A stretch of 64,000 nt of DNA, from positions 184,668 to 248,667 of the forward strand of contig CAMLTW010000003.1 in NCBI GenBank assembly GCA_946486375.1. The letters are read 5' to 3'. Made by a program: the position numbers and the translations under genes. Of the stretch, positions 1 through 64,000 are shown piece after piece; positions within the stretch are counted from its first letter, which is position 1; each line of letters starts with the position of its first letter. The notes beneath the pieces are model-generated. The model made no database searches and was not told the DNA's origin. It saw only the letters and a list, made by a program, of their open reading frames with translations. The DNA comes from an uncultured Rikenellaceae bacterium (GTDB lineage Bacteria; Bacteroidota; Bacteroidia; Bacteroidales; Rikenellaceae).

Positions 1-371
1 TGCGCGGGCGTGTGGGCCGGGGCGGCGAACAGTCCTATTGCATCCTGATGACCTCGGTCAAGCTTTCGGCGGAATCCCGCAAACGGATGCAGGCCATGGT
101 CGCCACCACCGACGGTTTCGAGCTTTCGGAAATGGACATGCAGCTTCGCGGGCCGGGGGATTTGCAGGGAACGCAACAAAGTGGTATGGCATTTGAACTG
201 AAAATTGCCAGTTTAAGCCGCGACGGACAAATCCTTCAGTTGGCCCGTGGTGCCGCGGAAAGGATTCTGGAAGACGACCCCGTGCTGGCTAAGGCTGAAA
301 ATCAACATCTTGTCGAGTTGTGCAAACGTTACGAAGCGGAAAAAGAGATTGATTTTAGCATGATATCGTAA
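1..371 (+). CDS. recG: ATP-dependent DNA helicase RecG, C-terminal fragment
   Basis: Only the last 123 or so codons are present; the gene enters from the left edge in the frame that begins at base 3. The first residues read RGRVGRGGEQSYC, which is helicase motif VI of the RecG/Mfd superfamily-2 helicases. It is followed by the conserved LRGPGDLQGTQQSG stretch and the short RecG C-terminal domain. RecG remodels stalled replication forks and Holliday junctions in the cytoplasm, using ATP to reverse-branch-migrate DNA. The reading frame is intact to a TAA stop. The catalytic Walker motifs lie outside the window, so full integrity cannot be judged. Confidence 0.93.
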   Translation, partial: RGRVGRGGEQSYCILMTSVKLSAESRKRMQAMVATTDGFELSEMDMQLRGPGDLQGTQQSGMAFELKIASLSRDGQILQLARGAAERILEDDPVLAKAENQHLVELCKRYEAEKEIDFSMIS

Positions 372-416
372 TTTTTCTTACATTGTTCCTGCCAAACGGC
401 AGATAAAACGTTGAAA

Positions 417-1259
417 ATGAAATTTCTGACATACCTTGCCTTATTCCTGACGATTTCAATTACCGGAAACGTTTTTCCCCTTCGCGGACAAGAGAAGGTT
501 CCGTCGGATCGGATAGCTTTCCAGCAGGGAGAAAAACTCGTGTATGCTGTCAGCTATAAAATCGGTTTCGTGAACACGGACATCGCCGAAGTGATTTTTT
601 CCACGAGCGGAGGAGCGGTGAACGGTCGCCCGACCTACCATGTTACGGCCATCGGACAGACTTATCCCTTTTACAGCTGGTTTTTCGAAATGAGGGACGT
701 TTACGACACCTGGCTCGACGTGGAAACCCTCAAACCTCTCTACTTCAAAAACAATATCCGGGAAGGGAATTATCGTTTCGTGAGCAGCATGGTGTACGAC
801 TGGGACAACATGCGGGTGAAAACCAAAGCGAAAAATCTCCGGATCGGGCAGGAACGGTCGAAGGAAATGGAACTGAGCCCTACCAGTTATGACGGGGTAG
901 CGCTTTACTACAACCTGCGCAATACGGACCTCCAGACCATCACGGACGGATTCCGCGGCAATATCGAACTGGTGCTGGCCGATACCATCAAGCGGCTGCA
1001 ATACCGTTTTCTGGGGCGGGAAGTAAAAAGCGTTCCGGGCCTGGGAAAATTCAATACGCTGAAATTCGCCTGTCAGCTGACCAACTCCAAAGACGACAAT
1101 GCATTCAAGGAAGGTACGGAGTTTACGGTATGGTTTTCCGACGACCGGAACAAGATACCTCTCTACATCGAATCCCCGATCCGGGTCGGCTCGATCAAAG
1201 GACGCCTGCTGGAATGGAACGGACTGAAATATCCACTTTCCAGCCGGATCGAAAAGTAA
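417..1259 (+). CDS. DUF3108 family exported protein
   Basis: About 280 residues with an N-terminal hydrophobic signal segment (roughly residues 1-24) and then a beta-rich body typical of DUF3108. Characteristic pieces are FQQGEKLVYAVSYKIGF early on and WFSDDRNKIPLYIESPIRVGSIKGRLL near the end. The family is widespread in Bacteroidota and Proteobacteria, is exported, and has no established biochemical role. I chose the ATG at 417; an in-frame TTG lies two codons upstream at 411. It sits 45 bases after recG and may share its transcript. It converges with rlmH on the other strand, with 40 bases between the stops. Confidence 0.85.
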   Translation: MKFLTYLALFLTISITGNVFPLRGQEKVPSDRIAFQQGEKLVYAVSYKIGFVNTDIAEVIFSTSGGAVNGRPTYHVTAIGQTYPFYSWFFEMRDVYDTWLDVETLKPLYFKNNIREGNYRFVSSMVYDWDNMRVKTKAKNLRIGQERSKEMELSPTSYDGVALYYNLRNTDLQTITDGFRGNIELVLADTIKRLQYRFLGREVKSVPGLGKFNTLKFACQLTNSKDDNAFKEGTEFTVWFSDDRNKIPLYIESPIRVGSIKGRLLEWNGLKYPLSSRIEK

Positions 1260-1299
1260 ATTTGATAAGGAGCGGATTCCGGTTTCTCCGCAACGATCG

Positions 1300-1770
1300 T
1301 TACGGGTGGTGATAGGGTTCGTTGTTCAGGATGGTGAAAGCGCGGTACAACTGTTCCGCAAAGACCAGCCGCACCAGCTGATGGGAAAAGGTCATCCGGG
1401 AAAGGGAAATCATTTCGTTCGATCGGGCATACACCTCCCGTGAAAACCCGTACGGCCCTCCGATTGCGAAACAAAGACGGCGGGTTCCGGCGTTCATCTT
1501 TTTTTGCAGCCATCCGGCATACTCCAGAGAAGAGAATTCGCACCCGCTTTCATCCAGCAATACCAGAATGTCGCCGTCTGCGATCCGGGAAAGGATCGTT
1601 TCTCCTTCCTGCGCCTTCTGTTTTTCGCGGGTCAGTTTCGCCCCTTTCACGTCCGGCAGGGTGACGACATCGAATTTTACATAGCGGTTGATCCGCCGAA
1701 GGTACTTTCCGATCCCTTCCTGCAAATAGGATTCATCGGTTTTCCCCACCTGAATCAGCGTAATGTGCAT
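1300..1770 (-). CDS. rlmH: 23S rRNA (pseudouridine1915-N3)-methyltransferase RlmH
   Basis: 156 residues, the normal length for RlmH, a SPOUT (alpha/beta-knot) methyltransferase that methylates pseudouridine 1915 in helix 69 of 23S rRNA on assembled ribosomes. The start at 1770 (MHITLIQVGKT) is set by the family N-terminus; the open frame itself runs further upstream. The SAM-binding knot region FAIGGPYGFS and the C-terminal LVRLVFAEQLYRAF and PYHHP are clearly visible. It is the last gene of a leftward group, starting 5 bases after the stop of the glycosidase-like lipoprotein gene, so it is probably co-transcribed with it. Confidence 0.95.
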   Translation of the reverse strand: MHITLIQVGKTDESYLQEGIGKYLRRINRYVKFDVVTLPDVKGAKLTREKQKAQEGETILSRIADGDILVLLDESGCEFSSLEYAGWLQKKMNAGTRRLCFAIGGPYGFSREVYARSNEMISLSRMTFSHQLVRLVFAEQLYRAFTILNNEPYHHP

Positions 1771-1775
1771 GGGCG

Positions 1776-2756
1776 TTATTTGTCTTTCGGATAATTCCAG
1801 TTGATCAAATCCCGGCTCCAGGCGATGCCGATGGAACTGTTCCGGTCGAAATCCCCGTCCCGTTCCTTCAAAGGCCCGGAGCCGTGAAAAAACATCAGGT
1901 AAGCCCCGATTCCCGGAACATCCGTCAGGTTCACCACCGTACCGGCCGTGACCCGTCCCCTCGCCCACTCCCAGTCTTTTTGCCCCAGAGTAATGATGTT
2001 GCCCCAATCCAGCCAGTTTTGCAGCGTCCTCGACTTTTTGATGCCGATGCCGTTCTTCGGGGAATGGAACAAGATGTATTCGTTATTTTCCGTCAGCACG
2101 CAGACGTTTTCTCCCGACCGTACCGACCCGTGCGGCACCCAGTTTTTCAGATCGTAGGAATAGGACATGCTCACTCCGTTCTGCTTGTAAAAGCACCACC
2201 ATTTTCCCGGTTCGTCCTTGTCCTCCACCAGATAGGGATCGATCATGCGCCCCATCCGTTCGAAGGGAACATTTCCCTTCACTTTCATGAGTTCCGGTTC
2301 CGACCAGTTGCGCAAATCCCGGCTTCGCATCAGGTACAGCCGTGCATCCCGGTTGCCGTAGCGGGGCATCTGGTCAACTGTGTATCCGGGTCTCGGATAG
2401 GACTGCAGGCACAATATCCATTCGTCCCGGAACCGGATGACGTTTCCCGGACTGGAATAATTTTTGTCCTGCAGGTCGGGCGTAATACGCCGGGGTGTCG
2501 TCCAATGCAGCAGGTCGTCGCTTTCGGACTGGGCCGTGTAACCGTGCACGCTGTCGCCCCGGATCTCGAACAAACTGAAAAACAAGTAGAAGCGACCATC
2601 GTGATACAATACCGCCGGATCCCGGTACGCCGTGACCGAATCGCCGCGGAACACCACCGGTGAAGACAGCTTCGCGAGGTCGTAACGCGTCGCCCTTTCT
2701 TTCCGGCATCCGCCCAAAGAAAAAAGCAAAAGCAATATCAACCCGATTTTCCCCAT
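1776..2756 (-). CDS. Lipoprotein with GH43/GH117-like five-bladed propeller fold
   Basis: 326 residues. The N-terminus is a lipoprotein signal peptide (LLFSLGGC, lipidated Cys near residue 17). The body carries repeated blade-like segments typical of the GH43/32/68/117 superfamily: AYRDPAVLYHDGRFYLFFS, SDDLLHWTTP, SRDLRNWSEPELM, IDPYLVEDKDEPGKWWCFYKQ and WSRDLINWNY. The first-blade RDP aspartate and the IDP aspartate are plausible catalytic or binding residues. The likely role is hydrolysis or binding of a plant or host glycan at the cell surface, but the substrate cannot be told. It lies between DPP IV (17-base gap) and rlmH (5-base gap), with no SusC/SusD pair nearby, so it is not part of an obvious polysaccharide utilization locus. 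Confidence 0.75.
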   Translation of the reverse strand: MGKIGLILLLLFSLGGCRKERATRYDLAKLSSPVVFRGDSVTAYRDPAVLYHDGRFYLFFSLFEIRGDSVHGYTAQSESDDLLHWTTPRRITPDLQDKNYSSPGNVIRFRDEWILCLQSYPRPGYTVDQMPRYGNRDARLYLMRSRDLRNWSEPELMKVKGNVPFERMGRMIDPYLVEDKDEPGKWWCFYKQNGVSMSYSYDLKNWVPHGSVRSGENVCVLTENNEYILFHSPKNGIGIKKSRTLQNWLDWGNIITLGQKDWEWARGRVTAGTVVNLTDVPGIGAYLMFFHGSGPLKERDGDFDRNSSIGIAWSRDLINWNYPKDK

Positions 2757-2773
2757 GGCGCCCCCTTCCGGTT

Positions 2774-4930
2774 TTAAAGGTTGTTTTTCACGAATTCGAT
2801 ACAGCGTTCCAACAGGTGATTCCGTCCGCCCGGCACCATGCCGTGATTCCGGTCGGGATAAATATGCGTTTCGAACGCCTTGTCCGCCTTCACCAGCCGG
2901 TCGATCATTTCATACGTATTCTGGATATGCACGTTGTCGTCCGCCGTTCCATGCGCGATGAGCAGTTTCCCTTTCAGCCTTTCGGCGAAAAAGATCGGGG
3001 AATTGTCATCGTATCCTTCCGGATTCTCCTGCGGCAAACCGTTATACAATTCGGTATAAATCGTATCGTAGTACCGCCAGTTGGTCACGGGCGCCACCGC
3101 TATCGCTGCCTTGAACACGTCGTTTCCTTTCAGGATGCAGTTCAGCGCCATGAATCCGCCGTAACTCCATCCGTATATGCCGATCCGGGCAGCATCCACA
3201 TAAGGCAGCGTTCCCAGATAACGGGCCGCCTCGATCTGATCCAGCACCTCGTAATGCCCCAGATTCTTATAAGTGCATTTGCGGAAGTCCGCTCCCCGGA
3301 AGCCCGTTCCGCGTCCGTCGACACAAGCCACGATATAACCTTCCTGCACCAGCACGTCCTCCCACGACATTTTCCAGCTGTCGGCCGCCGATTGGGAGCC
3401 GGGGCCGCTGTACTGGGTCATCAGCACGGGGTATTTCCGGGCCGGATCGAAATCGGCCGGTTTGACCAGATAGCCGTTCAGTTCCGTTCCTTCCGAAGCG
3501 ACGAAAGAAAAGAATTCCTTCACCGGTACCTTCAGCTCAGCCATCTTCACCTTCAGCTCCCGATTGTCTTCCAGTACCCGGACGGCTTTTCCGTCCGCAC
3601 GGTGCAGCGTGACGGTGTTCGGCGTAGCGGCGTTGGAAAAGTATGCGATATAATACTTGAACCCTTTGCTGAAAACGATGTCATAGGTGCCTTCTTCCCC
3701 GGTCACCCGTTTTTTCCCCGTTCCGTCCAACCGGACGCTGTACAAGTTCCTTCGGAGCGGCGAAGTTTCGCAGGAAAGATAGTACACCGTTCCTCCGCCT
3801 TTCCCGTCCCGGTCTTCATCCACGCCCAGCAGGGCGGTGACGTCCCATGCCCCCTCCGTGATCGCCCCCAACTCTCCCCGTTCGACATCATGCAAATACA
3901 AGTGCATGTAACCATCCCTCTCGCTCTTGACCACGAACCGCTTTCCGTCCTTCAGAAAGGTGATCGTTTCGTCGTCGATCCGTTCCACATACCGAGGGTC
4001 GGTTTCGGTGTAAATCGTTTTCGCATTTCCCGTATCCGGATCGGCCAGTAACAGATCGAACCGGTTCTGGTGCCGGTTCAGACGGCAAATCGCCAACTCT
4101 CCGGCCGGTGTCCAGAGTATCCGGGGAATGTATTGATCCGTCTGGTCTCCCACGTTCATTTTCACCCGTTTCTCCCCTTTCAGGTCATAAGCGTAAATTT
4201 CCACCACGGAATTTTCTTCGCCCGCCTTCGGGTATTTGAACGTGCGGACGGAAGGATACAGCCGATCCCCGAACACGGTCATGCCGTACTCCTTCACCCG
4301 GCTCTCGTCGAACCGATAATAGGCGATTCGGTCCGATCCGGGCGCCCACCGGTAAGCCTGCGCGAATCCGTATTCCTCCTCGTAAACCCAGTCCGGAATC
4401 CCGTTGATGATCCGGTTGAACTCGCCGTCCCCGGTCACCCGTACTTCCCGTCCCGTTTCCCCGGTCAGGTCCGCATAAAAAAGGTTATTGTCCCGCACGA
4501 AAGCCGCCTTCGAGCCGTCCGGGGAAAAGGAGGCCGCCTGCTGTTTTCCGTTTTCGGAAAGCCGGCGCAGGGATTCGGTTTCCAGGTCATAAACCCAGTG
4601 TTCCGCACGGAAAGAGTGACGGTATATCGGTTCCTTTTCCGTTACCAGCAACAGTTTTTTCTCGTCCCCGCTGAATGCGTATCCCTCCGGAACCGGCATT
4701 CCCTCCGGCATGGTGAAAACGATATCCAGCATTTCTCCCGTTCGGTAGCTGTACCGGACGATACTCCGTCCCTCCTGGGTCGTATAACGTTCCCCATCGT
4801 TCATGGAACGGACCCCCGAAACCGTGCGCGGCGTAAACGTGCCGTCGCTCAGGTCTTTGTATGCGAATTTATGTTGTGCGTTCAGCGTCATCGTTACCAT
4901 CATCAGGCACCAACTCAAAAGCCCCTTCAT
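2774..4930 (-). CDS. Dipeptidyl peptidase IV (S9B family), exported
   Basis: 718 residues, usual length for bacterial DPP IV. It releases X-Pro or X-Ala dipeptides from peptide N-termini, probably in the periplasm, feeding peptide use by an asaccharolytic or proteolytic anaerobe. Residues 1-18 form a signal peptide ending LNAQ. A beta-propeller domain fills roughly residues 20-460 and includes the DWVYEEE motif whose Glu residues bind the substrate amino terminus. The alpha/beta-hydrolase domain follows, with the nucleophile Ser589 in GWSYGG, Asp in GTADDN (about residue 665) and His696 in DRNHGM. The triad is complete. A perfect 19-base palindrome lies 31-49 bases upstream of the start. Confidence 0.93.
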   Translation of the reverse strand: MKGLLSWCLMMVTMTLNAQHKFAYKDLSDGTFTPRTVSGVRSMNDGERYTTQEGRSIVRYSYRTGEMLDIVFTMPEGMPVPEGYAFSGDEKKLLLVTEKEPIYRHSFRAEHWVYDLETESLRRLSENGKQQAASFSPDGSKAAFVRDNNLFYADLTGETGREVRVTGDGEFNRIINGIPDWVYEEEYGFAQAYRWAPGSDRIAYYRFDESRVKEYGMTVFGDRLYPSVRTFKYPKAGEENSVVEIYAYDLKGEKRVKMNVGDQTDQYIPRILWTPAGELAICRLNRHQNRFDLLLADPDTGNAKTIYTETDPRYVERIDDETITFLKDGKRFVVKSERDGYMHLYLHDVERGELGAITEGAWDVTALLGVDEDRDGKGGGTVYYLSCETSPLRRNLYSVRLDGTGKKRVTGEEGTYDIVFSKGFKYYIAYFSNAATPNTVTLHRADGKAVRVLEDNRELKVKMAELKVPVKEFFSFVASEGTELNGYLVKPADFDPARKYPVLMTQYSGPGSQSAADSWKMSWEDVLVQEGYIVACVDGRGTGFRGADFRKCTYKNLGHYEVLDQIEAARYLGTLPYVDAARIGIYGWSYGGFMALNCILKGNDVFKAAIAVAPVTNWRYYDTIYTELYNGLPQENPEGYDDNSPIFFAERLKGKLLIAHGTADDNVHIQNTYEMIDRLVKADKAFETHIYPDRNHGMVPGGRNHLLERCIEFVKNNL

Positions 4931-4960
4931 TTTTCACCTTTTAGCGCACGTAAAAATAAG

Positions 4961-4979
4961 GATTTTATCGGATAAAATC
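4961..4979. promoter_or_regulatory. Perfect 9+1+9 palindrome upstream of DPP IV
   Basis: GATTTTATC, one G, then GATAAAATC form a perfect inverted repeat 31-49 bases upstream of the DPP IV start, inside its presumed promoter region. It is more likely an operator for a dimeric regulator than a terminator, because the arms touch and would not leave a stable RNA loop. No regulator gene is adjacent. The function is inference. Confidence 0.35.
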
Positions 4980-5027
4980 AACAGCCGCAGCATTTCTTTC
5001 CGGATCGCCGAAAAGGGGATGCAGCCT

Positions 5028-5067
5028 CCGTAAAAAACATCCGGGAAAGAGATCGACTCTTTCCCGG
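5028..5067 (-). terminator. Rho-independent terminator of hppA
   Basis: Perfect 11-base-pair stem (5041-5051 with 5057-5067) and five-base loop. On the minus strand a GATGTTTTTTACG tract follows directly. It lies 24 bases beyond the hppA stop. Confidence 0.85.
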
Positions 5068-5090
5068 ACGGATGACTTCGTTCGGAAACC

Positions 5091-7301
5091 TCACAGCAAA
5101 TGATAAGCCACCGTCAACCCTGCCATCACGATGGAAACCATGCTCATCAGCTTGATCAGGATGTTGAGCGACGGGCCGGACGTATCCTTGAAAGGATCGC
5201 CTACGGTGTCCCCGACCACGGCCGCCTTGTGGCATTCGCCCCCTTTGCCGCCATGGTTCCCTTCCTCGATGTACTTTTTGGCGTTGTCCCACGCGCCGCC
5301 CGCATTGGCCATGAAAATCGCCAGCACGAATCCGGTGCTCAAACCGCCGACCAGCAGTCCCATTACCCCGGCCACGCCGAAAATCAACCCCGTGAGGATC
5401 GGAACGACGATCGCAATGATGGACGGGAGCAGCATTTCACGCTGAGCGCCTTTCGTGGAAATGGCCACGCAGCGGGCATAGTCCGGCGTCGCCTCGCCCG
5501 TCATGATCCCCTTGATCTGCCGGAACTGACGGCGCACTTCCTCCACCATGCTCTGTGCCGCCCGACCTACGGCGTTCATGGTCAGCCCGCAGAACAGGAA
5601 GGCCATCATCGACCCGATGAACATGCCCACCAGTACGGTCGGATTCATCAGGTTGATCTGGTAATAGTTCATGAAATCCACGATGTTCGCATCCGCCACT
5701 TGAACGGTTCCCCCGTCGGGCATGGTGAGAACGAACTGTTTCATGTGCTGGAAGCCCATTTTCACCTCCTCGATATAAGAGGCCAGCAAAGCGAGGGCCG
5801 TCAGAGCGGCGGAACCGATGGCGAATCCCTTTCCGGTGGCCGCCGTCGTGTTGCCGAGCGCATCCAGCGCATCGGTACGTTTCCGGACTTCGGGGCCCAG
5901 TTCGCTCATCTCGGCGTTTCCGCCCGCATTGTCGGCGATCGGGCCGTAAGCGTCGGTGGCCAGCGTGATTCCGAGCGTCGAAAGCATCCCGACCGCCGCG
6001 ATTCCGATGCCATATAACCCCAGACTCAGGTTCTGCGCTTCCAGCATGTGTTTCACGTCGAAACCGATAGCGCACAGGAACGCCAGTATGATGGCTGCGG
6101 CAATGGTGATGACCGGGATGGCCGTGGAAAGCATTCCCATTCCGATCCCCGAAATGATGACCGTCGCAGGCCCCGTCTGAGCGCTTTCGGCGATCTTTTG
6201 AGTCGGCTTGTAGGAATGAGAGGTATAGTATTCTGTCGTCTGACCGATGATAATGCCCGCCACCAGCCCGCAGATCACGGAAAAGGAAATGCCCAGCCAG
6301 TTGGGAAGCTGAAGCGCATACAGGATGACGAACGTCAGAATGGCGATCAGCACCGAACTGGAATTGACGCCGCGTCCCAGCGAACCCAGCAGTTGTTTCA
6401 TCGTGGCCCCTTCCTTCGTCCGCACGATGAAGATGCCCAGGATGGACAGAAGGATGCCGATGGCGGCGATCAGCATCGGGGCGAAAACCGCCTTCAGCTG
6501 CATGTCCGGAACCAGGTAGAAGGCCGACGCTCCGAGCGCCGCCGTTGCCAGGATCGAACCGCAGTAACTTTCGTAGAGGTCGGCCCCCATACCGGCTACG
6601 TCTCCTACGTTGTCCCCCACGTTATCGGCGATCGTAGCGGGATTCCGGGGATCGTCCTCGGGTATCCCCGCTTCCACCTTCCCCACCAGGTCGGCTCCCA
6701 CATCGGCGGCCTTCGTGTAGATTCCGCCTCCGACACGGGCGAAAAGGGCCTGCGTGGAAGCTCCCATGCCGAAGGTCAGCATCGTCGTGGTGATGACCAT
6801 CAGCTTTTGAGCCCCGGTTGCATCCACGAAGGCATTCAGCACCAGATACCACAGGGAAATGTCCAGCAGTCCCAGACCCACGACGACCAGCCCCATCACG
6901 GCCCCGCTTCGGAAAGCGACCCGCAGCCCTCTGTCCAGGGAATCGCGGGCGGCATTGGCCGTGCGGGCCGAGGCATACGTCGCCGTCCGCATTCCGATGT
7001 AACCCGCCAGCCCGGAAAAGAATCCCCCCGTCAGGAAAGCGAAGGGCACCCACGGGTTCTGCACCTCCAGCCCGTAGGCCAGAAAAGCGAAAAAGAGGGC
7101 CAGCACCACGAACACGATGCCGACGACCTTGTACTGTTGCCGGAGGTAGGCCATCGCCCCTTTCCGTACATACAACGCAATCTCCTTCATCCGGACGGTG
7201 CCTTCGCTCTCTTTCATCATGGCTTTGAAAAAATACCACGCGAAAAAGAGCGCTACCAGCGAAGCCGCCGGCACGATCCAAAAAATCCACGGAATATTCA
7301 T
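5091..7301 (-). CDS. hppA: Membrane-bound ion-pumping pyrophosphatase HppA (K+-dependent type)
   Basis: 736 residues with about 16 membrane helices. It hydrolyses pyrophosphate and pumps Na+ and/or H+ out of the cytoplasm. The start at 7301 ([14 protein letters not shown]) gives the family N-terminus; an upstream in-frame start would add an unlikely polar leader. The substrate site motifs are [47 protein letters not shown] and [15 protein letters not shown]. The sequence [10 protein letters not shown] carries Ala where potassium-independent enzymes have Lys, so this is the K+-dependent class, usually Na+ or Na+/H+ pumps in Bacteroidales (family knowledge). It stands alone, with its own terminator downstream. 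Confidence 0.96.
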
Positions 7302-7402
7302 CACGATAACGGTTAGTTTGGTTTTCGAAAATTTTCCCTCTAAGTTGAAAAATCTTTTTCGGAATTCCAACCGCAGACGGCAAAAAAGATACGGGTGTTT
7401 TC

Positions 7403-7432
7403 AAAAAAGGGATGGCTTCGACTGCCGAAGCC
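7403..7432 (-). terminator. Probable terminator after tcdA
   Basis: Stem GGCTTCG / CGAAGCC with a five-base loop (7414-7432). On the minus strand it is followed after five bases by a six-T run. It lies 34 bases past the tcdA stop and ahead of hppA. The rest of 7302-7466 holds the hppA leader and presumably its promoter, for which I see no strict TAnnTTTG box. Confidence 0.5.
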
Positions 7433-7466
7433 CGCACGGTTCCTCCTGCAAATAAGCAGAATAGAA

Positions 7467-8189
7467 TCAAGCCATTTCTCCCAGCAAATCCCGGATGACC
7501 ACTGAAGCGCAGACGCATCCGAATACGGGGGGCAGGTAGGAAATCGTCCCCGCATTCGACTTTTTATTGGTTTCTTCGCATAGCACGAGCGCCCCCTCCC
7601 GCACTTCTTCCGGGGAGAAGACCGCATAAAATCCCGTGCGGATGCCGAACTTGTGGAGCCGTTTGCGCAGCATCCGGGCCAGGGGGCAATGGAAGGTTTC
7701 GGAAATGTCGCATGCCCGGATCCGGGTCGGATCGGTCTTCGCCCCGGCTCCCATCGAACTGACTACCGGAATGCCCCGATCGAGGCATCCCTTGATAAGG
7801 TTCACTTTCGGCGAAAGCGTGTCGATGGCGTCGACCACGTAATCGTACCCTGCGTCCAGCAGTTCGTCCGTTTTTTCGTCCTTTACGAATTCCCGGACAA
7901 CCGTCAGTTCGATTCCGGGATGGATGTCCCGGAGCCGTTCGGCCAGCACATCGGCCTTCGGTCTGCCTACGGTGCTGTGCAATGCGACCAGTTGCCGGTT
8001 GATGTTGGTCGGGCTCACCGCATCGGCGTCGGCGACGGTCATTTTGCCGACGCCGGCCCTTGCGATCATTTCGGCGGCATAGGCACCTACGCCGCCGAGC
8101 CCTACCACCAGCACGTTCGCTTTTCGCAGCCGTTCCAATTTCTCGTCTCCCAGCAACAGACGCGTCCGTTCCAGCCAGTCTTCCGTCAT
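7467..8189 (-). CDS. tcdA: tRNA threonylcarbamoyladenosine dehydratase TcdA
   Basis: 240 residues of the ThiF/E1-like family. TcdA uses ATP to cyclize the t6A base at position 37 of ANN-decoding tRNAs to ct6A. The N-terminal Rossmann motif VVGLGGVGAYAAEMIARAGVG and the DAVSPTNINRQ adenylation region are present, as is the DAIDTLSPKVNLI stretch typical of this subgroup rather than of MoeB or ThiF. The start overlaps the stop of the tatD-family gene upstream (ATGA), so the two are translationally coupled. Confidence 0.92.
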   Translation of the reverse strand: MTEDWLERTRLLLGDEKLERLRKANVLVVGLGGVGAYAAEMIARAGVGKMTVADADAVSPTNINRQLVALHSTVGRPKADVLAERLRDIHPGIELTVVREFVKDEKTDELLDAGYDYVVDAIDTLSPKVNLIKGCLDRGIPVVSSMGAGAKTDPTRIRACDISETFHCPLARMLRKRLHKFGIRTGFYAVFSPEEVREGALVLCEETNKKSNAGTISYLPPVFGCVCASVVIRDLLGEMA

Positions 8190-8830
8190 CCGAATACCTT
8201 TTTATAATTGGTGAATAACCGTTCCTTCAGTTCCGTTTCCTCTTTTCCCAGCACTTCCGCCGCCCGCTCGTACACTTCCCGGATCGTTTCGGGCGCTTCG
8301 TCCGTTTCCAGAAAAATCCGCTCCGGAGCCGTTTCCTGCAATGCCTCCATCGTTTTCGGGGAAACGAACGTGCGCATTCCGAACGAAAGGTAAAATCCGT
8401 GCCGGGTCAGTTCGGTGGCCAGCTGGCGGCTACCGGTGAAACCGTGGATCACCGTCGCTTTCAGGTTGCGATGTTTCACTTCTGATAAAACCTCTTCCCA
8501 GGCTTTGACACAGTGGATTATCACCGGAAGATCCAGCCGTTCCGCCAGGTCGAGCTGCTTGCAGAACAGTACAAGCTGCTTTTGCGGATCGACGTTCCGG
8601 GCGGCGAAATCGAGTCCGGTTTCGCCCACGGCTTTCAGAAAAGGATTCCCGACGGGAAAATCGGTCAAGGCTTCCGCGTCCGTCTTTTCCGCATCCCAGG
8701 GGTGTATTCCGGCGGAAAAAAAGCCTTCGGGCAACGCGACACCGTTTCCCATCCTCAGGGAAAAAATCCGGATTTCATCCGGTTCGGTTCGGTGCCGATG
8801 CGTATGTATGTCGATATAAGGCGTTTCCAT
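8186..8830 (-). CDS. TatD-family metal-dependent hydrolase
   Basis: About 214 residues, slightly shorter than the usual 250-260 of TatD nucleases. The start METPYIDIHTHR at 8830 supplies the family N-terminal metal-binding HxH motif. Other TatD marks are SAGIHPWDA, VGETGLDF (metal-binding Glu), VIIHCVKAWEEV, VIHGFTGS and ILETDEAP (as FLETDEAP). TatD proteins are metal-dependent nucleases or phosphoesterases in the cytoplasm; the actual substrate is not known here. It forms a two-gene operon with tcdA (overlap ATGA) and is divergent from hydE. Confidence 0.85.
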   Translation of the reverse strand: METPYIDIHTHRHRTEPDEIRIFSLRMGNGVALPEGFFSAGIHPWDAEKTDAEALTDFPVGNPFLKAVGETGLDFAARNVDPQKQLVLFCKQLDLAERLDLPVIIHCVKAWEEVLSEVKHRNLKATVIHGFTGSRQLATELTRHGFYLSFGMRTFVSPKTMEALQETAPERIFLETDEAPETIREVYERAAEVLGKEETELKERLFTNYKKVFG

Positions 8831-8862
8831 ATTCACCGATTCGAAACGAAAAACGGGCCGTT

Positions 8863-8893
8863 TTTGGCCTTGTCCATCCCTTTCGTAATTTTG
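8863..8893 (+). promoter_or_regulatory. Bacteroidota-type promoter for hydE
   Basis: TTTG at 8863-8866, a 19-base spacer, then TAATTTTG at 8886-8893, matching the TTTG/TAnnTTTG consensus of the Bacteroidota primary sigma factor. It lies 20 bases before the hydE start. Confidence 0.75.
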
Positions 8894-8912
8894 CGGACAA
8901 AGATAACAAAAA

Positions 8913-9938
8913 ATGAAACCCGACCGGAACGAGATCATCCGCCTGCTGCAAAGCGAAGGAGCGGAAAAGGAAGCGCTTTTCGCACGGGCTGCGGAGGTGA
9001 GACAAGCGGCTGTGGGATCGAAGACTTACCTCCGGGGCCTAATCGAATATTCCAACGTTTGCCGGAAAAATTGCCTTTACTGCGGCATCCGGAGGGACAA
9101 CGGGTCGGTGGAACGGTATACGCTTGCGAAAACCGAAGTGCTCGACGCCGCTCGCCTGGCCGATCGGTACGGATTCGGTTCCGTCGTATTGCAGGCCGGG
9201 GAACTTACGGGAGAAAACCACATCGCTGCCGTGGAGGAACTCGTCCGGAGCATCAAGGAAATTTCGGAAGGGCGTTTGGGCATCACGCTGTCGCTGGGCG
9301 AACAGACGGAAGAAACGTACCGTCGCTGGTTTGACGCCGACGCCCACCGCTATCTGCTTCGGATCGAAACTTCCTCGTCGTCCCTTTACCGAAAAATCCA
9401 TCCGGACGATCCGTTGCATTCCCACGCCGCGCGTCTGGAAGCGCTCCGCGCGCTTCGCCGTGTCGGATACCAGACCGGAACGGGCGTGATGATCGGGCTT
9501 CCCTTCCAAACGGTGGAAGATCTGGCCGACGATCTGTTGTTCATGCATCGCTTCGATATCGACATGTGCGGCATGGGGCCTTATCTGGAGCACCGCGAAA
9601 CCCCCTTGTATGCGTATCGGGAAACGCTGAAACCGACGCTCTGGCGGCTGGAAACGACTTTCAAAATGATCGCTTTGCTGCGGTTGCTGATGCCCGACAT
9701 CAACATCGCGGCCACCACCGCCCTGCAGGCGATCGATCCGCTTGCCCGGGAAAAGGCGCTCGGACTGGGGGCCAACGTGGTGATGCCGAACCTCACGCCT
9801 TTTGCCTGTAAAAGCTGTTACAAACTGTATGAGAACAAGCCCGTTTCGGAAGAAATCAGTCTGCCCCGGAGCGTCATCGGATACGGCGAGTGGGGAGATT
9901 CCCTTCGTTTCCGGAGACGGAAGGGCGAGGAAGGCTGA
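8913..9938 (+). CDS. hydE: [FeFe]-hydrogenase maturase HydE (radical SAM)
   Basis: 341 residues. HydE is a radical SAM enzyme that helps build the dithiomethylamine-bridged two-iron subcluster of [FeFe]-hydrogenase. The radical SAM cluster motif CRKNCLYCG sits at residues 50-58 (Cys50, Cys54, Cys57), within the HydE-type context YLRGLIEYSNVC. GEQTEETYRRWFDADAHRYL and RIETSSSSLYRKIHP are characteristic of HydE rather than of BioB or PylB. The C-terminal FACKSCYKLYENK region may hold the second cluster seen in some HydE proteins. The hydrogenase and HydF/HydG are not in the window. The gene has its own promoter and is followed 70 bases later by a dehydrogenase gene. Confidence 0.92.
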   Translation: MKPDRNEIIRLLQSEGAEKEALFARAAEVRQAAVGSKTYLRGLIEYSNVCRKNCLYCGIRRDNGSVERYTLAKTEVLDAARLADRYGFGSVVLQAGELTGENHIAAVEELVRSIKEISEGRLGITLSLGEQTEETYRRWFDADAHRYLLRIETSSSSLYRKIHPDDPLHSHAARLEALRALRRVGYQTGTGVMIGLPFQTVEDLADDLLFMHRFDIDMCGMGPYLEHRETPLYAYRETLKPTLWRLETTFKMIALLRLLMPDINIAATTALQAIDPLAREKALGLGANVVMPNLTPFACKSCYKLYENKPVSEEISLPRSVIGYGEWGDSLRFRRRKGEEG

Positions 9939-10008
9939 TCCCCGGTTTTCGGATGTCTGTTCCCGTCCTCTCGGAAAATTGCATATCTTTACACCCAAAA
10001 TGGGGATC

Positions 10009-10821
10009 ATGGATTTTAAAGACAAAGTGGCCGTCATTACGGGAGCGTCTTCCGGCATCGGACTGGCGCTGGCGCGGGAGTTCGCCGCGCAGGGAGCGGC
10101 TGTGGTGCTGGGCGCCCGCACGGAGGATAAACTCCGGGAAGTGGCAAAGGAGATCGAAAGCCGCGGGGGACGGGCCGTTTTTGCGGCGACCGACGTGACG
10201 AAAGAGGCGGACTGCGAATGCCTGATCGAAACCGGAGTGAAAGCGTTCGGGAAAATCGACATTCTGATTTGCAATGCCGGAATTTCGATGCGCGCTTTGT
10301 TCGACGACGTGGATTTGAACGTGCTGCATCGGCTGATGGACGTGAATTTCTGGGGAACGGTGAACTGCGTGAAGTACGCCCTTCCCCATATCCGGCAAAA
10401 CCGGGGCTCCATCGTAGGGGTTTCCTCGGTGGCCGGCATCCACGGACTGCCCGGTCGCACGGGTTATTCCGCCTCCAAATATGCCATGCAGGGCTTTCTG
10501 GACACCGTCCGGGTGGAAAACCTGAAAAAGGGGGTGCATGTCATGGTGGCCGCGCCCGGATTCACCGCTTCCAACGTCCGGTTTTCGGCGCTGACCGCGG
10601 ACGGCACTCCGCAGGGAGGAACACCGCGCGACGAAGGGAAAATGATGACCGCGGAAGAAGTGGCCCGTCGGATCGTGCGGGGAATCGCGCGGCGTAAACG
10701 CACGCTTCTGATGGAATTTCAGGGAAGGGCGACTTCGTTTATCAAGAAATTCTCCCCCGCCCTGCTCGATCGCCTTTTTTACAGCCACATGGCCAAAGAG
10801 GAAAATTCGCCGCTGAAATAG
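10009..10821 (+). CDS. Short-chain dehydrogenase/reductase (SDR)
   Basis: About 270 residues of the classical SDR family with an NAD(P)-binding TGASSGIG motif near residue 11, NAG (as ICNAG) and the catalytic Ser-Tyr-Lys set, with Ser in VSSVAG and YSASK for Tyr and Lys. The C-terminus has a basic tail (RRKRTLLMEFQGRATSFIKKF) reminiscent of membrane-associated SDRs that act on lipid-type substrates. The substrate is unknown. A TATCTTTA box at 9984-9991 implies a very short leader; I chose the ATG at 10009, but the in-frame ATG at 10000 is equally possible. Confidence 0.85.
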   Translation: MDFKDKVAVITGASSGIGLALAREFAAQGAAVVLGARTEDKLREVAKEIESRGGRAVFAATDVTKEADCECLIETGVKAFGKIDILICNAGISMRALFDDVDLNVLHRLMDVNFWGTVNCVKYALPHIRQNRGSIVGVSSVAGIHGLPGRTGYSASKYAMQGFLDTVRVENLKKGVHVMVAAPGFTASNVRFSALTADGTPQGGTPRDEGKMMTAEEVARRIVRGIARRKRTLLMEFQGRATSFIKKFSPALLDRLFYSHMAKEENSPLK

Positions 10822-10843
10822 CCGACCGCTTTACGGAACGCTC

Positions 10844-11188
10844 ATGGAACCGGGAAAGCACGTCTGTCTGCCGTACGTTTCCGCCTCGCTTTTCATGGGG
10901 CCGGCGATCGGCTTCTGTTATGCGGAACGGATCCCCGATTTCGACATCGGATTCAGCGAAACCTTCATCGCTTTCGAATGTTGGATGCTGATTGTCGTTC
11001 TGTGGGGAGTCGAAACCGGAGTTTTGCGGATGCTGCGGGCCTGCATCGAAAAACCACGACGGTTCCGGCAGGCCGCTTTCGGGCTGACGATAGGATACGT
11101 GCTGATCGTGTGGGGATGTTGCCATTACCTGTGTGTCGTGGAGGCGATGCGGGATTGGAATCGGTGGATGAGCGGAGACGTGGGATAA
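10844..11188 (+). CDS. Small membrane protein, unknown
   Basis: 114 residues with two or three hydrophobic segments (around residues 12-26, 42-58 and 80-98) and several Cys residues, including CCHYLC near the end. I recognise no family. It starts 22 bases after the dehydrogenase stop, on the same strand, and so may be co-transcribed with it. A long open frame on the opposite strand here looks like a shadow of this gene and the next. That the gene is real rests on start position, membrane-like composition and context only. Confidence 0.55.
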   Translation: MEPGKHVCLPYVSASLFMGPAIGFCYAERIPDFDIGFSETFIAFECWMLIVVLWGVETGVLRMLRACIEKPRRFRQAAFGLTIGYVLIVWGCCHYLCVVEAMRDWNRWMSGDVG

Positions 11189-11230
11189 AATGCTTCCCGC
11201 TCCGACCCGAAACGGTTTTCCGCTTTCCCG

Positions 11231-11261
11231 TTTGCATCCTTGGATTAAAATGCTATCTTTG
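11231..11261 (+). promoter_or_regulatory. Bacteroidota-type promoter for the rhamnose-type operon
   Basis: TTTG at 11231-11234, a 19-base spacer, and TATCTTTG at 11254-11261, a full consensus match. The start of the mutarotase gene follows 23 bases later. Confidence 0.8.
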
Positions 11262-11284
11262 CTTGAAACCATTGCTGATAACTG

Positions 11285-11689
11285 ATGATGACACTGAAGG
11301 AAAAATACGATTCTCCGGAAGACGGCTATTACGTGGAACGTCTTCCCTACGAAACCAAGAGGGTTTGTCTGGCCGTCGATCTTCAGGACGACCCGGAACT
11401 GATCGCCAAGTACAAACATTACCACAGTCCCGCCGCTTTCTGGAAAGAAATCGGCGAAGGCATCCGGAAGGCGGGAATTTCGGTGATGGACATCTATCGG
11501 GTGGATACCCGGCTTTTCATGATATGCGAAGTTCCGGTCGACACGCCTTTCGACGAGGCGTGGAATGCCCAGAGCCGCTATGAACGGCAGGACGAATGGA
11601 ACGAATTCATGCGCGGATGTCAGAAGGCGCTTCCGGGGCACAAGCTCGAATGGGTCAAGATGGAGCGCGTGTTCGAATTGCCGAAGTAA
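11285..11689 (+). CDS. L-rhamnose mutarotase family protein
   Basis: 134 residues of the RhaM (DUF718) family, dimeric alpha/beta-barrel enzymes that interconvert the anomers of L-rhamnose. The motif YKHYHSPAAFWKEI carries the family's His (YKxxH) and the aromatic pair; VMDIYRVDTRLFMICE matches the central strand. The initial 25 residues extend beyond the minimal RhaM core. It is the first gene behind a consensus promoter, followed 55 bases later by a RhaT-type transporter, which supports a sugar role. Related proteins can act on L-fucose, so the sugar is not certain. Confidence 0.8.
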   Translation: MMTLKEKYDSPEDGYYVERLPYETKRVCLAVDLQDDPELIAKYKHYHSPAAFWKEIGEGIRKAGISVMDIYRVDTRLFMICEVPVDTPFDEAWNAQSRYERQDEWNEFMRGCQKALPGHKLEWVKMERVFELPK

Positions 11690-11744
11690 CCGGATCGGGT
11701 GACGGAAACGTCCTGTTTTAAACTTCATTATTAATTTTCATACG

Positions 11745-12785
11745 ATGGCACCGAATCCTTTGTTGGGGCTGTTGCTGATCGGCATCGGCGCTTTTTCCGC
11801 GGGAAGTTTCGCCGTTCCTTTCGGACGGGTCAGAAATTGGAACTGGGAAAATTACTGGCTGGTAGCGGGCGTGGCTTCCTTTATTCTGGCTCCGCTGGCC
11901 GCCTGTTTGCTTCTCGCTCCGGATTTTCTCCGGGTTTATGCCGACATTCCGGCGACCCGATTGTGGTGGGTTTTCTTTTTGGGCGCTCTTTATGGAATCG
12001 GAAGCCTGACCTTCGGGCTTTCCATGCGCTATCTGGGGCTTTCGCTGGGATATGCTTTGGCATTGGGGCTGCAACTGGTAATCGGAACCCTGTTGCCGCC
12101 GCTGTTGGACGGACGGCTCCGGGAAATGATTCTGCATGCGGGCGGCTCGCTATTGCTGTGGGGAATCGGGCTGGCGCTGATCGGAATCGCTTTCACGGCG
12201 TGGGCGGGGTACCTGCGGGACAAAACCGTTTCCACGGCCGTCAAGCAGGAGTCCGTCAAAGACTTCAATTATGTCAAGGGCATCCTGGCCGCTTTGCTCA
12301 CGAGTATCACGGGATCGGCCATGTCGATGGGACTGGAAGCCGGAAACGTCGTGCGCGAAACGGCGATCGCACGGGGCACCGATCCGCTTTTTGCGGAAAA
12401 TCCGCTCCTGTTGCTGGTGCTTTCGGGAACTTTCGTCACTACGCTGGTCTGGTGTCTGTTTCTGGCCGCCCGGAACCGTTCGGTGCATAATTTTTATCGG
12501 AAGGAACGGAATTCCCTGCCGGTCAATTACCTGTTTTCTCTGCTTGCAGGCGCTCTGTGGTATGTGCAGTTCTTTTTCTTCGGCATGGGAAAGAGTAAGA
12601 TGGGGCCTTATACGTTTACCTCGTGGGGCATCCTGATGGCTCTTATCATCGTCTTTGCCACGCTGTGGGGGCTGTATCGACGGGAATGGCAGGGAGCCAC
12701 GAGGGGAATTTACGTGAGGATGTTCATCGGTCTGCTCATCATTACCGCTTCGGCGGTGGTGATCGGGATCAGCGGAGCGGTCTGA
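11745..12785 (+). CDS. rhaT: L-rhamnose/proton symporter RhaT
   Basis: 346 residues with about ten membrane helices. RhaT proteins of the drug/metabolite transporter superfamily import L-rhamnose with protons. Family-like stretches are SFAVPFGRVRNWNWENYWL at the N-terminus, ALYGIGSLTFGLSMRYLGLS, and the KMGPYTFTSWGILMALIIV segment near the C-terminus. Length matches E. coli RhaT (344). It sits between the mutarotase and a UroD-family gene (35-base gap), all on one strand. No rhamnose isomerase or kinase is in the window. Confidence 0.9.
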   Translation: MAPNPLLGLLLIGIGAFSAGSFAVPFGRVRNWNWENYWLVAGVASFILAPLAACLLLAPDFLRVYADIPATRLWWVFFLGALYGIGSLTFGLSMRYLGLSLGYALALGLQLVIGTLLPPLLDGRLREMILHAGGSLLLWGIGLALIGIAFTAWAGYLRDKTVSTAVKQESVKDFNYVKGILAALLTSITGSAMSMGLEAGNVVRETAIARGTDPLFAENPLLLLVLSGTFVTTLVWCLFLAARNRSVHNFYRKERNSLPVNYLFSLLAGALWYVQFFFFGMGKSKMGPYTFTSWGILMALIIVFATLWGLYRREWQGATRGIYVRMFIGLLIITASAVVIGISGAV

Positions 12786-12820
12786 AAGGGAGTCGAAAAC
12801 CGGAAACATAAATTTGCCTT

Positions 12821-13858
12821 ATGACGCATAAAGAAAGAGTGCTGGCCGCGCTGGCACGCGAAAAGACCGACCGTCCGGCTTCGTGGCTGGGGCTGCCTGT
12901 TCCCGGAGCCGTTCCGGAACTGCTGAAACATTTCGGAGTCGGTTCGGTGGACGAACTGAGGGTGCGCATCGACGACGACGTTTATCCGATTCTCGTTCCC
13001 TACGACAATCCGCCGGCCAACGACATCGGATGCTCCCTCGAATTCGCCAAACGCACGGAAGGCGGACACCGGCAGGACGAACGCACGCTTACGGCGCCCG
13101 GATTTTTCGAGGATTACTCGCTGCCGGAAGACGTGGAGAAATTCGACTGGCCCGATCCCGCCCGGCACCTCGACCGGGAGGAAAGCCGGCGGCGGGCGAT
13201 GTCGGCTCCCGCCGACCGCTTCCGGATGGGGATCATGTGGTCGGCCCATTTCCAGGATGCCTGCTCCGCCTTCGGGATGGAAAAGGCCTTGATGAACATG
13301 TACCTGAACCCGGACATGTTCCGGGCGGTGATCGACCGGATCGTGGAGTTTTACCTCGAGGTGAACGAAATGTTCTACGAAGCGACGAAAGGGTATCTGG
13401 ACGGCGTGCTCATCGGAAACGATTTCGGGAGCCAGACGGGGCTGATGCTCTCGCCGGAGGCGTTGCGCGAATTCGTGTTTCCCGGAACGAAGCGGCTGAT
13501 CGACCAGGCCAAAAGCTATGGATTGAAAGTGGTGCATCATTCCTGCGGCTCGATCTATCCGGTCATCGGCGACCTGTTCGATCTGGGAGCGGATGCCATC
13601 CATCCCATTCAGGCGCTGGCGGCCAACATGTCGGCGCCGGAACTGAAGGCCGCCTTCGGCCACCGGGGAGCTTTCGTCGGGGGCGTGGATGCCCAACATC
13701 TGCTGGTGAACGGTACGCCGGAAGAAGTGCGGGCCGCGGTGCTCGCCCTGCGGGAGGTTTTTCCGACGGGACTGGTCATATCGCCGAGTCACGAAGCCAT
13801 CCTGCCGGACATTCCCCCGGCCAATGTGGAAGCCCTGTTCGATGCCTGCCGGGAGTAA
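12821..13858 (+). CDS. Uroporphyrinogen decarboxylase-family protein (MtaA/CmuA-like)
   Basis: 345 residues with the URO-D superfamily (beta/alpha)8 layout. It opens MTHKERVLAALAREKTDRP, the standard start of the methyltransferase-like branch. VVHHSCGSIYPVIGDLF holds the His and Cys expected to bind zinc in MtaA/CmuA-type methyltransferases, followed by GADAIHPIQ and FVGGVDAQHLLVNGTPEEV. It is therefore unlikely to be the heme enzyme HemE. Its place as third gene after a rhamnose mutarotase and RhaT suggests a step in handling a modified sugar, such as removing a methyl group; this is inference only. A strong bidirectional terminator follows. Confidence 0.8.
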   Translation: MTHKERVLAALAREKTDRPASWLGLPVPGAVPELLKHFGVGSVDELRVRIDDDVYPILVPYDNPPANDIGCSLEFAKRTEGGHRQDERTLTAPGFFEDYSLPEDVEKFDWPDPARHLDREESRRRAMSAPADRFRMGIMWSAHFQDACSAFGMEKALMNMYLNPDMFRAVIDRIVEFYLEVNEMFYEATKGYLDGVLIGNDFGSQTGLMLSPEALREFVFPGTKRLIDQAKSYGLKVVHHSCGSIYPVIGDLFDLGADAIHPIQALAANMSAPELKAAFGHRGAFVGGVDAQHLLVNGTPEEVRAAVLALREVFPTGLVISPSHEAILPDIPPANVEALFDACRE

Positions 13859-13916
13859 TACGCGGGCGGGAGGAGGTCAAGGGGCATATTTTGTTTTTAC
13901 GGTAGAAGGACAATAT

Positions 13917-13947
13917 AAAAAGGGATTCGAAATTCGAATCCCTTTTT
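13917..13947. terminator. Bidirectional terminator
   Basis: Near-perfect palindrome of two 15-base arms around one base, beginning with five A and ending with five T. It separates the rhamnose-type operon (+) from the cold-shock gene (-) and can serve both. Confidence 0.9.
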
Positions 13948-13993
13948 CTCGTGTAGCACCAAAAAATTCGGTATATGTGGTAAATTTCAAAAA

Positions 13994-14194
13994 TTATCCC
14001 AATACTGAAACATTGATTGCCTGATCGCCTTTCTTGCCTTCGGTCACGTCAAATTCGACTTCCTGGCCTTCTTCCAGTCCCCGGAAACCTTTTTTGGCGA
14101 TGCCGGTGTAGTGAACGAAAACGTCCCCACCCTGTTCGGTCGTGATAAAGCCATAACCCTTGGCCGTATCGAACCATTTTACTGTACCTTTCAT
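13994..14194 (-). CDS. Cold-shock-domain RNA chaperone
   Basis: 66 residues, the full length of a CspA-type protein, which binds single-stranded RNA and melts secondary structure. The RNA-binding motifs are KGYGFIT (RNP1) and VFVHYTGI (RNP2), preceded by the family start MKGTVKWFD. I set the start at 14194; an in-frame ATG 11 codons upstream would add a hydrophobic leader not found in the family. The stretch from the start up to 14317 is a 123-base AT-rich divergent leader, as is common for csp genes whose mRNA folding responds to temperature. Confidence 0.95.
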   Translation of the reverse strand: MKGTVKWFDTAKGYGFITTEQGGDVFVHYTGIAKKGFRGLEEGQEVEFDVTEGKKGDQAINVSVLG

Positions 14195-14317
14195 AAAAAA
14201 GAAATTAAAGAATAAATAATTCCTCACAAAGGAAAGAAAAGATTCCGAATAAACACTACTTTCCGCAAAATTTTTTACTTTTATTCCTCACTTTTACGGC
14301 AAGTGCCCTGAAGACGT

Positions 14318-15091
14318 ATGAAATTCCTCTATATCAACAACGATCTGTGCGCCGGTTGCGACAGGTGTTCCGGAATTTGTCCCACCGGAGCCATCTACGT
14401 TTCCGGCGGGAAGAAATACATCGACTACGATAAGTGCGTTTCCTGCGGGAACTGCTTTCGGGAATGCCTTCACCATGCCATCTCCATCGAAAAGATCGAG
14501 CGGATCACGCGGGAAATCGACCGGCTGGACGAACACCGGATGCGCATCGAGCACCTCGAACGGGAAAACCGGCGGCTTCGGGAGGAATCGTCCGCCCTTC
14601 TTTCCGGGTTCCGGACCCTCATCCGGAAATTTCCCGTAGCCGTCGCGCTGGCGGACGGAAACGGCTTCGTGCTGTGCGCCAATCCGGAGTTTATGGAACT
14701 GACCGGAACCGGGAACGGAAAAAACACTTCGGATGCAGGCGCATACGAAAATCTCCGGCAGTCTTTGCCTTCCGATCTGTACGATCTGGTTATGAATACC
14801 GCCCGCGGCGGGGAAGACATCGACGGAAAACTCGTCCGGCTGGGGAAACATCCGGTCAGTTTTTCGGTGTATGCTGTCGGAAAACGGGACATGGCGGTCG
14901 TGCTGCTGCGCGAGCTGCGGAGTGCATCCGTAAAGGGAGACGAGGTTGTCCGCCGGGTCAAGGGAAGCATCGACCGGCAGATGTCCATGGTGCAGAAAAT
15001 CGGTTTTCTGCTGGGAGAGGAGGTTTCGGAAATCTCCAAGAACCTGGATTCGGTCATCAAGATCGCGGAGGAGGACAGCCATGCCGGGTAA
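14318..15091 (+). CDS. Ferredoxin (2x[4Fe-4S])-PAS sensor protein
   Basis: 257 residues. The N-terminus holds two CxxCxxCxxxC clusters (Cys11, 14, 17, 21 and Cys40, 43, 46, 50), enough for two [4Fe-4S] centres. The second cluster motif ends in CLHHA rather than CP, a departure from classic ferredoxins. A coiled coil (about 58-92) leads to a PAS-like domain (about 92-200, including PVAVALADGNGFVLCANPEFMELTG), then a helical tail. No kinase or DNA-binding domain is present. The gene overlaps the SpoIIE-type phosphatase gene by 11 bases, so it probably senses redox or a ligand and controls that phosphatase. Similar pairs occur near [FeFe]-hydrogenase genes in anaerobes (family knowledge). Confidence 0.82.
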   Translation: MKFLYINNDLCAGCDRCSGICPTGAIYVSGGKKYIDYDKCVSCGNCFRECLHHAISIEKIERITREIDRLDEHRMRIEHLERENRRLREESSALLSGFRTLIRKFPVAVALADGNGFVLCANPEFMELTGTGNGKNTSDAGAYENLRQSLPSDLYDLVMNTARGGEDIDGKLVRLGKHPVSFSVYAVGKRDMAVVLLRELRSASVKGDEVVRRVKGSIDRQMSMVQKIGFLLGEEVSEISKNLDSVIKIAEEDSHAG

Positions 15092-16259
15092 ATGGTTCGC
15101 CGATATTGCGTTCGAGAGCCTGAACTGCGGCGGAGAGCGGATTTGCGGGGATACGTTCGCCTACCGTCGTATCCGGACGGAGCATCGGACGGTAGCCGTA
15201 CTTTCCGATGGCATGGGACACGGCGTGAAGGCCAACGTGCTTTCTACCCTGACGGCTTCCATGATGGTCAATTTCGCTCCGGTGAAGGAAGATATCGAAA
15301 GGAGCGCCCGCATCATTCTCAACAACCTGCCGGTATGCAGCGTCCGGAAAATCAGCTATTCCACCTTCACGGTCGTGGATATCGACCATGCGACGGAAGA
15401 GGTGGCCGTCGCGGAACACGACAATCCCCGGAGCATCGTGCTGCGCGAAAGCGAACCGCTGTCCCTGCAGCGGGAAGCGACCGTGATCCGGGGACACGGC
15501 AACCGTCCCCAGACCGTTTACACCTCCCGTTTCACCGCCCGACAGGGCGACCGGATCGTTTTGGTTTCCGACGGCATCACCCAAAGCGGTCGGGGAACCG
15601 ACGGGCAACCGTTCGGATGGGGAGAGGAACGGCTTGCGGAGTTCATCGGTCGGATCGTGCAACGAAATCCCCGACGGACTGCCGGTGAGTTGGCGATCGA
15701 CATCCTGAACGAAGCGTGGAATAATGACGGTCGGTGTTCCCAGGACGATATGAGCTGTGCCGTTATCCATTTCCGGGAGCCGAAACGGGTGTTGCTGGCC
15801 TCCTGCCCGCCCGCCCGCCGCAACCAGTACCGGGAGTACACGGCGACCATACGCGGATTCGACGGCACGAAAATCCTGTGCGGTCATCCGCTGGCGGAAA
15901 TATATGCACGCGAACAGCATGCCGACATCGTGCGCCCTTTCTCCGAAACGGGAGAGCCTTCTCCGGTGTGGCACATTCCGGGCATCGATCTGACCACCGA
16001 AGGTACCGGTGTACTCAGCCGGCTGTTCGATCTGCTCAGCGACGGGGATGCTTTTCCGCAGGAGCGGGAACCGGCGGCGGAGGTACGGCGTCTGCTGCTG
16101 TCGGGCGACGAAATCACCCTGATGATGGGAACCCGGAAAAACGCCGAAGAAAGCTCCTATTTTCCCGGCGAATTCGAACTGAGGCGGCAATTGCTGCGCA
16201 GGATCGCCTCCCTGCTGGAAAACCGTTACGGAAAAGAACTGAAAATCTGTTATATCTAA
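15081..16259 (+). CDS. SpoIIE-type PP2C serine phosphatase
   Basis: 392 residues. The N-terminal 240 or so form a PP2C/SpoIIE domain with metal-binding aspartates in GD (ICGDTFAY, Asp24), LSDGMGHG (Asp43), LVSDGIT and the QDDMSC motif. Such enzymes dephosphorylate serine on anti-anti-sigma (STAS) proteins or other partners in the cytoplasm. The C-terminal 150 residues match no family I recognise. The start at 15081 lies inside the sensor gene, an 11-base overlap implying translational coupling and a shared complex. No STAS or anti-sigma gene lies beside it, so the target is unknown. A C1 peptidase gene follows after 14 bases. Confidence 0.85.
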   Translation: MPGKWFADIAFESLNCGGERICGDTFAYRRIRTEHRTVAVLSDGMGHGVKANVLSTLTASMMVNFAPVKEDIERSARIILNNLPVCSVRKISYSTFTVVDIDHATEEVAVAEHDNPRSIVLRESEPLSLQREATVIRGHGNRPQTVYTSRFTARQGDRIVLVSDGITQSGRGTDGQPFGWGEERLAEFIGRIVQRNPRRTAGELAIDILNEAWNNDGRCSQDDMSCAVIHFREPKRVLLASCPPARRNQYREYTATIRGFDGTKILCGHPLAEIYAREQHADIVRPFSETGEPSPVWHIPGIDLTTEGTGVLSRLFDLLSDGDAFPQEREPAAEVRRLLLSGDEITLMMGTRKNAEESSYFPGEFELRRQLLRRIASLLENRYGKELKICYI

Positions 16260-16273
16260 TTCAAACGTAAATC

Positions 16274-17458
16274 ATGAAAAGAATCTGGATCGGATGGCTG
16301 GCCTGTTTCCTGTTGGGTGGAACGGCCGCGGCGCAGGACACGGCCAAATACGTGTTCACGGACATCAAGGTACTGAAAACGACCCCTGTCAAGAATCAGA
16401 GCAGTTCGGGCACCTGTTGGAGTTTTTCCGGCATCGGACAGCTCGAAAGCGAACTGCTGCGAACAGGCAGTGCGGACACCCTCCTTTCGGACATGTGGAT
16501 CGTTCGTCATGCGTATCGGGACAAAGCCGAAAAATTTGTCCGGCTGGACGGCACCTCCAATTTCGGCCCGGGCGGAAACACGCACGATATCTATTACGTG
16601 ATCCGGAAATACGGCATGGTTCCGGAAGAGGTTTACCGAGGCCTCAACTACGGAACGGACAAACACGTGCACGGAGAGCTGGACGCCGTGATGGCAGCTT
16701 ACGTGAAAGCGGTGGCGAAAGATCCGAACGGAACGCTTTCGACGGCCTGGCTGAAAGGGATTGACGGGATTCTGGACGCTTATTTGGGGCCGGTTCCGGA
16801 AAAATTCGTCTACCGGGGAAAGGAGTACACTCCGCAAAGCTTCGCCGCTTCGCTGGGGCTGAACTGGGACGATTACGTTTCCCTGACCTCTTTCACCCAT
16901 CATCCTTTCTACACCCGGTTCGCTCTGGAAATTCCGGACAACTGGCTGTGGGGACTCTCCTACAACGTGCCGATGGAAGACCTGGAGCGGGTCATCGACA
17001 GTTCCATCGACCAGGGGTATACGGTGACGTGGGCTTCGGACGTGAGCGAAAAGGGATTTCAGTACAGAAAAGGATTCGCCGTGGTTCCGGCGACCCGGCC
17101 GGAAGAGATCGCCGGTTCCGATCAGGCCCGCTGGACGGGGCTTTCCCCCGAAGACCTGACACGGATGAGCGCGGCTTTGGAAGGCATGGTGCCCGAAAAG
17201 GCCGTCACTCAGGAAGACCGGCAGAAAGCCTTCGACAACTACCAGACGACCGACGACCACGGGATGCTGATCGTCGGGATTGCGAAAGACCAGAACGGCA
17301 ACAAATTTTACAAGGTGAAAAACTCCTGGGGCGATTCCAACCTTTATCACGGGTATTTTTACGTCTCCCCGACCTTTGTGAAATACAAGACCACCAACCT
17401 GATGGTGAACAAGCATGCGATTCCGAAGGATCTGCGGCGGAAGCTGGGGTTGAACTGA
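16274..17458 (+). CDS. Exported C1-family cysteine aminopeptidase (PepC/bleomycin hydrolase-like)
   Basis: 394 residues, shorter than the about 450 of typical PepC. A signal peptide (residues 1-20, ending TAAAQ) marks export, unlike cytoplasmic PepC. The papain-like catalytic set is intact: Gln42 and Cys48 in VKNQSSSGTCWSFS, His329 in DDHGM and Asn350 in KNSWG. C1B enzymes remove residues from peptide N-termini. It follows the SpoIIE-type gene by 14 bases and may be transcribed with it, but the functional link is not obvious. It ends at a strong bidirectional terminator. Confidence 0.92.
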   Translation: MKRIWIGWLACFLLGGTAAAQDTAKYVFTDIKVLKTTPVKNQSSSGTCWSFSGIGQLESELLRTGSADTLLSDMWIVRHAYRDKAEKFVRLDGTSNFGPGGNTHDIYYVIRKYGMVPEEVYRGLNYGTDKHVHGELDAVMAAYVKAVAKDPNGTLSTAWLKGIDGILDAYLGPVPEKFVYRGKEYTPQSFAASLGLNWDDYVSLTSFTHHPFYTRFALEIPDNWLWGLSYNVPMEDLERVIDSSIDQGYTVTWASDVSEKGFQYRKGFAVVPATRPEEIAGSDQARWTGLSPEDLTRMSAALEGMVPEKAVTQEDRQKAFDNYQTTDDHGMLIVGIAKDQNGNKFYKVKNSWGDSNLYHGYFYVSPTFVKYKTTNLMVNKHAIPKDLRRKLGLN

Positions 17459-17476
17459 CTCTCCGGGCAACGCATG

Positions 17477-17508
17477 AAAAAAGGGAAGAATCGGATTCTT
17501 CCCTTTTT
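17477..17508. terminator. Bidirectional terminator between C1 peptidase and htpG
   Basis: Arms AAAAGGGAAGAATC and its complement with a minimal loop, A-run on the left and T-run on the right. It lies between two convergent stops. Confidence 0.9.
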
Positions 17509-17531
17509 CGTTTCCGGCTTTGACCGATGCC

Positions 17532-19595
17532 TTACTTCTCGATCAGTTCGACGCTCCGGCGGATGAACCGGGTCAGGTCTTCTCCTTTGAGCATCCCGTT
17601 GGAAAGCAATGCCAGATCGATCAGCTGTTTGACCAGTTTGTTCCCCTTCCCCGCCTCTTTCAACTGCGTGTTGCGGTCGGTCAGGATGCTTTCGTATTTG
17701 TTGTCCAGATCGGTTTGCAGCTTCTTGTCGTCTTCCGAAATTTCCTCCGGTTTGTCTTTCAACTTGTCGTCGATCATCCGTTTTTCGGAACCGATGCTGT
17801 CGAGTTTGCCGTTCAGCAGGTCGAGCTGTTCGCCCATCTTTTCCTTCACCTGATCCAGCGCTTCGATCACCAGCGGATGGTTGCCGTTCACCACCACGTT
17901 GTAGCTGTCGGGCAACTGACCGTAGAAAGAATACATCCCCCCGCCCATGGCCGACATGTCTTTCATCCGTCGCATGTACTCGTTGCGGGTGATGACTACC
18001 GGCTGCTGGTTCTCATCCATCGGTTCGAAGCTGACCGCATAGCTGACCTTGTCGTTCGACGGCAGTTGCGCCTCGAAAACGGGACGCAGCACGTCCTGCT
18101 GGATCGAGGACAGCGTCATGGAGCGGTTTTCCTGCTTGTCGATCAGCTTGTCCACCACGTCGGAATCCACGCGGACGAAGCGCATGTTCGAATTCCGGTT
18201 TTCGCACCAGCCGATGAAATGGGCATCCAGCTGACCGTCCATCACCAGCACGTCGTATCCTTTCGACCGGGCCGCATCCACGAAACCGTACTGTTCCTGC
18301 GGATCGTTGGTGTACAGGCAAACGATGTTGTTGTTCTTGTCCGTCTGATTTCCCTTGACGAGGTTTTCGTATTCGCCCAGCGTGAAATACTTGTCCTCCG
18401 TATTTTTCACCAGCACGAAGTCGGCCGCTTTTTCGGCGAACTTTTCATCGGTGACGATGCCGTACTGAATGAAAATTTTCAGGTCGTCCCACTTCCGTTC
18501 GAACTCTTCCCGGTCGTTGCTGAAGATTTCCTGCAGGCGGTCGGCCACCTTGCGGGTGATGTAGCCGGAAATTTTCTTCACGTTGGAATCGCTTTGCAGG
18601 TAGCTCCGGGAAACGTTCAGCGGAATGTCCGGCGAGTCGATTACCCCGTGCAGCAGGGTCAGAAATTCGGGCACGATTCCTTCCACCGAATCGGAAACGA
18701 ATACCTGGTTCGAATAGAGCTGGATTTTGTTTTTCTGAATTTCGAAGTTGTTGCGGATCTTCGGGAAATAGAGCACCCCGGTCAGGTGGAACGGATAGTC
18801 GATGTTCAAATGAATGTGGAACAGCGGCTTGTCCGTCATCGGATAGAGTTCCTCATAGAATTTTTCGTAGTCGGCTTCCGTCAGGTCGGCCGGCTTGCGC
18901 ACCCAGATCGGGTTGGTGTCGTTGATGATCCGGTCTTTGTCCGTATCCACGTATTTTCCGTCCTTCCATTCCTGTTCCTTGCCGAACGCGATCGGAATCG
19001 GCAGGAACCGGCAGTACTTGCGCAGGAGCGAAAGAACCCGTTCCTTTTCGGCGAACTCCTTGCTGTCTTCCGCGATGTAGAGAATGATGTCCGTTCCCCG
19101 GTCGTGTTCTTCGTCCAGTTCGGTCATCGTATACTCCGGCGTACCCTCGCATGTCCACCGAACCGTTTTGGCCCCTTCCCGGTAGGAGCGCGTTACGATT
19201 TCCACCTTGTCGGCCACCATGAACGCGGAATAGAAGCCGAGGCCGAAATGCCCGATGATTCCGGTCTGGTTCCGGTATTTCTGCATGAACTCTTCCGCGC
19301 CTGAAAACGCGATCTGGTTGATGTATTTTTCCACCTCTTCGGCCGTCATCCCCACGCCGCGGTCAGTGATTTTCAGGATTCGTTTTTCGGGTTCCGCGCT
19401 GACCCGAATCGTCAGATCGCCCAATTCGCCTTTGTATTCCCCCACCGAAGCGAGCGTCTTCATTTTCTGGGTGGCATCCACCGCATTCGAAACGAGTTCG
19501 CGGAGGAAAATTTCGTGATCGGAATAGAGGAATTTTTTGATGATGGGAAAGATGTTCTCCGTAGTAACCCCGATTTTTCCGCTTTGCGTATCCAT
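17532..19595 (-). CDS. htpG: Molecular chaperone HtpG (Hsp90)
   Basis: 687 residues. HtpG is a dimeric ATP-dependent chaperone of the cytoplasm. The N-terminal GHKL ATPase shows LRELVSNAVDATQKM (N box), ITDRGVGMTAEEV (G1 box) and GHFGLGFYSAFMVADKVEI (G2 box). The middle domain and C-terminal dimerization region follow without breaks. It is longer than E. coli HtpG (624), with extra length in a charged insert near residues 575-640, as is common in Bacteroidota. It is monocistronic, with a terminator after the stop. The 149 bases upstream (19596-19744) show only a partial promoter-like TATCTTGT on the minus strand. Confidence 0.96.
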   Translation of the reverse strand: MDTQSGKIGVTTENIFPIIKKFLYSDHEIFLRELVSNAVDATQKMKTLASVGEYKGELGDLTIRVSAEPEKRILKITDRGVGMTAEEVEKYINQIAFSGAEEFMQKYRNQTGIIGHFGLGFYSAFMVADKVEIVTRSYREGAKTVRWTCEGTPEYTMTELDEEHDRGTDIILYIAEDSKEFAEKERVLSLLRKYCRFLPIPIAFGKEQEWKDGKYVDTDKDRIINDTNPIWVRKPADLTEADYEKFYEELYPMTDKPLFHIHLNIDYPFHLTGVLYFPKIRNNFEIQKNKIQLYSNQVFVSDSVEGIVPEFLTLLHGVIDSPDIPLNVSRSYLQSDSNVKKISGYITRKVADRLQEIFSNDREEFERKWDDLKIFIQYGIVTDEKFAEKAADFVLVKNTEDKYFTLGEYENLVKGNQTDKNNNIVCLYTNDPQEQYGFVDAARSKGYDVLVMDGQLDAHFIGWCENRNSNMRFVRVDSDVVDKLIDKQENRSMTLSSIQQDVLRPVFEAQLPSNDKVSYAVSFEPMDENQQPVVITRNEYMRRMKDMSAMGGGMYSFYGQLPDSYNVVVNGNHPLVIEALDQVKEKMGEQLDLLNGKLDSIGSEKRMIDDKLKDKPEEISEDDKKLQTDLDNKYESILTDRNTQLKEAGKGNKLVKQLIDLALLSNGMLKGEDLTRFIRRSVELIEK

Positions 19596-19744
19596 GACCT
19601 GTCTTTCTTTTTAGGATTGTTTCGTATTGGTTTCCCTTGTAGCCGATCTTCGGCCCAACCCGAATTAACAAGATACGTGCCACCGGAAAAAACCGGACGA
19701 CGTCTGTCATTCTGACAGAAAACCGGGGCAAACAGGGTGACAAA

Positions 19745-20491
19745 TTATCCTTTTCCGAACACGTGACGGGAAGATACGGCCAGCGTAACCGCGCTGATCC
19801 GACAGTTTTCCACGCGGGACAGCAACGTCTCGGCGCAGGAAACGAGGGTGGCTCCCGTTGTTATCACGTCGTCCACCAGCAACAAATGCCGGTTCCGGAA
19901 CCGGTCGGGATTTCGTACGGCGAAAATTCCGTCGACATTCTCCCATCGCTCTTTTTCGCCGCGACGGGTCTGGGTGGGATTATGAGTTTTCCGCACCAGA
20001 TTTCCCCGGCACACTTTCGCTTTTAGTTTTTTTCCCAGACCGAAGGCGAAAATTTCGGCCTGGTTGTAGCCCCGTTTTAGGAACCGGTACGGATGCAGGG
20101 GTACGGGAACGATCAGATCGACGTCTGCATAGTACTCCGACCTTCGCAGTTCCTCTCCGAACCATTCTCCGAAAGCTCGGCTCAGAGACGCTTTCCCTTC
20201 GTACTTGAACCGATGGATCAAGCGGTCATAACCGCTTCCTTTTTGATAATAGAAAAAAGCGGAAGCACGGCAGACGGGAAAAAAATCGCTCAGTCGCTCC
20301 TGCATGGGATTTTCCTGCGTTTTCCACCATCCGGTCAGCGGCATTTCCCACCGGCAGGCGGTGCAAAGGAATCGCTCCCCTTCTTCCAGCACCCGTCCGC
20401 AAACCGGACAACAGGGCGGTACGAAAAGGCGGAACAGGTCTTTCGCCCATTGTTCCGCCTCCGAAGCCAGCCGTTTTGCCGTCCGGTTCAT
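19745..20491 (-). CDS. comF: ComF family phosphoribosyltransferase-like protein
   Basis: 248 residues. The N-terminal zinc-ribbon-like motif has Cys28, Cys31, Cys43 and Cys46 (PVCGR ... CTAC). The C-terminal phosphoribosyltransferase domain includes PVPLHPYRFLKRGYNQAEIF, the TQTRRGEKERWENV stretch and the PRPP-binding loop LLLVDDVITTGATL. ComF/GntX proteins are tied to DNA uptake in competent bacteria, but their enzyme activity is not known and Bacteroidota homologs are widespread. It follows ribH by 34 bases on the same strand. Confidence 0.88.
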   Translation of the reverse strand: MNRTAKRLASEAEQWAKDLFRLFVPPCCPVCGRVLEEGERFLCTACRWEMPLTGWWKTQENPMQERLSDFFPVCRASAFFYYQKGSGYDRLIHRFKYEGKASLSRAFGEWFGEELRRSEYYADVDLIVPVPLHPYRFLKRGYNQAEIFAFGLGKKLKAKVCRGNLVRKTHNPTQTRRGEKERWENVDGIFAVRNPDRFRNRHLLLVDDVITTGATLVSCAETLLSRVENCRISAVTLAVSSRHVFGKG

Positions 20492-20525
20492 GATTCGATT
20501 CCGATCAATATCCGTAGCCCGGCGG

Positions 20526-21050
20526 TCAGTTGACGGTACGGCGGTCTACCGTGGTTTCGTTGGCTTCCATTTCGTTTTGCAGAGCGACCATCTTGATGGC
20601 CGTGGCAGCCGCCTCGTCTCCCTTGTTGCCGAGCCTCCCCCCGGCCCGCTCCAGCGCCTGTTCCAGGTTCTCGGTGGTCAGTACGCCGAAAACGACCGGC
20701 ATGTTCCAGGTCAGCATCAGTTGGGTCGCCCCCTGGGTCACGCCCTGACAGATGAAATCGAAATGACGGGTTTCTCCCTGAATGACGCATCCCAGCACGA
20801 TGACCGCATCGACGTCGGTATATTCGGCGAAAAACTGCGCCCCGAGCGGCAGCTCGAAGGTTCCCGGCACTTTCTTGACGATGATGTCGTTTTCATCGCA
20901 GCCGTATTCCTTCAGGGTGTCTATCGCCCCTTTCAACAACGTTCCGGTGATTTGCCAGTTCCATTCGGCCACCACGATACCGAATTTCATCTCTCTTGCC
21001 GAAGGAACCTCCCCTTCGAAAACCGATAAATTTTTAAGACTCGTTGCCAT
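20526..21050 (-). CDS. ribH: 6,7-dimethyl-8-ribityllumazine synthase
   Basis: 174 residues. RibH condenses 5-amino-6-ribitylaminouracil with dihydroxybutanone phosphate in the penultimate step of riboflavin synthesis and forms a hollow icosahedral or pentameric complex. Diagnostic stretches are VPGTFELPLGAQ, VIVLGCVIQGETRHFDFIC, PVVFGVLTTENLEQALERAGG and GNKGDEAA. The C-terminal tail is about 15 residues longer than in many homologs. It lies after the TPR gene (with a hairpin between) and before comF, a conserved Bacteroidota neighbourhood. No FMN riboswitch is visible upstream. Confidence 0.96.
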   Translation of the reverse strand: MATSLKNLSVFEGEVPSAREMKFGIVVAEWNWQITGTLLKGAIDTLKEYGCDENDIIVKKVPGTFELPLGAQFFAEYTDVDAVIVLGCVIQGETRHFDFICQGVTQGATQLMLTWNMPVVFGVLTTENLEQALERAGGRLGNKGDEAAATAIKMVALQNEMEANETTVDRRTVN

Positions 21051-21082
21051 CTCCGTTGATTCTGAAAAAGTTTGCCTTCATT

Positions 21083-21120
21083 AAAAAAGGTTGCCCGTTC
21101 TTGTTTGCGGCAACCTTTTT
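21083..21120 (-). terminator. Terminator between TPR gene and ribH
   Basis: GGTTGCC / GGCAACC stem (21089-21095 and 21109-21115) flanked by A- and T-runs; on the minus strand a six-T run follows. It may only partly separate the TPR gene from ribH. Confidence 0.75.
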
Positions 21121-21144
21121 CATATCCTGTCCGACACGGGAAAC

Positions 21145-21843
21145 CTACAATTTCTGTTCCACCTGTCCGATGTATTTGTCGATGTCCCGCCATTCCATCG
21201 TTCCGGGATATTCGTTTTTCACCTTCCGGTACCATTCCAGCGCCTTCCCATAGTCGCCCATCTGCTGATAGACCTGCCCTGCTTTTCGGCTGTAGTAGGG
21301 AGCCGTCACCTGATTGTCATTGATGGAAACGGCCTTTTCATACATCTTCACCCCTTTTTCCAGGTCGCCCATCTGAATATAGGCATCTCCCGTGAGCCCC
21401 GCATTCATGGCGTTGATCAGCTGCGCCGGTATCCCTTTGGCATCCTTGTAGCGGTCGAAGTATTTCACGGCTTCCTGATACTGACCCAGCCGCAGATAAC
21501 ACTGTCCCGCATAATGCCGGGCCAGATTCCCGCTGGGCGTGGAACCGTACTTGTCCACGATCTGAAGAAACCCCTGAGCGTTCCCGTCTCCGTTGAGCGC
21601 CAGCTCGAACGAATCGGCGGCGAAATAATTCTGGGCCTGGAACATGGCCGTAGCCGCTTTTTCCTGACGGGGCCCCACATAGAGGTATTTATAGGCGAAG
21701 AATCCCCCTACCACAATGACGACAGCCGCCAGAATGCCCAGCAGCAGTTTGCCGTTCTCCCGGATAAACATTTCCGTTCTGCCGATGGCCGATTCGATGA
21801 CCACTTCCGGATCCGCCTTCACCTGATGTTTCTTCTGAACCAT
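21145..21843 (-). CDS. TPR membrane protein (YfgM-like)
   Basis: 232 residues. A cytoplasmic N-terminal stretch of about 30 residues is followed by one membrane helix (about 33-55, LLLGILAAVVIVVGGFFAYKY), then a mostly helical outer domain with tetratricopeptide repeats (for example LARHYAGQCYLRLGQYQEAVKYF and GDAYIQMGDLEKGVKMYEKA). The arrangement resembles YfgM, an ancillary factor of the SecYEG translocon, and it is conserved beside ribH and recF in Bacteroidota. The precise role is not known. A TAnnTTTG box lies at 21879-21886. Confidence 0.82.
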   Translation of the reverse strand: MVQKKHQVKADPEVVIESAIGRTEMFIRENGKLLLGILAAVVIVVGGFFAYKYLYVGPRQEKAATAMFQAQNYFAADSFELALNGDGNAQGFLQIVDKYGSTPSGNLARHYAGQCYLRLGQYQEAVKYFDRYKDAKGIPAQLINAMNAGLTGDAYIQMGDLEKGVKMYEKAVSINDNQVTAPYYSRKAGQVYQQMGDYGKALEWYRKVKNEYPGTMEWRDIDKYIGQVEQKL

Positions 21844-21878
21844 AGTATCGTTTGAATTACTGTTTTTTTAATTTCATG

Positions 21879-21886
21879 CAAAAGTA
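21879..21886 (-). promoter_or_regulatory. -7 box (TACTTTTG) for the TPR gene
   Basis: Minus-strand TACTTTTG 36 bases upstream of the TPR start. A clear TTTG -33 box is not seen at the expected spacing. Confidence 0.55.
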
Positions 21887-21940
21887 AACCTTTTTGGTAA
21901 ATAACATGCTCCTTTACCGAAAAAATCGCTTTTTTATCGT

Positions 21941-21948
21941 TACTTTTG
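21941..21948 (+). promoter_or_regulatory. -7 box (TACTTTTG) for recF
   Basis: Plus-strand TACTTTTG, giving a leader of about 90 bases before recF. It is divergent from the TPR promoter 55 bases away. No good -33 box is seen. Confidence 0.55.
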
Positions 21949-22044
21949 TTGTGTCCCGCCAAACCGGAAAAGGAGAGAAACGGCTGACGGAAAACGGATT
22001 GAAAACGGTTTGCCGAAGGGATCCGCCATTTTTAGGGTTACAAT

Positions 22045-23151
22045 ATGTATCTGCAAAAACTGACACTGGTCAATTTCAAGAATATTTCACAGGCCGATCT
22101 TGCCTTTTCCCGCAAACTGAACTGTTTCGTGGGGGGAAACGGAGCTGGAAAGACCAACATCATCGACGCCATCCATTACCTGTCGATGTGCAAAAGCGCC
22201 TTCAACCTGACCGACGGACAGAGCGTCATGCACGGCTGCGATTTTTTCGTGGCCGAGGGACAGTATGTGCTGGGAGAAGACCGGAGAGAAAACATCTGCT
22301 GCGGGTTTCGACGCAACGGGGGGAAAACGCTCAAACGCAACGGGAAGGAATACGAAAAACTTTCGGAGCATATCGGACTGCTGCCCGTCGTTCTGGTATC
22401 CCCGGCGGATACGTCCCTGATTCATGAATCGGGGGACGAGCGCCGACGGTACCTCAACACCCTCCTTTCGCAGTTGGACCGGGAATACCTTTCGTCCCTG
22501 ATCCGGTACAATCATGTGCTCGCCGAGCGAAACCGGCTGCTGAAGCAGGCGATCCCTCCCGAAGCGGGGGAACTGCTCGAAGTACTGGATGAGCAACTCG
22601 TTCGGTTCGGAAACATCCTGTACGAAAAGCGGAAGGCGTTGATCGAAAAGCTCACTCCGGTGGCGGAGAAATACTATGCCGTGCTTTCGGACGATCGGGA
22701 AACGATCGGGCTGTCGTATAAATCCGACCTGAACGACATGCCGTTCGGGGAAACGCTCCGGAATGCCAGAGAACGGGATCGGGTGCTTCAGCATACGACT
22801 ACGGGCATCCACCGCGACGACATCCGGATGAGCATCGGGGGACACGCTCTGCGCAAATACGGCTCGCAGGGGCAGCAGAAGTCTTTCCTGGTAGCGCTCA
22901 GGCTGGCGCAGTTCGAAATCATCTTTTCCGAATGCGGATACAAACCGCTCCTGTTGCTGGACGACATTTTCGACAAGCTGGACATGCAGCGGGTGGAGCG
23001 GCTGATCCGGCTGGTGTCCGATCAGCGGTTCGGGCAGATTTTCATCACGGACAGCAACAAGGTCAGGCTCGATCTGATTCTGGGCAACATCGAACGGGAA
23101 TACAAACTTTTCAACGTGGAAAACGGAACCATCCGGGAGGAACAGGCATGA
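22045..23151 (+). CDS. recF: DNA repair and recombination protein RecF
   Basis: 368 residues, standard length. RecF is an SMC-like ATPase that with RecO and RecR loads RecA onto gapped DNA. Visible motifs: the Walker A loop GGNGAGKT at residues 30-37, the RecF start MYLQKLTLVNFKNI, the ABC signature region KYGSQGQQKSFLVALRLAQ, and Walker B LLLLDDIFDKLD near residue 308. The stop overlaps the start of the DUF721 gene (ATGA). Confidence 0.97.
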   Translation: MYLQKLTLVNFKNISQADLAFSRKLNCFVGGNGAGKTNIIDAIHYLSMCKSAFNLTDGQSVMHGCDFFVAEGQYVLGEDRRENICCGFRRNGGKTLKRNGKEYEKLSEHIGLLPVVLVSPADTSLIHESGDERRRYLNTLLSQLDREYLSSLIRYNHVLAERNRLLKQAIPPEAGELLEVLDEQLVRFGNILYEKRKALIEKLTPVAEKYYAVLSDDRETIGLSYKSDLNDMPFGETLRNARERDRVLQHTTTGIHRDDIRMSIGGHALRKYGSQGQQKSFLVALRLAQFEIIFSECGYKPLLLLDDIFDKLDMQRVERLIRLVSDQRFGQIFITDSNKVRLDLILGNIEREYKLFNVENGTIREEQA

Positions 23152-23441
23152 GAAGAACGGAACCGACCCGCATCGGGGAGATCATGGGCGAATATTTCCG
23201 GGAACATCCCCGGCTTTCCAAACTGCAGACGGAAGGACGCGCCATCGAAGCGTTCCGGGAAGCGGTCGGGGAAAGAATCGCATCGTGCATCACCCGCATT
23301 CAGGTCTATCAGGGGCGAATGTTCGTCCATATGGATTCGGCGATCGTCCGGCATGAGATTTTCATGCGGCGTACGGCGCTGACCCGGCAGGTGAACGCCC
23401 TGCTGGGCGCTCCCGTGATCCGGACGATCATTGTAAAATAA
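23148..23441 (+). CDS. DciA-like DUF721 protein
   Basis: 97 residues with the DUF721 (DciA) core: the helical start and the beta-strand segment IQVYQGRMFVHMDSAIVRHEI, then RTALTRQVNALLGAPVIRTIIVK. DciA proteins help load the replicative helicase DnaB in bacteria that lack DnaC or DnaI (family knowledge). This is a short form without the long disordered tail of other phyla. Coupling to recF by an ATGA overlap fits a replication or repair role. Confidence 0.85.
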   Translation: MRRTEPTRIGEIMGEYFREHPRLSKLQTEGRAIEAFREAVGERIASCITRIQVYQGRMFVHMDSAIVRHEIFMRRTALTRQVNALLGAPVIRTIIVK

Positions 23442-23513
23442 GCGGTTGCCGATGGCCGTTGCATAATTATTGAGGAGCGGGAACGGAGTGGAGAAGATTA
23501 TCGAATAAAGTAT

Positions 23514-23521
23514 TAAATTTG
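23514..23521 (+). promoter_or_regulatory. -7 box (TAAATTTG) for cysQ
   Basis: TAAATTTG 16 bases before the cysQ start, the usual distance for a short Bacteroidota leader. Confidence 0.6.
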
Positions 23522-23537
23522 TAAAAAAATTCCCGGG

Positions 23538-24377
23538 ATGCTTCAGAGAGAACAGATCGATTTTTTGCTGACCAACGCCTATAACGCTTCTATCCGTGCC
23601 GGGGCGAAAGTCATGGAAATTTATCGCAGCGACGACTTCAACATCAACCTCAAGTCGGACAGCACTCCGATCACCCTGGCCGACCGGGAAGCCCACGCCC
23701 TGATCAAGAATTTCCTCGGCCGCACCCGCATTCCGCTGATGAGCGAAGAGGGCCGCAACATGCTGTACGAAGAGCGGTGCCACTGGGATTTGTTCTGGCT
23801 GATCGACCCGCTGGACGGCACGAAGGAATTCATCAAGCGCAACGGGGAATTCACCATCAACATCGCTCTGATGGTGGATAACGTTCCTTCGATGGGGGTG
23901 GTTTATGTGCCCTGTTTCAACAAGATTTATTTCGCCGATCCGGAACGCGGCGCCTTCAGCAAAGAGAACGTCGTTCCGGATGAAGCGGCTGATTTCGGTA
24001 TCGCCGAAATTTACGCTTCCGCCCGGAAACTGCCGGCGATCGAACGGAAGAACGGCCCGGTGCGAATCGTCATCAGCCGTTCGCACGTTTCTCCGGAAAC
24101 CCATCACTTCATCGAGCTGATGAAAATGAAGCACGGGGAAAACGTGACGGTGATCGAACGGGGCAGCTCCATGAAATTCTGCATGGTAGCGGAAGGGGAA
24201 GCGGACTATTATGTGAGGACTACCCGTACGTTCGAATGGGACACGGCGGCGGGGGATGCCATTGCCACGACCGCCGGCGCGCGAACGATCGACCTGAACC
24301 AAGAAACCCTCCGGTACAACAAGACGGATTTGCAGAATCCGTTTTTCGTCTGCCGGAGCAAATTTATAGAAGACTGA
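23538..24377 (+). CDS. cysQ: 3'(2'),5'-bisphosphate nucleotidase CysQ
   Basis: 279 residues of the inositol monophosphatase superfamily. CysQ dephosphorylates the adenosine 3',5'-bisphosphate left by sulfate assimilation or coenzyme A-type transfers. Metal-binding signatures are DPLDGTKEFIKRNGEFTINI and EWDTAAGDAIATTAGA; KSDSTPITLADREAH and MSEEG are also present. DGTKEF separates CysQ from plain inositol phosphatases. It has its own promoter, and mgsA begins one base after its stop, so they form an operon. Confidence 0.94.
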   Translation: MLQREQIDFLLTNAYNASIRAGAKVMEIYRSDDFNINLKSDSTPITLADREAHALIKNFLGRTRIPLMSEEGRNMLYEERCHWDLFWLIDPLDGTKEFIKRNGEFTINIALMVDNVPSMGVVYVPCFNKIYFADPERGAFSKENVVPDEAADFGIAEIYASARKLPAIERKNGPVRIVISRSHVSPETHHFIELMKMKHGENVTVIERGSSMKFCMVAEGEADYYVRTTRTFEWDTAAGDAIATTAGARTIDLNQETLRYNKTDLQNPFFVCRSKFIED

Positions 24378-24378
24378 T

Positions 24379-24867
24379 ATGGAGTTGGAAGACAAAAAAT
24401 TCGCCCGGAAGCGGATCGCTCTGGTGGCGCACGACAACATGAAACACGACCTGGCGGAATGGGTGGACTGGAACTGGGAAATCCTGCTGAGGCATCACCT
24501 GATCTGCACGGGAACGACCGGGAAAATGGTGGCGGCTACCCTGATGGAAAAACGGAACAACGACCACTCCCGTTTCGATATCACCATGCTGAAATCGGGT
24601 CCGCTGGGCGGGGATCAGCAGTTGGGCGCCCTGATCGCCGAAGGCGAGATCGACATGGTGGTTTTCTTCTGGGATCCGATGATGGCGCAGCCGCACGACG
24701 TGGATGTGAAGGCGTTGCTGCGGATCGCCAGCGTGTATAACGTTCCGATGGCGATCAACCGTTCGACCGCCGATTTTCTGATCTCCTCCCCGCTGTTCAC
24801 CTGCGAATACATGCCGGTGGTGAAGGATTACCGGTCCTATATCGAAAGAACGCTGGAACAAAAGTAG
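24379..24867 (+). CDS. mgsA: Methylglyoxal synthase
   Basis: 162 residues. MgsA turns dihydroxyacetone phosphate into methylglyoxal and phosphate, a bypass relieving phosphate or sugar-phosphate stress. Active-site stretches are VAHDNMKHDLAEW, TGTTG, LKSGPLGGDQQLGALI with the catalytic Asp (GGDQQ), and FFWDPMMAQPHDVDVKALLR. It is coupled to cysQ by a one-base gap. The next gene is 91 bases on, past an inverted-repeat region. Confidence 0.95.
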   Translation: MELEDKKFARKRIALVAHDNMKHDLAEWVDWNWEILLRHHLICTGTTGKMVAATLMEKRNNDHSRFDITMLKSGPLGGDQQLGALIAEGEIDMVVFFWDPMMAQPHDVDVKALLRIASVYNVPMAINRSTADFLISSPLFTCEYMPVVKDYRSYIERTLEQK

Positions 24868-24933
24868 CGACAGGGGAACGCTTCCTGTTTTGCGGAAACG
24901 GGTCCCATGCATGTCGTTTCCGGAAAGCGTCGC
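24867..24933. repeat. Extended inverted repeat between mgsA and the ureohydrolase gene
   Basis: CGGAAACG at 24893-24900 pairs with CGTTTCCG at 24915-24922. Outside it ACGCTT and AAGCGT, and further out GCGAC and GTCGC, can also pair in part. No T-run follows, so it is not a standard terminator; it could be a processing or leader structure for the downstream gene. Confidence 0.35.
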
Positions 24934-24958
24934 TTGTGCAATTAACGGATAATATCGT

Positions 24959-25999
24959 ATGGCCGAATATAATCCCAATAACGTCAGCATCCCCAATGGC
25001 AATTATTTCGGTATGCCGTTCACCCCGGAAGAATCGGACATCGTGCTGATTTCGGTGCCGTGGGATGTCACCACTTCCTATCGTCCCGGCACGTCCAAAG
25101 GGCCCGATGCCATGCTGGACGCTTCGCTTCAGCTGGACATGTACGATTTTCACAATCCCGGCGGCTGGAAACGCGGGATCGGCACGCTGGAAATCGACTA
25201 TTCCATCCTGGACACGAGCCGCAAGCTGAGGGAAGAGGCTGAAAAAGTAATCATTCACCTCGAATCGGGCGGCACCCCGGAGGAAGAATACGCCCGGAAA
25301 AAACTCCGGAAAATCAACGAAGCCTCGCAGCACCTCAACGAATGGCTCTACGAGGAAAGCCGACGGTGGATGAAGGCGGGAAAGCTGGTGGGCGTCGTGG
25401 GAGGCGATCACAGCGTGCCGCTGGGTCATATCCGTGCCGTGGCCGATCAGGAAGGGGAAATCGGCATCCTTCACGTCGACGCCCATGCCGACCTGCGCAA
25501 GGCTTATGAAGGGTTCGTCCACTCCCATGCTTCCATCATGTATAACGCATTGGAACTCGTGTCCGGCGTGAAGAAGCTGGTTCAGGTAGCCGTACGGGAC
25601 GTGTGCGAAGACGAAATGCAGCGAATCGCCTCGGACGGACGCATCCGATGCTTCACGGATCACGAACTGACGGAAAGCCGCATGAACGGTACGGGGTGGA
25701 ACGAACAATGCAACACCATCGTGGCGGAACTGCCGGACAAGGTATATGTCAGTTTCGACATCGACGGGCTTTCGCCGGAAAACTGTCCGCACACGGGAAC
25801 TCCGGTGCCGGGGGGGCTTGCATTCAACGATGCGGTGTGGCTGCTGGGAAAGATCGCCACTACCGGCCGGCGGATCGTGGGATTCGACCTGTGCGAGGTG
25901 GCTCCGGGAAACAACGACGACTGGGATGCCAACATGGGGGCCCGGATGCTTTACAAATTGTGCAATTTGACTTTGTTGACGAATCCCCGTCCCGAGTAA
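24959..25999 (+). CDS. Arginase/agmatinase-family ureohydrolase
   Basis: 346 residues with the binuclear manganese site of the ureohydrolase superfamily: GGDHS, DAHADLR and SFDIDGL are all intact. The family covers arginase, agmatinase, formiminoglutamase and guanidino-acid hydrolases. The N-terminus (about 60 residues) is not that of E. coli SpeB. This longer form is common in Bacteroidota, where annotation varies between agmatinase and arginase. Without neighbours for polyamine synthesis the substrate remains open. No TAnnTTTG box is evident upstream. Confidence 0.85.
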   Translation: MAEYNPNNVSIPNGNYFGMPFTPEESDIVLISVPWDVTTSYRPGTSKGPDAMLDASLQLDMYDFHNPGGWKRGIGTLEIDYSILDTSRKLREEAEKVIIHLESGGTPEEEYARKKLRKINEASQHLNEWLYEESRRWMKAGKLVGVVGGDHSVPLGHIRAVADQEGEIGILHVDAHADLRKAYEGFVHSHASIMYNALELVSGVKKLVQVAVRDVCEDEMQRIASDGRIRCFTDHELTESRMNGTGWNEQCNTIVAELPDKVYVSFDIDGLSPENCPHTGTPVPGGLAFNDAVWLLGKIATTGRRIVGFDLCEVAPGNNDDWDANMGARMLYKLCNLTLLTNPRPE

Positions 26000-26009
26000 G
26001 AACTACATT

Positions 26010-26144
26010 TTGTTCTTTCGGCCCCCTACTCTTTGGGGGATTGGCCGGAATTGTCTTGTGTTGCTGGCTCTTTTTCTTCTTCTCGTCCTGTTTTGCGGAA
26101 TTGGTCTGCCCGGACTTTTAGAAAGTACGTGTGGATCTAAATAA
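26010..26144 (+). CDS. Possible small membrane peptide, TTG start
   Basis: A 44-codon open frame that starts with TTG and ends 11 bases before the next lipoprotein gene. It would encode a basic, Trp-containing head, one very hydrophobic stretch (CLVLLALFLLLVLFC, about residues 19-33) and a short tail ending CGSK. I recognise no family. The T-rich DNA alone could produce this by chance, and a CCCCC/GGGGG hairpin sits in its first third. Treat it as a weak candidate for a leader or membrane micropeptide. Confidence 0.2.
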   Translation: MFFRPPTLWGIGRNCLVLLALFLLLVLFCGIGLPGLLESTCGSK

Positions 26145-26155
26145 GAATCGACCCT

Positions 26156-27142
26156 ATGAAATCGTTATTCCCCTTGTTTCTAAGCTTATTTTTTATAAGC
26201 TCATGTAAAAACGAAACTAAAAAGGAAATATCCTTTTCAGACATTCAATCGGTTGTCGGTGAGAAAATAGCCATACATGAAAGGATATATCCGGATTTTT
26301 TTCATATAAAGTCCGATTATTTAATTGTATCCAGCAGTAAGACCGATACAATGCTATATGTTTACTCTTTACCCCAGCTCGAATTTATTAGCAGTGCAGG
26401 GAGAAAAGGACGAGGGCCTAATGAAATTCCCTTATTCCCGATGTTTTGCAACTCGGAATCGGAAACATCGTTATATATTTGGGGTTATACGCCCTCTTCT
26501 TTAAAAAAGATTTCTTTCGATGAGGCCGGGAAGTTTATATATGAAAGCGATATTCGTTTGAATTTTTACGATGCTTTTAATAACATGTACCTGGAGGATG
26601 ATTTATCTTTGATTTATTATTCGCCGACCGAATTGGTGATCAAAAAATACAGTGTAAAGGATCGGAAAATAACCGATGAAATAATATTCAAATCGGACAA
26701 AACGCTTGGGTCGTATAACCCGGAAATCGGTGTAGCGGATATCGGGCCTTCTCATATCGTTTACGCATTCGAATTCAAAAAACAAATAAACATTTACGAT
26801 AAAAGGAATTTCGAATTGCTTACTGTTCTGACAGATAACGAATCTTATGATCCGCCCGCCCCTTCGGAACCTCAAGGCATCGTAAGACAGTACTACAACA
26901 TTATAGCAGGAGATAAACGTTTTTATGCCTTGTCTCCGAGCAAGAGAAAAGACGAAGATTCAGAGGGAAAAACGTTGATGGAAGTTTTCGATTATAAAGG
27001 AAATCCTGTTGGTAAATACGAATTCGATACGTTTTTAAATCCTTGTATCATCGACGAGAAACGAGGATATGTATATGGTTATTCATCTGTTTACCCGGAT
27101 TCCTTTTTAAAGTATAAGCTTGGCTTCGCCAAAGTAAGTTGA
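26156..27142 (+). CDS. BF3164-like beta-propeller lipoprotein
   Basis: 328 residues. A short signal peptide ends FFISSC, so Cys17 is probably lipidated. The body has repeated strand blocks and the motif GRKGRGPNE at about residues 82-90, matching GRKGKGPRE in the lipoprotein at 55280-56320; both fit the TolB-like six-bladed propeller family of Bacteroidota (BF3164 type). The function is unknown. The gene is visibly AT-richer than its neighbours, with many AAA, ATA and TTT codons, suggesting a different origin or weak expression. No regulator or transporter accompanies it. Confidence 0.75.
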   Translation: MKSLFPLFLSLFFISSCKNETKKEISFSDIQSVVGEKIAIHERIYPDFFHIKSDYLIVSSSKTDTMLYVYSLPQLEFISSAGRKGRGPNEIPLFPMFCNSESETSLYIWGYTPSSLKKISFDEAGKFIYESDIRLNFYDAFNNMYLEDDLSLIYYSPTELVIKKYSVKDRKITDEIIFKSDKTLGSYNPEIGVADIGPSHIVYAFEFKKQINIYDKRNFELLTVLTDNESYDPPAPSEPQGIVRQYYNIIAGDKRFYALSPSKRKDEDSEGKTLMEVFDYKGNPVGKYEFDTFLNPCIIDEKRGYVYGYSSVYPDSFLKYKLGFAKVS

Positions 27143-27230
27143 CCCCATAAAACAGAGTAAGAAGACGACCGATTCGGGAAGACCGGCGCCGGATATGCCA
27201 CCGAAGCGGAACCGACAAAACGAGCCTTCC

Positions 27231-28310
27231 ATGAGAAAGACCAAACTGTTTCTCTGCGCCCACCTGAACAGGACCAATGCGCAAAACCTCAACTGCCTCG
27301 GTCTGGCCCTTCATTTGGACACCCGGAAATACGATGTCCGGGCGATGGTTTACGACAAGGGGGATTTCGACCTGCCTCCCCTGCCCGGTATCCGGTTGTG
27401 GAAATGCCGCTGGCCCTATAAGGCGTGCCGGTATTGGTATATTCTGAAAGCGGCAGCGACCTGCGACCTGCTTTACCTGCCCAAACGGGATGCCGTTCCC
27501 TACACCTCCTTTTTATTGAAACTGTTCCGGACGCGGTCTTTTCTGACGGTGGAAGGGGTGATCACGGGCGAGCGTTTCGAAAAAATCATCCGGCAACTGG
27601 GGTCGGAAGAAAAAACGCGCAGGAATTTCAATTTTACGGACTATTCCTTTTCGATTTCCCGTTTCATGGCCGACTACAATTTCAAGCGGCTGGGCATCCG
27701 GTCGGACGGCATCCTGCATCTGGGAATCGTTTCCGAACCGTTCCGGAATACGGTCGTGCGGGGAGAAAATATGCGAAATGTCGTCTTCATCGGCAACGAT
27801 ATTGCAGGAAAGGGAATCGGGGATTATCTGGATGCGGCGGCGGAATTTCCCGAACTGACCTTCCACGTGATCGGCGGGAACGGCCGGTTCGACCTGGAAG
27901 GGGAAACGGCCCGGCGGAGCCTTTCCAATGTGGTTTATCACGGGAATTTGTCTCACGTGCAATTATGCGGGGTGCTAAAGGAAATGGATATCCTGTATCT
28001 TCCTTCCCGAAGCGAAGGTTTCCCCAAAGTGGTGCTCGAATGCGCGGCGGCGGGCATTCCCTCCATTTTGTACGGAGATTACGGAGCGGATGAATGGCTG
28101 AAGCACGGGATCAATGGATGGGTGGTCGATACGCCGCAGGAAGCCCGCAGCGTTATTGCAGAACTGATGCGATTCCCCGGAACGCTGGGCCGGATGGCGT
28201 CCGAATGCGTAGCCCTGGCGGAACATTACGACTGGAAAAATCGAATCGCGGATTGGGAAAAAGCCATCGAGGGAATCATGAAGTCTTCCCGGAAACGAAG
28301 CCATAATTAA
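27231..28310 (+). CDS. GT4-type glycosyltransferase
   Basis: About 359 residues with a GT-B fold. The C-terminal donor-binding half shows NVVFIGNDIAGKGIGDYLDA, FHVIGGNGRF, the LYLPSRSEGFPKVVLECAAAGIPSIL nucleotide-sugar block with the E-x7-E pattern, and the NGWVVDTPQE end. The acceptor-binding N-terminal half (KLFLCAHLNRTNAQNL) gives no acceptor specificity. Members transfer hexoses to cell-surface glycans or lipids. I chose the ATG at 27231 because the protein then starts MRKTKLFLC; an in-frame ATG at 27195 would add 12 polar residues. It is followed 8 bases later by nhaA. Confidence 0.85.
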   Translation: MRKTKLFLCAHLNRTNAQNLNCLGLALHLDTRKYDVRAMVYDKGDFDLPPLPGIRLWKCRWPYKACRYWYILKAAATCDLLYLPKRDAVPYTSFLLKLFRTRSFLTVEGVITGERFEKIIRQLGSEEKTRRNFNFTDYSFSISRFMADYNFKRLGIRSDGILHLGIVSEPFRNTVVRGENMRNVVFIGNDIAGKGIGDYLDAAAEFPELTFHVIGGNGRFDLEGETARRSLSNVVYHGNLSHVQLCGVLKEMDILYLPSRSEGFPKVVLECAAAGIPSILYGDYGADEWLKHGINGWVVDTPQEARSVIAELMRFPGTLGRMASECVALAEHYDWKNRIADWEKAIEGIMKSSRKRSHN

Positions 28311-28318
28311 TTTTTCAT

Positions 28319-29662
28319 ATGCAGCATTTCAAACGCCACCGACGCCTTTACCGGTTTTTCATGCGCCGGAACCGCTTTACCCACAGTCAGTGGGCAGGCG
28401 GCACCATCCTGCTGGTCTGCGCCCTTGTGGCCATTCTGCTGGCCAACCTCGACGCGACCCGCGAACTGTACCACCGGTTCTGGCAACAGAAGGTGACGCT
28501 CGGCGTGGAAGGTTTCGGGCTGAGCAACCGAACGGTCGAAGAATGGATCAACGACGGATTGATGGTGGTCTTCTTCTTCGCGGTGGGACTGGAAATCAAG
28601 CGGGAAATCATCGCCGGTCAGCTTTCCACCCTGAAACAGGCGGGACTTCCCATCGCTGCGGCAGTGGGCGGCATGCTCTTTCCCGCCCTGATCTATCTGG
28701 CCTTCAACATCGGCGGCCCCGCGGAAAGCGGTTGGGGCATCCCCACGGCCACCGACATCGCTTTCGCCCTGGGAGTGCTTTCACTGTTGGGCGATCGCGT
28801 TCCCCTTTCCATGAAGGTGTTTCTGACGGCGCTGGCCATCGTGGACGACCTGGGAGCGATTCTCCTCATTGCTCTTTTCTATTCTTCCCACATCGACTGG
28901 GGAATGCTGACGGCCGCCGCCGTTACGTTTTCCTTCCTGTTCATGCTCAACCGGCTGAAGGTGTACCGGATGAAATACTACATCCTGCCGAGCCTCCTGC
29001 TGTGGATTCTGTTCCTGCATTCTGGCATCCACGCCACGATCGCGGGCGTGATCGTAGCCATGACGATTCCCTCGACGCCCCGGTACAGCAAAAAGTATTT
29101 CATCTACAAGGTCAAAAATCTTTATAAAGCTTTCGTGTACGAAGACCGGAAAGAGGTGGAGGTGCTGGGAAACGAAAAGCAGCACGAGTATCTGCAGGCC
29201 ATCCGGCTCATCAGCCGCAACGCCATCAGTCCTTCCCAGCGGCTTGAATACGCTCTACATCCGACCGTCACATTTTTTATCATGCCTTTGTTCGCTTTGG
29301 CCAACGCCGGAGTGGAGATCGATACGGCGCGGTTGGGAACGCTGGTGAGCGCTCAGTCGCTGGGAATCTTCTTCGGCTTGATTCTGGGAAAACCTCTGGG
29401 TATCTTTCTTTTGTCCCGGTTTACGGTACGTCTCGGATGGTGCGTGAAACCGGCTGGCATTTCCTGGATGACTTTTCTGGCGGTGGCCTGTCTGGGCGGA
29501 ATCGGTTTCACCATGTCGATCTTCATCGACACGCTGGCGTTCGACGACCCGGCGATGGTTTCCACCGGCAAGGCGGCGATTTTGCTGGCATCGTTCACCG
29601 CAGGCTTCATCGGATGGCTGATGATCACTTTGGCATCGAAATTGAAAACTCATCCCCGCTGA
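28319..29662 (+). CDS. nhaA: Na+/H+ antiporter NhaA
   Basis: 447 residues with about twelve membrane helices. NhaA exports Na+ in exchange for protons. Family marks include VEEWINDGLMVVFFFAVGLEIKREI, the GWGIPTATDIAFALG segment and ALAIVDDLGAILLIALFY, which carries the paired aspartates of the ion site (VDDLGA). It is longer than E. coli NhaA (388), with an added hydrophilic loop (about 255-290). The 8-base gap after the glycosyltransferase gene suggests joint transcription, though no functional tie is evident. Confidence 0.95.
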   Translation: MQHFKRHRRLYRFFMRRNRFTHSQWAGGTILLVCALVAILLANLDATRELYHRFWQQKVTLGVEGFGLSNRTVEEWINDGLMVVFFFAVGLEIKREIIAGQLSTLKQAGLPIAAAVGGMLFPALIYLAFNIGGPAESGWGIPTATDIAFALGVLSLLGDRVPLSMKVFLTALAIVDDLGAILLIALFYSSHIDWGMLTAAAVTFSFLFMLNRLKVYRMKYYILPSLLLWILFLHSGIHATIAGVIVAMTIPSTPRYSKKYFIYKVKNLYKAFVYEDRKEVEVLGNEKQHEYLQAIRLISRNAISPSQRLEYALHPTVTFFIMPLFALANAGVEIDTARLGTLVSAQSLGIFFGLILGKPLGIFLLSRFTVRLGWCVKPAGISWMTFLAVACLGGIGFTMSIFIDTLAFDDPAMVSTGKAAILLASFTAGFIGWLMITLASKLKTHPR

Positions 29663-29760
29663 AACCCGTGGAAGCCGAAAACATTTTCGTCTCCTTTTCC
29701 CAGCTCGGACGCCGGAATTAAATATTGCCGGGAGGAATAGGAATTTGGATGTTTTTGATA

Positions 29761-29768
29761 TACTTTTG
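29761..29768 (+). promoter_or_regulatory. -7 box (TACTTTTG) for the FKBP lipoprotein
   Basis: TACTTTTG 28 bases before the gene start. No TTTG at ideal spacing. Confidence 0.55.
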
Positions 29769-29796
29769 CCGTGTAAATTAATTTTGTATTAATACT

Positions 29797-30492
29797 ATGA
29801 TGAAAAAATCAATCCTTCTGCTTGCTGTCGTCGGAGTTACGGCATTCAGCGCCTGTCACAACAGCGGCTCGAAAAGCCTGAAAACAGAGTCCGACTCGCT
29901 GGCTTACGCCATCGGAACCGACTTCGGCATGTCCCTGAAGAATGTAGACAGCACGATCGATGTGAACGTTCTGGCGAATGCCATCCGGGATGCCCTGAAG
30001 AACAAGCCGGGAATGACCCCGGAAGCCAGCCAGGCTTTCATCCGGGAATACTTCATGGTGAGAAAACCGGCCAAGACGAAGAAAGAATCCGAAGATTTCA
30101 TCGCAAACGTGGTGAAAAACAATAAAAATGCGGTACAGACTTCCAGCGGTCTGGTGTATGAAGTCATCGAAGAAGGCGGTGCCAAGGCTACGCAGAACGG
30201 AGATACGGTCGTCGTGCATTATACGGGAACCTTCCCGAACGGGACGAAATTCGACTCTTCCCACGACCGGAACCAGCCGGCGACTTTCCCGCTGAGCAAC
30301 GTGATTCCGGGATGGACGGAAGGTATGAAACTGGTCGGCAAAGGCGGAAAAATCAAACTGTGGATTCCTTCCGACCTGGCTTACGGCGAACAGGGGAACT
30401 ACGGAATCGCTCCGAATCAGGCGCTGGTTTTCGACGTGGAAATTCTGGATGTAAAACCGGCTGTCGCTGCGGATTCCACGGCCAGGAAGTAA
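29797..30492 (+). CDS. FKBP-type peptidyl-prolyl isomerase lipoprotein (FkpA/Mip-like)
   Basis: 231 residues. The signal peptide ends VTAFSAC, giving lipidation at Cys20. A helical dimerization region (about 30-115) precedes the FKBP domain (about 120-220), with VVVHYTGTFPNGTKFDSS, the TFPLSNVIPGWTEGMKLV active-site block, and KIKLWIPSDLAYGEQG. Such proteins act as folding helpers in the periplasm. A second in-frame ATG lies one codon after the first. Its terminator overlaps the next promoter. Confidence 0.93.
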   Translation: MMKKSILLLAVVGVTAFSACHNSGSKSLKTESDSLAYAIGTDFGMSLKNVDSTIDVNVLANAIRDALKNKPGMTPEASQAFIREYFMVRKPAKTKKESEDFIANVVKNNKNAVQTSSGLVYEVIEEGGAKATQNGDTVVVHYTGTFPNGTKFDSSHDRNQPATFPLSNVIPGWTEGMKLVGKGGKIKLWIPSDLAYGEQGNYGIAPNQALVFDVEILDVKPAVAADSTARK

Positions 30493-30547
30493 TCGTTTCG
30501 GATACGCAAATCCGATCCGAAAAACGGATTCGATTCCGATTATCGAC

Positions 30548-30578
30548 AAAAAAGCGGGGGATTTCCCCGCTTTTTTTT
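30548..30578 (+). terminator. Terminator after the FKBP gene
   Basis: GCGGGG / CCCCGC stem with flanking A6 and T8. The T-run runs directly into the -7 box of the next gene. Confidence 0.9.
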
Positions 30579-30585
30579 ACTTTTG
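30578..30585 (+). promoter_or_regulatory. -7 box (TACTTTTG) for the cyclophilin gene
   Basis: TACTTTTG 21 bases before the start, immediately after the terminator T-run. Confidence 0.6.
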
Positions 30586-30606
30586 TCCTAAATACAAGGG
30601 ATTATT

Positions 30607-31044
30607 ATGAGAAAAGCGGAGATTCACACTTCCAAAGGCGTGATGAAAGTGAATTTTTTTGAGCAGGATGCTCCGGGAACGGTGGAAAACTTTTGCAAAT
30701 TGGCCAAAAGCGGCTTTTACGACGGGCTGACTTTTCACCGCGTGATCCCCGGTTTCGTCATTCAGGGCGGCTGCCCGAAAGGAGACGGCACCGGCGGGCC
30801 GGGCTATACCATCAAATGCGAGACTTCGGGCGGCAACCAGCATCACGACCGCGGCGTGCTGTCGATGGCCCATGCGGGGAAAGACACGGGCGGATCGCAG
30901 TTTTTCATTTGCCATAACCGCGAGAATACGAAGCATCTGGACGGGGTGCATACCGTATTCGGAAAAGTATACGAGGGACTGGACGTGCTCGACGACATCC
31001 GGCGCGGCGACGAAATCGAAAAAATCGTAATCATAGAGGAATAA
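30607..31044 (+). CDS. Cyclophilin-type peptidyl-prolyl isomerase
   Basis: 145 residues, a minimal cyclophilin of the PpiB type without a signal peptide, so cytoplasmic. Active-site stretches are [18 protein letters not shown], with the catalytic Arg in FHRV, then [16 protein letters not shown] and [11 protein letters not shown]. It catalyses cis-trans isomerization of X-Pro bonds. The DUF3127 gene begins one base after its stop, so the two are probably one operon. Confidence 0.95.
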
Positions 31045-31045
31045 A

Positions 31046-31414
31046 ATGGAACTGGAAGGAAACGTTTTTCGGGTATTGCCGGTCGTAAAAGGGACGAGCG
31101 CCCGGGGAGAATGGTCGAAACAGGAAATCGTCATCGAAATGCCGACGGAGTTCAACCGGAAGGTATGCGTGAGTTTCTGGGGGGACAAAGTGCAGGATGT
31201 CGCAGCCATGCGGGAAGGCGACAAGGTAAACCTTTCCGTGAACATCGAGTCCAGGGAATACAACGGACGCTGGTTCACCGAGGTGCGGGCCTGGAAGGTC
31301 ACCCGGCCCCATGCGGGAACTACGCCTCCCGTCGCTCCGATGGAAATGCCTCCCATCGGAGTGAACGATTTCGAGGGAAGCGCTTCGGAAGAAACCGACG
31401 ATCTCCCGTTCTGA
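31046..31414 (+). CDS. DUF3127 OB-fold-like protein with SSB-like C-terminal tip
   Basis: 122 residues. The first 90 match DUF3127: ELEGNVFRVLPVVKGTS, QEIVIEMP and the KVCVSFWGDKVQ strand, a beta-barrel-like arrangement as in OB folds. A Pro-rich linker follows and the protein ends SEETDDLPF, close to the acidic DDIPF tip with which single-stranded DNA-binding proteins recruit repair and replication enzymes. This suggests a DNA-linked role (inference). It is coupled to the cyclophilin gene with a one-base gap. Confidence 0.82.
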   Translation: MELEGNVFRVLPVVKGTSARGEWSKQEIVIEMPTEFNRKVCVSFWGDKVQDVAAMREGDKVNLSVNIESREYNGRWFTEVRAWKVTRPHAGTTPPVAPMEMPPIGVNDFEGSASEETDDLPF

Positions 31415-31444
31415 GCGGACAGATATTTTTCTGTCCGAAAGCAT

Positions 31445-31475
31445 AAAAAGCGCCCCGAAACCGGGACGCTTTTTT
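31445..31475. terminator. Bidirectional terminator
   Basis: AAAAAGCG and CGCTTTTTT arms with an inner CCCG/CGGG and AAAC loop. It lies between the convergent DUF3127 and GHL10-type genes. Confidence 0.88.
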
Positions 31476-31496
31476 CATAGCCTCTTTCCGGCCCTT

Positions 31497-32990
31497 TTAA
31501 TCTTCTGCTGCGACCGCCCAGACCGGCTCGCTTTCCAGATGGGTCGCACTGAGCGCTGTCACCGCATACCGGTAACCGATCCCGTTCTTACCGTCTTCCG
31601 GCATCGGAAGCCGGATGTCATGGCTGCCCGTAACCGCCACGAGGTGCTCCGGGTCCGAAAAATCGGCTTTTTCCCCTTTCCGGAAACGGTAAACCGCATA
31701 ACGCCGGCTCCCTTCTTCCGGCTGCCAGTTCATGCGCACAAACCCTTCTTCCACCCAAACCACGGGAGAACCGGGTGCTTCCGCCGGTACGGGACGGATG
31801 CGGGGATTTTCAGGAGGCAGGGATTTCGACCGGTAAACCGATTCCTTCAGCGCCTTCCGCAATTCCGGATTCAGCAGGGACTTGGCGCTGTACATAATCG
31901 AACCGCCGATGCCGGCCAGCGTCCGGTTCAACCGGATCTGACGGATGATTTCTTCGGGGGTTTTCCATGCCTTCGTTCCGGACGAAGGAGTGATCCGATA
32001 AGAGGCGTGTCCGATATACAGCGGCGTTTTGTAGGCATTTCGGTTCCACCATTCGGCCAATACGCGATAGTCCGCCGCAGGGAAACCGATATGCCAGTAC
32101 AACTGCGGTGCGGCGTAGTCGATCCACCCTTCCCGCTCCCATTTCAGAATGTCGGCGTAAAGATCGTCGTAGTTGGTCTGTCCGGCTCGGGTCGCGGAGC
32201 CTTTCGGGTCCCGATCCTTATTCCGCCATACGCCGAAAGGAGAAATGCCGAATTCCACCCACGGCTTCACCGCTTTGATCGTATCCCGGATTTGCCGGAT
32301 GATCCGATCCACGTTGTCCCGGCGCCAGTCGTCCTTGCTTTTGAAACCGCGGGGATCGCGCCGGAATTCCCTTTCGTCGGGAAATTCCTCTCCGGCCACC
32401 CGGTACGGGTAGAAGTAATCGTCCATATGGACGGCGTCTATGTCGTAATGCCGCACGATGTCGGCCACCACCCGGCAGATGTAATCCCGGTTTTCCCGCA
32501 GGGCCGGATGCAGGTAGGCCGTTTTTCCGTACTGGACGATGCGTTCGGGGTGCCTCTGTAAAAGGTGATCCCTTCCGGCCAAAAATCGATCCGCACTGTC
32601 GAGCCAGACCCGATAGGGGTTGATCCACACATGAACGAGCATTCCCCGCCGGTCGCATTCGTCGATTACGTACTGCAAGGGGTCGAAGGACGGAGCCCTG
32701 CCCTGCTCTCCCGTCAGCCAGTGCGACCACGGCTCATGGGCGGACTGGTAGAAAGCGTCCGCCGTAGGCCTTATCTGGAAAACTACGCAATTCAAATTCG
32801 CATCCGAGGCGGCGTCCAGCAACCCGTTCATTTCGTGTTGCAAAGCTGCAGGATCGGTCGTCTGGGATCGCGGCCAATCGATGTTGGCCACCGTAGCGAT
32901 CCACATGCCCCGCAGTTCCCGTTTCGGCGGATGCGCACAGGAGACCGAAACGATCAGAAGCCCCCAGAATAGCAATCGTATCTTTTTCAT
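31497..32990 (-). CDS. GHL10-type glycosidase lipoprotein with fibronectin-like tail
   Basis: About 497 residues. The signal peptide ends VSVSC with Cys16 or so lipidated; I chose the ATG at 32990 (MKKIRLLFWG). The body matches the glycosyl-hydrolase-like 10 (DUF187, YngK) family: ELRGMWIATVANIDWP, CVVFQIRPTADAFY, VHVWINPYRVW, AVHMDDYFYPY and EFGISPFGVWRN, followed by YAAPQLYWHIG. A fibronectin type III-like module sits at the C-terminus (about 400-495). Family members are thought to cleave glycans, some peptidoglycan-derived, but the substrate here is unknown. A TATTTTTG box lies at 33009-33016. Confidence 0.85.
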   Translation of the reverse strand: MKKIRLLFWGLLIVSVSCAHPPKRELRGMWIATVANIDWPRSQTTDPAALQHEMNGLLDAASDANLNCVVFQIRPTADAFYQSAHEPWSHWLTGEQGRAPSFDPLQYVIDECDRRGMLVHVWINPYRVWLDSADRFLAGRDHLLQRHPERIVQYGKTAYLHPALRENRDYICRVVADIVRHYDIDAVHMDDYFYPYRVAGEEFPDEREFRRDPRGFKSKDDWRRDNVDRIIRQIRDTIKAVKPWVEFGISPFGVWRNKDRDPKGSATRAGQTNYDDLYADILKWEREGWIDYAAPQLYWHIGFPAADYRVLAEWWNRNAYKTPLYIGHASYRITPSSGTKAWKTPEEIIRQIRLNRTLAGIGGSIMYSAKSLLNPELRKALKESVYRSKSLPPENPRIRPVPAEAPGSPVVWVEEGFVRMNWQPEEGSRRYAVYRFRKGEKADFSDPEHLVAVTGSHDIRLPMPEDGKNGIGYRYAVTALSATHLESEPVWAVAAED

Positions 32991-33008
32991 TTTTTCGATG
33001 AAGCGCCG

Positions 33009-33016
33009 CAAAAATA
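33009..33016 (-). promoter_or_regulatory. -7 box (TATTTTTG) for the GHL10-type lipoprotein
   Basis: Minus-strand TATTTTTG 18 bases before the start. No clear -33 box. Confidence 0.5.
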
Positions 33017-33062
33017 GCGAAAGTTTTCCGCGCGGCCGTAGTGATTTAAGATTATATTTTGA

Positions 33063-33070
33063 TAATTTTG
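33063..33070 (+). promoter_or_regulatory. -7 box (TAATTTTG) for the DUF4861 lipoprotein
   Basis: Plus-strand TAATTTTG 27 bases before the ATG, divergent from the GHL10-type promoter. Confidence 0.5.
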
Positions 33071-33097
33071 CATCAGCATTTTAAATCCAATTCAACC

Positions 33098-34375
33098 ATG
33101 AAGAAAGTACTGTGTATGACCGTTTTGCTCGGTTTGATTTCGTGCACCGGGCAAAAAAAGGAACAAACCGTGGTCATTGAAAATCCCACGCAAAGCGCCC
33201 GACCCGATGAAGCCGTCGTGCTGAAGCGCGCTCAGCTCCGTTCCGCCGCCGACAACCTCGTGCCCGCCCTCGTGGATACAGCCGGCAACTATGCGGCTTC
33301 CCAGGTGGACGATCTCGACGGAGACGGCAAGTGGGATGAACTGGCTTTCGTAACCGACCTTGCGCCTGCAGAGAAAGTCACGTTTAAAGTCGTGTGGTTA
33401 GACCCGGCGCAGTATCCGAAGTTCCCCGTCCGCACCAATGTCCGGTACGGAAAGATGACCGTTCCGGGACACGTCGAGGAACAGGCCTCGGACATGCACT
33501 ACAAAGATACGGTTTATTTCATCAATACCGAAGGATACCCCTACCAGATGGACGGAATCGGCTGGGAAAACGACAAGGTCGGCTTCCGGCATTACTACGA
33601 CGGCCGCAACTGCCGCGATTATTTCGGCAAACGGGTTTCCGACATGGTGCTCGACACGGTCGGCCTCCGGGCGGACGGAACGCCGGGAGACACCTATCAT
33701 GTATGGGCCGACTGGGGACGCGATATCCTGAGTGTGAGTACATTCGGACTGGGCGGTCTGGGCGGATTGACGGACGACGGACGTTTCGTCCGGCTGGGAC
33801 GCGTGAACGCCGATCCGGTGGATGTGATAGATTCGACGGGATTCAGGCTCATTACCGAAGGGCCGGTACGGTCGATGTTCGAAGTGGATTTCTACGGCTG
33901 GGCGGTGGACAGCGCCACGAAGGTGAATTTCAAGGAAATCACCACCATCTGGGCCGGGAAATACAACTATGAAAACAAGGTGATCGCTCCGAACCTGCCG
34001 GCCGGTTTGTCGCTGATCACGGGGCTTCCTCGCAACTTCAACGACATGCCGCTGGAAAAGCTGGATTTTGGAAAACATGTGGCGATGACGACGCACGACC
34101 ATCAGTCTTATAACAAGGAATTCGTCATCGGTTTGGCCGTGTTGCTGCCCGACAGCAGCGTGGTCGAAATTTTCGATACGCCGGATGCGGACGCCGACCT
34201 GGCCGGAATGTGGTGTGCGAAACTCCGACTGGACGACAAGGGAGAAGCCTCCTACAAGGCGTTCGGCGCATGGGAACACCAGGATACGATGTTCCGCAAC
34301 CGCGATTATTTCAGGAATTTCATCAAAAGCGAAGGCGAACGGATGGATCATCCGGTTATCGTGACGGTGGAATAA
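33098..34375 (+). CDS. DUF4861 family lipoprotein
   Basis: About 425 residues, signal peptide ending LISC, then a domain of the DUF4861 family. It contains DDLDGDGKWDELAF, like a calcium-binding EF-type turn, and strand-rich blocks such as HVWADWGRDILSVSTFGLGGLGG. DUF4861 lipoproteins often belong to polysaccharide utilization loci for rhamnogalacturonan or ulvan breakdown (family knowledge), but no such locus surrounds it here. It is divergent from the GHL10-type gene, and the pair may be co-regulated. A strong terminator lies 85 bases downstream. Confidence 0.8.
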   Translation: MKKVLCMTVLLGLISCTGQKKEQTVVIENPTQSARPDEAVVLKRAQLRSAADNLVPALVDTAGNYAASQVDDLDGDGKWDELAFVTDLAPAEKVTFKVVWLDPAQYPKFPVRTNVRYGKMTVPGHVEEQASDMHYKDTVYFINTEGYPYQMDGIGWENDKVGFRHYYDGRNCRDYFGKRVSDMVLDTVGLRADGTPGDTYHVWADWGRDILSVSTFGLGGLGGLTDDGRFVRLGRVNADPVDVIDSTGFRLITEGPVRSMFEVDFYGWAVDSATKVNFKEITTIWAGKYNYENKVIAPNLPAGLSLITGLPRNFNDMPLEKLDFGKHVAMTTHDHQSYNKEFVIGLAVLLPDSSVVEIFDTPDADADLAGMWCAKLRLDDKGEASYKAFGAWEHQDTMFRNRDYFRNFIKSEGERMDHPVIVTVE

Positions 34376-34459
34376 TTCTTTAGCGGGTAAAAGGGGGGAG
34401 CTTTTCCCTGCAACGGAGACTGAAAAAGCGTTTCGGAAAATTCCAGTAACCTTAGAGCT

Positions 34460-34497
34460 GTGCAACAAGTTGATAGATAACTTGTTGCACTTTTTTT
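34460..34497 (+). terminator. Strong terminator after the DUF4861 gene
   Basis: Perfect 12-base-pair stem (34460-34471 with 34479-34490), loop of seven, and seven T. The same hairpin is read by the leftward open frame noted in this gap. Confidence 0.85.
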
Positions 34498-34576
34498 GAT
34501 GGGATGAGGTAACGATTAGGCAACGGTACTATTTTACGTTTTGTGCGTCGATATTCACAACCTCAAATAACTGATA

Positions 34577-34584
34577 CAAAGATA
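34577..34584 (-). promoter_or_regulatory. Minus-strand -7 box in the island's left flank
   Basis: TATCTTTG on the minus strand with TTTT 19 bases upstream, a near-consensus promoter pointing away from the GHKL-nuclease gene toward the 34452-34562 open frame. It could drive an antisense or small RNA or a decayed gene. Confidence 0.35.
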
Positions 34585-34640
34585 GTAAAATAATTGAGGA
34601 CAGAAAAAGTAGTTGTAACTTTATATAAAGTAAAAAATAT

Positions 34641-34648
34641 TACTTTTG
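34641..34648 (+). promoter_or_regulatory. -7 box (TACTTTTG) for the GHKL-nuclease gene
   Basis: TACTTTTG 18 bases before the ATG at 34667. The upstream TTTA at 34620-34623 is a poor -33 box. Confidence 0.55.
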
Positions 34649-34666
34649 AGAAATATTTGATTGATT

Positions 34667-36499
34667 ATGAAAGTCAAACTTAATCAAGCGGCTAAAGTCT
34701 TTTTTGGGAATTCTTCTCTCGAAATGGTGTATATTGAAGCTGTGGCAAATGCTTTAGATGCTCATGCCAATAAGATTGATATTGATATAAATGTAAAAGC
34801 ATACAATCAACCACAGTCACTCAGAATTATGATTCACGACAATGGTGTAGGGTTTACTGATGATCGGTTTCAGAAATTCTGCCATCTTTTTGATGTCGAA
34901 GAAGATTCTCATAAAGGATTAGGGCGCCTTGTGTATTTGTGTTATTTTGACAATACAGATGTCTCCAGTAACTATGATGATGTTTATCATCGAGAGTTTA
35001 GATTTTCAGATGCATTTGATAACAAAAATATTGTGACACGTGTGAGCCCCACAGATTCTGGAACAACATTGGTCATGTCTGGTTATACATTATCTAAATT
35101 GAGAGATTATTCCTATTTGCAGCCAAAATACTTAAAAAAGAGAATATTAGAAGAATTTTATCCTAAACTCTACGATATAAAACAACATGCAAAAAAAGTA
35201 GAATTTTCTATTACTGCCACTATTAATGGAGGTACCCATAGTGAACTTTTCTCGACAGACGAAATACCCGCATTGACACAAGTGGAACTGGACTCATCGC
35301 TATCTTTAATTGATAAGATGTATATTCATTATTCTATTCAAAAGTGTGAGAATACTGATTCCTCAGTAGTAACGGCTATCTCTGTAGATAATAGGACACA
35401 AAAGGTGGAGATCATATCAAAGGAGAATATTCCATTGGGATACGAAATGATATTCCTCCTTAATTCTGATTGGTTCGTGGGAAAGGTTGATTTAGCCCGC
35501 CAGAACTTGACTGTATCAAGCTCGGAATTAAAGCAGATAAAAATCTTGTTTCGCAAAAAAGTATCTTCCATTATTGAAATGCATGTGCCTACTATAGCAG
35601 CAATGAATAAACAGACAAGAAATTCATTGCTTGATCGTTTCCCTCATTTGAATGGATATTTTGACAATAGTGAGATAGGATTTAGCGCAAGAAGTGAAGT
35701 ACTCAAGAATGCTCAAGACAAATTTTTTCACGCACAAAGAGAAATTCTGGATGCAACTTCATTGGACGAAGAGCAATACAATAGATCTATCGAATTGTCA
35801 TCAAGAACCCTAACTGAATATATTTTATTTCGACAGTTAATCATAAATAAACTTAAAAATACCGATACTGACGATAAAGAAGCCTATATTCATAATCTCA
35901 TTTGTAAGATGAGACGTCGTTATGAGGGAGAGGATGTATGTGGTGATTTGTATAACAATAACGCATGGATATTCGACGATAAATACATGACTTATAATGT
36001 CACTCTGAGTGACAGGGAAATGACTGAACTGGTTGATGTGATTACGGAAGGGGAAATAGTTGATGAAGACGATGATAGGCCTGATCTTGCATTGATATTT
36101 TCCAATAATCCTGAATCAACCCCTAAAGTTGATGTTGTTATCATTGAATTAAAGAAAAAAGGACTTACGCTTGAAGATAATATGAAAGTTGTAACGCAAC
36201 TTGAAAAAAGAGCGAGAAAGTTAATGCAACACTATGATAATAAAATTCAACGAATATGGTATTATGGTGTCGTTGAATTCAATGAGGATTTGGAGTTGCA
36301 TTTATCTGGAGAGTATCAGGAACTATATTCTACAGGTAAAATATATTATCGAGAAGCAAAAGTGGCAATTCAAAAAGAGCCATTATTGCAAATACCCATA
36401 GGAATTTTCATCATGGATCTTGATTCGTTGGTTAGCGACGCAAATTCGAGAAATTCAATATTTTTAAATTTGATCAAAAGTAAACTTATTAAAGATTGA
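34667..36499 (+). CDS. GHKL ATPase fused to a PD-(D/E)XK-like nuclease domain; candidate defence protein
   Basis: 610 residues, start ATG at 34667 (a TTG lies two codons upstream). The N-terminal GHKL (Hsp90/MutL/MORC-type) ATPase shows Glu24, Asn28 and Asp31 in IEAVANALDAHA, the G1 box HDNGVGF (Asp58, Gly60, Gly62) and the G2 box HKGLGRLVYL (about 82-91). The C-terminus carries RPDLALIF (Asp473) and VVIIELKKKG (Glu494, Lys496), then VVTQLEKRARKL, a pattern of PD-(D/E)XK nucleases. The gene is strikingly AT-rich between G+C-rich core genes and stands alone with its own promoter. It resembles MORC/MutL-like ATPases of bacterial defence or restriction systems, but I cannot name a family. It is not HtpG or MutL by length and arrangement. 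Confidence 0.72.
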   Translation: MKVKLNQAAKVFFGNSSLEMVYIEAVANALDAHANKIDIDINVKAYNQPQSLRIMIHDNGVGFTDDRFQKFCHLFDVEEDSHKGLGRLVYLCYFDNTDVSSNYDDVYHREFRFSDAFDNKNIVTRVSPTDSGTTLVMSGYTLSKLRDYSYLQPKYLKKRILEEFYPKLYDIKQHAKKVEFSITATINGGTHSELFSTDEIPALTQVELDSSLSLIDKMYIHYSIQKCENTDSSVVTAISVDNRTQKVEIISKENIPLGYEMIFLLNSDWFVGKVDLARQNLTVSSSELKQIKILFRKKVSSIIEMHVPTIAAMNKQTRNSLLDRFPHLNGYFDNSEIGFSARSEVLKNAQDKFFHAQREILDATSLDEEQYNRSIELSSRTLTEYILFRQLIINKLKNTDTDDKEAYIHNLICKMRRRYEGEDVCGDLYNNNAWIFDDKYMTYNVTLSDREMTELVDVITEGEIVDEDDDRPDLALIFSNNPESTPKVDVVIIELKKKGLTLEDNMKVVTQLEKRARKLMQHYDNKIQRIWYYGVVEFNEDLELHLSGEYQELYSTGKIYYREAKVAIQKEPLLQIPIGIFIMDLDSLVSDANSRNSIFLNLIKSKLIKD

Positions 36500-36639
36500 G
36501 ATACTATTTGTTATAACTTTCCTTTTGTGAAATATCATTTCTGTTGAAATAAGCCCTGTTCATGGAATGAGTAAACGTGCAAGTCGTATCCTGGCCTGAG
36601 TTTTTAATGCTTACTTTCTTTCGATACCAACCGAGCGCG

Positions 36640-36664
36640 AAAAAAGCGACCTTTGCGGGGTCGC
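36640..36664 (-). terminator. Terminator of the etf/acyl-CoA dehydrogenase operon
   Basis: GCGACC / GGTCGC stem (36646-36651 and 36659-36664), with a T-run on the minus strand. Together with the preceding AT-rich bases to 36500 it fills the 199-base gap beside the island gene. I see no second copy of the left-flank repeats here. Confidence 0.75.
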
Positions 36665-36698
36665 TCTTTCTTTTCGCACTTTCGCTATAAGAAGAAAA

Positions 36699-38420
36699 TC
36701 AACAATCTTCCTTCACCATCTTGAAAGCATCGAGGTCTTCCGTCGACAAGTTCATAATATACTCGTACCGTTCCCGGTTTTTGGCGTAACCCGCCTTCAC
36801 GTAGATTTCCGCCGAACGCCGGTAGTCTTCGTCGCTGCCCCCCTGGATCATCAGCAGGTACCCCAGAATGATATGACCGGCCATTTCCACCAATCGCCGG
36901 GCATGGAAATCGAGGTACTCCCCATCTCCTTTCGAAACGACGGCTTCCACGGCGGCGGCATAGTCTTCCCGCATTTTGATCTGTGTCTTCAGCAGGTCGG
37001 CCACTTCCGGGCAGAAATCCGTTTTTTCGTACTCCATCATCTGATTCAGGTAGGTTCCCGTGGTCACGTGGCGGATGGCGGCCACCACCTGCAACTGGGA
37101 AGTCCCTTCGTAAATGTTGGTGATCCGGGCGTCGCGGTACAAACGTTCAATCGGATAATCCTTCATGAATCCCGAACCGCCGTGGATCTGCAACGCATCG
37201 TAGGCCACCTGGTTGCAATACTCGCTGGACATCAGTTTCAACAGCGGCGTGAAAGCGTCGGCCAGCCGGGAATAGGCTTTCATTTCGGCGCGTTCCGCCG
37301 GTTCGAGCTTCCGTTCTTTCGCAATCGCTTCGTACAGCTTGTACACTTCCACGAACCGGGCGGTTTCATAGAGCATGGCCCGGCTGGCGTGGAGCTTGGA
37401 TTTCATGGTCGCCAGCATTTCGTAGACCGCCGGGAATTCGATGATCGGCTTGCCGAACTGCTGCCGTTCATGGGCGTATTTCAGCCCTTCTCGGTAGGCC
37501 GCTTCGGAAAGCCCCGTGGACTGCGCCCCGATTCCCAGCCGGGCGGCGTTCATCAGCGCCATCACGTACTTGATCAGACCCATCTTCCGGTCGCCGACCA
37601 GTTGAGCCGGAGCATTGGTGAATACCAGTTCGCATGTCGGCGATCCCTTGATCCCCATCTTGTTTTCGATGCGGCGTACCTTCGTGGCCCCGTGTTTTTT
37701 GTCGTAAACGAACATCGACAACCCGCGGGCATCGGTCGTTCCCTCTTCGGAACGGGCCAGCACCAGGGAGATATCCCCGTCCCCGTTGGTAATGAACCGC
37801 TTCACGCCGTTCAACAGCCACGTCTGCTTTTCTTCGTCCCAGTGAGCCTTGAGCATCACGGCCTGCAGGTCGCTCCCTGCGTCGGGTTCGGTCAGGTCCA
37901 TTGCACAGGTAGCCGCCTCGTTGCATACGCGCGGCAGGTATTCCCGCTTCAATTCCTCCGAAGCGAATTCGTTGAGGGTTTCGGCGCAGTCCTGCAACCC
38001 CCAGATGTTCTCGAATCCTACGTCGGCCCGTGCCACCATTTCGTTCGACATCACGAAACAGGTCAGCGGGAAGTTCAACCCGCCGTACTGCCGGGGCAGC
38101 GAAATGCCGTACAATCCCGCCCTGGCCAGCGCCTCATGGTTCGCCTGCGTCCCGGCGGCATAAATCACCCGGTCGTTCACCACCTTCGGCCCTTCGTGAT
38201 CCACCGACTCCGCATTCGGAGCGATCACGTCCCCGCAGATTTCGCCCATGACGTCCAGCACCCGGTTGTAGCTGTCCACGGCGTCCTCGTAATCCACCGG
38301 AGCGTAGTCATACACGTCCTTGTCCCGGAACCCGCGTTCGCGCAGTTCCACGATCTTTTTCATCAAAGGATGGTTCAGGTGATACTGAAAATCCTTGTTA
38401 TCCTGAAAGAAATTTGCCAT
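36699..38420 (-). CDS. Acyl-CoA dehydrogenase
   Basis: 573 residues, the long form with an extra C-terminal region compared with the about 380-residue core. Start MANFFQDNKD at 38420; the open frame runs upstream into non-coding DNA. Motifs are CAMDLTEPDAGSD, WLLNGVKRFITNGDGD, RIENKMGIKGSPTCEL, LQIHGGSGFMKDYPIERLYRDARI and IYEGTSQLQ, with the catalytic-region Glu in YEGTSQ. It uses FAD to form a trans-enoyl-CoA and passes electrons to the electron-transfer flavoprotein encoded just upstream (100-base gap). The chain length of the substrate is unknown. Confidence 0.93.
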   Translation of the reverse strand: MANFFQDNKDFQYHLNHPLMKKIVELRERGFRDKDVYDYAPVDYEDAVDSYNRVLDVMGEICGDVIAPNAESVDHEGPKVVNDRVIYAAGTQANHEALARAGLYGISLPRQYGGLNFPLTCFVMSNEMVARADVGFENIWGLQDCAETLNEFASEELKREYLPRVCNEAATCAMDLTEPDAGSDLQAVMLKAHWDEEKQTWLLNGVKRFITNGDGDISLVLARSEEGTTDARGLSMFVYDKKHGATKVRRIENKMGIKGSPTCELVFTNAPAQLVGDRKMGLIKYVMALMNAARLGIGAQSTGLSEAAYREGLKYAHERQQFGKPIIEFPAVYEMLATMKSKLHASRAMLYETARFVEVYKLYEAIAKERKLEPAERAEMKAYSRLADAFTPLLKLMSSEYCNQVAYDALQIHGGSGFMKDYPIERLYRDARITNIYEGTSQLQVVAAIRHVTTGTYLNQMMEYEKTDFCPEVADLLKTQIKMREDYAAAVEAVVSKGDGEYLDFHARRLVEMAGHIILGYLLMIQGGSDEDYRRSAEIYVKAGYAKNRERYEYIMNLSTEDLDAFKMVKEDC

Positions 38421-38520
38421 AATTCGTTTGGTCGTTTTGTACCTGCCGAAAATCCGTCCGTCCCTTTCTCCGCCTCTTTTTTCCGCAGGCCGCAACCGTT
38501 CCCGTCTTCCGGCCCGGATG

Positions 38521-39540
38521 CTATTTGGAATTTTGTTTGTAGAACTTGATCATTTTCGGAACCACCTCCATCACGTCGCCCGTAACGGCGAAGTCGGCGA
38601 TCTTGTTGATCGGCGCTTCGGGATCGGTGTTGATGGAGATGATCATCGCCGACTGATCCATCCCGGCCGTGTGCTGAATCTGCCCGGAAATACCGCAGGC
38701 GATGTAAAGCTTCGGACGCACGGTCACTCCGGTCTGTCCCACCTGACGCGCATGGTCGGCGAATCCGGCGTCTACGGCGGCACGGGAAGCCCCCACTTCA
38801 CCGCCCAGCGTTTCGGCCAACTCATAGAGCAACGCGAAATTTTCCTTCGAGCCGACCCCATATCCCCCGGCCACGATGACCGAAGCTCCCTTGATGTCGA
38901 TCTTCCGTTCTTCCATGTGACGTTCCAGAATCCGCACCACCAGATCGCTCGGCTGCAGGTATTTGTTCACGTCCACCTTCTTCACCGCACCGTCGGTCGG
39001 CTTGCCGTATTTTTCCTTTTTCATCACCCCTTCCCGGACGGTCGCCATCTGGGGACGGCACTCCGGATTGACGATGGTGGCGATGATGTTTCCTCCGAAA
39101 GCCGGACGGATCTGGTATAACAGGTCGCTGTATTCCTTTCCCGTCTTGGCTTCGGTATGCCCTCCGATTTCGAGGCTCGTACAATCGGCGGTCAAACCGC
39201 TGTGCAGAGCAGAAGAGACCCGCGGCCCCAGATCCCGGCCCACGCTGGTCGCTCCGAACAGGGCGATCTGCGGTTTTTCTTCCCGGAAAACGCCGCACAC
39301 GACCGCCGTGTGAGGCAACGTCCGGTAAGGAGCCAGCCGGGCATCGTCCGCCAGGTGCACCACATCGGCCCCGTATTCATGCAATTCCTTTTCCATGCCG
39401 TCGAGCCGGTGTCCGGGTACCAGCGCTTCGAGCTTGCATCCCAGCGTGTCCGCCAGCACGCGTCCCTTGGTCAGCAGTTCCAGGCTCACGTCGGCCACGC
39501 GGCCGTTCTCCGTTTCGCAATATACAAATACGTTGTTCAT
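38521..39540 (-). CDS. etfA: Electron transfer flavoprotein, alpha subunit
   Basis: 339 residues, usual length. The C-terminal FAD-binding domain shows VVAGGYGVGSKENF, EVGASRAAVDAGFADHARQVGQTG, LYIACGISGQIQHTAGMDQSA and AIININTDPEAPI (here IISINTDPEAPI). With EtfB it forms a heterodimer carrying electrons from acyl-CoA dehydrogenase to a further acceptor. No ferredoxin domain is fused. It lies 34 bases after etfB and 100 before the dehydrogenase gene. Confidence 0.96.
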   Translation of the reverse strand: MNNVFVYCETENGRVADVSLELLTKGRVLADTLGCKLEALVPGHRLDGMEKELHEYGADVVHLADDARLAPYRTLPHTAVVCGVFREEKPQIALFGATSVGRDLGPRVSSALHSGLTADCTSLEIGGHTEAKTGKEYSDLLYQIRPAFGGNIIATIVNPECRPQMATVREGVMKKEKYGKPTDGAVKKVDVNKYLQPSDLVVRILERHMEERKIDIKGASVIVAGGYGVGSKENFALLYELAETLGGEVGASRAAVDAGFADHARQVGQTGVTVRPKLYIACGISGQIQHTAGMDQSAMIISINTDPEAPINKIADFAVTGDVMEVVPKMIKFYKQNSK

Positions 39541-39574
39541 GAATCGAATTTTTAAAGATTTAGCGTAAGCCCCG

Positions 39575-40453
39575 TTAACCCAGGGTGTGGCTGGCGATCA
39601 GTTCCGCCATCAGCGCGTCCATGTCGGCATCCGAAGCGGACAGGCGCTTGGCTTCCTTGGCCTGGAAAACCACGTTTTCGATTTTCTTCACTTTCGTGGG
39701 CGAGCCGGACAACCCTAGCTGTTCCGGATCGGCATCCACGTCGGCCACGCCCCATTCCGGGATGGCCAGATACTTCCGGGTTTCGCAAAGAGAGAGGTAG
39801 TAGTCTTCCGTCTTCTCCTGCACCTCGCTCAGGGTTTTGGCATGCTTGTATTTCATCACCAGTTTGGCGTGACGCGGACGGCATTCCGGTGCGGAACCGT
39901 TGACGGTCACCACCAGCGGCAGCGGGCAGGCCGCCACTTCGATTCCCTGTTCCAGGCGGCGTTTTACCACCAGTTCGTCCCTTTCGAATCCCATGATTTC
40001 CTCCGCATAGGTAATCTGGGGCCAGCCGAGTTTTTCAGCCACCTGGGGCCCTACCTGAGCCGTATCCCCGTCGATGGCCTGGCGGCCGGCTATGATGAGA
40101 TCGGGATCGAGTTTGCGAACGGCGCAGGAAAGTGCATAGGAAGTGGCCAGCGTATCCGATCCGGCGAATTTTCGGTCGGTCAGCAAAACGCCCCCGTCGG
40201 TTCCGCGGAACATGCCTTCCCGAATGATGTCCGCAGCGCGCGACGGCCCCATCGTCAGGATGTGAACCGTTGTTCCTTCATACCGGTCTTTCAGCCGGAG
40301 CGCCTGCTCCAGCGCGTTCAGGTCCTCCGGATTGAAGATGGCCGGAAGCGCCGCACGGTTCACCGTGCCGTCGGCTTTCATCGCATCCTTCCCTACATTC
40401 CGGGTATCGGGCACCTGTTTGGCCAGCACGACGATTTTCAGTGATTTTTTCAT
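39575..40453 (-). CDS. etfB: Electron transfer flavoprotein, beta subunit
   Basis: 292 residues, slightly longer than the typical 255-265. Marks: VVLAKQVPDTRNVGKDAMKADGT, NPEDLNALEQALRLKD, LIIAGRQAIDGDTAQVGPQVAEKLGWPQITYA and LEQGIEVAACPLPLVVTVNG. It is the first gene of the operon etfB-etfA-acyl-CoA dehydrogenase, with a good promoter about 140 bases upstream. EtfB binds AMP or a second flavin, depending on type. Confidence 0.96.
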   Translation of the reverse strand: MKKSLKIVVLAKQVPDTRNVGKDAMKADGTVNRAALPAIFNPEDLNALEQALRLKDRYEGTTVHILTMGPSRAADIIREGMFRGTDGGVLLTDRKFAGSDTLATSYALSCAVRKLDPDLIIAGRQAIDGDTAQVGPQVAEKLGWPQITYAEEIMGFERDELVVKRRLEQGIEVAACPLPLVVTVNGSAPECRPRHAKLVMKYKHAKTLSEVQEKTEDYYLSLCETRKYLAIPEWGVADVDADPEQLGLSGSPTKVKKIENVVFQAKEAKRLSASDADMDALMAELIASHTLG

Positions 40454-40595
40454 TGTTTACAGTGAGTTATAATTTTTTCAATGCAGACACGGTTTCTTCG
40501 TTTCCCATACGGGCAAAGGGCCGTACAGCCGGTTTTCCTCATTTCATTTTATGTCCTCTCTCGTTCGGTTTCCCCCGCTTTTCGCTAAAGCCCGA

Positions 40596-40626
40596 CAAAC
40601 TTACATATTTTTTTGAAAGTTCGCAA
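40596..40626 (-). promoter_or_regulatory. Promoter for the etf operon
   Basis: Minus-strand TTG, 20-base spacer, TAAGTTTG (40596-40603): a full TTG/TAnnTTTG pair. The leader to etfB is about 140 bases. Confidence 0.7.
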
Positions 40627-40679
40627 CCGTGCGCCTGCAACTCCCTCTCCTCTCCGTTCCTCCCGTTTTCGGGAAACGA

Positions 40680-40710
40680 TTGGGGTTTTTCGTATAAAAT
40701 TCCTATCTTG
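40680..40710 (+). promoter_or_regulatory. Promoter candidate for pheT
   Basis: TTG at 40680-40682, a 21-base spacer and TATCTTG at 40704-40710. The final G is one place off the consensus. Confidence 0.45.
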
Positions 40711-40727
40711 TGCCGTTTTTCAAGGGG

Positions 40728-40766
40728 GTCCGCCGGAAGGTCTTTTCCACCCGTTTTCCGGCGGAC
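40728..40766 (+). promoter_or_regulatory. 11-bp hairpin in the pheT leader
   Basis: GTCCGCCGGAA pairs perfectly with TTCCGGCGGAC across a 17-base loop, ending 38 bases before the pheT start. No T-run follows, so it is not a simple terminator. It could control translation or mRNA stability. Confidence 0.5.
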
Positions 40767-40804
40767 GAACGAAGGCGACGCAAGAGACACAAACACAGGA
40801 TAGC

Positions 40805-43270
40805 ATGAAAGTATCGTATAAATGGCTCCGGCAATACATCGAAACGGACCTGACCCCGGAAGAAATGGCTTCCGTACTGACCGACATCGGACTGGAAATC
40901 GAAGGATTCGAAAAGACCGAAACCGTCCGCGGCGGTCTGTCGGGCGTGGTGGTCGGCCGGGTGCTGACTTGTGAAAAACACCCCGATGCCGACAAGCTGA
41001 AACTGACGACCGTTGATCTGGGTGACGCCGTTCCGACGCAGATCGTATGCGGGGCTCCGAACGTGGCTGCGGGTCAGAAAGTGCTGGTGGCGACCATCGG
41101 CTGTACGCTTTATCCGCAGGGAGAGGAAAACGGGATCAAAATCAAGAAGAGCAAAATCCGGGGCGTGGAGTCCAACGGGATGATCTGCGCCGAAGACGAA
41201 CTCGGACTGGGCGACAGCCATGAAGGGATCATGGTGCTTCCGGACGACGCCGTACCGGGAACGCCCGCCCGCGATCTGCTCGGCATCGAAGACGATTACA
41301 CCTTTGAAATCGGATTGACCCCGAACCGGATCGACGCGGCTTCGCATTACGGTGTGGCCCGCGATCTGGCGGCCTGGCTCAAAGCCAACGGACGGCCGGT
41401 AACCCTTCGGCTGCCCGAAGCGCCTGAAATAGAGAAGGAGGCGGAGGGGAAAGCCATCGCGGTCGAAGTGAAGGATTCCGAAGCGGCTCCCCGTTATATG
41501 GGGGTTACCGTTTCCGGCGTCCGGGTGGGACCGTCTCCGGAATGGCTGCAAAACCGGCTGCGGAGCATCGGGCTGAATCCGCACAACAACATCGTGGACA
41601 TTACCAATTACATCCTGCATTCCGTGGGGCAGCCGCTGCATGCGTTCGACGCGGACAGGATCGAGGGAGGCCGGATCGTAGTACGGACTACGGAAGCGGG
41701 TACCCCTTTTACGACGCTGGACGGGACGGAGCGCAAGCTTTCGGAAAGCGACCTGATGATTTGCAGCGCCGAAAAGCCGATGTGTATCGCCGGGGTTTTC
41801 GGGGGGCTGGATTCGGGCGTGACGGAAGCCACCGTGAACGTGTTCCTGGAAAGCGCCTATTTCAATCCGGTATCGGTGCGGAAAACGGCGAAGCATCACG
41901 GACTGAACACCGATTCCTCCTTCCGTTTCGAACGGGGCATCGACCCCGATATGACCCCCTATGCCCTGCGGCGGGCGGCACGGCTCATTCAGGAAGTGGC
42001 CGGGGGCAAGATCACGTCGGGTGTGGTGGATATCTATCCGGAAAAGGTGTTGCCTTTCCCGGTGGAAGTTTCCTATGCGAATATAGACCGGCTGGTAGGC
42101 AAGGAAATTCCGCGGGAAAAAATCCGGGAAATCCTGCGCGCCCTCGATATCCGGATCGTCCGGGAAACTTATGAGGGGCTCTCATTGGAAGTGCCTCCCT
42201 TCCGGGTGGACGTGCGGCGCGAAGCGGACGTCATCGAGGAAATCCTCCGGATATATGGCTACAACAACGTGGAAATACCGCTTCACGTGAATTCCACCCT
42301 GTCCTACGGCCAGCGTCCGGATCGGGACAAAATGGTGAACATCGTAGCCGACTATCTGACGGCCAACGGTTTCAACGAAATCATGAGCAACTCGCTGACC
42401 AAATCGGCCTATTACGAAAACAACGGCGTCTGGAAAGCAGAAAATGCCGTCAGGATACTCAACCCGCTCAGCAACGACCTGAACGTCATGCGGCAGACGT
42501 TGTTATACAACATGCTGGAAGCGGCCCAGCTGAATGCCAACCGGAAAAACGGCGACCTGAAATGCTACGAATTCGGGAACTGTTACTTCTACTGCCCCGA
42601 ACGGGCGGCGGAAGACAAGCCGCTGGCAGCCTACCGGGAAGAATATCGCCTGGCCATGCTGGTTACGGGAAAAGAACATACCGAGAACTGGAACGTCAAA
42701 GCGTCCCCGAGCGACTTTTTCACGCTGAAGAAAACGGCGGAACAGCTTCTGAAACGGTTCGGCATGGACATTTACGAAGCCCGGACGGAATCGCTGGCAA
42801 ATGAAATTTACCGGGAAGGGCTGCGGTATGTTCTGCGGGGAAAACCATTGTTCGAGATGGGCGTGCTGACCAAAAAACTCCGGAACGCTTTCGACCTGAA
42901 GACGGAGGCTTGTTATCTGGAAATGAATTTCGATACGCTCCTGAAGCTTCTCCGCAATCAAACGGTGCGGGTGAAGGACTTGGCGAAATATCCGGAAGTG
43001 CGGCGTGATTTGGCCCTGCTGGTGGACAGCGGGGTGACGTTCGACCGGCTGCGTCAGCTCGCTTTCGCCACGGAAAAGAAACTGTTGAAAAACGTGGGGC
43101 TGTTCGACGTCTATGAAGGGGATAAATTGCCGGAAGGCAAGAAATCGTATGCGCTCTCCTTCGTCTTGCAGGACAGCGAACGAACGATGACCGACGAGGC
43201 GACCGACCGGATCATGAACCGGCTGATCGAACGCTTCGAGAAAGAGGCGGGAGCGCAGGTGCGCAAATGA
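40805..43270 (+). CDS. pheT: Phenylalanyl-tRNA synthetase beta subunit
   Basis: 821 residues. The domains run tRNA-binding EMAP-like (about 40-150; [20 protein letters not shown]), B3/B4 editing (about 210-390), B5 (about 400-480), catalytic-like core and the C-terminal anticodon-binding FDX-ACB domain (about 730-820; [16 protein letters not shown]). PheT pairs with PheS to charge tRNA-Phe and to clear mischarged Tyr. The start at 40805 ([12 protein letters not shown]) is the family N-terminus. pheS is not in the window. The stop overlaps an in-frame ATG upstream of guaA. Confidence 0.96.
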
Positions 43271-43329
43271 CCGAAAGCGGGAGGAACGACCCCGTGGAAG
43301 AAACCGAACAAAAAACTACGAATCGCAAT

Positions 43330-44859
43330 ATGCAGGAAAAAATCTTAATTCTGGATTTCGGATCGCAGTATACGCAGCTCATCGCACGACGGGTGCGGGA
43401 ACTCAATGTGTACTGCGAAATCCATCCTTTCAATCATCCCCCCATGATCGACGCTTCGGTCAAGGGGGTGATTCTTTCGGGCAGCCCCTACTCCGTTCGG
43501 GACGAGAAGGCCCCGCAGATCGACCTGTCCGACATCAAGGGAAAACTTCCGCTGCTGGGTGTTTGCTACGGAGCGCAATACCTGTCGCACCATTTCGGCG
43601 GAGAAGTGCAACGGACGGGCAACAGCGAATACGGACGGGCCATGCTGACCAGGGTGGCGGACGACTGTCCCCTGATCAAAACCCTTTCCAAGACCTCGCA
43701 GGTGTGGATGTCGCACGGAGACACGATCGTGAAAATTCCGGCCAACTACCGCATCATCGCCAGCACGGAAGATGTAAAAGTAGCTGCGTATCAGATTGAA
43801 GGAGAAGATACTTACGGCATTCAATTTCATCCGGAAGTTTATCATTCGACCGAAGGGAAGGAGCTGTTGCGGAATTTTGTGGTGGAAATTTGCGGCTGCC
43901 GGCAGGACTGGACGCCCGATTCGTTCATCGAAAGCACGGTGAAAGAATTGCGGGAGAAGCTGGGGAACGACAAAGTGGTGCTGGGCCTTTCGGGCGGCGT
44001 CGATTCTTCGGTGGCGGCCATGCTGCTGCATCGGGCCATCGGGCCGAATCTGACGTGTATTTTCGTGGACATGGGCCTGCTTCGGAAAAACGAGTTCGAA
44101 GACGTGCTGGCCTCCTATCAGTCGATGGGATTGAACGTGATTGGCGTGCGGGCCGGCGACAAGTTTCTGGGCGACCTGAAAGGCGTGACCGATCCGGAAA
44201 AGAAACGGAAAATCATCGGCCGGGATTTCATCGAGGTGTTCGACGAGGAAGCGCAGAAACTGAAAGACGTGAAATGGTTGGCGCAGGGCACGATTTATCC
44301 CGACGTGATCGAATCGGTATCGGTGAACGGCCCTTCGGCCACGATCAAGTCGCACCACAACGTAGGGGGGCTGCCGGAGAAGATGCATCTGAAGGTGGTG
44401 GAACCCCTGCGGCTGTTGTTCAAGGACGAAGTGCGGCGTGTGGGACGGCAGTTGGACATTCCGGACAATATCCTGGGACGCCATCCTTTTCCGGGGCCGG
44501 GGCTCGGTATCCGGATTCTGGGGGAAGTGACGGCGGAAAAAGTGCGGATTTTGCAGGACGCCGACAAGATTTTCATCGACGGGCTGAAAGAGTTCGGGCT
44601 GTACGATCAGGTATGGCAGGCGGGCGTCATGCTGTTGCCGGTGCAGTCGGTCGGCGTGATGGGCGACGAGCGGACATATGAAAACTGCGTAGCGCTGAGG
44701 GCGGTCACCTCGACGGACGGCATGACGGCCGACTGGGTGCACCTTCCCTATGAATTCCTGGCCAAAATGTCCAACGACATCATCAACAAGGTGAAAGGGA
44801 TCAACCGTGTGGTTTACGACATCAGCTCCAAACCGCCCGCAACGATCGAGTGGGAATAA
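43330..44859 (+). CDS. guaA: GMP synthase (glutamine-hydrolysing)
   Basis: 509 residues. The N-terminal class I glutamine amidotransferase domain holds Cys79 in [11 protein letters not shown] and the QFHPEV His-Glu pair. The ATP-pyrophosphatase domain starts with the P-loop-like [10 protein letters not shown] and ends in the dimerization part with [15 protein letters not shown] and the C-terminal IEWE. It aminates XMP to GMP. I chose the ATG at 43330, giving [13 protein letters not shown] as in homologs. An in-frame ATG at 43267 overlaps the pheT stop and would add 21 polar residues. Confidence 0.97.
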
Positions 44860-44879
44860 CGCCCTCCGGATTTTAACAG

Positions 44880-44917
44880 ACCGGCCCCATCCTTACGGAC
44901 GGGGCCGGTTGTTTTTT
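44880..44917 (+). terminator. Terminator of guaA
   Basis: ACCGGCCCC / GGGGCCGGT stem, loop with an inner CC/GG, and a T-rich tail ending in six T. Confidence 0.88.
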
Positions 44918-44958
44918 CAAAATTTGCAGGCGAACGGAAAGTTTCTTTCTCCCCTTTC

Positions 44959-46614
44959 TCAAGCCAGCAACAGGATCATCAACTGGGCGCACAACACGCG
45001 CAGGAACATGGTGACCGGATAGACGGTCGCATAGCCTACGGCGGGAATATCGTTCCCGGCCATGCTGTTGGCGTAGGCCAGCGCCGGAGGATCGGTCATG
45101 GAACCGGCGATCAGTCCGCTCAACGTAAAATAATTGAGCTTGCAAAGTTTCCTTCCGATCACACCGACCGTCAGAATAGGGATAAGCGTAATCAACACTC
45201 CGTAGCCGATCCATTTGTATCCGCCGGCAACGATCGTCTGAATGAATGTCTCGCCGGCGCCTAGTCCCACGCAGGCCAGAAACAGGGCGATCCCCACTTC
45301 GCGCAGCATCAGGTTGGCGCTCACGGTCGTATAGGTAACCAGCTTGTATTTCGGCCCGAAACGGCTTACGAGTATGGCCACGATCAACGGGCCTCCGGCC
45401 AGCCCCAGCTTCACCGGTTGCGGTATGCCGGGAAAGACGAAGGGGACGCTGCCGAGGATCACGCCGAGCACGATCCCCGCGAAAATCGGAAAGAGGTTCG
45501 GATGATCCAGCCGTTTCAAAGAGTTACCGAGTTTTTTCTCCGCTTCCGCGATGGATTGGCGGGTTCCGACCACGGTCACCCGGTCGCCGATCTGCAAAGG
45601 CAGGTTCGGGGTCGCCACCAGGTCTATTCCGGAGCGGTTCACCCGTGTGATGCTGACTCCGAGACTGCGGAGACGCAGCTGGGAAAGGGTTCTCCCGTTC
45701 AGTTCGGATTTGGTGATGAGGATGCGGCGGGAAATGAACTGCGTATTGAGTTGCTGCCATTCGATATCCGCCACCTCTCCGATAAAGGCGGTGATGGCCG
45801 GAACCGCCGACTGCGAGGTGATGACCAAAACCGTATCGCCGGTATGGAGCACGGTTTCCGCATTGACCATTTTGACGGTTCCGTCCGCATAACGTATGCG
45901 CGAAATCACGAAATTTCGCTGGATCATGTCGTGAATCGGGCCGACCTTCATCCCGTTGATGGCCGGATTCGTCACCCGCAGGGATATTTTGCAGGCCGCA
46001 TATTCCTGAGTGCCGTCCGATGCCGTAGCACGGTCTTCCTCCTGCCTGAGGTCGACCCGGAAAACATACCGCAAAACGAGAATCGTCCCGATGATGCCGA
46101 CCACGGCCAGCGGATAGGCCACGGCATATCCCGTGGCGATGTCCGGATTATCCAGCCCCGTAACGTCCATATTGGCCTGCTGCGCCGCCCCGAGTCCCGG
46201 CGTATTGGTTACCGCGCCGGACATGATCCCTACCATGACGGGAATCGGAATGTCGGTGAAAAGGTGAAGGACGTAAGTCACCGATACGCCGAGCAACACG
46301 ATGCCGGTAGCCAGCAGATTGAGCGTAACGCCTCCCTTTTTGAAGGAGGAAAAAAAGCCGGGCCCTACCTGCAACCCGATCGAATAGACGAACAGGATCA
46401 GGCCGAACTCCTGAAAGATGTGCAGGATATTCCTGTCGACCCGCATCCCGAAATGGGAGAATACGATTCCGGCGAACAATATCCAAGTGATTCCGAGCGA
46501 AATCCCTTTGACTTTTATTTTTCCCAATACGATTCCCACGGCGATGACCACCGCCAGCATCAGGATGGAATGGGCGATACCGTGGCCGAAAAAAAGTTCC
46601 TGTAACCAGTTCAT
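44959..46614 (-). CDS. YidE/AspT-type transporter with paired TrkA-C (RCK_C) domains
   Basis: About 551 residues. Two five-helix membrane halves (about 15-175 and 385-550) flank two TrkA-C ligand-binding domains (about 200-290 and 295-380; TDTVLVITSQ-type and IGDRVTVVGTRQS). The repeated GLGAAQ and GSMTDPPALAYA signatures are typical of the aspartate-alanine exchanger (AAEx) family. The transported substrate is unknown. The start at 46614 (MNWLQELFFGHG) follows family practice. It converges with guaA and has a promoter box at 46736. Confidence 0.85.
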   Translation of the reverse strand: MNWLQELFFGHGIAHSILMLAVVIAVGIVLGKIKVKGISLGITWILFAGIVFSHFGMRVDRNILHIFQEFGLILFVYSIGLQVGPGFFSSFKKGGVTLNLLATGIVLLGVSVTYVLHLFTDIPIPVMVGIMSGAVTNTPGLGAAQQANMDVTGLDNPDIATGYAVAYPLAVVGIIGTILVLRYVFRVDLRQEEDRATASDGTQEYAACKISLRVTNPAINGMKVGPIHDMIQRNFVISRIRYADGTVKMVNAETVLHTGDTVLVITSQSAVPAITAFIGEVADIEWQQLNTQFISRRILITKSELNGRTLSQLRLRSLGVSITRVNRSGIDLVATPNLPLQIGDRVTVVGTRQSIAEAEKKLGNSLKRLDHPNLFPIFAGIVLGVILGSVPFVFPGIPQPVKLGLAGGPLIVAILVSRFGPKYKLVTYTTVSANLMLREVGIALFLACVGLGAGETFIQTIVAGGYKWIGYGVLITLIPILTVGVIGRKLCKLNYFTLSGLIAGSMTDPPALAYANSMAGNDIPAVGYATVYPVTMFLRVLCAQLMILLLA

Positions 46615-46735
46615 ATTTTGTCTGAAGCAGCCTGTAGCCGCGTTTTTCGAAGGGTTGGTTCGTATCTCGTTCCGAAGCGTTTTCCGGGACGGCATGACCT
46701 TGCGATCCCGTTTCCGGCCGTGCGCCGCAGGCGGA

Positions 46736-46743
46736 CAAAGTTA
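46736..46743 (-). promoter_or_regulatory. -7 box (TAACTTTG) for the YidE-type transporter
   Basis: Consensus TAnnTTTG on the minus strand, leaving a leader of about 115 bases. The -33 element is unclear. Confidence 0.5.
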
Positions 46744-46928
46744 ACAATATATTTTCAATCGTCCCCTTTCCCGGTCCTGCTTCGACGTACGGCACCCTCT
46801 CTTCCACACAATTTTCGCTCCGTAACCGTTTCCGGGTTCGAACAAAGGCGGACGGTGACGCATGACATGGAACGGACTCCGGAAGCGTTTTTCAAAAGTT
46901 CCGCTTTTCCGGAAACGACAATTATCCC

Positions 46929-46936
46929 TATTTTTG
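46929..46936 (+). promoter_or_regulatory. -7 box (TATTTTTG) for the ABC gene
   Basis: Plus-strand TATTTTTG with a TTTT 20 bases upstream. It lies only 5 bases from the ATG, implying a leaderless or nearly leaderless mRNA. Confidence 0.5.
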
Positions 46937-46941
46937 CAGGC

Positions 46942-48357
46942 ATGAAAAGCTACCTGAAACTCGAAGGATGCCAGCCCCGGATCCCGGAACTGCAATTCCG
47001 GAAGCCGATCGACTGGACGCTCCGCGAAGGAGAATACTGGGCCGTAATCGGAGATAATGGTTCCGGAAAATCCGTACTGGCCGACATGATTCGGGGACGT
47101 TATGCCCTGAAAGCCGGGAGGATCGCCTACGGATTCGCAAAAGGAACCTCCGATTTCAAGGTATGGGAATCCGTACGGTTGCTTTCGTTCGACAGCGTGT
47201 ACGGTCTGGCCGATTTTCGGAATTCCTATTACCAGCAACGCTGGCACAGCAGCGAGAACGACGATATGCCCGCCGTGGAAGAATTGTTGGGCGAAGCCCC
47301 CGACCCTGCCGTAACGGGGCTGCTCGGCGTAGACGCATTCCGGGATAAGAAAATCAACTACCTTTCCAGTGGAGAACTGCGCAAATTTCTCATTACCAAA
47401 GCACTGTTGGACAAACCGCGGTTGTTGATCGTCGACAATCCCTACGTCGGACTCGATGCTCTTTCCCGGACGGCAGTAAAGGAGTCGCTCCGGAACCTGT
47501 GCCGTTGCGGCGACATGCAGGTTATTTTCCTTTTTTCAGCGGCGGACGACCTGCCCGATTTCATCACGCACGTGCTTCCCATGCACGACCTGGAAGCCGG
47601 AGAACCGATGGATTTTGAGGCTTTTCAGGCCGGATATCCGGAAAAGCCACTGGAAACATTAGGCCCGGCTCCGGAAGCGAAGCGTGAAACGGAACCGGTG
47701 GTGGAACTGAAAAACATCCGGATCCGGTACGGACGCAAAACCGTCCTCGAAAACATCGACTGGATCGTTCGCCGAGGGGAGAAATGGGCCTTGTCCGGGC
47801 CGAACGGCAGCGGAAAATCGACCCTGTTGAGCCTCGTCAACGCCGACCATCCGCAGGCTTACGCCAACGACATCTCGTTTTTCGGACGCAGGCGCGGTGC
47901 GGGTCAGAGCATCTGGGACGTGAAGAAGCGGATCGGTTACGTGTCCCCGGAAATGCACACGCACTACTACCAGAACATTCCGGCTGCGGATGTGGTCGGT
48001 TCCGGCCTTTTCGACACCATCGGAACTGTCCGGCAGTGCGATGAAGCACAAGCCGCCCGGTGCATGGAATGGATGGAACGTTTCGGAATCGCTCATCTGC
48101 GCGACCGTTCGTTCATCAAGCTCTCTTCCGGGGAACAGCGGCTGGTGTTGCTGGCCCGCACATTCGTCAAGGAACCGCCGCTGCTGATCCTGGACGAACC
48201 CCTCCACGGTCTCGACCTGAAGCACAAGCGCGCGGTGCGCAGCCTGATCGACGATTATTGCACGGAAGACGTCACGTTAATTTATGTCACCCACTACCTG
48301 AACGAGCTTCCCGGTTGCATCGACCGGCATTTCCGGCTGGAAAAACGCAAGGATTGA
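46942..48357 (+). CDS. Duplicated ABC ATPase, ModF-like
   Basis: 471 residues with two ABC ATPase domains in one chain. The first has Walker A GDNGSGKSV and signature LSSGELRKF; the second has Walker A GPNGSGKST, signature LSSGEQRLVLLARTF and Walker B LLILDEPLHGLDLKHKR with the H-loop VTHYLNE. No membrane domain is fused or adjacent. This layout matches ModF/PhrA-type cytoplasmic ATPases, of unsettled function. The first domain's Walker B end, IVDNPYVGLD, has Asn in place of the catalytic Glu, so that site may be weak or inactive. Confidence 0.85.
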   Translation: MKSYLKLEGCQPRIPELQFRKPIDWTLREGEYWAVIGDNGSGKSVLADMIRGRYALKAGRIAYGFAKGTSDFKVWESVRLLSFDSVYGLADFRNSYYQQRWHSSENDDMPAVEELLGEAPDPAVTGLLGVDAFRDKKINYLSSGELRKFLITKALLDKPRLLIVDNPYVGLDALSRTAVKESLRNLCRCGDMQVIFLFSAADDLPDFITHVLPMHDLEAGEPMDFEAFQAGYPEKPLETLGPAPEAKRETEPVVELKNIRIRYGRKTVLENIDWIVRRGEKWALSGPNGSGKSTLLSLVNADHPQAYANDISFFGRRRGAGQSIWDVKKRIGYVSPEMHTHYYQNIPAADVVGSGLFDTIGTVRQCDEAQAARCMEWMERFGIAHLRDRSFIKLSSGEQRLVLLARTFVKEPPLLILDEPLHGLDLKHKRAVRSLIDDYCTEDVTLIYVTHYLNELPGCIDRHFRLEKRKD

Positions 48358-48385
48358 AACTTGTTACCGACTTTTCGCCTTCCGG

Positions 48386-50350
48386 TTACCACCAGACCTG
48401 ACGTCCGTTTTCGTAGGTGAATATCCGTTCCTCCCGTCCCTGCGTGTGGTTGCGCAGCCACAGAAGCGCCCCTTTCGGCACGTTTTCGTACGTCAGCGAA
48501 TCGGCTTCGGCGGTCTGCCGTCCCAGCGAATGCCAGCCCATGTCGTAATAGAAAAGCTCGTACAGTTCGCCCGGCATCACCATGTTGGTGTCGTTGCGAA
48601 GGCAGAAGGAAAAGGATGAAACGGCAGAGCGGTTCCCCGCTCCCAGATCGTATCCGAACCAGTAACCGTTGATCTTGGATTCCGAATAAGTCAGGTAATC
48701 GCCGTCGAATGCCTTGTGAATATTGCCGTACGGAATGTCTCCGCCGATCTCCCGGCCTGACAGCACCGTTTCCCGTCCGTCGCCGGTCTTACTCCGGAAA
48801 ACCAGTTCGGCGATGTTGGGACGCGCCTCGTCCGGGGAAACGAAACGCAGGTAACGATAGGGCCGCTGCGCATTCGCTTCGATAGTAACCATTCCGAAAG
48901 GAATCTCTTCGATCTCGTACAGCACCTTCGCATCGCTGAAGTCCGGATAGTCGGAAGCTTCGAAACGACTGCCCAGCGACTTATGCCAGCGCCGCACCCA
49001 GAGGGCGAACAGCGGATATTTTCGCTTCAGCACTACACGTTCCCGTCGGACGGTATCCGGTTCCAGCGAAACCGTGGTTCCGTCGGGCTTAAGCAGGAAA
49101 GGTTGCGTCAGCGGAACGATCCGATTGTCCCGGAAAAGGGCCGGCAGATAAACGATATCCCCCGTAATATCCCGGAACACGGCTTTCCGGCCGCGCGGAG
49201 CGGTGCAGACCACCGGCTGCCAGTCCTTGATCGACGCGAAAGTACAGAGGTAGACGTTTTCCGAAACCCGTTCGGACAGTTGCACCGTCACGCTCTCCCG
49301 GCGCCCGTAGGAGGCGGAAACGTCCATCGTATGGTAATCCCGGAAAAAGGAGGGCATGCCTTCCTCCGGGCCGTAATCTCCCGGAAACCGGAGCGCATAC
49401 ATCCGCCGGAACAGCTTGGAGGATTTTTTCAGAGTATCCACCTTGCAGATGGGGCAACTGTTCAGATCGTAGGGGAAATCGAAGAGCACCGTGGACGAGT
49501 CGATCGGCCGGAACCGGGTCGGCATGGTGTCTTCCCCGTAAAGAATGTAAGTTTCCCCCGGCTCTCCGGGATAGGAAACCCACGAATGCCCGCCCTGACT
49601 GTAATTGGCCCAGTAGGTCACCAGATCATAAGCCGCCGGAATGCCCAGCGCCCGCATCACGTGCACCATGTAAACACACTGCATCGAACAGATGCCGTGC
49701 TGCATTTTGTTGAGCGTCCGCACATCCGGCAGGTAGGCATACTCCACCGGACGGGTAATGAAATCCTTGTACACTTTCCGGTAAACGATCGCGAAAGCCC
49801 GTTTCGGATCGTCGACTCCGGCGATCAGGGGAGCGTACTTTTCCCGCAGGGAATCCCGCCAGACGGCCGGCGGTTCGTTCAGCACGCGGTAAGGAAGGAT
49901 GTAGTTGCAAAAAGTGTCGAAGTCGATCCGGTCGTGCCAGGGTGCAGTCTCCCAGGCCTCGAACGCCTGGTCGATGTTCCGGATCAGCAGATCGGCCGGT
50001 ACGGTACGGACGTCCTGCACCATCCGTACGGCGTCTCCCCGCTCCCGGATCCGCTGCCAGGCGGTGTCCAGCCGCTCGTATTCCTTGGTGCCCATGGAAA
50101 ATACCGAATCCCGGTAGTCTTCGACCGGCTGCCCGGCCGGATAATGGTGCAGGGGCATGTTTTCGACCAGGAACCGGGCCGCCTTGTATTTCAGCGAATT
50201 CTTCGGGTAATGCTCCAACGCTTTTTCCAGTTCGCTCCGGTTGTCCCCGGCCAGTTCCAGAGCCTGCCGAACGCCCCGGTCGCAACCGGAACAAAAGAGC
50301 AGGAAGAATGTACAGCAGAGAAAAGAACGCAGCATTTTCACGACATCCAT
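48386..50350 (-). CDS. Transglutaminase-like lipoprotein with C-terminal F5/8-type domain
   Basis: 654 residues with a lipoprotein signal peptide (LLFCSGC). A transglutaminase-like domain spans about residues 150-300: Cys221 in HGICSMQC followed by VMRALGIPAAYD, and His255 in GGHSWVSY, matching the Cys-His pair of the superfamily. The C-terminal 150 residues (IAELVFRSK, IHKAFDGDYLTYSE, DLGAGNRSAVSSF) look like a discoidin/F5-8 carbohydrate-binding module. It starts right after the signal peptidase stop, so it is co-transcribed. It could process peptide crosslinks at the surface; the substrate is unknown. Confidence 0.8.
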   Translation of the reverse strand: MDVVKMLRSFLCCTFFLLFCSGCDRGVRQALELAGDNRSELEKALEHYPKNSLKYKAARFLVENMPLHHYPAGQPVEDYRDSVFSMGTKEYERLDTAWQRIRERGDAVRMVQDVRTVPADLLIRNIDQAFEAWETAPWHDRIDFDTFCNYILPYRVLNEPPAVWRDSLREKYAPLIAGVDDPKRAFAIVYRKVYKDFITRPVEYAYLPDVRTLNKMQHGICSMQCVYMVHVMRALGIPAAYDLVTYWANYSQGGHSWVSYPGEPGETYILYGEDTMPTRFRPIDSSTVLFDFPYDLNSCPICKVDTLKKSSKLFRRMYALRFPGDYGPEEGMPSFFRDYHTMDVSASYGRRESVTVQLSERVSENVYLCTFASIKDWQPVVCTAPRGRKAVFRDITGDIVYLPALFRDNRIVPLTQPFLLKPDGTTVSLEPDTVRRERVVLKRKYPLFALWVRRWHKSLGSRFEASDYPDFSDAKVLYEIEEIPFGMVTIEANAQRPYRYLRFVSPDEARPNIAELVFRSKTGDGRETVLSGREIGGDIPYGNIHKAFDGDYLTYSESKINGYWFGYDLGAGNRSAVSSFSFCLRNDTNMVMPGELYELFYYDMGWHSLGRQTAEADSLTYENVPKGALLWLRNHTQGREERIFTYENGRQVWW

Positions 50351-51220
50351 TTATTTCAGTTTTTTCAGGGTTCTTTTCCACCGGATATCCTCCGTATGGG
50401 GATTCTCGGAATAAAGCACGCGGGTGGCTACTCCGATGATGTATTCCTCCGGGAGGAAGCCCCAGTATCTCGAATCCCGCGAATTGAGGACGTTGTCTCC
50501 TCCCATGAAATAGTAATCTTTCAGAAAGGTGTAACTCCGGATTTCCCGATCGCCCGCAAACAATTTCCCGTTCCGGTAAACGAGCGGATTTCCCGTTTCG
50601 TAACGGATGACGGAACCGTACAACTTGTAATTGGTCGAATCCAACTCAACGGTTCCTCCCCGTCGGGGAATATACAGGGGCCCCAGCTCCTTGATGTTCC
50701 AGCGCGTTTCCGGTTCGCCCCGCTTGAGCGACCGGAGCACTTTCGGATCTAGGTCTTCCGGCCGGGTACGGGACAGATCGAGTTGTCCCCGCAGGTATCC
50801 CAACGTGCTGTCGGGCACAGCCGGATTGCAGTAGATGCCGTTACGGATCGACAGCGTATCTCCGGGCAGACCGATGCACCGTTTGACGTACACCTTGTCT
50901 ATGGCAAAGGAGATCCCCTTTTTGGAATGCGCCCAAGGGTAATTGAAGACGACCACGTCGTTCCGGCGGATTTTGCGCCATCCCCAGGTTCGCCACGATT
51001 CCATCTCCTTCCCTTCCAGAAAATCGAAGTTTTTGTATATCCTGGCTCCGAAAACCAGTTTGTTCACCAGAATGTGATCTCCCGGAATCAGGGTGGGTTC
51101 CATCGAGTCCGAGGGGATGGAGAACTGATCGAAGACGAAGATCCGGACGGCGAAAGCCAGCAGAATGAACGCTATCCCCCACCCGACGATTCCGACGAGA
51201 ATATCGATTGCCTTTTTCAT
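50351..51220 (-). CDS. lepB: Signal peptidase I
   Basis: About 289 residues. One membrane helix (about 8-30) precedes the catalytic Ser39 in FSIPSDSMEPTL and Lys113 in DKVYVKRCIGLPGD; the GGDNVLNSRDSRYWG box near the end is also present. It cleaves secretory signal peptides on the periplasmic face. The start at 51220 overlaps the stop of the O-antigen-ligase-like gene (ATGA). Its placement among surface genes rather than with dapB or lepA is noteworthy; it may be a dedicated second copy, which cannot be judged from this window. Confidence 0.93.
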   Translation of the reverse strand: MKKAIDILVGIVGWGIAFILLAFAVRIFVFDQFSIPSDSMEPTLIPGDHILVNKLVFGARIYKNFDFLEGKEMESWRTWGWRKIRRNDVVVFNYPWAHSKKGISFAIDKVYVKRCIGLPGDTLSIRNGIYCNPAVPDSTLGYLRGQLDLSRTRPEDLDPKVLRSLKRGEPETRWNIKELGPLYIPRRGGTVELDSTNYKLYGSVIRYETGNPLVYRNGKLFAGDREIRSYTFLKDYYFMGGDNVLNSRDSRYWGFLPEEYIIGVATRVLYSENPHTEDIRWKRTLKKLK

Positions 51221-53097
51221 GGTCGGTCGTCTGTTCCTCCGGTTTCCTCCAACAGCTTCCGGGCTTCGTTTTTCATTTCCCGTACGGCGGGCGAATCCAC
51301 TTTGGGTGCCTGAGCGCATAGTTTCCGCGCCCACTTTTCCGCTGCTGGCCGGTTGCCGCGTTCCCGTTCCAGATTCATCAACAGGTAAATCGGATACAGG
51401 CGGTTAGGAACGATATGCCGAGCTTTCAGATAGCAGGCTTCGGCCCGTTCGAAATCGCCCGTCGCCCGGCCGTTGTTCCCCATCACGTTCCAAAACATCG
51501 GATCGGCGCTGAAACGGACGCCTTTTTTCAGCACCCGGTCGCTCTCTCGGTAGTCTCCTGTTTTGTTCAACGTATGCCCGTACTCGAAAAGGAACTTTCC
51601 CTCGTCCTTCAGCTGCGGATAAAGCGCGGCATAGTCCCCGGCCACCTCCTCGTAAAGTTGCATCCGGTACAGCATCTGCACTCCGTTCCACCGATCGTAC
51701 GCCTTGTATTTCTCCCGCATGCTTCCGACCGTTCCGACGTTCAATGCCAGGGTTCCCGCCAAAAGCAAACCGTAAACGATTTTGGATCCGATATGTCCCA
51801 ACATGGCTTTTTCCTCTCCTCCTGCAGCCAGAAACAGCACCAAAAGCACGCACAGCGGCAACACCCGGAACGGATAGGAAGACAGGGCGAATACCAGCAG
51901 GGCGGCCAGTCCATAAGCCAAAGGCCGTGTGTTTTTCCGTTTCAGGCCGCCGAAAGCGGAAACGACCATCGCCAGAAACAGCCCCAGACCGATCAGTCCC
52001 GTTTCCGCTCCCAACTGAAGGTATTCGTTGAAGCCGTATTCGGGACTTCCCGCCGTACGGATTTCCCAGGAAGAACGGTCTTCCGCCGCGAAATACCGGG
52101 CCTGCGCTTCCGCATAGGCCCCGCCGAATTTACCGAATCCGGCTCCCGTCAACGGATGTTCCGCGATAATAGCCGCAGTCGTTTTCCAAGCCAGCAACCG
52201 GCCGTTTGCGGAATCTTTTTTCACAGCATACAGCCCGAATCCGACACAGCCCGATACGAGAAGCGCAATCGCTATCCAGCCGACAGCGCGTCCCCGAACC
52301 GCCTTGCAGTAATTTTTCAACCGTCCGACCGCACCCGTTTCGATGGCGGCCATCGTCCCTCCCGCCAAAAGCACCGCCAACCAGGCCGAACGGCTCATCG
52401 TGGCCGGGAGCATGATTCCGGTGAGAATCGCCGTCATCACGGCCAGAACGAACATCCCCGTCCGCCGGTTCATCAGCCATCGCACGTTTCCCGATCCGCG
52501 AAAACGGGCGAAGAGGCGTTCCTGCATCCGATAGCCCGTCAACCATACGTATACCGCCATGACGAACACGATTCCCAGGTATCCTCCGTAAGGTCCCGGA
52601 TTGAACAAAGTGCCGGTGGTTTTGAACAGCGAATGATGGGAAACGGCCAGTCCGTACACCTGCCGCAATCCGATCCAGGCTTCCACCGCTCCGGAAATCA
52701 GGACGCCGGCCAACAGCCAGCGGGCCGCTCCCGGGAAACAGGTGAAAACGATCCGGCCCTCGAAATACAAGGCGACCGACAACAGGAAAAACAGAAAACG
52801 GGTCTCGGCTTCCCCTCCCGTCAGGTAATGGTTCACAGCCGTACAGCCTGCAAAAAGCGCCATCCACAAATCCGTCCGGGAAAACCGCAGCCGCCGGTTC
52901 AGAAACAGCAACGGAACCGATACGCAACAGGCCGCCAGGGAAAAATACGTGAAATATTCCCGTTTGGCGATCACCGTTCCGTCGACATAGCGTCCCGATA
53001 CGGCGAATACCATACCGACCGCCGCCCACAACAGCAGTACCGCCAGAACTTTCGGTAGACTCCGCTCTGAAAAAACGATATCGCTTTTTTGCCGCAT
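51217..53097 (-). CDS. O-antigen ligase-type membrane protein with TPR tail
   Basis: About 626 residues. Roughly the first 440 form 10-12 membrane helices of the Wzy/WaaL-like superfamily, with the central periplasmic motif ITAEHPLTGAGFGKFGGAYAE (as IIAEHPLTGAGFG). A C-terminal helical region (about 470-610) has TPR-like repeats such as FLFEYGHTLNKTGDYRESDRVLKKG and FERAEACYLKARHI. Such proteins link or polymerize glycans on lipid carriers, or glycosylate proteins. I chose the ATG at 53097 (MRQKSDIVFS). It overlaps lepB and lies 8 bases after the thioredoxin-like gene. Confidence 0.82.
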   Translation of the reverse strand: MRQKSDIVFSERSLPKVLAVLLLWAAVGMVFAVSGRYVDGTVIAKREYFTYFSLAACCVSVPLLFLNRRLRFSRTDLWMALFAGCTAVNHYLTGGEAETRFLFFLLSVALYFEGRIVFTCFPGAARWLLAGVLISGAVEAWIGLRQVYGLAVSHHSLFKTTGTLFNPGPYGGYLGIVFVMAVYVWLTGYRMQERLFARFRGSGNVRWLMNRRTGMFVLAVMTAILTGIMLPATMSRSAWLAVLLAGGTMAAIETGAVGRLKNYCKAVRGRAVGWIAIALLVSGCVGFGLYAVKKDSANGRLLAWKTTAAIIAEHPLTGAGFGKFGGAYAEAQARYFAAEDRSSWEIRTAGSPEYGFNEYLQLGAETGLIGLGLFLAMVVSAFGGLKRKNTRPLAYGLAALLVFALSSYPFRVLPLCVLLVLFLAAGGEEKAMLGHIGSKIVYGLLLAGTLALNVGTVGSMREKYKAYDRWNGVQMLYRMQLYEEVAGDYAALYPQLKDEGKFLFEYGHTLNKTGDYRESDRVLKKGVRFSADPMFWNVMGNNGRATGDFERAEACYLKARHIVPNRLYPIYLLMNLERERGNRPAAEKWARKLCAQAPKVDSPAVREMKNEARKLLEETGGTDDRP

Positions 53098-53105
53098 GCC
53101 CCGAA

Positions 53106-53652
53106 TCAAGGATTTGCAGGCGTTTCCATTTCGTCCCGGTACAGTTTCCACAGCTTTTCATTCCGGACGGGCGAGCCGACCACGGCTACCCGGTTCTGCG
53201 GATCGAGCAGGAACGTGTGGAAACGCACGTCTTTCGGCAAGCCGGGGTTCAGCCGTTCGAATTCCCCTTCGAGGTCGTAATAGACCGGATAATCGAATTC
53301 GTAGTTTTTCAGCATGAATCCCAGCTCCCGCACCTTCTTGGGATGAAAGACGAACACGATCCCGGCCGGGACGGACAGCGAATCGTTGGCCCGAATCACG
53401 TCTTTCCAAAGCACCAGATTGCGCAGCTTGCATTCCGAGCATCCCGTAGAATCGGTGTACACGACGATTCTCCAGTCTTTCCGCCGAAAGCCCGGATCGG
53501 GAACGTCTTCCCCCAGTTGTTTGGATTGCAGTCCGTCCGGCAAACGGATTTCCTGCCCGACAAAATTCGCCAGCGTGCGCCGCAATTCCCGCTTGGGAGA
53601 GTTGCATCCCGCCACAGCCAGCAGGGCCAGTCCCAACAAGAATTTTTTCATG
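53106..53652 (-). CDS. Thioredoxin-like lipoprotein
   Basis: 181 residues from the ATG at 53652. Signal peptide ending LLAVAGC, so it is a lipoprotein. The thioredoxin-like fold region has VVYTDSTGCSECKLRNL with a CSEC redox-type pair (Cys-x-x-Cys) in the right place, then VFHPKKVRELGF, YPVYYDLEGEFERLNPGLPKDVRFHTFLLD and VVGSP, as in redoxin/AhpC-TSA-like proteins. Probably it handles periplasmic thiols or disulfides. Its run with an O-antigen-ligase-like gene and propeller lipoproteins suggests one export or surface module. Confidence 0.78.
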
Positions 53653-53945
53653 TTTATCCGTAATCTATTCAAGTTCTTCATCTACAACAGTTACCTCTGT
53701 TTATTTCAAGACGTACTTCAAAATCCAGTAGCTGTCTTCAAGCAAGCGGAACCATTTACCGGATTGCTGCGCTGCCGATAAGGGGATACCTTTTCCGGAA
53801 CCGGAACGGACAAAAAATCCGCGAAATATTTTCCTTTTTCCGAAGGCAGCCAGCCGGTCTATTTCGGTTTCATCGTGCCGGGTTCGACTTCTGCAATCGG
53901 CAAGACCGGTTGCGGCGGTAAAGATAAAAGGTTTTCCGCTTTTTC
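53653..53945. other. Gap with possible decayed coding sequence
   Basis: 293 bases without a supported gene. On the minus strand one frame stays open from inside the previous gene to a stop at 53701 and ends SGKWFRLLEDSYWILKYVLK, and a second frame gives LPSEKGKYFADFLSVPVPEK before a stop. Neither has a start of its own, and the two are in different frames. It looks like a frameshifted remnant, but chance is possible. Confidence 0.3.
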
Positions 53946-55040
53946 CTATCCTTTTATCTTGTAACAGATGATGACGGGATTGCTGTCTTCTCCGATATCG
54001 TATTTCGCCCGGATGTCCGCATAGATCGGCTCGGAAGCGATTTTGTAGGCATCGACCATCGTCACGAACAAATCGTCTTCCACCAGCCAAACCGGTTCAT
54101 CCAGCGCTCCGTTTTTTCCCGATTCCTCTTCGCTGACGTTCAGATACTGCTTTCCCGTTTCCAAATCGTAAAACAAATTGTGCGGACATTTGTTCATCCA
54201 GAAATAAAGATTCAGGAAACGAGTATTGCGATTGAATCCCAAAAAGTAAAGCTTTTTTTCTCTATCCAACCTTTTCCGAAATTCCGATAAGGATTTGGAT
54301 CCCAATTGGTCCTTTACAAAAACAGAATCGGCCCAATGATCTCCGAAATCAAAACGATATGCCAATTTCGCCCCGTCCTTTTCGATCCTGTATATACAAT
54401 TACTGAAGCTGGGCACGTAATATAAAGTTTCATTCTGCCATGAAAACTTATTATATGAACTCATATCGATCGTTCTTTCCAACCGAACCTTATTTATTTC
54501 CTCCTTCTGTATCCGATGACGCTTGTCCATGACCACTAAAGAATAAGGAGAATCCGAATTCACAAATATGTCACCAAATATGCGGTCGCCGATTATTTCA
54601 AAATCGTAGTAATATTTAGAATATTTTTGAACTTCCGTGCATTTTCCCGTTTCATCGAATTTCAACAGCTTTTTAGATTGCTGGTCATTGATCCAAAGAA
54701 TATTTTCATGAGGGCTAACCGATACATCGCCTACCTGTAAAAATTCGTTTTCCGCCTTTCCGATCGCGTCGATCGTATGAAGGTGTTTTCCCGCTTTATC
54801 GAATACGGTTACGGTTTTGTAGCTGTAAACGAACCAGCAGGAATCATTCCCGGTCAGGCGGGAATACCGGTCGATCACGCAACTATCGTTGTATTCCAAC
54901 GGAACGACCTTCACGATTTCAATCCGGGGCTTTGCTTCGCTTTCCACGTCGATAATGATCCTATTTTCATCCGCCCGTCTTTCTCTGCTTCCACAGGAAG
55001 CAAGCATCCCCAAGAAAATCAATAGCAGTAATTTCTTCAT
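53946..55040 (-). CDS. Six-bladed beta-propeller lipoprotein
   Basis: 364 residues. Signal peptide ending LGMLASC. The body fits the six-bladed beta-propeller lipoproteins of Bacteroidota (DUF5128 type): VTVFDKAGKHLHTIDAIGKA, ILWINDQQSKKLLKFDETGKC and LYYVPSFSNCIYRIEKDG are blade-like repeats. Biochemical function unknown. The gene is AT-richer than the flanking envelope genes. A 9-base inverted repeat lies in its leader (55091-55124). Confidence 0.78.
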   Translation of the reverse strand: MKKLLLLIFLGMLASCGSRERRADENRIIIDVESEAKPRIEIVKVVPLEYNDSCVIDRYSRLTGNDSCWFVYSYKTVTVFDKAGKHLHTIDAIGKAENEFLQVGDVSVSPHENILWINDQQSKKLLKFDETGKCTEVQKYSKYYYDFEIIGDRIFGDIFVNSDSPYSLVVMDKRHRIQKEEINKVRLERTIDMSSYNKFSWQNETLYYVPSFSNCIYRIEKDGAKLAYRFDFGDHWADSVFVKDQLGSKSLSEFRKRLDREKKLYFLGFNRNTRFLNLYFWMNKCPHNLFYDLETGKQYLNVSEEESGKNGALDEPVWLVEDDLFVTMVDAYKIASEPIYADIRAKYDIGEDSNPVIICYKIKG

Positions 55041-55090
55041 CCTCTTGCTTTATCGGTTAGTAGCAGGCCGCCTTCTTCGCATGCATTATA

Positions 55091-55124
55091 TCTTTGCCGC
55101 TCGAGTTTAAAATTTCGGCAAAGA
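55091..55124. repeat. Inverted repeat in the leader of the propeller lipoprotein
   Basis: TCTTTGCCG and CGGCAAAGA, 9 of 9 bases, with 16 bases between. The left arm also completes a plus-strand TATCTTTG, which points at no plus-strand gene and is probably incidental. An operator is the likelier reading. Confidence 0.35.
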
Positions 55125-55213
55125 AAGTTAACGATTATTTCCGTATTCCAAAGTATCCTCTGGGTTCTTATCGGACTTGTGCCCGTATTTTCCACATCTT
55201 TCCATCCTGCGGT

Positions 55214-55248
55214 AAAAAATCCGTATTCTTCGGATGAAGCATACGGAT
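55214..55248 (-). terminator. Terminator after the BF3164-like lipoprotein
   Basis: ATCCGTAT / ATACGGAT with an inner CTTC/GAAG pair and an ATCC loop; six T follow on the minus strand. It partly separates the two propeller genes. Confidence 0.85.
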
Positions 55249-55279
55249 AAGTATGAACCTGTCTTTCCGCTGCGGCGCC

Positions 55280-56320
55280 TTACCGAACCGGCAGATCGAA
55301 CAGCACGAACGGAAGCTCTCCGGACGTCGTCACGCCGACGATCCGGTTTCCTGTCGTATCTACGGTCAGTCCATCGATGAACCGATCCAGCAGGTAACAG
55401 GTTTCGGGACGCCCCTTCGCATCGAAAACATAAATGCGGTTACCGCCCTCGATCCGGGAATCGCTGCGGGCCGCTTCCTCTTTTTCCTCTCTGGAACGTC
55501 CCGAAAAAAGAGCATAGATTTTATCTCCGATCCACTTCACGTCGCAGAATCCCTCCATAACGCTGCCGTAAGCATTTCCTTTCCGGGCCGAGGGAACTCC
55601 CCCTGCCCCCATCGATACCTGTTGCGTACTGTCGGTCAGGTCGTAAATTTCCAGTACTTCTCCGAATTGAGTGGCCAGCGCTGCCTTTCCCGATTCGGGG
55701 CTGTAGCTCAGGAATGCCCGCCATAAATATCCGGTCTTCGGGTCGGGAAGCGTACCGTCTTCCTGTGCCGGCAGGGAAAACATCTTTTGCGCCTCGCCGC
55801 TCGCCGGCAGCAAGATCAACCGGCTTTCCCCAGTCAGGTTTCCCAACACGACCGTAGAATCATCGACCACTGCCATGTCGACCGCGGCAGGGAGTTTGCC
55901 TTCGAACGATACCCGACGCACGGAATCTTCCTCATCCAACGCGGACAACGGATAAACGAGCAGCGTGCTCTTCGAGCCGTCCCAAACGTAAACACGACCG
56001 TTTCTTACCGTCATGGGCGTGCATGCAGTGATTTCGCGCGGCCCTTTCCCCTTGCGACCGAACGAACTTTCGTATTTCAAGCCGGGATACGACAGAGCAT
56101 GATAAAAACAATCGGTGCCGTGCAAATCCATGACAATCAAGACAGAATCCGCCAGCTCCAGCCGGTAGGGATAAGTCATGTAGAGCGAATCCACCCCCAG
56201 CGATTCGCCCGTGAGCTCGATCGTTCGGGGAAAAAAGAAGCCTTTCGGTTCCTCCCTGCCGCAGGAAATCGTCCACCAGCATTCGAGCAGCAGACAACCG
56301 CAGATACATTTTCCGTCCAT
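55280..56320 (-). CDS. BF3164-like beta-propeller lipoprotein
   Basis: 346 residues. A short, Cys-rich signal segment ends in WTISC (Cys20 probable lipid site). The motif GRKGKGPRE at residues 88-96 and the strand repeats match the lipoprotein at 26156-27142, so the two are paralogs of one TolB-like family. Role unknown. It follows the second RND pump gene by 85 bases on the same strand, with no strong promoter visible between, so it may be read through from the efflux operon. Confidence 0.76.
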   Translation of the reverse strand: MDGKCICGCLLLECWWTISCGREEPKGFFFPRTIELTGESLGVDSLYMTYPYRLELADSVLIVMDLHGTDCFYHALSYPGLKYESSFGRKGKGPREITACTPMTVRNGRVYVWDGSKSTLLVYPLSALDEEDSVRRVSFEGKLPAAVDMAVVDDSTVVLGNLTGESRLILLPASGEAQKMFSLPAQEDGTLPDPKTGYLWRAFLSYSPESGKAALATQFGEVLEIYDLTDSTQQVSMGAGGVPSARKGNAYGSVMEGFCDVKWIGDKIYALFSGRSREEKEEAARSDSRIEGGNRIYVFDAKGRPETCYLLDRFIDGLTVDTTGNRIVGVTTSGELPFVLFDLPVR

Positions 56321-56405
56321 TTCTTTTCGGTTTATTTGTAGTAGTCGGTATTCCTCTGTAATTGCAACCTTCCGGACAGGCCGCAGATTTTCCCGTCATC
56401 CGGGA

Positions 56406-59400
56406 TCATTCCGTTCCACCCCGTCGCTTCGGTCTCAGCGGCATGAACACCGGCATATAAATCCACAAGGCGAGCAGGGAAAACGTCAGCCCCCCCATCG
56501 TACCCACCGCAAACGAAAACCAGAACACCTCCGACTGACCGTCGTAGAGGAACGGAATCAATCCCAGGATCGTGGAAAGCACGGTCAGCAGGATCGGAAC
56601 GATCTTGTGGTGATAAGCTTTCAGGTAGAGCCGTACGCCTTCCCGCTGTCCTCCGGCCCGCATCAGATTGTACTGGTTGACCATATAGATGCCCGCATTC
56701 ACCACGATTCCCGCCAGCAATACGAAAGAGGCGAACCCGCCCTGATCGAACCGGAAGCCGGTCAGGTAAAACGTCAGGAAGACCCCGATGAACGAAATGG
56801 GGATCAAAGAAATGATCACCAGCGGTTGAAGGAGCGATTCGAACAGCACGGAGCAAATGAAGTAAATGATCACGATGATCAGCACGATCAGCCAAAACTG
56901 CGTCCCGCCATCTTCGTCCCGCCAGCCCATGGTGCCGGCTTCGGCTTTATACCCCAACGGGAGGCGTTCGTCCAACTGTTCCGCCTCCGCTTTGGTCACC
57001 TTGTTCGCCAATTCGTACGGCCCGATGAAATCATAGGCCACCGTCAAGGCATACTCCTGATTTTCCTTGTAGATGTCGTTTCCCGTCCGGCGCTTCTCGA
57101 TCGTCCCGAACGAAGAAAACCGAACGGCGCGATCTCCGGCAGGGATATACCGGTTTTTCAAATGCCACACGTCGAACCCCTCCCGGTCGGCGGATACCAG
57201 AGCCACATCGGTCAGAGCGCCTTCACGGACGACCTGTCGCAGGGTTTGACTGTAAAGCTGCCGACTGAGGGAAACGTAGCAGTCCGCCAGGCTGAAATCG
57301 TAAAGCGCGATATTCTCCCGGTTATAGTCGATGAAATACTCGTTCCGCGAAACCGTTGCGTTCCATCCCACCTCTCCGTAAATTCCAGGTTCGCTTACGC
57401 GCGGATTCTTCTTCAGGGACCTCACCAGTTCCTCCGCATATTCATAAAGCCGGTCATAATTGTAGCCGGTCAAGGTGATCCGGTTGGACTTGTAGCCCGA
57501 ATAGAGCTTGTTGCTGAAGCCGTTCATGTCGATGCCGTGCACGCCCCAGTCGGCTCCGCCGTAGACGTTGGCCTTTCCGATCACGGCGTTTTTCAGATAC
57601 AGGGGAAACGATCCGTTTTCGTATTTGGGTTTGAAAGTCACCTCTATGCTCCCCTGATCGTAAGCGGTGATACGGGTGCGGAACATTTCGATTTCCTCGA
57701 ATTGGCTGAGGTAGTTGTCCATCACCACCATGATGTCGTTCAGCTGCTGCACGGTACAGCCTTCGGGCATTCCGGCGTTGATGTAAAGGGTCGTCCGTTC
57801 CGGTTCCCGGTAATAGCCGTTGTTGCCGACGCTTTCGGAAAACAGCCGGAAACTCCCGCCCAGGCATTTTTCCAACGGTTCCCGAAGCCTTTCCTGATAA
57901 AAGGAGCTTCCGAACGTTTCGTTGTAGGCTCTTGCCCAGAAACTAACCGGTTCCTCTTTTTTCCCTTTGATTTCCTTGGGAAGCAGGTGAAGCGGCAATC
58001 CGAAACCCAGAACCGCCGCCACGATCAGCGCCCATCGCCATCGCCGGCCGAACCGAATGAACCGCTCGTAGAAACGGCCGAACCGTACCGCACGCCGTTT
58101 CCTCCGGAACCGATGTCTCTTTCGTTTGCGGGAAGCGATCGGGCATTGTTCCATCAGCGCGGGAACGAACATCAGGGCGACCAACAGGGAAACGGCCAGG
58201 TTGACGATCACGACGGCGGAAAAGTCGGCCAGATTCGCCTGCTGCCGCTCCGGCAGGAAAAACACCACGGACAACGATCCGATGGTGGTCAGCAGAGCCG
58301 CCAGAATGGCCAGGAACGCCTTCCGGTTCCGGTAGTAACCGTAATGGTCGATCATGATGATGCTGGTATCGATGATGATCCCCAGCGAGACGGTGATCCC
58401 GGCCAGCGAATAGAGATGGATTTCCAGCCGGAACAAATAATAGAAGATGAAGGCGATGGATATATTGGCGGCCAGGGTCAGGGCAATGATACCCAGGTAG
58501 CGTAAACTGCGGCTCACCGCGTATACGAAAAGCAACAGGATCAGCACGGACAGCACCGTCCGGAAAACGATCTTTTCCAATTCCGCTTTCAGGTAAACGG
58601 AGGAATCGTCGGCTACGATGGCCGAATAGCTCGGAGGAAAAGTGGCCTCCAAATGCTTCATCTCCGCTTTGACGAGGTCGGCCAGCCGGATCGTGTTGAC
58701 GTATTTGTCGGCGTACACCGTCACGTTGATCGTATTTAATCCGTTGATTCGCAAATAAGACGAAGGAAGTTCCTCCCGGTAACGAATGTCGGCCACGTCC
58801 CGCAGCCGGACGATCCGTCCTTCCGCATTTTTCACGGCGATTCCGCCGAATTCCTCTCCGTCGCCTCCGCTGCTCAAAACGACCGTCATACCTGCATTTT
58901 CTCCTTCCTCCGAAGGCATCCGTCCCAAAACATCATCCCTTCCCAGCGCCGAAACGATGCGTTCCGAAAGTTCGTCCACCGTGATTCCGTAGTGATGCAG
59001 CCGATCCGGATCGTAGCGGATTTCATAATAAAACGGATCGGCCCCGGACAGCACCACGCCGCTTACTCCCGGAATGCGGGAAAGACCTTTGAGAATCGTG
59101 TTTTCAGCGTATTCCTTGATCCGCTGGGTAGGCAGGTCGGCATTCAGCGTATAGGTGATGACCGGACGGCTTTTTTCTCCGGCGGTGGACAGGGAAATGG
59201 CCGGATAGGAAACGCCTTCCGGAAGTTTGGGATAGACCTGCCGGATCAGGGAAGCGATTTCGAAACGGACGGCGTCGATGTTGACGTTTTTTTTGAATGT
59301 CAGCGAAATGTTCCCCCGGTCTTTTTTCGATACCGAACGTATGTTTTTTATTCCGGATACCGAAGCGAGCATCCCTTCCAGCCTGGAAGTCACCTCCTGT

Positions 59401-59597
59401 TCCACCACCCGGGCCGAAGCCCCGTTCCACCTGTAGCTCACGGTCATGCTCCGTTCCTTGACCGAAGGGGCGTATTGGATGCTCAGCAAAGGAACGACGG
59501 CTAAACCGGCGATCATCAGCACCACCATGATCAGCACCACCGAAAAGGACGGAATCCGATCCAGCAAGTCTCCCTTATTTTTTTCCGCTGCTTCCAT
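56406..59597 (-). CDS. RND efflux pump inner-membrane protein, second of a tandem pair
   Basis: 1063 residues with twelve membrane helices in two repeats, each with a large periplasmic loop. The helix-4 motif is GIIIDTSIIMIDH, keeping the first relay aspartate but with Thr where AcrB has the second Asp. In helix 10 GIVVNAGIYMVNQ lacks the AcrB lysine. It exports drugs or other small molecules using ion gradient energy. The gene overlaps the first pump gene by 23 bases, so both are co-translated, and the pair probably forms a mixed trimer as MdtB and MdtC do. Confidence 0.9.
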   Translation of the reverse strand: MEAAEKNKGDLLDRIPSFSVVLIMVVLMIAGLAVVPLLSIQYAPSVKERSMTVSYRWNGASARVVEQEVTSRLEGMLASVSGIKNIRSVSKKDRGNISLTFKKNVNIDAVRFEIASLIRQVYPKLPEGVSYPAISLSTAGEKSRPVITYTLNADLPTQRIKEYAENTILKGLSRIPGVSGVVLSGADPFYYEIRYDPDRLHHYGITVDELSERIVSALGRDDVLGRMPSEEGENAGMTVVLSSGGDGEEFGGIAVKNAEGRIVRLRDVADIRYREELPSSYLRINGLNTINVTVYADKYVNTIRLADLVKAEMKHLEATFPPSYSAIVADDSSVYLKAELEKIVFRTVLSVLILLLFVYAVSRSLRYLGIIALTLAANISIAFIFYYLFRLEIHLYSLAGITVSLGIIIDTSIIMIDHYGYYRNRKAFLAILAALLTTIGSLSVVFFLPERQQANLADFSAVVIVNLAVSLLVALMFVPALMEQCPIASRKRKRHRFRRKRRAVRFGRFYERFIRFGRRWRWALIVAAVLGFGLPLHLLPKEIKGKKEEPVSFWARAYNETFGSSFYQERLREPLEKCLGGSFRLFSESVGNNGYYREPERTTLYINAGMPEGCTVQQLNDIMVVMDNYLSQFEEIEMFRTRITAYDQGSIEVTFKPKYENGSFPLYLKNAVIGKANVYGGADWGVHGIDMNGFSNKLYSGYKSNRITLTGYNYDRLYEYAEELVRSLKKNPRVSEPGIYGEVGWNATVSRNEYFIDYNRENIALYDFSLADCYVSLSRQLYSQTLRQVVREGALTDVALVSADREGFDVWHLKNRYIPAGDRAVRFSSFGTIEKRRTGNDIYKENQEYALTVAYDFIGPYELANKVTKAEAEQLDERLPLGYKAEAGTMGWRDEDGGTQFWLIVLIIVIIYFICSVLFESLLQPLVIISLIPISFIGVFLTFYLTGFRFDQGGFASFVLLAGIVVNAGIYMVNQYNLMRAGGQREGVRLYLKAYHHKIVPILLTVLSTILGLIPFLYDGQSEVFWFSFAVGTMGGLTFSLLALWIYMPVFMPLRPKRRGGTE

Positions 59598-62500
59598 AGA
59601 CTGGCCGCGCTTTTCGCCGGTACAATTCGTAATAGGCCATCGGGACGAAGAAGATGCTCACCAGCGTTCCCACGACCATTCCCCCGATGAGAGCCAGCGA
59701 CAACGGATACTGGAGGTCGGAACCCATATCGCCTCCGTAAAGGAACGGGACCAGGGCCAGGATGGTCGTCAGGCTGGTCATGATGATCGGCTTGAGTCGC
59801 CGGGAACCGCCCGTCATGATGGCCCGGATCAGCGAATATCCCTCCTTCCTCAGCTTGTTGATGGTATCCACTTTCAGGATGGAGTCGTTGATGATGATTC
59901 CGCACATCACCACCAGCCCGATCAGCGACATGATGTTGATGCTCGAACCGAACGCCCACAGGATCAACATCGCTCCGAACACGTCCACCACCACTTCCGA
60001 CAGAATGATCAGCGGCTGCACCACAGATTCGAACTGCGCCGCCAGGATGAAATAGAGCAACAGCAAGGCGATCGCCAGCACGACGACCAGTTCCCGGATC
60101 ATTTCCCGATCGGAAAAATAGGTTCCGGAGAATTCCACGTCGAAATCCGGATCGGCCTGCACGGCTTCCCGAATCGTTTCCATCGTCCGGCGAACGTTCC
60201 GGCTGCCGGGATTCAGGCGGAGCGGATAGTAGTCTCCCTCCGCCCCGGACACGATGCTTTTCAGGTCGCGATCCCGGCTTTCCGTAACCAAAAGCGACAG
60301 GGGCACTTCCGCACCGTCTTCATTGACGATTCGTTGCTGCAACAGGTTCCGGGCGGTCTCCCGGCCTTCGCCGGTCAGCACCGGCACGGAAAAAGCTCCT
60401 TCCTGGACGGTAAACAGGGTATTCTGGTTCATGGCGTTTTTCAGAGCGGAGAACACGGTGCCGTAATCCACCTTATAGAGCGCCAGCAAATCGGGACGAA
60501 CCGTCAACCGGATATGCTCCTGCCACAATACCTGCTCCAGCGAAACGTCTCCGAGCCGACGATCCAGCCCGGTCAGCAGCCGATTGAGTTTGTCCGGATC
60601 GGGGGCCTTCCCGTCGGTGGGCTTCAGGCGCGCCACCAGTTCGGGTTCCTTGTCGGAAAAAATCAGATCGAAAATATTGCCCGACATTTCGAAACCGTAC
60701 CGGGCTTCCGGATAATGCCGTTTCATAAATTCGGCCACACGTCGCTCGATTCCGGAAAGATTCTCGGGCCGTTCCGCCTTCAGATAGACCGACGCTTCCG
60801 AAGTCCCCTGGTCGGGCGTGTGCGACAGAAGAAACTGCTGCACGCCGATCATGGAAGTACGCTGGACGGTCAGTCCGTCGAGCGTCTGTAAAAGCAGGGC
60901 CACCCTCCGACCGTTCTCCTTCATCGAAATCGTCCCGTTCCAATCCACCCACAATATCGTATCGTCGTGCGTCAAAGGCGGCAGCTTTTCCTTGTCGATC
61001 AGCGTATAGATGCCCCATATCCCCGGAACGGTCGCCAAAAACACAATCCATACTACCGCCTGATGTCGGAAGAACCACTTCAAACCCCGTTCGTACGTCC
61101 GATGATAATCCCATCCCCGGAAACGGCTCAGATACCGGTTCGGCTCGCGCCGATTCCGTCCGGCATAAAACAGGCGATAATAAACGGGGATCACCAGCAC
61201 CGAAACCAGCAGGGAGGAAAACAGAGCGATGGTCACCGCCATGGCCTGATCGTAGAACAGGGCTCCGGTGATTCCGCTCAAAAAAATGAGCGGAACGAAC
61301 ACCGAGCAGGTCGTGAGCACCGAACTCAGCATGGGGGCGAAAACCTCCTCGGTTCCCTTCACCACGGCCTCCCGGAGTTTCCAGCCTTTATCCCAGTATT
61401 GGGAAATGTTGTCGATCACGATGATGGAATTGTCCACCATCATCCCGATCCCCAGCACCAGCCCGGACAGGGAGATGATGTTGATGGAGAGTCCGAGCAG
61501 ATAAAAGCCCAGCAGCGACACCACCAGCGACAGCGGCACGGTGATGGAAATCAGCACCGGAGACCGGAAATCCCGCATGAACAGGAAAATGACCAGACAG
61601 GCCAGAATCCCCCCGACCAGAATATTGTTTCTCAAATTGTCGATGGAATAGTCCAGCAGCTGCGTCTGGTCGCGCGTGACCGTGAACCGCACATGCGGAT
61701 ACTCCGCCCGGAAAGCTTCCAGTGTTTTGGAAATTTCTTTTCGCAGCATTTTCATCCGGGCGTCGGACTGCTTGATGACCGCCAGCGAAACGGCATCCCG
61801 GCCGTCCGAACGCACCATGCCGGTTCTTCGCTGCGGATGTTCGATCACCCGGGCCAGATCCCGAACCTGATAAAGGCGTCCGTTCAGGTTCAGGTAAACG
61901 TCCTCGATCCCTTTTTTTCCCGTCAACGTCGACTCGAAACGGATGCTGTACTGGTACTGCCCGTCGCGGATCGTCAGGTTTCCCAACCGCAGGTTGCTTT
62001 TCTGAATGGCGGCATCCAACCGGGCGACATCGATGCCCAATGCCCGCAACCGGGCCTTGTCGGGAACAATCAGCAGTTCGGGATACGCCAGCCCGCTGAC
62101 ATCCACCATCGCCACCTCCGGAATCTGTTCGATCCGTTTGGTAATGACCTGTGCGGCGAAACTGCTCAAATCCATAAACCGGGAAGACACGGGAAACAGT
62201 TCGTCCCGCATTTCGACGGATCCCGACGAGTCCTGCAGCGTGAGGTTGATGTAAAAAGCGGGAATGTCCGTCGCGCTCGCCTTGATGACGCGGGGCCGTT
62301 CCATCTCCTTCGGCAGAGAACCGAGCGCCCGGTCGATTTTCTCGTTCACTTCGATGAAGAGGAAGTCGATATCGGCGCCATGTTCGAAACGCATGAAAAT
62401 ATTCCCCGCATCGTCGTTCGCCTCCGTTCGGATCTCCTTCAGGTGCGATACCTGCATCAACTGGTTGCGCAAGGGTTTCAGCACCGTCATGTCCACTTCC

Positions 62501-62664
62501 CGGGCCGAGCTTCCCGGCGAGGAGACCTGTACCGTCACCTGGGGAATCGCCACGTCGGGCATGAGGGAAACCGGCAGCAGATTCGCAGCCACGATGCCCA
62601 GCACGATCACTGCAATCAGGGTCATCGTCACCGCAATGGGTTTGTCGGTCAGCTTTCGGATCAT
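59575..62664 (-). CDS. RND efflux pump inner-membrane protein, first of a tandem pair
   Basis: 1029 residues with the AcrB-type layout and N-terminus MIRKLTDKPIAVTMTLIAV. Helix 4 has GIGMMVDNSIIVIDNI (first relay Asp kept, second replaced by Asn); helix 10 has GIIINDSILKVDT without the AcrB Lys. The two pumps are similar in architecture but clearly diverged. It follows the membrane-fusion lipoprotein by 12 bases, in the usual operon order fusion protein, then pump. Confidence 0.92.
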   Translation of the reverse strand: MIRKLTDKPIAVTMTLIAVIVLGIVAANLLPVSLMPDVAIPQVTVQVSSPGSSAREVDMTVLKPLRNQLMQVSHLKEIRTEANDDAGNIFMRFEHGADIDFLFIEVNEKIDRALGSLPKEMERPRVIKASATDIPAFYINLTLQDSSGSVEMRDELFPVSSRFMDLSSFAAQVITKRIEQIPEVAMVDVSGLAYPELLIVPDKARLRALGIDVARLDAAIQKSNLRLGNLTIRDGQYQYSIRFESTLTGKKGIEDVYLNLNGRLYQVRDLARVIEHPQRRTGMVRSDGRDAVSLAVIKQSDARMKMLRKEISKTLEAFRAEYPHVRFTVTRDQTQLLDYSIDNLRNNILVGGILACLVIFLFMRDFRSPVLISITVPLSLVVSLLGFYLLGLSINIISLSGLVLGIGMMVDNSIIVIDNISQYWDKGWKLREAVVKGTEEVFAPMLSSVLTTCSVFVPLIFLSGITGALFYDQAMAVTIALFSSLLVSVLVIPVYYRLFYAGRNRREPNRYLSRFRGWDYHRTYERGLKWFFRHQAVVWIVFLATVPGIWGIYTLIDKEKLPPLTHDDTILWVDWNGTISMKENGRRVALLLQTLDGLTVQRTSMIGVQQFLLSHTPDQGTSEASVYLKAERPENLSGIERRVAEFMKRHYPEARYGFEMSGNIFDLIFSDKEPELVARLKPTDGKAPDPDKLNRLLTGLDRRLGDVSLEQVLWQEHIRLTVRPDLLALYKVDYGTVFSALKNAMNQNTLFTVQEGAFSVPVLTGEGRETARNLLQQRIVNEDGAEVPLSLLVTESRDRDLKSIVSGAEGDYYPLRLNPGSRNVRRTMETIREAVQADPDFDVEFSGTYFSDREMIRELVVVLAIALLLLYFILAAQFESVVQPLIILSEVVVDVFGAMLILWAFGSSINIMSLIGLVVMCGIIINDSILKVDTINKLRKEGYSLIRAIMTGGSRRLKPIIMTSLTTILALVPFLYGGDMGSDLQYPLSLALIGGMVVGTLVSIFFVPMAYYELYRRKARPVYGSSGKK

Positions 62665-62676
62665 CTTCCGCCGGGA

Positions 62677-63768
62677 TTAAGGTTTCGGATTCTGGCGGAT
62701 TTCCACCCGGGAACCGTCGGCCAGATTGAGGTTCCCCGACACGATGACGGCATCGCCCGGATTGAGCTCCGCTCCTTTGCTTCGGTTGGGAGCCACCACA
62801 TGGGAATCGCTGTTGGACATGAGCACATCCACATACGTCCACATCGCCTTCCCGTCCGGTCCGTACCGGAACAGCACCTCCTGATTGTCCCGGATCACAA
62901 CGGCCGATTTGGGCACCGCCCACTGTCCGCTCAAGCTCTCCCGCAACACGACCCGAACGTTCATCCCCTCCATCAGCAGGCCGGAAGTGTTCGGAATCTC
63001 CGCCCGGATGTTGATCTGTCCCTTTTCATCCACCAGCGGGTTGATTTCGGTAATCCGTCCTTCATAGTAAGCTTCCGGTTCCAGAAAAGTGGATACTTTC
63101 ACGCCATGCCCCCTTTTCGCAAACGGAATCTCGGATTCCAGCAAATTGAAATCCACCTGGAAAAACCGGTCGTCGATCAGGGTGCAGAAAGCTTCCGGAA
63201 CCTGTTCGTAAGCCTTGACGCCGACATTGGCCACCTTGCCGGCGAAAGGAGCTTTCAATACGGTGGCCGCCAGTTCCATCTGCGCCAGTTCCAGGTTGTT
63301 TTTCGCCGTCGTGTACCCCGACCGGATCAGGGCCACTTTCAAAATGTCTTTCGGTACCTGCGCGGTGTCCGATCCGTATCCGAATCCGATCAGGTTGTCG
63401 GTCAGGTCGATTTCCGCCTTTTGCATGTCCTGCCGTGCCTGCCGCAGTTTCAGCTCGCTCTGCCGGGGATTCAATACGGCCAGCACCTCCCCTTCCTCCA
63501 CACGCTGTCCGTTGACGACACGCACCTCGGCCAAGTCCCCCGTGCCGCCAAATTTCAGGACGCTTTTGCGCAATGCCCTCAGTTTCCCGTTGCCGAGAAT
63601 TTCCAAAGCGAACTCGCGCGGCCGCAGGATCATCGTATCCACTCGGTTCCTTTCCGTCTGGTATTCGGCGCGTCCGACCTCCGGATTTTGGTTTTTATCG
63701 CTAGTTCCCGTGCAGGCCAGCAAAAGAATTGCGGCGGCACCCGCTCCCAACGCATGAAAATAATTCAT
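62677..63768 (-). CDS. Membrane fusion lipoprotein of RND efflux system
   Basis: 363 residues. Signal peptide ending ILLLAC gives a lipidated Cys19. A short helical hairpin (about 100-150) sits between the lipoyl halves (DLAEVRVVNGQRVEEGEVLAVLNPRQSELKLRQARQDM and LKAPFAGKVANVGV), then a beta-barrel and membrane-proximal domain. It joins the RND pump to the outer-membrane channel. It lies 18 bases downstream of the TolC-type gene and 12 upstream of the first pump. Confidence 0.92.
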   Translation of the reverse strand: MNYFHALGAGAAAILLLACTGTSDKNQNPEVGRAEYQTERNRVDTMILRPREFALEILGNGKLRALRKSVLKFGGTGDLAEVRVVNGQRVEEGEVLAVLNPRQSELKLRQARQDMQKAEIDLTDNLIGFGYGSDTAQVPKDILKVALIRSGYTTAKNNLELAQMELAATVLKAPFAGKVANVGVKAYEQVPEAFCTLIDDRFFQVDFNLLESEIPFAKRGHGVKVSTFLEPEAYYEGRITEINPLVDEKGQINIRAEIPNTSGLLMEGMNVRVVLRESLSGQWAVPKSAVVIRDNQEVLFRYGPDGKAMWTYVDVLMSNSDSHVVAPNRSKGAELNPGDAVIVSGNLNLADGSRVEIRQNPKP

Positions 63769-63786
63769 ATCCTTCTTCGTTTTCGG

Positions 63787-64000
63787 TCAATTTTCCACAA
63801 TCCGGTCGAATTCCGCGGAAATATTGGTATGAGTGAGGTAATCGTAAAGGCTCATCTTCCGGATGGTATAGTAATATTGCCAGTAGTTGCGCAACTCGGT
63901 GACATAGCGGATCACCGCCTCATCCTTTTCCGTCTGGGCGGTGTTGACGTCGGTGACCCCTACGGTTCCGTGGATAAACCGCTCGCGGGTAAGGTCGTAC
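63787..64000 (-). CDS. TolC-type outer-membrane efflux protein, C-terminal fragment
   Basis: Only the last 70 or so codons are in the window; the gene leaves at the right edge. The visible part (YDLTRERFIHGTVGVTDVNT, then EKDEAVIRYVTELRNYWQYYYTIRKMSLYDY) is the typical end of the second TolC helical repeat: QTEKDEAVIRY resembles the QA(L)-rich coiled coil and the aromatic-rich WQYYYTIR tail. It opens the operon tolC-type, fusion protein, two RND pumps. Confidence 0.85.
   Translation of the reverse strand, partial: YDLTRERFIHGTVGVTDVNTAQTEKDEAVIRYVTELRNYWQYYYTIRKMSLYDYLTHTNISAEFDRIVEN

Follow-up and report, generated by a model that had tools for sequence, protein, structure and literature searches.

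A gene pair in an uncultured Rikenellaceae bacterium is probably a two-gene signalling unit descended from a hydrogen-sensing phosphatase composed of HydS and a SpoIIE-type enzyme. The pair lies in the window, by which we mean the whole 64,000-nt stretch of DNA analysed. By alignment, the predicted sensor is shown to be a HydS that has lost its H-cluster domain along with the neighbouring Fe-S motif, and the predicted phosphatase is shown to retain its catalytic residues. What is new is a reciprocal pattern in Rikenellaceae, read from sequence: the window-type copy lacks the H2-binding domain and looks catalytic, while the HydS-linked copy has lost a metal-ligand aspartate.

Table 1. Features of the sensor–phosphatase pair (positions in the window)
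Feature	Position	Strand	Remarks
Sensor gene	14318-15091	+	257 aa; HydS-derived, without H-cluster domain
N-terminal 2x[4Fe-4S] ferredoxin part, residues 1-56	14318-14485	+	Fer4 PF00037 7.8e-12; blastp to HydS residues 1-58
Linker, residues 57-97, coiled coil by reading of the sequence	14486-14608	+	
PAS domain, about residues 98-190	14609-14887	+	sub-threshold PF13188/PF00989; homology to HydS PAS
Conserved C-terminal tail of sensor, ...MVQKIGFLLGE...	14915-15088	+	
Overlap of sensor and phosphatase genes, 11 nt	15081-15091	+	
SpoIIE-type PP2C/PPM phosphatase gene, ATG 15081	15081-16259	+	392 aa
PP2C catalytic domain	15081-15776	+	
D43; D164; D222/D223	15207-15209; 15570-15572; 15744-15749	+	retained in window phosphatase
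C-terminal Rossmann-like domain (CTD)	15786-16256	+	no Pfam family

A sensor colinear with HydS

Both ends of the sensor match HydS, with the hydrogenase core missing between them. The original prediction described two four-cysteine clusters and a PAS domain without an output domain, in effect an independent ferredoxin–PAS design. The clusters are clear (Fer4 PF00037, 7.8e-12, 44.9 bits against a cut-off of 21.1), and a Pfam search found no output domain. The PAS domain falls below the cut-off on its own Pfam score (PF13188, 15.3 of 21.8 bits; PF00989, 15.1 of 22.6) but stands by homology: residues 97–254 align with the PAS domain and tail of the genome's own HydS (3.2e-11), whose PAS domain exceeds the Pfam cut-off (PF13188, 8.5e-08). 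The independent design gives way to colinearity with HydS minus its H-cluster domain. The HydS of this genome aligns with the two ends of the sensor through segments about 357 codons apart, and sensor residues 1–56 and 95–249 match residues 1–58 and 454–610 of the HydS at L076. The linker (residues 57–97) takes the place of the H-cluster and Fe-S parts of a full HydS, about 357–395 residues. All 98 HydS proteins longer than 500 aa match the sensor at E ≤ 1e-3, the strongest of them at 3e-19 across the PAS-tail, and 31 give separate matches to the N-terminal ferredoxin and the C-terminal PAS-tail.

What has been removed is well defined. The H-cluster domain PF02906 is not matched by the sensor even at an E-value limit of 1 (own HydS, 1e-29), and the C-terminal [4Fe-4S] motif PF04060 that precedes PAS is absent (own HydS, 4.3e-06). 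Four traits of group C HydS systems persist in the window pair: the N-terminal ferredoxin, PAS, the conserved tail and a SpoIIE partner. The MVQKIGFLLGE tail is common to the sensor, full HydS proteins and PAS-PAS sensors. The ferredoxin part is missing in 10 of 28 sensors of Rikenellaceae (hereafter f1) and single in one more, so the unit can do without [4Fe-4S] input.

A phosphatase with an intact active site and a C-terminal domain

The phosphatase carries a SpoIIE domain (PF07228) over residues 34–231 (66.8 bits, cut-off 25). Its predicted PP2C fold (AlphaFold2, pLDDT 86) is matched in Foldseek by 3pu9 (1.2e-14) and SpoIIE 5mqh (8.2e-14). D43, D164 and D222/D223 align with the SDG, SDG and DD motifs of SpoIIE chains, and the first Asp of the DD motif presumably corresponds to SpoIIE D795. 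The metal-ligand aspartates of SpoIIE are D628, D746 and D795 (PMC8080068).

For the final ~155 residues there is no Pfam match, as had been proposed for the C-terminal 150 or so. Across 47 members, relatives of this CTD give scattered weak Pfam matches (best E 0.021), with no family in more than 6 of the 47. Assignment to a known family was also rejected on solved structures, whether searched by sequence (best 0.18) or by Foldseek (none at E ≤ 0.001). VIA linked the CTD model to chains of the formyltransferase/hydrolase complex, complex I and formylmethanofuran dehydrogenase, which we take to be FhcB, NuoG and FwdB, at Z 8.2–9.7, scores that reach or barely exceed what the tool describes as usual for models lacking a clear match; for this reason we call the modelled CTD only Rossmann-like. 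The window CTD has lost the G[GA]TT and HQDP motifs of its relatives (CGHP at 15879; GTRKNAEESSYFP).

The two genes are closely joined. Both open reading frames bear out the 11-base overlap that had been noted (15081–15091), and the paralogous HydS–SpoIIE pair overlaps by an identical length (L016:11426–11436). No RNA structure was found at the overlap (z = +1.44). Besides the pair, no neighbour in the window is conserved at relatives' loci except a C1-peptidase ORF, which also lies downstream of L176, a decayed copy.

Distribution tracks hydrogenase

Phosphatase relatives occur in genomes that encode [FeFe]-hydrogenase. Full-length relatives are present in 101 of 295 genomes of the order, a set from which 20 of the 121 genomes found at E ≤ 0.001 were dropped for a best match weaker than E = 1e-20. 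All 101 carry an [FeFe]-hydrogenase, against 99 of the 194 genomes without the phosphatase; within f1 the figures are 34 of 37 and 40 of 113. The three f1 genomes with a phosphatase and no hydrogenase found are 64–78% complete; one of these, G298, has a decayed phosphatase and has lost the sensor. Homologues are thus not consistently found in hydrogenase-free genomes. Across 80 regions of the order, 76 of 81 phosphatase relatives follow a HydS, and the connection of such modules with hydrogenases, named in the original prediction, holds for relatives that adjoin this sensory hydrogenase. The proposed division into a sensor and a separate phosphatase output recurs as well: a coil-PAS sensor precedes the phosphatase in 28 of 29 window-type f1 copies, counting the window itself, the exception being L176. 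With 101 of 295 genomes carrying the phosphatase and this arrangement in 28 of 29 copies, the pair is not a chance association.

The nearby hydE does not seem to be part of this linkage. The gene is indeed a hydE (TIGR03956, 308 bits against 254.6), 4.4 kb upstream, but a functional neighbourhood fails: a hydE match occurs at 3 of 220 loci, a search in which some contigs were fetched twice and many loci end within a few kb, and at none of the 27 window-type f1 loci. The three loci (L080, L099, L119) all come from one other genus, and the closeness in the window looks coincidental.

The hydrogenase-linked copy lies elsewhere in the genome. The one full-length phosphatase paralogue sits in a HydS–SpoIIE–[2Fe-2S]–HydA operon (L016:9700–14394), which joins sensor and phosphatase genes to a hydrogenase gene as in hfs-type operons. 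There the H-cluster domain is kept and the phosphatase active-site Asp is gone. No hydrogenase gene lies beside the window pair, which lacks the hfs-type arrangement, nor at any other window-type f1 locus; the genome's three PF02906 proteins are on contigs C1 and C2, and the window is on C3.

Reciprocal loss in Rikenellaceae

Sensor, active site and CTD follow opposite fates in the two f1 copies. We call the window-type copy type I and the copy of the hfs-type operon, with HydS and HydA, type II. Of 28 readable f1 type I phosphatases, 27 have the full Asp set D24, D43, D164, D222 and D223 (exception L176), as do 54 of 54 type I phosphatases outside f1. The set is complete in none of 21 readable f1 type II phosphatases, all of which have lost D222. 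The HydS of f1 type II keeps all four H-cluster cysteines wherever HydS is present (20 of 20). The CTD motif G[GA][TS][TS] is absent from all 29 f1 type I rows, one of them (L152) truncated before the CTD, and present in 26 of 27 f1 type II rows, the miss (L177) being cut. L176, from G298, counts as type I by its best match, the window phosphatase, and by the same C1-peptidase gene downstream. Five further f1 copies are reduced to the CTD alone. Among 30 f1 genomes with type I, 27 also hold type II, and the other three are 64–78% complete.

The pattern is a single case. In a phosphatase tree that leaves out rows shorter than 340 aa, window-type f1 rows form one clade (SH-aLRT 100) inside an 86-row, HydS-linked type I clade (99). 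Each of the two f1 types forms one clade, so the reciprocal loss counts as a single coupled history and not as a replicated event. Outside f1, at least one of the four H-cluster cysteines is missing in 17 of 54 type I-size HydS proteins, against 0 of 44 of type II size; type I may thus have drifted from H2 sensing anyway. One genome (G079, L089/L090) carries a type I phosphatase without HydS upstream alongside an intact type II.

Loss of a regulon might explain the stripped sensor by itself. On this account, HydABC was lost in most of the family and the sensor then shed a useless H2-binding part, a possibility we hold tentatively and at somewhat less than even chances; equally tentative is its corollary, that the sensor has since come to report redox or energy state in general and has no connection to the HydS–type II operon. 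Of 55 type I loci outside f1, 38 have a NuoE-like gene beside them, 38 a NuoF-like one and 31 a group A-type HydA; these clusters, labelled from one representative each, occur at 0 of 28 f1 type I loci. A group A hydrogenase was seen in only three f1 genomes with type I, and the cysteine losses outside the family (17 of 54) point the same way. However, the genome of the window still has HydABC-type genes on another contig, and the account leaves the strict co-occurrence with type II and the loss of the type II active site unexplained.

The two pairs might instead form one machine. It is rather unlikely, though worth weighing, that both paralogous pairs make up one heteromeric assembly with phosphatase domains dimerising across pairs; similarly doubtful is a division of roles in which HydS and the pseudophosphatase supply the H2 signal and the window pair the redox signal and catalysis. 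In favour of such a split, sensor, PP2C active site and CTD motif have decayed reciprocally, and all 21 readable f1 type II phosphatases without D222 come from genomes that also have type I. The pseudophosphatase PP2C domain is constrained in same-genus pairs (dN/dS 0.07–0.30, against 0.05–0.12 for the CTD), and an excerpt of PMC12143880 describes E. coli RssB as a related regulator without phosphatase activity. Yet the history is single and unreplicated, and between genera the type II PP2C domain reaches dN/dS 0.49–0.76 against 0.14–0.45 for the CTD, values taken at near-saturated synonymous sites that fit slow decay too. The type II loci of G297, G346 and G365 have lost HydS and the entire PP2C domain, so the complex would be dispensable there, and the type II phosphatase of G307 (L157) has no adjacent HydS. 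Type I H-domains also decay in other families where type II catalysis is kept, and the loss of H-cluster cysteines from type I HydS outside f1 weakens the case a little. Unlikely by a shade more is the fullest version, in which complementary degeneration split a duplicated hydrogen-sensing phosphatase of Rikenellaceae over two unlinked operons that act as a heteromeric H2-and-redox-gated phosphatase, as is the corresponding view of the copies, one an H2-binding pseudophosphatase with the CTD and the other catalytic but H2-blind. If true, it would be a bacterial receptor–pseudoenzyme pairing built from a hydrogenase.

It is highly improbable that the sensor is a HydS in terminal decay beside a constitutively active or idle phosphatase. 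Several features would fit this: the Fe-S part is gone in those 10 of 28 f1 sensors, the CTD motifs are lost in the f1 type I phosphatases, L176 is a decayed phosphatase without a sensor, CTD dN/dS comes close to 1 (0.99, 1.02) for some type I pairs that are distant, and the window phosphatase sits on a long branch (0.96). Against it, sensor and phosphatase still adjoin in 28 of 29 f1 copies, the catalytic Asp are all retained, as is the MVQKIGxLLGE-like tail, and close type I pairs have dN/dS of 0.12–0.21 in PP2C and 0.04–0.23 in the CTD.

Proposed mechanism

Most likely, an H2 sensor gave rise to a Ser/Thr phosphatase unit under redox or PAS control, which may cooperate with the HydS–pseudophosphatase; the unit's input, complex and substrate are what we infer as follows. 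The two [4Fe-4S] clusters of the sensor would exchange electrons with the ferredoxin pool, or the PAS domain would bind a ligand, or both. Cluster redox state, ligand or both would alter the conformation of coil, PAS and tail, and the tail could dock onto the helical switch within its co-translated partner's PP2C domain. Docking would start or stop the dephosphorylation of Ser/Thr, in the manner of RsbP/RsbU linkers; linker-controlled phosphatase dimers appear in the available text of PMC12143880. Output would be expected to tune hydrogenase or fermentation genes, and H2 input may still reach the active phosphatase via the HydS–pseudophosphatase paralogue.

The substrate is probably not a canonical STAS protein, as no STAS protein was found in the genome. 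With positive controls included, STAS PF01740 and STAS_2 PF13466 have no match there at E ≤ 0.001; nor do DRTGG and Hanks kinase, and canonical partner switching was rejected with all four unmatched. The RsbW-like kinase profile HATPase_c_2 PF13581 gives four matches, all below the cut-off, in open frames of 421–1525 aa.

Relation to known systems

The pattern bears on how sensory [FeFe]-hydrogenases relay an H2 signal; part of PMC13104023 reports a group D enzyme whose C-terminal cluster is unresponsive to H2. Bacteroidales offer natural deletions, with one phosphatase family under a sensor with an H-domain, with ferredoxin-PAS only or with PAS alone, so the role of each sensor part can be tested directly. 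A further prediction is a pseudophosphatase in a hydrogenase operon of gut-type bacteria, whose H2 production matters according to an excerpt of PMC12578642, and the pattern singles out a CTD that can exist on its own next to a gene for group B-type HydA. Among the matches listed, the excerpts of CC-licensed literature describe neither a hydrogenase-less HydS with SpoIIE nor a HydS-linked pseudophosphatase.

Three known systems frame the pair. The PPM phosphatases RsbP, RsbU and SpoIIE of Bacillus subtilis share its PP2C fold, metal-ligand Asp and PAS/coil input logic, whereas here sensor and phosphatase are separate proteins, an extra C-terminal domain is present and the genome has no STAS match. 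Group C sensory [FeFe]-hydrogenase, the HydS of Ruminococcus albus and also of Thermotoga maritima, shares the ferredoxin N-terminus, the C-terminal PAS and tail and an adjacent phosphatase; a passage of PMC6776011 places a Ser/Thr phosphatase subunit with the R. albus sensory hydrogenase. Unlike group C HydS, the window sensor lacks both the H-cluster domain and a second Fe-S motif, and no hydrogenase gene adjoins it. The hfsABCD operon of Thermoanaerobacterium (HfsB, PAS-hydrogenase; HfsC, serine phosphatase; HfsD, HydA2-like) has the same kinds of gene as the paralogous locus, but here the operon's phosphatase has lost its catalytic Asp and the active-looking copy is unlinked, in the window.

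The sensor and its relation to HydS

The window gene pair is as originally predicted: sensor and phosphatase overlap by 11 nt, and a hydE gene (TIGR03956) lies 4.4 kb upstream. The sensor's two four-cysteine clusters are two complete [4Fe-4S] motifs (PF00037, 44.9 bits), and its predicted PAS domain is present, although the Pfam match is sub-threshold. SpoIIE (PF07228, 66.8 bits) spans phosphatase residues 34–231, and a Pfam search of the final ~155 residues, predicted to belong to no known family, returned no match. A C1-peptidase-like ORF, named by sight and with no NCBIfam match, starts 14 nt past the phosphatase.

Colinear matches at both of its ends show that the sensor is a sensory [FeFe]-hydrogenase (HydS) stripped of its H-cluster domain (H-domain, PF02906) and of the Fe-S motif that follows. 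Sensor residues 5–58 and 97–254 match the HydS of the same genome, where ~357 codons lie in between. Compared with 98 HydS of more than 500 aa taken from neighbour loci, the sensor matched all 98 (best 3e-19, across PAS and tail). For 31 of these, the N-terminal ferredoxin and C-terminal PAS-tail matched separately and colinearly, as in locus L076 (sensor 1–56 to HydS 1–58, 95–249 to 454–610). A C-terminal tail, MVQKIGFLLGE or a variant of it, is common to four kinds of sensor: full HydS, ferredoxin-PAS, PAS-only and PAS-PAS. Its retention throughout makes it the likely site of contact with the phosphatase.

The window genome (3.13 Mb, 33 contigs, 100% complete) encodes three PF02906 proteins, none on the window's contig, and one full-length phosphatase paralogue (33% identity over residues 15–391). 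Upstream of the paralogue, and likewise overlapping it by 11 nt, is a HydS-like gene of 578 aa (Fer4, Fe_hyd_lg_C 1e-29, FeS, PAS_8 8.5e-08). On its other side are a [2Fe-2S] thioredoxin-like protein, a group B-type HydA (TIGR04105, 522 bits) and a flavodiiron-like protein. At the five catalytic Asp columns the paralogue reads G, E, E, K and E, with no Asp; this SpoIIE protein of the HydS-HydA operon is likely a pseudophosphatase.

Co-occurrence and neighbourhoods across the Bacteroidales

Phosphatase relatives accompany hydrogenases, bearing out the predicted association. Among 295 Bacteroidales genomes, 101 carry a full-length relative (E ≤ 1e-20; 20 genomes with weaker matches were left out). 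PF02906 occurs in all 101, each with at least two such proteins, versus 99 of the 194 remaining genomes (Fisher p 9e-23, with no correction for kinship). Within 150 Rikenellaceae genomes, many of them draft MAGs whose loci often end within a few kb, hydrogenase occurs in 34 of 37 with any phosphatase match versus 40 of 113 without. The three exceptions (G298, G315 and G353) are 64–78% complete. In one of these drafts, G298, which has no hydrogenase match, the window-type phosphatase has decayed to 302 aa without its catalytic motifs, and the sensor is gone. The window's C1-peptidase gene recurs 28 nt beyond; among the loci searched, this is the only other one to have it.

We read 80 regions across the order (L048–L127), containing 81 relatives. 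In 75 cases the preceding gene encodes a HydS longer than 500 aa, and in another (L074) it encodes a HydS truncated where the contig stops. Of the remainder, L106, L110 and L111 stand behind a PAS-PAS sensor of 308 aa, and L089 and L126 lack a HydS immediately before them. By our reading of sequence, the three PAS-PAS sensors consist of two PAS domains and the HydS tail, with no ferredoxin and no H-domain, beside an intact phosphatase, and so represent an independent input swap.

HydS comes in two sizes, ~615–690 aa linked to type I phosphatases (the window lineage) and ~567–610 aa linked to type II (the paralogue's lineage). Type II loci often continue with a [2Fe-2S] protein and HydA. Outside the family, type I loci have NuoE-like and NuoF-like neighbours (38/55 each) and group A-type HydA (31/55), mostly on the opposite strand, with cluster labels resting on one scanned representative each; none of these clusters has a member at Rikenellaceae type I loci (0/28). 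Certain type I loci also encode an RsbW-like ATPase (PF13581), a pair of DRTGG proteins, or a PHP protein with another HATPase; these are candidate partners, as kinase and substrate, for the HydS phosphatase. A PF06971 + PF02629 protein, presumably a Rex-like redox repressor, lies near HydS-SpoIIE in 13 loci, of which L117 was scanned.

Coordinates of features discussed
Feature	Locus	Coordinates	Strand	Length
Sensor	Window	14318–15091	+	257 aa
Phosphatase	Window	15081–16259	+	392 aa
C1-peptidase-like ORF	Window	16274–17458		
Phosphatase paralogue	L016 (own genome, contig C1)	11426–12598		
Decayed phosphatase (length given) with following C1-peptidase gene	L176 (G298)	3708–5831		302 aa
Candidate kinase/substrate neighbour	L093	15–1193		
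Candidate kinase/substrate neighbour	L061	1940–3222		
Rex-like protein	L117	15904–16572		
Stand-alone C-terminal domain	L171	5774–6418		
Stand-alone C-terminal domain	L172	4545–5162		
Stand-alone C-terminal domain	L173	6943–7464		
Stand-alone C-terminal domain	L174	654–1196		
Stand-alone C-terminal domain	L175	5122–5631		

Reciprocal decay in Rikenellaceae

The two lineages have decayed reciprocally in Rikenellaceae, where by our reading 30 genomes carry type I, 27 of them also type II and 3 a group A hydrogenase. A hydrogenase-less sensor precedes 28 of 29 type I copies read, the window's included; CxxCxxC motifs number two in 17 of these sensors, one in 1 and none in 10. Of the family's 28 readable type I rows, 27 keep all five catalytic Asp (window D24, D43, D164, D222 and D223), the exception being the decayed G298 copy; the full set is also kept in 54/54 other type I, 13/14 other type II and 4/4 type II from g2, the family genus lacking type I. 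Family type II rows from genomes that also carry type I keep all five in 0/21, and D222 is gone in every one. The C-terminal domain (CTD) motif G[GA][TS][TS] has the opposite distribution: none of the family's 29 type I rows has it (the L152 sequence ends short of the domain), but 26 of its 27 type II rows do (L177 is truncated), as do nearly all other rows. Of those 27 type II copies, 20 stand immediately behind a HydS, with all four H-cluster-loop Cys kept in 20/20; a further copy, L157, has no adjacent HydS, and L178 runs into a contig end.

The family type II PP2C domain is under constraint, though freer than the rest of the protein. For close pairs from a single genus, dN/dS is 0.07–0.30 in PP2C and 0.05–0.12 in the CTD; between genera, with synonymous sites near saturation, values are 0.49–0.76 and 0.14–0.45.

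A quick maximum-likelihood tree of 130 phosphatases (short search, SH-aLRT support without bootstrap, several long branches flagged, the window row among them) places family type I in a single clade (100) nested among the type I sequences, themselves a clade of 86 rows (99); the family's type II sequences form another clade (99). The reciprocal losses in these two clades therefore count as a single coupled history. H-domain absence maps to three changes: family type I, the PAS-PAS group and L089/L126.

Type I H-domain decay extends beyond the family. At least one of four H-cluster Cys is missing from 17 of 54 non-family type I-size HydS (two or more in L050, L059, L066 and L092), versus none of 44 type II-size HydS, all of which keep four. 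The decay is thus a wider trend, with the window lineage its extreme, and the 17 deficient proteins may have lost the capacity to bind a normal H-cluster. By itself the decay does not accompany loss of type II catalysis. Genome G079 has a type I phosphatase without HydS (L089) alongside an intact type II (L090).

Structure and possible mechanism

AlphaFold2 models the window phosphatase (pLDDT 86.3, pTM 0.81) as a PP2C domain, best matched by 3pu9 and SpoIIE 5mqh, followed by an alpha/beta domain. Modelled alone, the CTD of a Marinifilum homologue (pLDDT 91.2) had no Foldseek match at E ≤ 0.001. VIA-align scores for the CTD, near the tool's stated background, were Z 9.7 for a formyltransferase/hydrolase chain, 8.9 for complex I chain G and 8.2–8.7 for formylmethanofuran dehydrogenase chains; we call the predicted fold Rossmann-like. 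Five family genomes (L171–L175) retain the CTD alone (169–214 aa), and in L171–L173 it directly precedes [2Fe-2S]-HydA genes, with no HydS. This adjacency to HydA suggests a hydrogenase-side role.

Searches of the window genome for STAS, STAS_2, DRTGG and Hanks kinase domains gave no match, and its HATPase_c_2 matches are all sub-cut-off. On our boldest reading, the window pair would form a heteromer with the HydS-pseudophosphatase, restoring H2 control.

Known systems suggest how the pair might work. A Ruminococcus albus HydS, a proposed H2 sensor, is accompanied by a putative Ser/Thr phosphatase subunit (PMC6776011). In Thermoanaerobacterium, hfsB deletion increases ethanol yield, with high yield requiring hfsC and hfsD (PMC5707799; PMC11837493). 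Coiled-coil linkers dimerise phosphatase domains, switching RsbU and, by prediction, PAS-linked RsbP (PMC12143880). By analogy with these published cases, we infer that the sensor's PAS-tail would control the window phosphatase, its input now being redox state or a PAS ligand rather than H2.

Follow-up and report, generated by a model that had tools for sequence, protein, structure and literature searches.

A horizontally acquired, AT-rich gene of an uncultured Rikenellaceae bacterium encodes a GHKL ATPase-nuclease that is probably a single-gene anti-phage restriction enzyme of the paraMORC3/VcSduA kind

Proteins composed of a GHKL ATPase domain, an S5 domain and a C-terminal endonuclease of the restriction endonuclease (RE) fold with an E-D-ExK active site were described as paraMORC3 by Iyer et al. 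in 2008 (PMC2292703). They were found sporadically in Proteobacteria and Bacteroidetes, in restriction-modification (R-M) neighbourhoods or as stand-alone genes, and no functional test was made at that time. VcSduA of Vibrio cholerae WASA confers resistance to Drexlerviridae in Escherichia coli and to phage X29 in V. cholerae. Its defence is abolished by the E27A (ATPase) and K557A (nuclease) substitutions, and cultures were protected at all tested multiplicities of infection (MOIs) without signs of abortive infection; the protein was classed as type I-D Shedu (GHKL-Shedu) (PMC12137116). The Shedu SduA proteins of Bacillus cereus and E. coli carry other N-terminal sensor domains, without a GHKL ATPase. 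For EcSduA, free DNA ends are given as the sensed feature in a passage of a review (PMC12904381). In BREX loci, restriction endonuclease (REase) backup effectors are widespread, Shedu among them, and Schlafen genes are BREX-linked (PMC12839542). The main text of this 2026 survey makes no mention of GHKL or MORC.

The gene studied here lies in a 64-kb stretch of DNA from an uncultured Rikenellaceae bacterium, the whole of which is called the window. Its open reading frame encodes 610 amino acids from the ATG at 34667; an alternative in-frame TTG start is located at 34661, two codons upstream. The features of the locus are the following.

34667-36499, + strand: coding sequence for a GHKL/MORC-type ATPase, S5 transducer, helical linker and Shedu-like PD-(D/E)XK nuclease.
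34460-34490, + strand: terminator-like hairpin after the upstream gene (13-pair stem followed by seven T), which isolates the ATPase-nuclease gene.
34641-34648, + strand: candidate Bacteroidetes -7 promoter element TACTTTTG, an exact octamer 18 nt upstream of the ATG.
36645-36665, no strand assigned: downstream terminator-like hairpin, with an A-run on one side and a T-rich tail on the other.

The preliminary description had presented this gene as sharply AT-richer than its neighbours, bordered by terminators and provided with its own promoter box. The first two statements hold. The G+C content of the gene is 34.1% versus 54.5% for the window, and its GC3 is 0.30 versus 0.70 and 0.76 in the flanking genes. 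Its 1.8-kb stretch has the lowest G+C of the window (0.341 against a mean of 0.545; standard deviation of such stretches, 0.043). Three terminator-like hairpins were counted in the region where 1.0 was expected, one on each side of the gene; the downstream one is possibly common to the ATPase-nuclease gene and the convergent acyl-CoA dehydrogenase gene. As for the promoter box, the octamer is exact, but such octamers are common in the window (31 versus ~20 expected), so that TACTTTTG is not statistically distinctive, and the -33 element is degenerate. The element is therefore a plausible promoter only. Two other AT-richer genes, at 26156-27142 (+ strand, 328 amino acids) and 53946-55040 (- strand, 364 amino acids), both with lipoprotein-like starts, explain the remaining drops in G+C content along the window.

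No tRNA gene was found in the 64-kb window and no convincing direct repeats flank the gene, so no attachment site is marked. The acyl-CoA dehydrogenase gene on the right and its etf genes are conserved in the family (53/61 genomes); the left block (31497-34375) is kept in a few genera. These two blocks were next to each other in no relative examined and are ~36 kb apart in one of them (G025). Consequently, the exact insertion cannot be bounded and there is no clean empty site; the junction at the window locus is lineage-specific.

The protein was divided as follows from the motifs, the structure matches and the AlphaFold model.

34667-35596, + strand: GHKL ATPase and S5 domain, residues 1-310 (MORC/MutL/GyrB/Hsp90 fold; structure match and Pfam).
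34736-34750, + strand: N box, E24-N28 (catalytic Glu, Mg-binding Asn), invariant in 69/69 sequences and in the 26-member broad alignment.
34838-34855, + strand: G1 box, D58-N-G-x-G-F63, with D58, G60 and G62 invariant.
34913-34927, + strand: G2 box, K83-G-L-G-R87 (ATP lid), with G84 and G86 invariant in 69/69 sequences.
35498-35500, + strand: R278, in or just past the S5 domain.
35519-35857, + strand: long helical linker, residues 285-397 (AlphaFold helices 285-306, 308-324, 342-361 and 368-397).
35864-36496, + strand: PD-(D/E)XK nuclease domain, residues 400-610, with E405, D473, E494, K496 and Q511 (model, structure matches and invariance).

Both enzymatic halves had been proposed in the preliminary description, an ATPase with N, G1 and G2 boxes and a C-terminal RPD ... 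ELK nuclease motif followed by a Gln in one 610-residue chain, and both were recovered. For the N-terminal half, Pfam matches were obtained past the cut-offs with HATPase_c_3 (E 8.6e-7) and HATPase_c (E 4.2e-6); GHKL ATPase families were the only Pfam families found in the protein. The AlphaFold model, made with 69 aligned sequences, had a mean pLDDT of 84 and, for the whole protein, a pTM of 0.63, the relative orientation of the domains being uncertain. The best PDB match of residues 1-310 was MORC3 (5ix2_B, VIA-align Z 19.3, 278 residues aligned, rmsd 3.8), followed by MORC4 and MORC2, then by Hsp90, MutL and GyrB (Z 16-17; ~16.5 for MutL and GyrB). Since these residues match the ATPase module of the eukaryotic MORC2, MORC3 and MORC4 proteins (Z 17.3-19.3), the GHKL and S5 domains are both there. 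Unlike the window protein, to which they are 11-13% identical, eukaryotic MORCs have no nuclease domain. R278 is a candidate ATP-sensing basic residue, and the modelled helical linker may be a coupling arm or the wall of a DNA chamber.

Searches of the PDB by sequence and of PADLOC with the window protein returned nothing. Several candidate assignments were rejected. BbrUII/HgiDII (NCBIfam NF050001) shares a GHKL-like N-terminal motif over residues 16-69 (E 1.8e-5), which covers the generic N box and G1 only, and scored 23.5 bits versus a cut-off of 550. NCBIfam matches to MutL, anti-sigma and histidine-kinase families were limited to the GHKL motif region and far under their cut-offs. Tiamat (TmtA), the sole PADLOC match (E 0.003), covered a single short GHKL segment in two plasmid homologs and was discarded as generic. 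The BFVD matches were generic GHKL proteins (topoisomerases, RIIA and Hsp90).

In the C-terminal half, the motif reads E405 ... R-P-D473 ... E494-L-K496 ... Q511. Residues 366-610 folded alone with AlphaFold gave a PD-(D/E)XK fold (pLDDT 80.8, pTM 0.77), as the preliminary description had expected of a structure prediction. The two best PDB matches were Shedu nucleases, that of B. cereus (8ti9_C, VIA-align Z 10.4, 152 residues aligned, 3.7 A) and DNA-bound E. coli SduA (8ps5_A, Z 9.3, 168 residues aligned, 4.5 A). Below them came 2p14 (Z 7.8) and the rest at Z <=6.4; BspD6I, FokI and McrBC were the next structure matches after Shedu. Foldseek alone returned no match with E < 0.024 for this domain, so the link to Shedu rests on the slower aligner (VIA-align) and on profile comparisons. 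The SduA_C Pfam family gave no match to the window protein at E 10, nor to nine family members at E 1. With hhalign, the broad-family profile aligned with the Shedu profile over the nuclease domains (probability 80.6, E 1.3e-5) and with a GHKL and SduA_C fusion over most of its length (probability 97.7, E 2.2e-12); the nuclease profile of the window branch itself did not match the Shedu profile. Through this profile comparison, a different Bacteroidota protein of 587 amino acids (L083:123-1883), in which a GHKL ATPase is fused to SduA_C past the Pfam cut-off, connects the window family to Shedu. The sequence link to the B. cereus and E. coli SduA proteins thus passes through intermediate relatives only. 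The modelled structure makes membership of the window protein in Shedu likely, although its sequence signature was not found. A PDB sequence search with the nuclease alignment retrieved only an alginate lyase (E > 1), which was rejected.

In the 69 aligned sequences, E24, N28, D58, G60, G62, G84 and G86 on the ATPase side and E405, D473, E494, K496 and Q511 on the nuclease side were invariant; R278 and H409 were each kept in 68. The broad set, whose 26 members are highly diverse and, outside the window branch, share 15-19% identity with the window protein, showed the same Glu, Asn, Asp and Gly and the same E-D-ExK residues in all of its sequences. R278 was invariant there as well, and the Gln corresponding to Q511 was lost in two members. 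Judged from these alignments, selection maintains both active sites.

The protein could not be attached to any named system in the preliminary description. This has to be revised, the architecture being that of paraMORC3 (PMC2292703) and VcSduA having the same design and anti-phage activity (PMC12137116). With paraMORC3 the window protein shares the GHKL motifs (past the Pfam cut-off), the S5 domain, the RE-fold E-D-ExK site, the sporadic distribution and an occurrence of the family next to R-M genes or as stand-alone genes. With VcSduA it shares the domain order (GHKL, middle clamp, PD-(D/E)XK), the single-gene organization and homologs on mobile elements. By position and motif, E27 and K557 of VcSduA correspond to the invariant E24 and K496; two VcSduA-like members of the broad family (L060 and L061) carry E27/K558 and E27/K556. 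The VcSduA-like relatives are ~660-680 amino acids long versus ~610-630 in the window branch, with ~15-23% identity, and the SduA_C match is absent from the window branch, unlike the signature of type I-D Shedu. The window protein is classed here as a paraMORC3 protein that probably works like VcSduA: every testable paraMORC3 feature was found in it, sequence grouping with the 2008 members aside.

The distribution of the gene is patchy, and the universal presence expected of a housekeeping gene, which the preliminary description had set against a defence role, was not observed. Besides the source, convincing relatives were present in three of 60 related genomes (G046, G029 and G010, the last with the N-terminal part only). 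A class-wide sample of 394 other genomes contained one full-length member (G390) and a short C-terminal match (G280). Most weak matches in the genomes cover only residues ~10-120 and are other GHKL proteins, which were not counted as members. A very restricted two-pattern scan of one genome per species yielded 103 loci, the best 80 of which were kept; these share 34-60% identity, in nearly all cases along the whole protein. The loci belong to Bacteroidota, Proteobacteria, Spirochaetes, Acidobacteria, Verrucomicrobia, Lentisphaerae and Fibrobacterota. Members also occur on 12 viral contigs, and the phage family phrog_6203 matches the window protein (E 3.8e-14). In the tree, the window sequence stands apart from the Alistipes copy (L122) and the PG1894_159 copy (L125), beside a branch of Flavobacteriaceae, Marinilabiliaceae and other copies. 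The gene tree thus ignores the species, which means that the gene has moved horizontally, and the ATPase-nuclease gene of the window is horizontally acquired. Its branch is compact (~610-630 amino acids); a second, larger branch of 660-700-amino acid proteins is spread over plasmids (55 records). Two members appear frameshifted or broken, one split in two frames (L121:10001-11887) and one without an intact open reading frame (L148:10001-11845), which suggests recurrent loss or assembly error.

The preliminary description had recognized in the combination of an Hsp90/MORC-type ATPase with a nuclease a pattern of defence proteins, and the surroundings of the homologs, which include BREX3, type I R-M and prophage contexts, agree with it. 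A BREX type 3 operon contained the gene, with brxC on one side and pglXI on the other, in 11 of the best 80 of the 103 loci (L143, L144, L150, L152, L154, L155, L158, L160, L164, L165 and L167, around 10001-11890), in Proteobacteria and Verrucomicrobia. In L143, for example, brxF, brxC, pglXI, the BrxH helicase gene and pglZ each gave a nearly full-length PADLOC profile match. A Schlafen AlbA_2 gene is near in the same operon in nine of these 11 loci, usually just after brxC. Nine of the same 80 loci were in a type I R-M operon, defined by at least two of hsdM, hsdS and hsdR within 7 kb, where neighbouring reading frames often abut or share a few bases. A relative with 53% identity, on an Elizabethkingia prophage contig (L168:4548-9842), is oriented divergently from the adjacent genes for the two terminase subunits, small and large, and for the portal protein, and other members adjoin terminase or tail genes. 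Plasmid members are near Abi, CBASS, Shedu, type I R-M, SIR2-HerA with XamI, AbiE, RnlAB and DNA methylases. On a Vibrio fluvialis IncC plasmid (L061:6601-9992), a classical Shedu gene adjoins a gene of the GHKL-nuclease kind, with a 4-nt overlap, and the two follow a type I R-M operon. On a viral contig (L169:4459-8298), an N6/N4 DNA methylase gene and a gene for a 369-amino acid protein without Pfam match immediately precede a 44% identical relative, an arrangement that is possibly a type II R-M pair.

The neighbourhoods were compared with a control, the BREX3 loci being left out. At E 1e-15, the nearest-neighbour proteins matched 221 (93 proteins) and 357 (94 proteins) PADLOC models, versus 13 for 86 proteins taken at arbitrary places in 20 Bacteroidota genomes; the models are redundant, so that these counts are not numbers of systems. 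The cases span more phyla than the controls, and the contrast is still large.

These locations raise the question of whether the protein is an accessory effector, a nuclease that serves BREX3 or type I R-M as an auxiliary or backup and is steered by the methylation or translocation of these systems; in that case the window copy would be an orphan or would work with an unlinked system. The insertions, which separate brxC from pglXI or one hsd gene from another and often have overlapping or nearly touching frames, fit such a role, as do the widespread REase backups of BREX loci and the link of Shedu to BREX (PMC12839542). However, some three quarters of the 80 loci, most members of the window branch among them, have neither operon, and VcSduA protects alone (PMC12137116). 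This explanation is very unlikely. At the window locus, no recognized defence gene was found directly beside the gene, which is stand-alone, like most members of its own branch.

The best explanation for this horizontally acquired gene, and probably the right one, is a restriction enzyme of the GHKL-nuclease (paraMORC3/VcSduA-like) kind that acts against phages as a single-gene system. ATP binding would join two subunits via the N-terminal GHKL domains (E24, N28 and the G1 and G2 boxes). The S5 domain and the helical arms would close round the invading DNA, like the MORC, MutL and GyrB clamps. This ATP-gated closure would position and license the Shedu-like PD-(D/E)XK domain, presumably metal-dependent (E405, D473, E494, K496 and Q511). 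The nuclease domain would then cut DNA, that of the phage, and the host would survive. The sensed feature may be DNA ends or topology. The predicted folds, the invariant catalytic sets, the patchiness, the transfer and the defence contexts support a role in defence; the 15-23% identity to the VcSduA-like branch, the lack of a Pfam SduA_C match, the mismatch between the nuclease profile of the window branch and that of Shedu, the uncertain domain orientation in the model, and the lack of a defence neighbour and of a clean empty site at the window locus stand against it.

The same nuclease might instead degrade the host DNA when a phage is sensed, the cell dying by abortive infection. In other systems, nucleases with this fold are effectors of this type. 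Beside the family, however, no recurrent partner gene resembles an antitoxin, and VcSduA protected cultures over all MOIs tested (PMC12137116), which makes this outcome very unlikely. A housekeeping role in DNA repair, in which a relative of MutL or topoisomerases would use its nuclease to process host DNA carrying damage or mismatches, is highly improbable: MutL and GyrB are among the matches of the ATPase module, and Iyer et al. speculated on non-R-M functions for some stand-alone paraMORC3 genes (PMC2292703), but the gene is missing from nearly all relatives, its tree is incongruent with the species, its prophage, BREX3 and type I R-M locations are repeated, and its composition is AT-rich and foreign.

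For the anti-phage restriction enzyme proposed here, the function is not the undescribed one that the preliminary description had announced: paraMORC3 and the anti-phage activity of VcSduA have been published (PMC2292703; PMC12137116), and only the window branch is undescribed. What is new, as far as found, is a compact branch missed by Pfam SduA_C and by PADLOC and repeatedly embedded in BREX3 and type I R-M operons. It is conceivable, if rather doubtful, that this branch forms a separate nuclease module, an ATP-gated DNA clamp that follows a sensing rule of its own, acting alone or recruited as a DNA-cutting effector into BREX3 (between brxC and pglXI) and type I R-M. If so, the compact branch would supply BREX3 with an ATP-gated restriction nuclease, and its recurrence within BREX3 and type I R-M operons allows a direct test of whether BREX3 uses a dedicated nuclease of this sort. 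An experimental demonstration of the GHKL-nuclease defence design was found for VcSduA only, and a large sister branch is missed by Pfam SduA_C and PADLOC-DB 2.0. In joining a MORC-like clamp to a nuclease, the family provides a parallel in bacteria to the MORC ATPases of eukaryotes.
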